IMG/VR virus record: IMGVR_UViG_3300044729_000077
Location: 1-20,741 of that record
Length of the DNA stretch: 20,741 nt
Source of the DNA: a virus
Direction: 5' to 3' (one strand)
Below are positions 1 to 20,741 of this stretch, piece by piece; the first letter of the stretch is position 1, and the number at the start of each line of letters is the position of its first letter. A program made the position numbers and the translations under genes. The notes beneath the pieces are model-generated. The model saw nothing but the letters and a program-made list of their open reading frames with translations, did no database searches and was not told the DNA's origin.

Positions 1-89
1 GCAAGATTCGCAGCCTTTGCTACTTAATCAACATCACCGCTGAAGAACTTAAACATTTGCAAATCGAACTCTCACAGGAACAATCATGA
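1..89 (+). CDS. C-terminal end of an unknown early gene (partial)
   Basis: An open frame enters from the left edge (first complete codon at 3) and ends with TGA at 87-89, leaving 28 residues that finish with ELSQEQS. The stop overlaps the ATG of the annealing-protein gene as ATGA, the same coupling used throughout this operon, which supports it being a real gene end. The tail is helical and Leu/Glu-rich. There is too little sequence to assign a family. Confidence 0.6.
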   Translation, partial: KIRSLCYLINITAEELKHLQIELSQEQS

Positions 90-640
90 GCATCGCTAAC
101 TTACTCAAAACAAATGTCAATGACCACACAGAAAAGAAAGCCAATCTGACTTATCTGTCATGGGCTTGGGCATGGGCTGAAGCACTTAAAGCAGACCCCA
201 AAGCCTCGTTCAAGGTTGAGATGTTTGGTGACAAATGTTTCATGGACATCAACGGCACAGCAATGGTTTGGGTCACAGTCACCATGTTTGATAAGCCAAT
301 GACTTGCCAGCTTCCGGTTATGGATCACCGCAACAAAGCCATCGTGAACCCTGATGCTTTCCAAGTAAACACCGCCATCATGCGTTGCATGACCAAGGCA
401 CTCAGCTTGCATGGTCTTGGTCTGTACATCTACGCAGGGGAAGATTTGCCCGATGGTGCAGAACCTGAGTCAACCATTGAGCCTGACACCATGACAGACT
501 TGTTTGCGGCTATTGAGAACGCCACCACTCAAGACGAACTCAAGATTGCCTATAAAGTAGCGTATGCGGCTTGTGATGGCGACAAGGGTTGGCAGATCAA
601 AGTCATTGCAGCCAAAGATAAAGCAAAGGCCAAACTATGA
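86..640 (+). CDS. DUF1071/Sak-type single-strand DNA annealing protein
   Basis: The 184-aa protein has the features I associate with the DUF1071 family, grouped with Sak/Rad52-like phage recombinases. These are an N-terminal YLSWAWAWAEALK block (residues 23-35), a beta-rich middle with VWVTVTMFDKP, and the conserved RCMTKALSLHGLGLYIYAGEDLP block (about 100-122). Such proteins coat single-stranded DNA and anneal complementary strands, acting with a 5'-3' exonuclease in phage recombination. The exonuclease is two genes downstream, which supports the role. The Asp/Glu- and Lys-rich C-terminus (125-184) is likely a variable tail. The start has AGGA about 7 nt upstream and overlaps the previous stop. 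The family match is from recognition of motifs, not a search. Confidence 0.85.
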   Translation: MSIANLLKTNVNDHTEKKANLTYLSWAWAWAEALKADPKASFKVEMFGDKCFMDINGTAMVWVTVTMFDKPMTCQLPVMDHRNKAIVNPDAFQVNTAIMRCMTKALSLHGLGLYIYAGEDLPDGAEPESTIEPDTMTDLFAAIENATTQDELKIAYKVAYAACDGDKGWQIKVIAAKDKAKAKL

Positions 641-879
641 AAACAGATGAAGATGACGAATTCGACCGCATCAAGCGTGAGAACGCTTTGCATGAAGTTT
701 ATAGGCTAGGACAAGAAATAGAGGCTACTGGTCAGCCATACCATTGGGATGTGTTTGTGTCTCCCTCACAGCGCAATCAAGTCCTAGATGAAGTGGCGGC
801 AGAGATTCAAAAGATGACCGCTTTTGGTCAAGACACATTGGACAGTTTTAGCGTTTACATAAAAGGAATGAAAACATGA
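637..879 (+). CDS. Small acidic helical protein of the recombination operon
   Basis: The 80-aa protein starts with an acidic stretch (MKTDEDDEFDRI) and is predicted mostly helical, with a central aromatic segment (PYHWDVFVSPSQR). No family was recognised. It overlaps both neighbours by ATGA, so it is translated between the annealing protein and the exonuclease. By position it could be an accessory factor of the recombination pair, but nothing in the sequence proves that. There are no cysteines, signal peptide or membrane segment. Confidence 0.7.
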   Translation: MKTDEDDEFDRIKRENALHEVYRLGQEIEATGQPYHWDVFVSPSQRNQVLDEVAAEIQKMTAFGQDTLDSFSVYIKGMKT

Positions 880-1502
880 TAGAAATGATGGATCAAGGGT
901 CGGAAGAATGGTTCACCATTCGCATTGGCAAAGTCACCGCTTCCCGAGTGGCTGACGTTATCGCTAAGACAAAGACAGGTTACAGCGCCAGCCGTGACAA
1001 CTACATGGCCCAGCTGGTGTGCGAACGCCTCACGGGTCAAAAGGGTGAGAGTTTTACAAATGCTGCCATTCAGCATGGAATTGATACTGAAGCCTATGCC
1101 AGAGCCGCTTATGAGGCTCTCAGGGATGTTTTGGTTGATGAAGTGGGGTTTGTACCCCATCCCTCCATCATCATGGCTGGCGCTTCTCCTGATGGCTTGG
1201 TGGGTGATGATGGCCTCTTGGAGATCAAATGCCCCAACACAGCCACGCACATTGAGACTTTGCTGTCCCAAAGTGTGCCAGGCAAGTACAACACCCAGAT
1301 GCAATTCCAAATGGCTTGCACAGGGAGGCAGTGGTGCGATTTTGTCAGCTTTGACAATCGCCTACCAGAGGAACTTCAATTGTTTGTGAAACGAGTCCCA
1401 CGGGATAACGAGTTCATCAAGCAAATGGAAGATGAAGTGGTCAAATTCTTAAACGAACTTGATATCAAAATTGCTCAACTTATGGATTTAAAAAATGTCT
1501 AA
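876..1502 (+). CDS. YqaJ/lambda-exonuclease-type recombinase nuclease
   Basis: The 208-aa protein carries the YqaJ-type PD-(D/E)XK nuclease signature. It has an N-terminal QGSEEWF (7-13), HGIDTEAYAR (67-76), then SPDGLVG (104-110) with the metal-binding Asp106, LEIKCP (115-120) with Glu116 and Lys118, and YNTQMQ (138-143). This is the order found in lambda exonuclease, which resects the 5' strand of double-stranded ends so that an annealing protein can load. All predicted active-site residues are present and the length is close to the roughly 200-225 aa of the family. The ATG overlaps the previous stop (ATGA) and has AAAAGGA upstream. The partner SSAP is two genes upstream. Confidence 0.9.
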   Translation: MIEMMDQGSEEWFTIRIGKVTASRVADVIAKTKTGYSASRDNYMAQLVCERLTGQKGESFTNAAIQHGIDTEAYARAAYEALRDVLVDEVGFVPHPSIIMAGASPDGLVGDDGLLEIKCPNTATHIETLLSQSVPGKYNTQMQFQMACTGRQWCDFVSFDNRLPEELQLFVKRVPRDNEFIKQMEDEVVKFLNELDIKIAQLMDLKNV

Positions 1503-1737
1503 AAAACTCTATGAAATCACCATCGTGTCAGGTAAGTACACCAACAAAGATGGTCAAGAAAAATCACGCTACCAAACCATTGGCTCTGTCATTGAGACCA
1601 AGAATGGCCCAATGCTTAAACTGGACAGCATCCCACTGCCTGATGGCGGCTGGAACGGCTGGGCATATCTAAACACCCCAAAGCCAAAGGAAGATTACAA
1701 GGGCTTGCCAAAAGACGAGGAAGATATCCCATTTTGA
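1495..1737 (+). CDS. Small SSB-like protein with acidic IPF tip
   Basis: The 80-aa protein looks like a small beta-barrel: YEITIVSGKYTN, then KSRYQTIGSVIET, PMLKLDSIPL and WNGWAYLNTP. It ends in KDEEDIPF. The last residues closely resemble the conserved acidic C-terminal tip of bacterial SSB (DDDIPF in E. coli), which recruits recombination and replication proteins. With an annealing protein and exonuclease just upstream, a single-stranded DNA-binding role is a reasonable inference, though at 80 aa it is much shorter than cellular SSB (about 150-180 aa) and would be a minimal OB-fold. It overlaps the exonuclease stop by 8 nt and has only a weak ribosome-binding site, so coupling is likely. 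Confidence 0.7.
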   Translation: MSKKLYEITIVSGKYTNKDGQEKSRYQTIGSVIETKNGPMLKLDSIPLPDGGWNGWAYLNTPKPKEDYKGLPKDEEDIPF

Positions 1738-1742
1738 TTAAC

Positions 1743-1757
1743 AGGGGCATTGCCCCT
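1743..1757 (+). other. Short GC-rich hairpin before the wHTH gene
   Basis: A perfect 6-bp inverted repeat (AGGGGC, loop ATT, GCCCCT) lies just after the SSB-like gene and a few bases upstream of the AAGGAG ribosome-binding site at about 1762. There is no T-run after it, so it is not a standard terminator. In RNA it could act as a mild processing, stability or translation-control hairpin. The inverted repeat is seen directly; function is inference. Confidence 0.4.
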
Positions 1758-1771
1758 AACAAGGAGAAATC

Positions 1772-2098
1772 ATGGACTATAAAGACGCATTTAAGAAAAT
1801 TTTCGCCATGCCAGACTTCCCAAGAGTCAGGGCAAATGATCCCCTAACATCCTTTCAAGCAGCCGATTCAATCAAAGAATCTGCCACCCAGCACCACCAG
1901 ACAATATTTGAATGTCTGCAAATACACGGGCCTTTGGGCAAAGATGGCATATCGGCTCACACCAATCTGGACAGCAATCAAGTTGCCAGGCGGCTTAACG
2001 AAATGAAAATAATGGGCTTGATTGAATTGACAGGCAACACAGTCAAATCCAACTCAGGCAGAAGTGAAAGAGAGTGGCAATGTACCCAATCGAATTAG
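1772..2098 (+). CDS. Winged helix-turn-helix protein
   Basis: The 108-aa protein starts with a variable arm, then ANDPLTSFQAADSI, followed by a winged-helix pattern. There is a first helix (HHQTIFECLQIHGPL), a short second helix (KDGISAHTNL), a recognition helix (DSNQVARRLNEMKIMGLIE), and a wing containing Lys, Ser and Arg (NTVKSNSGRSEREWQ). Proteins of this layout are common in phage early operons and are assumed to bind DNA, as transcription factors or replication accessories. The ATG is preceded by AAGGAG with an ideal spacing. Its direct target cannot be told from the sequence. Confidence 0.7.
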   Translation: MDYKDAFKKIFAMPDFPRVRANDPLTSFQAADSIKESATQHHQTIFECLQIHGPLGKDGISAHTNLDSNQVARRLNEMKIMGLIELTGNTVKSNSGRSEREWQCTQSN

Positions 2099-2241
2099 GC
2101 GGCAACCAACCTGTTCACAGATTACGAACTTGTAATAAATGTGATGAGACCAAACCGCCAGAGGGAGGGGTTGATATGGGGCATAAATGGATTTGCCAAT
2201 CTTGCTGGATTGCGCGTTTGACAGGCAAACATCTACGCTAA
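2080..2241 (+). CDS. 53-aa zinc-ribbon-like protein
   Basis: A small frame begins with ATG at 2080, overlapping the end of the winged-helix gene, and stops with TAA at 2239. The product has two CxxC knuckles, Cys18-Asn-Lys-Cys21 and Cys39-Gln-Ser-Cys42, separated by 17 residues with a Gly- and Pro-containing turn. This is the spacing expected of a treble-clef or zinc-ribbon fold binding one zinc. GAAAGAGAG upstream gives a plausible ribosome-binding site. Such mini zinc proteins occur in phage early regions and often contact nucleic acid or host proteins; its exact role is unknown. It is the last rightward gene before the convergent junction. Confidence 0.65.
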   Translation: MYPIELGGNQPVHRLRTCNKCDETKPPEGGVDMGHKWICQSCWIARLTGKHLR

Positions 2242-2248
2242 AATCAAA

Positions 2249-2677
2249 TTAAGTAAAAACCCTAGTGCCTTGTTTATCAATAATCAGCACTTGTCTTCTA
2301 GGTGCTGTCTCTGGTGTATTTGAAATGCTAATATGAGTCCAGCGATCAAACTCACGAATTAATTGATCGTATGGCAAACCAGATGCCATGATCGCCCTGA
2401 CTACTTGATCAGGAGTTAATTGAGGTACTCGGATGTCCACAGCACAACCAATACGATGCTGACTAGTATCTTTAGAACCCACAGCATCATTGACTTGCTT
2501 GCTTCTAAAAGCCGAGTTAACCATAACAGGTCTTCCTCCCAAGGCAGATTTGACTTCTTCAAGGAAGGCTGCGAGTCGCTTGAGGTTTTCCAATTCGGCT
2601 TCATTGGGGGTATTGTCCAATGTTCGGTGATCTGTATGGGTTAGTTCTTCAAGAGTAAAGTGTTCTGTCAAGTTCAT
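2249..2677 (-). CDS. M15-family peptidase endolysin
   Basis: The 142-aa protein has the peptidase M15 (VanY/D-Ala-D-Ala carboxypeptidase-like) signature. SAFRSKQVNDAVG (55-67) is followed by SQHRIGCAVDIRV, giving zinc ligands His74 and Asp81. QLIREFDRWTHIS gives probable catalytic Glu109 and third ligand His115. Phage members cleave peptide cross-links in peptidoglycan to lyse the host. There is no signal peptide, consistent with release through the holin encoded just upstream. Its ATG overlaps the holin stop (ATGA). It is the last leftward gene, ending 7 nt from the convergent zinc-ribbon gene. Confidence 0.88.
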   Translation of the reverse strand: MNLTEHFTLEELTHTDHRTLDNTPNEAELENLKRLAAFLEEVKSALGGRPVMVNSAFRSKQVNDAVGSKDTSQHRIGCAVDIRVPQLTPDQVVRAIMASGLPYDQLIREFDRWTHISISNTPETAPRRQVLIIDKQGTRVFT

Positions 2678-3084
2678 TTTTTAGACCTCATGTCTGCAAG
2701 TTTCTCAACTGTACGGCCACCAAAGTAAGCCAAGAAAATGATCTGCCCCCACTGGCCAAGCAGTTGGACATAGGACTCTTGTGCGTTGTATCCAAAAGCT
2801 GACATCATGGTGAACACAAAATAGGCCACAAAGATGGCTATAAGAGCCATAGGGCGAATGTTTTTAGACAGCCAAGAGTCTGACCCCATGTCAGCTTTCC
2901 AGCGGTCTGAGATGTTTTCTTGCTCTACCTCAAACAGCTTGGTGTCGTTGGCCATCTTTGCCAGTTCACCATCTTGGGCCAACTTAGCCAACTCCAGTTG
3001 CGCTTTGGCTTTGGCCTCTGGGTCTGGAATTAGTTTGTCAATGAGCTTACCGCCCACGTTTAGAAGTGCGTCTAGTCCAATCAT
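2674..3084 (-). CDS. Holin of the gene-transfer-agent 3-TM type
   Basis: The 136-aa protein starts with an amphipathic N-terminus (GLDALLNVGGKLIDKLIPDPEAKAKA), a charged helical stretch (25-66), then WLSKNIRPMALIAIFVAYFVF and GQWGQIIFLAYFGGRTVEK, which form hydrophobic segments at about 79-97 and 107-122. This is the pattern of the holin family first described in gene transfer agents. A holin makes the inner-membrane lesion that lets the endolysin reach the wall. It overlaps the endolysin start by ATGA and the preceding membrane-protein gene by 4 nt, as expected for a lysis cassette. Confidence 0.85.
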   Translation of the reverse strand: MIGLDALLNVGGKLIDKLIPDPEAKAKAQLELAKLAQDGELAKMANDTKLFEVEQENISDRWKADMGSDSWLSKNIRPMALIAIFVAYFVFTMMSAFGYNAQESYVQLLGQWGQIIFLAYFGGRTVEKLADMRSKK

Positions 3085-3692
3085 TGTTTGCTCCTTGAAA
3101 GCATGGTTGCTGCAATTTCCATCATGGTTCTTGTCACCTGAATATCCGTAGGTTCATTATCCCACCCCACAGTAATTTGGCCAACAAACCGGCTTGGATC
3201 CGGTGGGATGCTGATTCGGCAAGTGTATGCAACCCCTTTGGCGATGTACCACAAACCCATTTCAGATTGCGCTGACTTGTATTCGCCACAAGGAATCTCA
3301 CTTGCCATCAGCTTGATCACATCAGCGTTATTGGCTTGGTTTTGAGTAAAAAGGCCAACATCAAGCCCATCGTTTGTTTTATCTCTGCCTTCTTTTGTAT
3401 ACGCACGATATAGCACTCGAGTTCCAAACATTGGGTTTACTTTAAATACAGCAATGATGGTGGCGTTGGTAGTTTTAAACAAATGAGCTGCAGCATCTTC
3501 CACCCTATCTTCAACAATGCTTGGCATTTTTTTGGATTCTTTATACGCACCCATCAATAGTTCTTGGTTCTGCCAAACAAAGTAACCAGTGAACGCAAAT
3601 ACTGCCATCAGTATTAGCGCAAACAGTTTGAATGGGCTATCAACATAGGACAGCACCTTGCTTAATACATCTGATGGCTTTTCGTCACTCAT
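3081..3692 (-). CDS. Membrane-anchored protein with a GAF-like C-terminal domain
   Basis: The 203-aa protein has one N-terminal membrane segment (about 20-42, FKLFALILMAVFAFTGYFVW), then a soluble domain. The domain pattern is TNATIIAVFKVNP, then IPCGEY, GLWYIAKGVAYTCRISIPP, FVGQITVGW and a closing helix (TRTMMEIAATMLS). This resembles a GAF-type sensor fold. The two Cys residues (in IPCGEY and YTCRI) may pair or bind a ligand. Topology is probably N-in, domain out in the periplasm. The family was recognised only by pattern and no function is proven. It sits between a 49-aa membrane protein and the holin, with ATGA overlaps on both sides, so a role in lysis timing or sensing is possible but inferred. 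Confidence 0.6.
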   Translation of the reverse strand: MSDEKPSDVLSKVLSYVDSPFKLFALILMAVFAFTGYFVWQNQELLMGAYKESKKMPSIVEDRVEDAAAHLFKTTNATIIAVFKVNPMFGTRVLYRAYTKEGRDKTNDGLDVGLFTQNQANNADVIKLMASEIPCGEYKSAQSEMGLWYIAKGVAYTCRISIPPDPSRFVGQITVGWDNEPTDIQVTRTMMEIAATMLSRSKQ

Positions 3693-3838
3693 AGACCAAT
3701 CATTCCAAGTAACTTATTCACAATCTTGTCTGACAGATCATCAGGCAAAAACTTGAGTAAGCCAAGCACCCACCAAGCAATGCAAAGCCTGACAAAGACT
3801 TTGAGGAATAGGTCAAATTGCTTTTGGTACTCATTCAC
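3689..3838 (-). CDS. 49-aa membrane protein with GTG start
   Basis: A short frame begins at GTG (3838-3836), overlapping the stop of the preceding gene as GTGA, and ends in TGA that overlaps the next ATG as ATGA. Coupling at both ends is good evidence for translation. The product has a short charged N-terminus (NEYQKQFD), one hydrophobic helix (about 10-31, LFLKVFVRLCIAWWVLGLLKF) and an amphipathic tail (PDDLSDKIVNKLLGMIGL). It could be an antiholin or holin-like accessory by location. No family was recognised. Confidence 0.6.
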   Translation of the reverse strand: MNEYQKQFDLFLKVFVRLCIAWWVLGLLKFLPDDLSDKIVNKLLGMIGL

Positions 3839-4329
3839 CGACCGCACCTTGTCTTGGCACACAAATCTTGTATCTCAGCAATGCCCCAACCAATTGCACC
3901 AAGCAGCATTACGATCACGACAACACCAACCGCCCATGCCATGTATTCTTCTTCTTCTTCTTTTCTTTTCTTTTCATCTGCCTTGGCTTGTCTGGCTAAA
4001 TGAGCATCTTCAATGTCCATTTGTTGCTGACGCTGCTTAATCTTTTGCCAGACATCAGCACGACCAGTGGCTTGAAATAAGAGCATCAACTCAGCCTCAA
4101 ACCGCTTGGCCTCATCTAAGGCCATCTCGATTTGAAGCGCAGTGCCTAAGTTTGATTTGTTGCCAGATCGTTTGGCTTCAACCATCGCCCTCGTAGCAAC
4201 GCTCTTAGCGTCAAACATCTTGGCGATAGAGGGAGCTAAACCAGCCAGATCATTTGCGACCTTGCTGGCTTTTTTGACTACGCTGATTGCACTTTGTAAT
4301 CCTGCAAGCGCTGTTATGGGGTCTATCAT
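3835..4329 (-). CDS. Coiled-coil protein with C-terminal membrane helix
   Basis: The 164-aa protein begins MIDPITALAGLQSAISVVKKASK. The chosen ATG at 4329 overlaps the preceding stop as ATGA and has AAAGG about 10 nt upstream. A longer version starting at 4350 lacks a plausible ribosome-binding site. The middle is a long Lys/Glu/Gln helix (about 55-130) ending in a KKRKEEEEE run. This is followed by a C-terminal membrane segment (AWAVGVVVIVMLLGAIGWGI). Similar proteins of unknown function are found beside lysis genes in environmental phages. The tail-anchored layout suggests a cytoplasmic coiled coil held at the inner membrane. Confidence 0.7.
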   Translation of the reverse strand: MIDPITALAGLQSAISVVKKASKVANDLAGLAPSIAKMFDAKSVATRAMVEAKRSGNKSNLGTALQIEMALDEAKRFEAELMLLFQATGRADVWQKIKQRQQQMDIEDAHLARQAKADEKKRKEEEEEYMAWAVGVVVIVMLLGAIGWGIAEIQDLCAKTRCGR

Positions 4330-4469
4330 TTCCGTACAACCTTTACCCATTCAAGGCAAACAACCTTCCGGTTGTAAACATCACCTGTCCACGCCCACCT
4401 CACACAACGGTACTCAACTTTTTCTGAAGTTGCTGTTAACAGAAACAATGGCAAAAGAAGCCAAAGCAT
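4326..4469 (-). CDS. 47-aa secreted Cys-pair protein
   Basis: A short frame starts at ATG 4469, 7 nt after the previous stop, and its TGA overlaps the next ATG as ATGA. The N-terminus MLWLLLPLFLLTATS is a compact signal peptide with a likely cleavage after Ser15 or Ala13. The mature part has two cysteines (22 and 38) placed to form a disulfide, aromatic residues in RWAWTGDVYNRK, and a basic end (KVVRK). I recognise this as a common small type in phage lysis neighbourhoods, with the VYNRK-V-C-LEW motif, but its function is not known to me. It likely acts in the periplasm. Confidence 0.6.
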   Translation of the reverse strand: MLWLLLPLFLLTATSEKVEYRCVRWAWTGDVYNRKVVCLEWVKVVRK

Positions 4470-4476
4470 CCATTGC

Positions 4477-4674
4477 TCACAAGCCTATGATTTTTTTGAC
4501 TAACTCGCCAGCAAAGCCTGGTCCGAGCAATACAGCCGCAATCACCACATAAAGCAAATACTCAATGCGGGTCATGCGCTGTGAACCTGATGCAAACGAC
4601 TTCTCAATGGCGGTGTACCTCTCAGCACAAACCGCCTCATGAACCGCCAGCCGTGTGTCGGTATCCTCAAGCAT
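4477..4674 (-). CDS. XhlA-like small membrane protein
   Basis: The 65-aa protein has an amphipathic, charged N-terminal helix (LEDTDTRLAVHEAVCAERYTAIEK), then RMTRIEYLLYVVIAAVLLGPGFAGELVKK with one hydrophobic helix at about 39-57. This two-part design resembles XhlA-type and other small phage holin-associated proteins. Position at the head of the lysis genes supports a holin, antiholin or accessory function, but the true family is uncertain. Its ATG overlaps the previous stop as TAATG. Confidence 0.6.
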   Translation of the reverse strand: MLEDTDTRLAVHEAVCAERYTAIEKSFASGSQRMTRIEYLLYVVIAAVLLGPGFAGELVKKIIGL

Positions 4675-5027
4675 TACATACCCTCGCCTTGAACGATATA
4701 GACAGTAGATGAAGCCGAGGCCAAGCCACTGAAAAACGATTCACGCTGAAAGCGCAAGACCTCAACAGCACCAGGAACAAGTACGATGGCGGAAGTAGGT
4801 GAACCAGCCGTAGGCGCAACAGCATTAGCCGTAGCAATAGCCGCTGTTGGGCCTACACCCAAAAACACGGTGTTAGCACTTGAGTTGATGATGCGATACT
4901 GCCCTGTGCCTTGACCATCAAAACGTGAGTCAACCAGTGCCTGAACGCCAGTAGAGGCAGAAGCAGCCGCAGGAATAACTACCGTATTGCCAAGGGGTGC
5001 AAATGCAATTTGACTATTCTGTGCCAT
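4674..5027 (-). CDS. Beta-rich phage protein of unknown function
   Basis: The 117-aa protein begins MAQNSQIAFAPLGNTVVIP. This start (ATG at 5027) has AAGGAG at a good distance, whereas a further upstream in-frame ATG (5069) lies inside the neighbouring gene and has no such site. Alternating hydrophobic strands, Ala/Thr/Gly-rich loops and the lack of charged helices suggest a small beta-sandwich. Residues RFDGQGTGQYRIINSSANTVF and PGAVEVLRF are typical of small virion-surface or fibre-associated proteins, and no function can be assigned. It lies between the spike cluster and the lysis genes and could be a late structural component. Confidence 0.6.
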   Translation of the reverse strand: MAQNSQIAFAPLGNTVVIPAAASASTGVQALVDSRFDGQGTGQYRIINSSANTVFLGVGPTAAIATANAVAPTAGSPTSAIVLVPGAVEVLRFQRESFFSGLASASSTVYIVQGEGM

Positions 5028-5028
5028 C

Positions 5029-5274
5029 TCAGACTCCTTGTGCAGCAATGGCTGCTTGGTAAGCCGCAATCACTTCAGCGGTGTGAATAGATGCCGCAAT
5101 TGCTTGCACCTTGGCATCTTCAGCACTTACGTCAGCACCAGGCACGACAACGTGGCGGTGGAACTTGCTACTAATTTCAACGCCATTTTCTTTAATGGCG
5201 GTTTTAGTGCGAACTTGAAGTGTGCCGTTTTCGACAACTTCAATGCGGTCAACAATCTCAATTTTCTCAAGCAT
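5029..5274 (-). CDS. Small hypothetical phage protein
   Basis: The 81-aa protein has an N-terminal beta-hairpin-like stretch (EKIEIVDRIEVVENGTLQVRTKT), a loop with FHRHVVVPGAD, and a C-terminal Ala-rich helix (AIAASIHTAEVIAAYQAAIAAQGV). I know similar short proteins near tail genes of environmental phages, with no assigned function; a chaperone or fibre-associated role is possible. AGGAG precedes the ATG at about 7-8 nt, and the stop lies just upstream of the next gene's start codon, covering its spacer. Confidence 0.65.
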   Translation of the reverse strand: MLEKIEIVDRIEVVENGTLQVRTKTAIKENGVEISSKFHRHVVVPGADVSAEDAKVQAIAASIHTAEVIAAYQAAIAAQGV

Positions 5275-5291
5275 GATGCTCTCCTAGTATG

Positions 5292-5311
5292 GCCCAAGAA
5301 TCCACTTGGGC
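5292..5311 (-). other. Intergenic hairpin
   Basis: A perfect 7-bp inverted repeat (GCCCAAG, 6-nt loop, CTTGGGC) lies in the 43-nt gap between two small late genes. On the transcribed (minus) strand it is not followed by a T-run but by sequence leading into the AGGAG of the next gene. On the plus strand it is followed by a T-rich stretch (TTTGGTTT). It may be an RNA-processing or stability hairpin, or a weak terminator acting on opposite-strand transcripts. Confidence 0.45.
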
Positions 5312-5317
5312 TTTGGT

Positions 5318-5581
5318 TTAACAATCGGTTGCGCCTTCAAATCGCTGATCTTTTTTCATGGCTTCATATGCCTGTGAAATAAAATTAACTCCATTTAAAC
5401 TTGGAACAAAAACAAGTTGTTGGCTGTTAATTTTTTGTTTATCTTTTTCACGATAAATACCAACCATGACACGCATTTCTTCTTTGTTACCAGACAAAGA
5501 ATCAACTTTAATGTAAGCATTGACAAACTGCTTGTCATCGTCAAAGTTATCTTTAAGAATAATGTTTTTTGTAAGCGCCAT
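5318..5581 (-). CDS. Small hypothetical phage protein
   Basis: The 87-aa protein starts MALTKNIILKDNFDDD. It is rich in Lys and Asp/Glu, with strands in NAYIKVDSLSGNKEEMRVMVGIY and QQLVFVPSLNGVNFI, followed by a C-terminal helix (SQAYEAMKKDQRF). It is probably an alpha/beta protein; the family was not recognised, though proteins of this type commonly follow fibre genes in environmental phages. A good AGGAG lies upstream. A single Cys is the last residue. Confidence 0.65.
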   Translation of the reverse strand: MALTKNIILKDNFDDDKQFVNAYIKVDSLSGNKEEMRVMVGIYREKDKQKINSQQLVFVPSLNGVNFISQAYEAMKKDQRFEGATDC

Positions 5582-5595
5582 TTTGAAACTCCTAT

Positions 5596-7200
5596 TTATT
5601 GAACTCTAAGATTCATTGTTATCATGCGGAATGATAAGGATGCGGTTGTGTTTAAATTTATCCGTAGAAAATAAGCGCCATTATTGAATAGCTGTGGCAA
5701 TGTAGGAGTAAAACTGAATGATTGGTCACCTGCTGCCGTTGTCGTATAAGTTCCTAAAATTTCGTGATTTGTAAACGTAGAAACATTAGCAAACTGTGTA
5801 GTTCCAGTGATACTTGCCACAATGGTTTGTCCAGCTGTTGATGTAGACAAAGCACCAGCTATGGATATAACTTTTCTTGCATCATAGGGTATGCGATAAA
5901 AAATATCTACAGTTCCTGGTGCGGTCAATGTAAGTTGCGTATCTTTTGTAGATAGTAAGGCGTTATGGGCAATACTTAAAAATGCCTCATATGGGAAAAA
6001 TTCAGTTTTGCGGCATAACATTCCAGGCGGTATGCTATTTGTGGTTGCCGCAGTTGAGGGTTGTTCAGTACCATCAAAAAAGTTAAATTCTTCATAGTCA
6101 TTAGGCTGACTTACAGTCCACGGTGTAATAACATCCATGCCACGACTATTTGTAAAAACATTATTTGTTGCGTCACTATTTCCAATCAAAGAGACTGGAT
6201 TTCCAACAAATGTATTGCCATCAAAATGACAATCTTTGCAAAATGCTTGCATGGCAATAGTGTTGCCATCTAATAAATTATCTTTGACCGCAACTCCAGC
6301 AGTTTGGAAAATAACAATTCCTTTATCTAATTTTCTTATAGTGTTATTATTGATAAGTACACTTTGGAGGGTTGTAAGGCTTAACCCAATTACGGATATT
6401 CCAAATTTGCCAACAGCTAAGTTTCCTTGTAAATTGTTATCACTGATAGTGATATTATGACCAGCTGTAAAAATTAAAGAGTCTAAACTTGATGGCGTGT
6501 TGGGATTGTTAAAACACCGTGTAACGCTAACATCAAGTGCTTGCCCAATCCACACAAGATCATACCAATCTGCACCACCGCCAAGTGCGCTAACCTGATA
6601 AATGTTAGAAACGCTTACGTTGTGACAAGCAGCGGGCCATCCAGAAGCATCATTTGCCACATTTACCGGAGTGCGGGTGTTAGTTGACCAAATGCTGTCA
6701 ATCACTACATTTTGGGCATTTAAACACCAAATTCCAAGACCAAGACCACCCGCTGGCGGTACGATAGAACCTTTAATGCCAAGATTACAAACCTTGATAT
6801 TATTGACCTTGATATTAGTAAAATTATTAGCCAACAACTGTGTAATTGTTGCATCGTTATTGTAAGCTGGGTCAAAAAACTCGCCATTTTCACCCCACTC
6901 ATATCCGTAACCAATATGGATTACATTTGATGCAACAGAATAAACGGGTTGTTTGTTGTTGATAAGCGATGCAGGGCCATCACCATATAACATGGTGTTT
7001 GAATTAACACGCAAAGGTGAAGTGATGATGTATTCGCCAATAGGCACAAATACACTACCACCCCCAGCGTTATAAGCTGCATCAAGTGCCGCTTGCATTG
7101 CCGCTGTGCTATCTGTGACCCCATCACCAATCGCACCAAAATCATTGACATTCAATGATGCTCCAGAAATCATCGAATAGGAGACTTTTGTTAAAGACAT
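5596..7200 (-). CDS. Tailspike with pectate-lyase-like beta-helix
   Basis: The 534-aa protein opens with SLNVNDFGAIGDGVTDSTAA (15-34), the standard entry sequence of pectate-lyase-3 type right-handed beta-helices found in phage tailspikes. Many short repeats of the form N-x-(I/V)-x-(I/V)-x-x-N follow (such as ISDNNLQGNL, VLINNNTIRKLD, NVFTNSRG), consistent with parallel beta-helix coils up to about residue 350. A distinct C-terminal domain of about 150 residues (from PGMLCRKTEFF onward) is strand-rich and likely caps or trimerises the spike. Such spikes bind and often cleave O-antigen or capsule sugars. No head-binding domain is present here, but a P22-type one is in the gene at 7752-8243. 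AAGGA precedes the ATG. Confidence 0.85.
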   Translation of the reverse strand: MSLTKVSYSMISGASLNVNDFGAIGDGVTDSTAAMQAALDAAYNAGGGSVFVPIGEYIITSPLRVNSNTMLYGDGPASLINNKQPVYSVASNVIHIGYGYEWGENGEFFDPAYNNDATITQLLANNFTNIKVNNIKVCNLGIKGSIVPPAGGLGLGIWCLNAQNVVIDSIWSTNTRTPVNVANDASGWPAACHNVSVSNIYQVSALGGGADWYDLVWIGQALDVSVTRCFNNPNTPSSLDSLIFTAGHNITISDNNLQGNLAVGKFGISVIGLSLTTLQSVLINNNTIRKLDKGIVIFQTAGVAVKDNLLDGNTIAMQAFCKDCHFDGNTFVGNPVSLIGNSDATNNVFTNSRGMDVITPWTVSQPNDYEEFNFFDGTEQPSTAATTNSIPPGMLCRKTEFFPYEAFLSIAHNALLSTKDTQLTLTAPGTVDIFYRIPYDARKVISIAGALSTSTAGQTIVASITGTTQFANVSTFTNHEILGTYTTTAAGDQSFSFTPTLPQLFNNGAYFLRINLNTTASLSFRMITMNLRVQ

Positions 7201-7209
7201 TATTTTTCC

Positions 7210-7740
7210 TTAAGCAGCAATAAAGCCAAAACCAAAATACACTTCACAGCCACTATCTGGTGTTGGATTTGAATTTGTGTTGTCTTTTATGAAAGCAGTT
7301 GTTCCGCTGTCGGCTGTGACCATACCAGCTCCATTGCCTGTCGTAAAACCATTTATCAGACAAGTTCCAGCAAATCGTTCACTGCTTTGAGTTGTGTTGG
7401 CAATAGTGAATGGCAATTGAAACGACATTGTGCCGCTAGGCAATGATGCCGCATTTATTTCAATGTTGCCGCTTACAAATACATATCGACCAATTTTTGT
7501 GTAAGAGGCAGTGTTATTGCTTGTGTTAGTTGTAACCGTACCTGAACCCATTGTGAATGTGACAGTGAATGTGCCTTCTTCATAGTCAGCCAATAACTCG
7601 CTTGTGCCTGTGCCTGGTGTGGCAGAAAAGTCAATGCCTTTGCCAGATGTGCCAATGACTAGGTTGCCATCGGATAGCGTGACATTACCGCTAAAAGTTG
7701 GATTGATAAACCCGTTGATTGCTGATACTGTTTTTAACAT
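7210..7740 (-). CDS. Fibre-tip-like virion protein
   Basis: The 176-aa protein begins with PTFSGNVTLSDGNLVIGTSGKGIDFS, then the segment SELLADYEEGTFTVTFT, seen in many phage fibre tips. A beta-sandwich-like region (YTKIGRYVFVSGNIEI, GTMSFQLPF, CEVYFGFGFIAA) follows. It probably forms a trimeric receptor-binding or linker piece. It lies between the head-binding adaptor and the beta-helix spike, so it may sit physically between them or be an alternative fibre. A ribosome-binding site (AAGGAG) is present. There is no catalytic motif. Confidence 0.75.
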   Translation of the reverse strand: MLKTVSAINGFINPTFSGNVTLSDGNLVIGTSGKGIDFSATPGTGTSELLADYEEGTFTVTFTMGSGTVTTNTSNNTASYTKIGRYVFVSGNIEINAASLPSGTMSFQLPFTIANTTQSSERFAGTCLINGFTTGNGAGMVTADSGTTAFIKDNTNSNPTPDSGCEVYFGFGFIAA

Positions 7741-7751
7741 TCTGGTTCTCC

Positions 7752-8243
7752 TTAGAACACAAATTCAATGATAGAGGTTAATGGTGGGGCTTCTGTGAAT
7801 GTTACGTTACCACCAGATAGCGTGTATGTATTTTGATTTTGATATACGCCATTAATGTAGATAAGACTTGGCACAAAAGACACGGCAAAGACTGTCTGTG
7901 TGCCAGTACCAGTAGCATTGAAAAAAAGATTTCCAGCAGAGCCAGGGAAAGCATTTCCGTTTAGCGATGTATAGACCACAGTGCCGTTTTTATTCTGCAC
8001 TTGGATAGAGTAATCGCTTCCTGTATAAAAACGTGATGGTGTGCCTTGGTAGACAGGATAGCCCCCACTGGTGCGAATCGGTTGGACAGCAGTGATCGTT
8101 TTTGCTGAATCCCAATAGGCAACAATCGGGTTTGTAATTGGGTTCAGGTTGACAGTGCCAACCCAAATATACCCATCCTCAAGCGGCTGTCCACCAGCAT
8201 CCGCAAACGCTGGATATGGTGGTTGAACTTCAATCGTAGACAT
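7752..8243 (-). CDS. P22-tailspike-type head-binding adaptor
   Basis: The 163-aa protein has an N-terminal domain (about 1-95) similar to the P22 gp9 head-binding domain. GYIWVGTVNLNPITNPIVAY corresponds to the P22 stretch with KIYIGKIDTDP, and QPIRTSGGYPVYQG corresponds to the P22 QPIIINAAGYPVYNG region. The C-terminal part has LIYINGVYQNQNTYTLSG and TFTEAPPLTSIIEFVF, a small domain common in phage fibres that can link to another fibre protein. It probably attaches spikes to the tail hub. P22 gp9 fuses this domain to a beta-helix in one 667-aa chain; here the helix is in a separate gene. TAAATG joins it to the previous stop, with GGGGAA as ribosome-binding site. Confidence 0.85.
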   Translation of the reverse strand: MSTIEVQPPYPAFADAGGQPLEDGYIWVGTVNLNPITNPIVAYWDSAKTITAVQPIRTSGGYPVYQGTPSRFYTGSDYSIQVQNKNGTVVYTSLNGNAFPGSAGNLFFNATGTGTQTVFAVSFVPSLIYINGVYQNQNTYTLSGGNVTFTEAPPLTSIIEFVF

Positions 8244-10169
8244 TTATTTATTCCCCAAAGGTTGCAAAGCCTGTCGGACTCTGTTTCTGACTTCACGATT
8301 TTTGACGTATTTTGATGCTTCCCTCAAAGCCGTAACTGCTGGTGCTGGTATTCCAGTTAAACCAAAAGTCATTACCGAGTCTAAAGCAACTTGCAAAGCT
8401 GATGCTGTATTTGAGAAATTTATCGCACCAGGTGGTGCTGTGTAAATATCAATCGCTATTTCGCCAAGGTCTCGGATTTGTTGGGCTTGCTTTTTTCCAT
8501 ATAAGCCTTCGAGCTTGCCTTCTCTATCCAAAGATCGAATGACACTGTTGAGTTTGTCAGGGGAAACCAATGCTTGCCCACGTTCATCCCTTTGGGCTGT
8601 TGACAAGGATTTATTGATAATGTAACGAATTGTGTTGGACTTCAATTCATTCCATGCTTGCTTGCCTTCCGTTCCTGCCGTGAGCAAAGTTTTCCTAACT
8701 TTGTTCATTTCCTCAAGCGGAGCATTGATAATTATTTTGTCAAAGACATCATCAAAAGCAATAACACGCTCATCTGTGCCTCGCTTGGTTGACAGAAGTT
8801 TCGCTGTCAATCCTACGTTTTCAAACTCATTGGCAAAATCTTGACGCAATTTTCTGGCTGCCTTGTAAGATTCTCCACCTTTGCCTTCAGTTCCAGCATC
8901 AATTGCGGAATTGATTTTTCTTGCCATCAAAGACTCTCGTCTGTTTGTCCAGTCGGTAGCCTCATTGACAAATTGCCTTAACAGTTCAGTATCGTCAATG
9001 GATTTGGCTTGTGCAATCAAGTTTCCATCTGCATCTTCTACCAATACACCAAGCCGAATTGCTTCTTTGCGAATTGGTGCAACATTTGGTGCAACGCCTT
9101 CAAAACGCTGAACATCTGCCGCTGTTGTTGCCAACTCATTCAGAGTAACTGGCTCAAGCATAGAACCATCTTCTCTGGCCTTTGTATAGGCATCACGAAT
9201 TTTTCTTCTTTGCACTTCGGCTTTATTGACAACCGCTTTATCTACGGCTTTGCCAATGTCTCTTGCATCTGCCAGCAGTGGTTCAGTACGGTCAACCATC
9301 GCATCAAATTGTTGAATTAAATTTGCTGTTTGATTACTGACTCGTTCACGCAAAGGTGCGCCAGCCTCACCTAATTTGGCAGTCTCTTTTTCAAACTGTA
9401 GGTCTGCAAAATTCCTTGTCCTCTGACCAGCAGTTAATCCAGCAGGGCCTGTAAAACCTAATTGTTCCGCAACCGTTACTCTTTGTAACTCTGCCGGAGT
9501 TGCTGCCGCACCTACAGAAACCCTTGCACCAGCCGCTGTTGGGGTTGGTGTGATCTCCATACCCAAAGCCTCACGAACGGCTGTTGTAGCCGCTTGTACA
9601 GGCTTTGCAATGGCCTCTCCAGTTGCTTGTGCCGCTTGCCGTGTCGCAGCCGCACCACGCTGGGCTGTTGCCTGCGTAATCGGGGCGGCACTTCTAATTG
9701 CTTGTGTGGTAGCAGTAGGCGCTGCAATAGTTGGCAAAACAGGCGGCAAAACTTCACCCAAAAATTGACCAGTAGCTTGCACCATTTCTTGGCCTGCTTC
9801 TGTCCTTGGTTGATAAGTTAAAGCCTGCGCTCCTTCTGCTGCGGCTTTTTCAACCGCACGAGCCGCTTGTGGTGTGCCAAACTCACCAGATAAAATTTGC
9901 TCTGTCAGACCTTTGCCAGTGCCAATAATTGTTCCTATCGTACCGCCTGTGGCGGCTGTCCCCAAAGTCAAGGCGGTTTCACCAGCACCAATCACACGAT
10001 CTAGAATACTTGGTGCTTTTGGTACAGGCGCAAGTTGCTGTCGAGTACGAGCAGTGGTTTCTTCTGCTTTTGCAATTTGATAAGCCTGCGCTACTGTATC
10101 AAACTCAGGCGTACCACGTTTATCCGAGTTTCTTACAATCCATGCTGCGTATTCGTCTGCGGTTGCCAT
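8244..10169 (-). CDS. gp16-like DNA ejection protein
   Basis: The 641-aa protein fits the last of the three P22 ejection proteins by position and size (P22 gp16 is about 609 aa). The N-terminus ADEYAAWIVRNSDKRGTPEFDTVAQAYQ resembles internal virion proteins. A Gly/Ala-rich region at about 60-95 (GETALTLGTAATGGTIGTIIGTG) could insert in a membrane. Then come Ala/Thr/Gln-rich helices (160-210) and a long helical C-terminus. Such proteins leave the virion with the DNA and help it cross the cell envelope. The start has GGAGG 7 nt upstream inside the preceding gene, and ATG follows that gene's TAA directly. Assignment rests on synteny and composition rather than a specific motif. Confidence 0.7.
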   Translation of the reverse strand: MATADEYAAWIVRNSDKRGTPEFDTVAQAYQIAKAEETTARTRQQLAPVPKAPSILDRVIGAGETALTLGTAATGGTIGTIIGTGKGLTEQILSGEFGTPQAARAVEKAAAEGAQALTYQPRTEAGQEMVQATGQFLGEVLPPVLPTIAAPTATTQAIRSAAPITQATAQRGAAATRQAAQATGEAIAKPVQAATTAVREALGMEITPTPTAAGARVSVGAAATPAELQRVTVAEQLGFTGPAGLTAGQRTRNFADLQFEKETAKLGEAGAPLRERVSNQTANLIQQFDAMVDRTEPLLADARDIGKAVDKAVVNKAEVQRRKIRDAYTKAREDGSMLEPVTLNELATTAADVQRFEGVAPNVAPIRKEAIRLGVLVEDADGNLIAQAKSIDDTELLRQFVNEATDWTNRRESLMARKINSAIDAGTEGKGGESYKAARKLRQDFANEFENVGLTAKLLSTKRGTDERVIAFDDVFDKIIINAPLEEMNKVRKTLLTAGTEGKQAWNELKSNTIRYIINKSLSTAQRDERGQALVSPDKLNSVIRSLDREGKLEGLYGKKQAQQIRDLGEIAIDIYTAPPGAINFSNTASALQVALDSVMTFGLTGIPAPAVTALREASKYVKNREVRNRVRQALQPLGNK

Positions 10170-11711
10170 TTATCGACCTCCAGCCAAAATTGCATCTGCC
10201 GCTGATCGAATGTTATTTTGTGCTGCCATTGGTTGCGGGCTTCTAGGTGTTGGGATTTGTTCAACTAATGATGTCTGCGTTCTAGGGTCATATTTCTTTG
10301 TTACATCATCAATAATTCGTGTTGAAAAATCATTGAAATTTTCACCTGCTTTTGCCGCATAGTCACCCGCAACAAAAGTATTCTTAGCTCGTGCCAAAGA
10401 CCCATTATTATTTGTTAACCAATCTGTTTTGGCATTATTGATTGAAGCATCAATGTCTTGCAATTTAGCCATACCACGCAAAAAGCTCGATAAATCTGCG
10501 GCTGATGCAGTCTCGCTTGGGAAACCACGCAATGCCAATGCAATGTCTCGATCAGTTGCTGGGCCTGGTGGTAAAGATTTTATTGCCGCTGTATTTCTAA
10601 GCCGTGTATATTCTTGGCGCAATTGAGTCATGCCACCCTGAAAACCAACACCTCTTTTTAGGTAATCAGATGCGCTTGAGAAAACACCATAACCACCACC
10701 CTCGGCTTCAAGACGTTTTGCTAGATCATTAAATTGACCAGCAGATTGTTTAGATGTTGCCGCTGCAACAGCAGATTCATTTATAAGTTTCTTTGTATCT
10801 GCTGGCACTTCATTTAATTTTTGACCAACAGATGCTAATTTTTCAGCCACAGTTGCGGCAACTTCTTGTGTTTTTAAATTTAGCTGTGCTGAACGGTCAC
10901 TAATTTGGCTCTTCAGATTTTTAACATCCCAATTACTTTTCTCAAGAATGGCAAGTTGTTGCTGTTCTGCAAACTGTGCTTCCACTTTGGCTTTGTTGGC
11001 ATCTGCTGTTGCTTTTGCAGCATCAGCGGCTGCTTTTTCTGGTGCGTTCTTTGCAGTGGCTTGGGCTGCGGTAGCATCTGCCACGGCTTTGTCTGCTTTA
11101 GCGATAGCTTCTTTTAATGCGCTTGGCTGTAGGGCTTCTGCTCTTTGTGTTGACAATGTTTTATCAGCATTATCGAGAAAATCTTTACCACCAGGCAATC
11201 CAGCAATAGTCAACGCAATCGTTGTCTGCGCTCCTGTTGGGTTGAGCCTAATAAGATTTGAAAGATCGTCATAACCCTGCGCCTCTTTTTCTCTACCAGC
11301 ATTTCTAAGTGCTGTGGCTTGTTCCTTTAGTTGCATTTCAGCAACTGGCAAATTTCCAGACTTAATGGCTGTGTAAACCTGAGTGCCTTGTCGCAAAGTG
11401 TTTTGTTGCTGTTCTTTAGTTTGAGCCTCAAAACCAGACAATACTGTTGCGGCTTGATCTTTAGGCAAAAAGGCAGTGACCCGTGCGTAATCTGTTGCTG
11501 TTGCGTTCGGGTTTTTAAATAAATTTGCAAGTTCAGTTTGAGCTGCTTGTGCTTGCTCTAATGCTCTGCGTTCAAGTTCACGCCTTTGCTGTGTTGCTTG
11601 TATTTCAGCAACTCCAGCACCAAGTTTGAAACCACCCAAAGCAGATTCAAATGGGCTTTGCACATCTACTGTGTAATCAATCGGGCGCATTAAAGGGTTA
11701 ATCGTTGCCAT
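10170..11711 (-). CDS. gp20-like DNA ejection protein
   Basis: The 513-aa protein is almost wholly helical. It has a Gln/Ala/Glu-rich coiled coil (about 30-150) and a long Ala/Lys-rich segment (about 200-255, ADKAVADATAAQATAKNAPEK). A C-terminal half contains RLRNTAAIKSLPPGPATDRDIALALRGFPS, a motif typical of phage internal or injection proteins. It lies between gp7-like and gp16-like genes, matching P22 gp20 (about 471 aa) in order and size. It is expected to be packed in the capsid and injected. AAGGA lies 7 nt before the ATG. Confidence 0.7.
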   Translation of the reverse strand: MATINPLMRPIDYTVDVQSPFESALGGFKLGAGVAEIQATQQRRELERRALEQAQAAQTELANLFKNPNATATDYARVTAFLPKDQAATVLSGFEAQTKEQQQNTLRQGTQVYTAIKSGNLPVAEMQLKEQATALRNAGREKEAQGYDDLSNLIRLNPTGAQTTIALTIAGLPGGKDFLDNADKTLSTQRAEALQPSALKEAIAKADKAVADATAAQATAKNAPEKAAADAAKATADANKAKVEAQFAEQQQLAILEKSNWDVKNLKSQISDRSAQLNLKTQEVAATVAEKLASVGQKLNEVPADTKKLINESAVAAATSKQSAGQFNDLAKRLEAEGGGYGVFSSASDYLKRGVGFQGGMTQLRQEYTRLRNTAAIKSLPPGPATDRDIALALRGFPSETASAADLSSFLRGMAKLQDIDASINNAKTDWLTNNNGSLARAKNTFVAGDYAAKAGENFNDFSTRIIDDVTKKYDPRTQTSLVEQIPTPRSPQPMAAQNNIRSAADAILAGGR

Positions 11712-11721
11712 GTTCTAATCC

Positions 11722-12366
11722 TTAAAACCCAAGTCCTGGAGTTTTTCCTGCACCGTATTGGAAACCAAGCAGTTGACCAGGCAAGTTAAATAATTGTCCA
11801 TAAGCCCTTGCTTGACCGATCTCACCGCCAGCCCGTGCAGCACCTTGTTGAGCAAGTAAATTTGCCACGTTTGTGCCTGACTCCATACCAGCCGCACCAA
11901 CACCAGCCGCAGACCTCTGTCCCAAGGTGGTCATTCCACCCAAGCGACCATATTGTTCTTCAATCAATTGATTCAGCACTTGTGGGCGAAACTGAGCCAA
12001 TGCCGCTTGAACATTGCCACCACGCAAGCCACCAGTTGCAGATGCCCTTTGAAGTAAGGCTTCCTCGCCTTGTCGTGTGAGTTCCTGAAAACGCTCACCT
12101 CCGCTGATACGCTCGATGGCAGCACGTTCTGCCTCTGGCCCTCTTAAACCAAGAAACGCTTGTTGTGCTTCCAATGCTGGCAAACCAGCTTCTGTGTAAG
12201 GTTTTAACAAGGCTTGTAAAGCATCAAACTGTCTGCGTTGCTCTTCAATACCTGCTTGGGCTGCGCCAGACTGAATCTCTGCGGCTTCACCAGCTGCTTT
12301 AGCTTGCGTTCGACTACCTATGAGTTGGCTTCCACCAACGACTAGGGCGGTTATTGGATCAGGCAT
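11722..12366 (-). CDS. gp7-like DNA transfer protein
   Basis: The 214-aa protein begins MPDPITALVVGGSQLIGSRTQAKAA, and includes helical EEQRRQFDALQALLKPYTEAGLPAL and the well-conserved ASATGGLRGGNVQAALAQFRP and LIEEQYGRLGGMTTLGQRSAAG blocks of the P22 gp7 (DNA transfer protein) family. P22 gp7 is about 229 aa and is ejected to help form the channel for DNA. The ATG at 12366 has AAGGAG 7 nt upstream; an in-frame TTG two codons earlier (12372) is less likely. It overlaps the 147-aa gene's stop by 8 nt. The two ejection genes follow directly. Confidence 0.85.
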   Translation of the reverse strand: MPDPITALVVGGSQLIGSRTQAKAAGEAAEIQSGAAQAGIEEQRRQFDALQALLKPYTEAGLPALEAQQAFLGLRGPEAERAAIERISGGERFQELTRQGEEALLQRASATGGLRGGNVQAALAQFRPQVLNQLIEEQYGRLGGMTTLGQRSAAGVGAAGMESGTNVANLLAQQGAARAGGEIGQARAYGQLFNLPGQLLGFQYGAGKTPGLGF

Positions 12367-12802
12367 CGCCAAACTCCTTCATGTAATCTTCAAAAGTCTC
12401 GCCATACAAAGCCATCACATGATGACCATATTTTGTGGCATATCCAGCCCCATGCACTAGCGAAACGGTCATTAAAATCAAATCATAATATCCGGCTCGC
12501 CAAACAAACGACTTAGCATCTGCCTGTTTATTTCGCTCTGCCGTGTCCGAGGCTTGCCACTTGAGAATCATTGTCGCCAGCAATGGCGTTAAATGGGTGC
12601 TGTTGGCGATAAAAAATGTGTTCTGGTGCATACCCACCAGTGTGTTCCAAATGGTCGCATTGAGATCTTCTCGTGCCACTTGATCGCCATCTGCAACATC
12701 ATCAAAGACTTGGATTGCGTCAAAGACCATGAGTAGCCACTCTACGGCTGGCGTAGGTAGCATAAAAACCTTTGTCAGGTTTTCTCGCAGTCCATTGGTC
12801 AT
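12359..12802 (-). CDS. 147-aa helical protein with DDxxD motif (gp14 position)
   Basis: The 147-aa protein is mostly helical, with EWLLMVFDAIQVFDDVADGD (21-40) containing a DDxxD motif (Asp34, Asp35, Asp38), then LNATIWNTLVGMHQNTFF and HGAGYATKYGHHVMALYGETFEDYMKEF at the end. I have seen related sequences in environmental P22-like phages, always without a function. It sits directly upstream of the gp7-like gene, where P22 has gene 14, whose product is of similar size (about 150 aa) and helps gp7 assembly. That suggests an ejection-protein chaperone, but the DDxxD resemblance to isoprenoid-synthase motifs is also notable. AGGAG lies 6 nt before the start. Confidence 0.7.
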   Translation of the reverse strand: MTNGLRENLTKVFMLPTPAVEWLLMVFDAIQVFDDVADGDQVAREDLNATIWNTLVGMHQNTFFIANSTHLTPLLATMILKWQASDTAERNKQADAKSFVWRAGYYDLILMTVSLVHGAGYATKYGHHVMALYGETFEDYMKEFGDA

Positions 12803-12824
12803 CCAAAACTCCTAGATAGGGCAG

Positions 12825-12850
12825 GCCGCTGGATGCCAGAACTCAGCGGC
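12825..12850 (-). other. Intergenic hairpin upstream of the 147-aa gene
   Basis: A 7-bp inverted repeat (GCCGCTG / CAGCGGC, 12-nt loop) lies in the 75-nt gap between the cysteine-rich gene and the 147-aa gene. A smaller competing hairpin (CTGG-ATG-CCAG) overlaps its left arm. There is no T-run downstream on the minus strand, so it is not a standard terminator. It could protect or process the late transcript. Only the repeat is directly seen. Confidence 0.4.
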
Positions 12851-12877
12851 TTGATTTTCGCACAAATTGACAAAAGG

Positions 12878-13273
12878 TCAATCCTCATATTCTCTGTCTT
12901 CCCAAGCCTGACAAACCCGCATATCGTTGCAGATGAAGTTCAGCTTTTCGCAGTGACCCCTGAAACCTGCGCCCTTGTCATAAGCCGCCATTGGGATGCG
13001 CTCAATTCTGACTTGAGTCATGAAACTGTTGTCGTAATACTCGCAGTTTGAGCAATGCTTGCGTCTTGCGTCTTTTTCATCGCATTGCATCGCCTCTGCC
13101 AAACCAGCGTAAAACTCCTTATTTGCGCCAGGCTCATTGGTAGGCATTTCAGGGCCATAGTTCCAATCAGCGACCGCAACGGCATAGTTCTTTTTATTCT
13201 CTGAGTTGGTCAAAAATTCTTCTTCCATCGGCAAGCCATTAAAGCCCCGTGGGATAACCATAAATTCTTTCAT
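12878..13273 (-). CDS. Six-cysteine protein resembling a high-potential iron-sulfur protein
   Basis: The 131-aa protein has a conserved C-terminal half with cysteines at 64, 74, 77, 108, 115 and 121. The pattern HCSNCEYY (73-80), then GHCEKLNFICNDMRVCQAWED (107-126), resembles HiPIP proteins (C-x2-C-x16-C-x13-C, with the last Cys followed by a Trp). Here the gap between the second and third Cys is longer (30 residues), while third to last is 12. It may bind a 4Fe-4S cluster, or instead zinc. There is no Tat or Sec signal. I recognise the ending (RVCQAWEDREYED) from other environmental phages. It sits in the virion gene block, upstream of the ejection cluster, and has AAGGAG before the ATG. 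Function is unknown. Confidence 0.65.
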   Translation of the reverse strand: MKEFMVIPRGFNGLPMEEEFLTNSENKKNYAVAVADWNYGPEMPTNEPGANKEFYAGLAEAMQCDEKDARRKHCSNCEYYDNSFMTQVRIERIPMAAYDKGAGFRGHCEKLNFICNDMRVCQAWEDREYED

Positions 13274-13283
13274 TTCTAGCTCC

Positions 13284-13619
13284 TTATGAAATTTCTCGGC
13301 CTGATGCTCGGATGGTCAGGGATGTTGCCGCCCCTGCGATTGTTGAAATAAAACCACCAACGTCTAATGCCTGACCCACCAATTCAGGGCAAGTATATGT
13401 CTCATCTGGCACGATGGTTCGCGTATCAATAATCAGGTTTGATGCTCCTGCTGAACCACCACTTGTAACCAAATTGCAACTGAAAGTCACATTGCTGGCA
13501 CTTGTATTGGTGACCGTAAATTTGTCAATAATTGCTTTGACATTTGTTGCGGTGTATTGGGTGGTTTGGCTATTCTCTGCCTGTTTTGCAGGGATTAGCA
13601 CTTTTACTGTAACTGTCAT
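13284..13619 (-). CDS. Small beta-sandwich virion protein
   Basis: The 111-aa protein has regularly alternating strands (MTVTVKVLIPAK, IIDKFTVTNTSASNVTFSCNLV, NLIIDTRTIVPDETYTC, SLTIRASGREIS), a typical small immunoglobulin-like or beta-sandwich pattern. Such proteins in phage structural clusters are usually decoration, tail-hub or fibre components; no finer call is possible. Its ATG overlaps the stop of the needle-like gene (ATGA), with GGAGG close upstream, so it is expressed with the tail genes. Confidence 0.65.
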   Translation of the reverse strand: MTVTVKVLIPAKQAENSQTTQYTATNVKAIIDKFTVTNTSASNVTFSCNLVTSGGSAGASNLIIDTRTIVPDETYTCPELVGQALDVGGFISTIAGAATSLTIRASGREIS

Positions 13620-14485
13620 TGGACACCTCCGATATTGTTGTTGACTGTGAGAATTATGGATGGAATGCCTGGGTGAGGTGCAGCCGCAGCAAAAGCAGCA
13701 AGTTCAACAGAAAGATCGCTAACCGAGAACATTAACTCAACATAGTCATTGGCCTTAAGATCAAAAAAGTAATTTAGTGATGAAAAAATCTCAGCATTAT
13801 TACCTTGAATCCTTATTTGACTTGCGCTGTCTGGCACATCGACACCATTAAGCCTGAACCAAAAATAGAACTCAGCCGTGCCGCCTGCTGTCTTATCCAA
13901 CTGGAACGAGGTATCAAAGTTGTAGATACCCTCGCTGTCCACAATAATGCGTGAGGTGGGAGAGCCAAGATAAACGCCATTACTCAGATCGGTGTTGTTG
14001 AATGTGATGGCTGTGGCTGTGTTGATGACTGTCGCTGTCTGGGTGGTGGTGTCGTAAAACGACCCATATCTTGCCCGTTTGAACTCTCTTGGTGGCGGGG
14101 TCATCTGTAAACCCTCAACCGATTTATTTAGTTTGTCCACCAATGCCAAAGCCTGATTTGCTTTACTTTCAGCCAATGCCACAGTCACCGCAGTTTCTTG
14201 CGCTAACAATGCAATCCTGTCCAATGCATCCTGCGCCTTTGCGTTCAATACTGCATCATTAACACCAGTCTCTTGCGCTAAAGCAATGATCTGCGCCAAT
14301 GCTGAATTTGCTGTTGCGGCTGCCGTGTCTGCCTGATATTCAAAGTCTGTGCCGACAATGACTTGCAGTTGGTCAACAGTGGAAAACAGCAATTCAAACT
14401 GCCTGATCTGTTGCTGATCGGTCAGGAACTCCGCAAGTTGATCTCGCGTTAAGTTTAATCTGCGGGAAACTGGTGCGGTTGCCAT
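13616..14485 (-). CDS. gp26-like tail needle with C-terminal knob
   Basis: The 289-aa protein has a helical N-terminal half (about 10-125) with Ala/Leu/Gln repeats such as ANSALAQIIALAQETG, AQDALDRIALLAQETA and ANQALALVDKLNKSV, as expected for a trimeric coiled coil. After a MTPPPREFKRARYGSF linker comes a beta-rich domain of about 150 residues (TATAITFNN, GIYNFDTSFQL, AEFYFWFRLNGVDV, LKANDYVELMFSV) with the look of a C1q/TNF-like jelly roll. This matches the needle layout of P22 gp26 (coiled coil) and Sf6 gp26 (coiled coil plus jelly-roll knob). It follows gp10 as in P22. It may plug the portal and contact the host. The start overlaps the gp10 stop (TGATG). Confidence 0.72.
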   Translation of the reverse strand: MATAPVSRRLNLTRDQLAEFLTDQQQIRQFELLFSTVDQLQVIVGTDFEYQADTAAATANSALAQIIALAQETGVNDAVLNAKAQDALDRIALLAQETAVTVALAESKANQALALVDKLNKSVEGLQMTPPPREFKRARYGSFYDTTTQTATVINTATAITFNNTDLSNGVYLGSPTSRIIVDSEGIYNFDTSFQLDKTAGGTAEFYFWFRLNGVDVPDSASQIRIQGNNAEIFSSLNYFFDLKANDYVELMFSVSDLSVELAAFAAAAPHPGIPSIILTVNNNIGGVQ

Positions 14486-15891
14486 CAGTAAACCAATGCT
14501 TCAATCTGTGCCTCAAGGCGAACATAGGACACATGGGCATCACTATCGCCACGAAAACGCTGTATGCGCCAGTTTCTCATGTGACCCTGCTGAAACCATG
14601 CCAAACGCTTCTGGCGGTTGCCAATCGTGCCGACAGAGATAAACTTTTCCTGTGAATAAGTTTGACCATCCAAAGAGTAGCTGGTGCTGATTTTCGGGTT
14701 TTTGCCAAGGGCAATGCTACCTGTCAGGCTTACAAGTTCCATCTCGTTAAATATTGCACCATTGCTTTCGTTGTAGACAATCAATGTGCCAAACTCCCAA
14801 CGCACTTGTTGCCCCCAATGGTGGCCTGTGTCTTGAACCAAGTAACCGATATTGTTGGACTGTGGGTCGCCCACCATCCACTTGTCGTACACCCAAACCA
14901 TATTTCTGGCTCGGTATTGCGCTAATCCTGATAGGGTGCTAACCAGAATAAACCAAACAGGGGTTTGTAATGCCTCAGATGCTGCTGCATCATAGACTAA
15001 GGTCTGATCTGGCAGATGTACATACAGATGCTGATGGCTCTTGTCGTTTCTGGCCTCAAGTTTAACCAGCGCCAATTGCGATTCTGTGTAATTCAGCAAT
15101 ATGTTGTCAATCTCTTGAGTGCTTATCTTTGTTGCGACAGCGGCTGCGCCAACATAAATGCTTGGGGCTTCATTACGACCACTGCCCAAAAATGCAATGC
15201 GCTCAATAAAAACGCAACAAGCCTGTGTGCCGACACATCCCTTTTGAATTTGTGCGCCATCAATTCTTGCAAATGGGAACAGTTCACCACCTACGTTATC
15301 GAATACCTCAATCGTGTTTCGGTTCAATGCATAGATTTCATTTCGTAATTTTAGTAGCGCAACCACTGGATCAGGATCAACCTCAGAACTTCCATATTTA
15401 AGCGGATTGACTTGAGTTGGGTCTGACAATTCTGTGACGATCAAAAACTCGCCATCTGTGGTCATAAAGTAACCATCGATCCACGCCACATCAAGCACCA
15501 CACCCAAGTCAGGGTCAGTCACTTGCGTCAAAGTTATGCCATTCCAGTAATACAAGCGCCCACCGGATGCAATCGCAAGTAAATCAAAACTGTAATCAAA
15601 TGTCACCAGTTGATCTAATGGCCCACCCACATCGCCCAAAGTAGTCACTGCGCCTGCGCTGTCGATTTCCACCAACTTCGTACCCATCACTCGATATAGG
15701 TTGCCTTGCCAGTTAATACCACCACGATCAACGCCTGGCCCTGTGCCGTTTGCCACAATGCCATCGCCTGGTCTCAGAAACCCATTACTGATGCCTGATT
15801 GCTTTGGCACAGGCACAAGATTCACTGGGTAGCTGGTACGCAATTCAGGGGTGCTGTCAGTAAAAATGCCGTTCAGGATAGGTATCTGCAT
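14485..15891 (-). CDS. gp10-like packaged DNA stabilisation protein
   Basis: The 468-aa protein begins MQIPILNGIFTDSTPELRTSYPVNLVPVPK and shows repeating beta-propeller-like strands, such as NLYRVMGTKLVEID, GGRLYYWNGITLTQV, WIDGYFMTTDGEFLIV and LVEALLKLRNEIYALNRNTIEVF-type blades. This agrees with P22 gp10 in sequence and length (about 472 aa). gp10 forms the six-fold tail hub that closes the portal after packaging and carries the needle and spikes. The ATG at 15891 (AAGG 7 nt upstream, TGATG overlap) is preferred to the in-frame GTG one codon earlier. Two internal Cys (CVGTQACC) lie near residue 230. Confidence 0.88.
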   Translation of the reverse strand: MQIPILNGIFTDSTPELRTSYPVNLVPVPKQSGISNGFLRPGDGIVANGTGPGVDRGGINWQGNLYRVMGTKLVEIDSAGAVTTLGDVGGPLDQLVTFDYSFDLLAIASGGRLYYWNGITLTQVTDPDLGVVLDVAWIDGYFMTTDGEFLIVTELSDPTQVNPLKYGSSEVDPDPVVALLKLRNEIYALNRNTIEVFDNVGGELFPFARIDGAQIQKGCVGTQACCVFIERIAFLGSGRNEAPSIYVGAAAVATKISTQEIDNILLNYTESQLALVKLEARNDKSHQHLYVHLPDQTLVYDAAASEALQTPVWFILVSTLSGLAQYRARNMVWVYDKWMVGDPQSNNIGYLVQDTGHHWGQQVRWEFGTLIVYNESNGAIFNEMELVSLTGSIALGKNPKISTSYSLDGQTYSQEKFISVGTIGNRQKRLAWFQQGHMRNWRIQRFRGDSDAHVSYVRLEAQIEALVY

Positions 15892-16184
15892 CACTTGGCC
15901 TTATTACGTTCAGAGATGCGTTTTGCCTTGGCTTTGGCATCTGCTTTTGATGATGCGCCCCAAGCCCTTAGACTTAACAACAACCGTGTGGGTTCACCGT
16001 CTTTGTATTCAGGGCCAGCGTTGCCAGCCATGCGAGCCAAGAATGATGCTCTTCTAGGATTGTCACCAGACTTGACAGGAGGCTTCAGATTCATGCCTTC
16101 GGCCTTTGCCGCAGCCCTGCCCTTGGCGTTCAAGCCGCCTTTGGGATTCTGGCCTTCTTTTCGTGCATAGGCTGGAGTTTTCAT
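15891..16184 (-). CDS. Small Lys/Arg-rich protein A
   Basis: The 97-aa basic protein contains PAYARKEGQNPKGGLNAKGRAAAKAEG, PPVKSGDNPRRASFLARMAGNAGPEY and EPTRLLLSLRAWG. I recall this motif set from short phage proteins annotated as a DUF of the DUF6321 type (by memory). It is strongly positively charged with few strands, so it may bind DNA or line an internal virion surface; function is not established. Its ATG overlaps the previous gene's stop (ATGA) and its own stop overlaps gp10, so it is made with the head-tail proteins. Confidence 0.65.
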   Translation of the reverse strand: MKTPAYARKEGQNPKGGLNAKGRAAAKAEGMNLKPPVKSGDNPRRASFLARMAGNAGPEYKDGEPTRLLLSLRAWGASSKADAKAKAKRISERNKAK

Positions 16185-16414
16185 CTGAAGCCCTTGATCT
16201 TTTCTGCAATCTTTTTAGGCTGCTTGGCAAACTGCTTTCCGGCCTTTGTAGCCTCACGCTTTGCCCTTGTGGTTGCCGCATACTCAGCCGCTGTTAGTGC
16301 CTTAATCGCCTTCTCAGGCAGATACCTCTCGCCCGTTTCAGACGATGGCTTTCCCGACTTGGTGCGCCAGTTTTGGCTTGACCAATCTTTGAGGCTTTTT
16401 TGTGGGGCTTTCAT
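16181..16414 (-). CDS. Small Lys-rich protein B
   Basis: The 77-aa protein includes LKDWSSQNWRTKSGKPSSETGERYLPEKAIKALTAAEYAATTRAKREATKAGKQFAKQPKKIAEKIKGF. The WRTKSGKPS and GERYLP elements recall a phage/virus DUF of the DUF5872 type (from memory). It is strongly basic and probably binds nucleic acid or acidic protein surfaces. It overlaps both neighbours by ATGA. No catalytic residues or membrane segments are apparent. Confidence 0.65.
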   Translation of the reverse strand: MKAPQKSLKDWSSQNWRTKSGKPSSETGERYLPEKAIKALTAAEYAATTRAKREATKAGKQFAKQPKKIAEKIKGFR

Positions 16415-16596
16415 TTATAACCGCCACCTTTTTCTTTGTACTTCTTTGCCAACAGTTGGGCTTTGCGAGCCGACCATTCACCAGCCGCAGTGCCTTGCAC
16501 AGCCGAACCTTTGATTTCCTCAAAGAGTCGCTTTCGCATGGTTGGCTTCGTGTAGTTGCCAGCCTCATTGACCGATGACTTGGGTTTGGTTGCCAT
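16411..16596 (-). CDS. Small Lys-rich protein C
   Basis: The 61-aa protein has the motifs NYTKPTMRKRLFEEIKG and GEWSARKAQLLAKKYKEKGGGYK. The second motif is common in tiny phage proteins that I recognise but whose role is unknown to me. It is strongly basic with an aromatic-Gly tail. TAATG joins it to the fibre-like gene and ATGA to the next one. With A and B it makes a coupled set of three short basic genes. Confidence 0.65.
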   Translation of the reverse strand: MATKPKSSVNEAGNYTKPTMRKRLFEEIKGSAVQGTAAGEWSARKAQLLAKKYKEKGGGYK

Positions 16597-17636
16597 TATG
16601 CAGCCACGCCTTTGATAACAGCAAAGTTGAATACTGGCTGTTCAGTTGTCGTGCCGCCAGTGGTGCGGAAAGTAATATTGAAACTACCAGCCGCCACAGC
16701 AGTGACCATCAAGTCATATAGATCAGTGCCTGACTTTTGATTCAGAATAATGACATCAGTTGCCGCCACAGTGCTATTGGTCACAGTAAAAGTTGCAGCA
16801 GTAGCTGAACCAGCAGCGCTAAATAGCGTGATTGCACCAGTTGTCTTATTCAATGTCACGCCAGTGGTGCGGCTTGAACCTTGGGTTACTGTACCGCCTG
16901 CTCCTGTGGCATAACCTACTCCAGCAGTGCCAGTTGAAACAATAGTGCCAGATGCAGTCAAACTTGTACCAGTTGCCGCACCGATTACTGGTGTAACGAA
17001 TGTAGGGCTTGTAAATGTTCCAGTGCTAACTGCTGGATTTGTGATTATTGGTGTTGTTAGCGTTGGACTTGTTCCAAATACCAAAACACCAGTTCCTGTT
17101 TCATCAGTCATTGCCGCACGTAGATTGGCGCTTGATGGCACAGCCAAAAATGCCTGTACGTTTGCGCCATAAACTGCATCAGCATTGATCTGATACCAAG
17201 AGTTTGTGGGCTGATAAAAACGAATGGCTGTTGCAGTACCAGCACCCAAAAATGTCACGCCACCATAAAGGGCAGTAGCACCATTCAATGCAATTGTCAG
17301 TGAGGTAATCTCTTGGGTAGTCGTAATCAGCACCGTAGTGCCATCAGGCACACCAGTATTCAAAGGCAATGTAATCGTGCCAGAGGCCAGCGTTCCAGCG
17401 GGTTGCAACAGCATCCATTGGTCTTGGCTGACAGGAGTTGGCACGGTGATGTTGAACCCAGAGCCAGGCACATAAAGATTCACCGACAGAGTTGGCGATG
17501 CAAAACTCTGCTGGAAAAACGTCAACAGATTGCCAATGGACAAACGTCTTGCATCCCCATTGTTGGGAGAATAAACGGGTAACTGGTCTCCGCTTGAAAC
17601 AGTGCTGAGTACTGGTAACTGATTGATTTGTGGCAT
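16596..17636 (-). CDS. Fibre-like virion protein
   Basis: The 346-aa protein begins PQINQLPVLSTVSSGDQLPVYSPNNGDARRLSIG, a common N-terminal motif of environmental phage appendage proteins. Its middle has Thr/Pro/Gly repeats such as TSPTLTTPIITNPAVSTGTFTSP, and its C-terminus (from about 240) has GGTVTQGSSRTTGVTLNKTTGAITLFSA and DVIILNQKSG...NFAVIKG, a known strand-rich fibre end domain. It should be a thin trimeric fibre or decoration. It lies between gp4- and gp10-like genes, a place with no fibre in P22. AAGGA lies upstream. Confidence 0.75.
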   Translation of the reverse strand: MPQINQLPVLSTVSSGDQLPVYSPNNGDARRLSIGNLLTFFQQSFASPTLSVNLYVPGSGFNITVPTPVSQDQWMLLQPAGTLASGTITLPLNTGVPDGTTVLITTTQEITSLTIALNGATALYGGVTFLGAGTATAIRFYQPTNSWYQINADAVYGANVQAFLAVPSSANLRAAMTDETGTGVLVFGTSPTLTTPIITNPAVSTGTFTSPTFVTPVIGAATGTSLTASGTIVSTGTAGVGYATGAGGTVTQGSSRTTGVTLNKTTGAITLFSAAGSATAATFTVTNSTVAATDVIILNQKSGTDLYDLMVTAVAAGSFNITFRTTGGTTTEQPVFNFAVIKGVAA

Positions 17637-17644
17637 GACTGTCC

Positions 17645-18127
17645 TTAATAATATTCGAGAGGCCCATCAGGGCCAGCAGTAACAGGGTTGGCTGGTGGTC
17701 TGATAAACGGATTATCGTAGACCCTCCAAGGCTTATTGCCAGCACCAGCAGGCATTGTTGCCGGAAGTTGCTGTTCAAGCGGGAATGTGGCTCTTTGTAA
17801 CAGAATATCGTAACCCTGCTTGGCAGTGGCTTTTGTATCAGGCATCACTTGCTTGCCAAACATTGGGGCAAGTCTAATGCCTAGACTGCAAATAATGGCC
17901 TCGTAAGCCGAGTCAGGCACGAGGGTTTCTTCATCTAGGCTGCTATCTTGTGGGCTGGATGGCAAAGGATAACCCAAGCGGATACCCTTGGCGTTCCAGT
18001 CTGCCATCATTGCATCTAATCTACGCAAGGCAGATTCAAGCTGTTCAGGCTGTAAATCAAACACATAAGACGCTAACCCGATTTCCTCAAAGGCTGCGCT
18101 TATGAATTGTCGTTTTGTGTAGCCCAT
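17645..18127 (-). CDS. gp4-like tail accessory factor
   Basis: The 160-aa protein is very similar in layout to P22 gp4 (about 166 aa). It has KRQFISAAFEEIGLASYVFDLQPEQLESALRRLDAMMADWNAKGIRLGYPLP at the N-terminus, a central AYEAIICSLGIRLAPMFGK and a C-terminal PWRVYDNPFIRPP. gp4 docks to the portal and forms the first ring of the tail, giving the platform for gp10. A good GAGGA site precedes ATG 18127; it overlaps the 109-aa gene by 28 nt. It is followed after only 8 nt by the fibre-like gene. Confidence 0.87.
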   Translation of the reverse strand: MGYTKRQFISAAFEEIGLASYVFDLQPEQLESALRRLDAMMADWNAKGIRLGYPLPSSPQDSSLDEETLVPDSAYEAIICSLGIRLAPMFGKQVMPDTKATAKQGYDILLQRATFPLEQQLPATMPAGAGNKPWRVYDNPFIRPPANPVTAGPDGPLEYY

Positions 18128-18429
18128 GCTGATTCCTCAATGTGTTTCAGAAGTGTCGCATCTGACCAGCGTTTGTCAACCTTCATGCCAATGGCTTCAG
18201 CCTGTTGTAGCATTTCCTCACGGGTTGGTGGGCTGTCAATATCAGTCTCATCAACTTCAATCTGCTCATCAGGCTCTTCAATAACTTGTGCGCCAATAGG
18301 CGATGGATAGTAGACTTTATTGAGCTTGCGTTCGATAGCTTGCTCTTTTTTGAGTTTGCGCTTTTGCAAACGCAACTCCCGCCACGGGGCGAGAGTCTTG
18401 TTCTTAATGATTGCGGCTGACTTAATCAT
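18100..18429 (-). CDS. Small protein with basic arm and HeH/LEM-like end
   Basis: The 109-aa protein has a strongly basic helix (14-38, ending in KEQAIERKLNK), an acidic middle (51-64, EEPDEQIEVDETD) and a helical C-terminus with REEMLQQAEAIGMKVDKRWSDATLLKHIEES (70-100). The last resembles the HeH/LEM or Rho-N type of small helix-extended-helix domain that is often appended to phage head proteins. It may connect capsid, portal or DNA. The ATG overlaps the stop of the preceding tiny gene (ATGA), with the gp4-like gene overlapping its end. Confidence 0.65.
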   Translation of the reverse strand: MIKSAAIIKNKTLAPWRELRLQKRKLKKEQAIERKLNKVYYPSPIGAQVIEEPDEQIEVDETDIDSPPTREEMLQQAEAIGMKVDKRWSDATLLKHIEESAWATQNDNS

Positions 18430-18590
18430 TTTTTCATTGGTGCTTTGCTAGGCTTGCCAGCGGCTTTTGCCGACTTAGTAGCCATGCCAAGTGCCATTGC
18501 AACGGCTTGCTTTTGGGGCTTGCCTGATTTCATTTCCATTTTGATATTCTTGGAAATGGTCTTGTCTGAGTAACCTTTTTTCATTGGCAT
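18426..18590 (-). CDS. 54-aa Lys-rich protein D
   Basis: The start at ATG 18590 is favoured because GGAGC lies 7-8 nt upstream; an in-frame open stretch continues further upstream into the 204-aa gene but is a shadow. The product begins MPMKKGYSDKTISKNIKMEM, has KPQKQAVAMALGMATKSAK and ends KAPMKK. The KPQKQAVAxAL motif is frequent in tiny phage proteins with no known role. It is very basic. It lies just after a terminator-like hairpin, and its stop overlaps the next gene (ATGA). Confidence 0.7.
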   Translation of the reverse strand: MPMKKGYSDKTISKNIKMEMKSGKPQKQAVAMALGMATKSAKAAGKPSKAPMKK

Positions 18591-18604
18591 TTTGTGCTCC
18601 ATGT

Positions 18605-18633
18605 AAAACAGGCCAACATCTCTGCTGGCCTGT
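18605..18633 (-). terminator. Terminator-like hairpin after the 204-aa gene
   Basis: On the minus strand ACAGGCCA, a 10-nt loop, and TGGCCTGT form an 8-bp GC-rich stem followed by TTT. It lies 7 nt beyond the stop of the 204-aa structural gene and ahead of the 54-aa gene. The T-run is short (three or four), so it is more likely a partial or attenuating terminator, lowering expression of downstream genes relative to coat. Only the repeat and T-run are directly visible. Confidence 0.5.
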
Positions 18634-18639
18634 CTTGGT

Positions 18640-19254
18640 TTAACCACCGATACGATAGACAACAAAGGTATCAGCCGCAGTCTTACGGCAACGGAAACGT
18701 GCAGATGCACCAGCCGTAGCCGCAGTTGCAGCAGAACCAACGATGGTCACATTTGTGTTGACAGTCAATGTCAAAGCATATGCAGCCAAAGTAATGACGC
18801 TGAAGTCAAACGAATCACCGATTGCCCACTCAGTTGCCAAATCAAGGTTTGCACCTGTTGGCAATTGAATGTCACGGCTTGCTGTGGGAGTGGCAGTGAT
18901 AATGCCTGTCAACACGTTGGCAGCAGTTGCCGCCATCGAGCCGCCATCAGCAATGTTGGCTGGCGCACCTTGAGGTTGCCAGTTGCCATTGTTGCTGATG
19001 TCAGGAGCAACACCCACTGAGTAGTAAGCGCCCGATGCACCAGCTTGAATAATCACGTTGGTGGCATTGGTAAATGCGCCTGAAACATAGGTGGTGTTGT
19101 CAACCGTAGTCAGCAAATCATTGGCTTCAGGAAATTGGGGGAAACCAACTTCTTGAAACACTTGTGCTGGAGAGAATGCTTGAACAGCGATTTTCTCGCC
19201 TGCGGGTACTGCAACAGTGGCTGTACCTTGTGCAAAAATTACTTGATAGCTCAT
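18640..19254 (-). CDS. Putative capsid-associated structural protein
   Basis: The 204-aa protein directly follows the coat gene. It begins with SYQVIFAQGTATVAVPAGEKIAVQAFSPAQVFQEV, continues with beta-rich Thr/Ala/Gly segments, and ends in a motif common in phage structural proteins (ATEWAIGDSFDFSVIT, ARFRCRKTAADTFVVYRIGG). No enzyme motif is visible. It may be a head decoration protein or a fibre-type surface protein. AAGGAG precedes its ATG, and a terminator-like hairpin follows it, suggesting it is expressed at a high level with coat. Confidence 0.65.
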   Translation of the reverse strand: MSYQVIFAQGTATVAVPAGEKIAVQAFSPAQVFQEVGFPQFPEANDLLTTVDNTTYVSGAFTNATNVIIQAGASGAYYSVGVAPDISNNGNWQPQGAPANIADGGSMAATAANVLTGIITATPTASRDIQLPTGANLDLATEWAIGDSFDFSVITLAAYALTLTVNTNVTIVGSAATAATAGASARFRCRKTAADTFVVYRIGG

Positions 19255-19264
19255 GATTTACTCC

Positions 19265-20551
19265 TTAAGCCTGATTGAATAGCAAAATACCAGACATTTC
19301 TGGCTGCTTATTGACCACACCATACAGGGTGTCCAAGCGATACTTGGTCTTCATGGTGTTTACATCGTACTGCTTCTGCATGACCAACTCGATACCCTGA
19401 TCGGTGGAGGCGCGCATCACTGCAACGCCAGCATCGGAGGGAACAGCGTAACGACCAGGCAAAATCTCCAATGCATCTTTCTGCCAGAAGCAGTTGATAG
19501 GTGCAGTAGTCGAGTTTAAACGGGTCATTGTTGCAGAGGCGTTAGGTGTCACGATGCAGTTTTGATACTGCAACTCGGCATCAGTTCCACCTTGAGCAGA
19601 AATAATGGGAGGTGTAATAACGCAAGTGGTTGAGTTTGTGATGCTCACCACACGGAAAGTCTTGGCAAAACCAGTACCTTGCTTAGTGATGTGATGCACA
19701 GCCTCAACACCAGAGATTTCAAACGGTGTACCGACTCGCAGATCAGTTGTCGATGTGACAGTGATGGTCTGGAAGCGGTTGTCAACGTTTTGGGTCTCGC
19801 CTGTTGCTGCGGTAGAAGTGGCAACGGGAACATAGTAGTTGTTGGCGGCAGCCAAGGTAGACATAGTGGTGTTAGAACCAGTACGTGCAGCCAAACGGTT
19901 TGCGTAATCCAACTTGTATGTTTCAAAGCCTGCGACCATACCAACAAAAGAACGCTCGAAAGCGGTGTTGGACTTAGTGCCAGCAAAACTGCGGGATGCA
20001 CCACCACCAGTAGCTCCACCAGCAATGTTGCCAGCGATGCCATTGTAGTCACGGCTGGACAAAGCCAAGTAACGGTCAAAAGACTGAACGCCTTGCTCGT
20101 TCATGATGCTGTCGCACAAGGCCACATCATCATAATCACCAGCAGCGGTGTTGACAGTCACAACCAAAGAACCTTGGGCTGCAGCAACATTCATAATTGA
20201 AATGTTGATGTCAGAGGCAAGTTTCTGCTTGGCGGCTTCGCCCAAACGACCTTCTTGCAATGCATCACGCAATTCCAAAGCATCCAGAATGAACGGCACA
20301 GACTTTTGAAAGCCGAGTGTCGCTGGTACTGCAAGCTGTGTGTAAGCTGTGAAGTTGTTAGTCTGATCCATGCCATCATACGATTGTGCGATGTAAGGCT
20401 GTGGGCGGTAGATCACGTTATTGGTGCGTTCCATCATCGAGCCATCTGTGTTGTAGATGGACACGTTGCGGGATAAAACCAAAGCATCGTTAAAGCCTTC
20501 GAGGATGTCCTCAAACGCTACGCGCTCTTCTTTTGAAAAACTATTGCTCAT
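19265..20551 (-). CDS. P22-like major coat protein (gp5-like)
   Basis: The 428-aa protein is close in length to P22 gp5 (430 aa) and shows the family opening: FEDILEGFNDALVLSRNVSIYNTDGSMMERTNNVIYRPQPYIAQSYDG, then PATLGFQKSVPFILDALELRDALQEGRLGEAAKQKLASDINISIMNVAAAQGS. It folds as HK97-type with an inserted domain and forms the procapsid shell with scaffold. The start has AGGAG 6 nt upstream. It is preceded by a probable scaffold gene and followed by the 204-aa gene. The match is by motif recognition. Confidence 0.9.
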   Translation of the reverse strand: MSNSFSKEERVAFEDILEGFNDALVLSRNVSIYNTDGSMMERTNNVIYRPQPYIAQSYDGMDQTNNFTAYTQLAVPATLGFQKSVPFILDALELRDALQEGRLGEAAKQKLASDINISIMNVAAAQGSLVVTVNTAAGDYDDVALCDSIMNEQGVQSFDRYLALSSRDYNGIAGNIAGGATGGGASRSFAGTKSNTAFERSFVGMVAGFETYKLDYANRLAARTGSNTTMSTLAAANNYYVPVATSTAATGETQNVDNRFQTITVTSTTDLRVGTPFEISGVEAVHHITKQGTGFAKTFRVVSITNSTTCVITPPIISAQGGTDAELQYQNCIVTPNASATMTRLNSTTAPINCFWQKDALEILPGRYAVPSDAGVAVMRASTDQGIELVMQKQYDVNTMKTKYRLDTLYGVVNKQPEMSGILLFNQA

Positions 20552-20568
20552 AATAAGCTCCTATTAAA

Positions 20569-20741
20569 TTATTTGGATGCTGATCGTTTCTGCGCCCTGT
20601 ACTGAATGACCTTGGTCATGTTGCCAGTACGAGCCGCTTCTTCTCTCAGCCGTTCAAGTGTTGAGTCAACCGCACCAGATGATCTTCCAGTTCCTGTAAC
20701 GATACGCTCTGGGGCGGGTGCTTGCCTGCGATTTGTAACTT
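20569..20741 (-). CDS. Probable scaffolding protein, C-terminal end (partial)
   Basis: An open frame runs from the right edge to TAA at 20569-20571 (56 residues visible). It contains Pro/Ala/Arg-rich linker sequence (RQAPAPERIVTGTG), a charged helix (STLERLREEAARTGNMTKVIQYRAQ) and a basic tail (KRSASK). It directly precedes the coat gene, as gp8 scaffold does in P22, and a basic helical end agrees with coat-binding scaffold C-termini. The identification relies on position and composition, and most of the protein is outside the window. Confidence 0.65.
   Translation of the reverse strand, partial: VTNRRQAPAPERIVTGTGRSSGAVDSTLERLREEAARTGNMTKVIQYRAQKRSASK

Follow-up and report, generated by a model that had tools for sequence, protein, structure and literature searches.

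In phages of the lambda type the lysis genes are arranged in the order Q-S-R-Rz/Rz1, S being the holin gene. The T protein of phage T4 is a class III holin (phrog_860, the T4/T5 holin family; PDB entries 6PSK, 6PX4 and 6PXE) of about 200 amino acids, with a short N-terminal helix, one transmembrane (TM) segment, a domain of GAF-like fold and two conserved cysteines. It is the receptor of the antiholin RI, a small helical protein that is secreted and contains two cysteines. The periplasmic domain of T has been reported to be dispensable for hole formation and to be regulatory (PMC12162936). In T5-like phages, the holin gene directly precedes the endolysin gene. The TeaA protein of phage ICP1, assigned to Pfam family PF11351, was also shown to be a holin; it reduces the proton motive force, can be triggered by DNP and acts with the antiholin ArrA in lysis inhibition (PMC7182436).

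The DNA analysed here (the window) is a virus record of 20,741 bases. Its segment 2249-4674 carries on the minus strand all seven ORFs of a cassette read from 4674 to 2249 (Table 1). A previous inspection of the letters alone (the sequence-only reading) had described seven packed genes specifying five TM proteins and one secreted protein, and this was borne out: the first gene, XhlA-like in layout, is followed by a 7-nt gap and then by five successive 4-nt ATGA/GTGA overlaps; five of the seven proteins have hydrophobic TM windows, and the N terminus of the 47-aa protein resembles a signal sequence. The region forms the end of a minus-strand gene run and lies tail-to-tail with plus-strand genes at 2241/2249. 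Since tight packing continues upstream, where the XhlA-like gene and the preceding ORF overlap by 1 nt, position 4674 is no clear operon start. The preceding ORF encodes an Ala/Ser-rich protein of 117 aa without clear family, whose conserved counterparts precede several related lysis cassettes. Pairwise comparisons with IMG/VR relatives gave median dN/dS values of 0.06 for the XhlA-like gene, 0.19 for sec47, 0.05 for cc, 0.08 for tm49, 0.03 for the GAF-like gene (the strongest constraint of the seven), 0.07 for the holin and 0.08 for the endolysin. As these medians are all well below 1, every one of the seven genes is real, none a chance ORF, and all are under purifying selection. The region is the host-lysis module of a freshwater tailed phage.

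Table 1. Coordinates of the genes of the window's lysis region and of related features elsewhere (L numbers denote related loci).
Feature	Location	Strand	Evidence or remark
Endolysin, Peptidase_M15_3, 142 aa	2249..2677	-	PF08291 E=3.7e-17; phrog_894 endolysin E=2.9e-34
Holin, GTA_holin_3TM family, 136 aa	2674..3084	-	PF11351 E=2.8e-10; phrog_3427 holin E=2.6e-26
GAF-fold single-TM protein, 203 aa (phrog_31287)	3081..3692	-	Foldseek 6psk_T E=6.1e-6; holin-slot position
tm49, 49-aa one-TM protein, GTG start	3689..3838	-	triad member; 74/75 close GAF loci, 70/80 sec47 loci
cc, coiled coil + C-terminal TM, 164 aa	3835..4329	-	phrog_32327 E=3.8e-9; triad member
sec47, 47-aa secreted protein, two conserved Cys, W-rich core	4326..4469	-	triad member; no lipobox
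XhlA-like layout protein, 65 aa, C-terminal TM	4477..4674	-	TM window 37-59; no family above cut-off
Ala/Ser-rich protein, 117 aa	4674-5027		upstream of the seven genes
GAF relatives in T4-like phages	KC954775 (S13) 53403-53984; OR515478 (Ci1) 181922-182521
sec94 copies	L133:3382-3666; L150:3345-3629; L087:4594-4866; L096:4591-4869
cyt78 copies	L133:3663-3902; L150:3626-3862; L096:4870-5103
102-aa protein in the place of GAF	L307:4278-4586; L345:4293-4601		weak Rz-like spanin match, E=0.015
Cys-rich lipoproteins	L205:4149-4349; L318:4539-4751		KDxYRYxCQDPxxF...ECQKPxC
Short and long GAF paralogues in one contig	L101:2493-3098 + 3842-4594; L103:2499-3104 + 3842-4594

Two genes at the distal end of the cassette have assigned families. 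The endolysin scored 62.9 bits against PF08291 (curated cut-off 23.2) and the adjacent holin 41.2 bits against PF11351 (cut-off 24.8), thereby falling into the GTA_holin_3TM family shared by TeaA of ICP1. The M15 peptidase would cut the peptidoglycan and the TeaA-type protein would be a pore-forming holin. The XhlA-like protein gave no match above cut-off in Pfam, PHROG or NCBIfam; the name given to it by the sequence-only reading holds as a resemblance of layout only, not as a family assignment. Pfam and NCBIfam likewise offered no usable label for the GAF-like protein, tm49, cc or sec47.

The GAF-like protein matched phrog_31287 (E=3.7e-20), a family annotated as unknown. Relatives were confirmed in numbers of 541 by a first scan and 563 by a wider alignment scan, two overlapping sets; one scan of genome contigs confirmed none. 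Some relatives lie on contigs of 150-345 kb. Thirty-two diverse relatives were aligned, and the AlphaFold model built on this alignment (pLDDT 85) showed a helix at residues 6-16, a TM helix at 20-41 and then an alpha/beta domain. Among 350,542 PDB chains searched with Foldseek, the best match of this model was the periplasmic domain of T4 holin T (6psk_T), and comparison with a second T structure (6px4_B) gave a TM-score of 0.73 by target length. The fold initially guessed for this protein was thus the right one. GAF domains of phytochromes and other proteins came just behind T (E about 1e-5); ordinary GAF domains scoring nearly as well, the fold alone does not identify T. Matches in BFVD included proteins of Proteus and Serratia phages that are annotated as holin, class III holin or T holin.

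Similarity to T extends to the general plan of the protein, which has the same approximate length, N-terminal helix, single TM segment, GAF-like domain and pair of conserved cysteines; these two, C135 and C158, are shared by all 32 aligned relatives. The invariant cysteines and the Lys-rich tails of relatives suggest a probable N-in/C-out orientation. At the sequence level, the window protein matched phrog_860 weakly (E=0.032), over the N-terminal helix and TM segment. Alignment of its profile with nine T proteins by hhalign was not significant (probability about 4%, E about 0.01); the score was 24.1 and the highest among 60 column-permuted controls 22.2. At relaxed settings the two profiles were colinear over almost their full length. 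Sequence searches of the PDB with GAF, cc, sec47 and sec94 profiles (for sec94, see below) gave nothing significant. Thus, the protein resembles T in fold and was not placed in T's sequence family by either phrog_860 or the profile comparison. Homology being borderline, we speak of a protein that works like T rather than of a proven family member. Unlike T, it is found in freshwater phages together with another holin, of the 3TM type, many of its relatives have a Lys-rich N-terminal tail, and no relative of RI was recognised.

The decisive argument for a T-like role came from the position of the gene in enteric relatives. In Edwardsiella GF-2, Edno5, Vibrio IKEMa6-1 and related IMG/VR contigs, the gene of the GAF relative lies directly before the lysozyme gene, which it overlaps by 4 nt, much as the holin gene directly precedes that of the endolysin in T5-like phages. 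The antiterminator gene Q lies upstream in those of them that are annotated phages; Rz with a nested Rz1-like lipoprotein gene follows the lysozyme. In two further contigs the GAF relative precedes an M15 endolysin, giving the order Q-GAF-M15 among the enteric relatives. Hence GF-2/Edno5 and IKEMa6-1 keep the lambda-type succession of Q, lysozyme, Rz and Rz1 around the GAF-like gene, with the slot of holin S taken by the GAF-like protein, whereas the window is without recognisable Rz/Rz1. The GAF gene occupies this slot alone, no other holin being present in the cassettes of the enteric relatives. In that of GF-2 its product is the only TM protein besides Rz, and the lysozyme shows no obvious N-terminal TM or SAR segment. 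PF11351 was absent from GF-2, IKEMa6-1 and the T4-like phages S13 and Ci1, both of which carry a GAF relative. A single profile search with canonical T found no genuine canonical T in S13 or Ci1; an apparent T remnant in S13 was rejected, the match lying antisense within an nrdD-like gene. The GAF gene of these two phages may be a case of natural exchange of the holin in Straboviridae.

In the freshwater loci the GAF gene keeps its place while neighbouring endolysins and holins are exchanged. All 68 close GAF loci that extend 2 kb or more downstream have an endolysin gene nearby, of the M15, GH108 or GH24 type. An endolysin gene is likewise present in 47 of 59 loci with a long form of the GAF gene and in 8/8 enteric loci. 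The short form, present in the window, is accompanied by cc in 69/69 loci and by tm49 in 74/75. Genes of the window type were recognisable less regularly at short-GAF loci (holin 31/73, endolysin 32/69, sec47 25/65, XhlA-like 5/62), and the holins beside GAF belong variously to PF11351, the phrog_6637 type or the phrog_1544 type. The freshwater cassettes examined usually contain a 3TM holin as well, and in two loci read with GH108 directly after GAF a 3TM-like protein comes next. The original description of the segment as a lysis region is upheld by this evidence, the unassigned genes travelling with lysis genes. It also bears on the notion that these genes are virion or moron genes merely adjoining the lysis genes. 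Their location behind late genes of the same strand and the presence of several small ORFs without family would agree with such an origin, which is nonetheless very improbable given the association of GAF relatives with endolysins across divergent phages and endolysin classes, and the location of the GF-2 gene between Q and lysozyme.

The fold match to T, the T-like layout, the lone holin slot in enteric relatives and the constancy beside varied endolysins and 3TM holins led us to conclude, with a probability of roughly 70%, that the GAF-like protein is a T4-T-type (class III) holin or a holin-like lysis timer, acting beside a TeaA-type holin. The short N-terminal helix and TM segment would lie in the inner membrane and make or gate the hole, as reported for T (PMC12162936), and the GAF-like domain, probably held by a disulfide, would set or gate lysis timing from the periplasm. 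In enteric relatives without a 3TM holin, the GAF-like protein would itself be the holin. Since the window also carries a TeaA-type holin, the protein may serve here as co-holin or regulator; and, as a 3TM holin usually accompanies it in the freshwater cassettes examined, it may not make holes at all. This last consideration favours a reading that partly overlaps with ours, in which the protein forms no pore: anchored in the membrane and facing the periplasm, it would be a sensor or antiholin that keeps the 3TM holin in check until the arrival of a signal. The GAF fold is classically sensory, the regulatory domain of T is reportedly not needed for holes (PMC12162936), and the low dN/dS of the GAF gene would also fit; however, the cassettes of GF-2, IKEMa6-1 and the remaining enteric relatives contain no further holin to restrain, and we hold a purely restraining role to be the less probable one. 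The sequence-only reading, which had listed a sensor or antiholin for lysis timing among several possibilities, came close to the T-type interpretation, since the nearest solved structure is the receptor of an antiholin; its count of only two genes with a clear lysis role was too low, the GAF-like gene being a likely third.

The three genes between the GAF-like and XhlA-like genes form a unit of their own. With an alignment of sec47 used as query in the scan, sec47-anchored loci were found to include cc in 79/80 instances and tm49 in 70/80, GAF in only 11/80. The cc gene also occurs without sec47 and without GAF (L177, L178). In L318 the triad is found together with a lipoprotein gene and an Rz-like gene (by sequence layout), and in L205 cc accompanies a protein matching Rz-like spanin profiles. 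The recurrence of the triad without GAF and with Rz-like genes marks sec47-cc-tm49 as a separate conserved lysis-accessory triad, not tied to GAF and not needed as a spanin replacement. Most likely the triad would adjust holin triggering. In L307 and L345 the place of GAF between triad and holin is taken by a 102-aa protein with an N-terminal TM segment and a coiled coil.

These loci also weigh on the suggestion that the unassigned genes replace spanins, for instance that sec47 is exported as a cationic, disulfide-bonded, Trp-rich peptide and breaches the outer membrane. The early remark that no Rz/Rz1 pair is visible holds for the window and for three relatives of 35-38 kb, in which a lipobox scan (without formal calibration on known spanins) revealed no convincing outer-membrane lipoprotein and no Rz/Rz1 candidate; moreover, sec47 is secreted and has a conserved two-Cys core. 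Nevertheless, the coexistence of the triad or of cc with Rz-like genes in L318 and L205 led us to reject spanin substitution as the main reading of the triad, and the earlier proposal to that effect found no support. In addition, the 17 residues of sec47 that are invariant across 7 diverse members seem more in keeping with a protein-binding module than with a membrane-active peptide, and L150, whose cassette is also without a recognised spanin, lacks sec47 too. We thus regard a spanin-replacing triad as improbable. The lipoproteins of L205 and L318, which are Cys-rich and encoded between cc and the Rz-like gene, constitute a candidate o-spanin family; they gave no PHROG match.

The long form of the GAF gene has other companions. 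In 75 loci it directly adjoins sec94, which encodes a secreted helical protein of about 89-114 aa with two invariant cysteines (model pLDDT 90.5), and in 46 loci the two are joined by cyt78, specifying a charged, apparently cytosolic protein of ~78 aa without family. In the sister phage L150, which has flanking genes in common with the window, the stretch from the XhlA-like gene to the holin is occupied by sec94-cyt78-GAFlong in place of sec47-cc-tm49-GAFshort. Like RI, sec94 is small, secreted and helical, with two cysteines, and it is a candidate for a partner of the GAF protein in the periplasm. The structural test did not bear out an equivalence to RI, the sec94 model having no PDB match below E=1 and none to the RI fold; sec94 is not present in the window. 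Two contigs (L101 and L103) contain short and long GAF paralogues with a racemase-like gene in between and a GH19 endolysin near. A tentative extension of these data, for which the odds are rather against, is that a system of lysis timing by two holins is widespread among freshwater phages. In it a T4-T-like GAF receptor/holin, whose partners (sec47-cc-tm49 or sec94-cyt78) can be exchanged, would take a periplasmic or membrane signal and decide when the TeaA-type holin fires. Such a system would be one of lysis inhibition outside the T4, ICP1 and N4 models.

What we propose as new is a T-type holin-like protein outside the T4 and T5 families, adjoining a TeaA-type holin and accompanied by a defined accessory triad; the literature searched yielded no paper linking the GAF domain with a phage holin, or GAF with holin and endolysin. 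The sec47-cc-tm49 triad represents a well-defined, conserved, lysis-associated gene set without assigned function. In the GF-2 relatives, where the GAF gene stands alone before lysozyme and Rz/Rz1, the idea can be tested with a single gene. The T-type reading would give a function to phrog_31287, a family with members on more than 540 IMG/VR contigs, some of them longer than 100 kb, and would extend the T-holin architecture beyond the T4- and T5-like phages.
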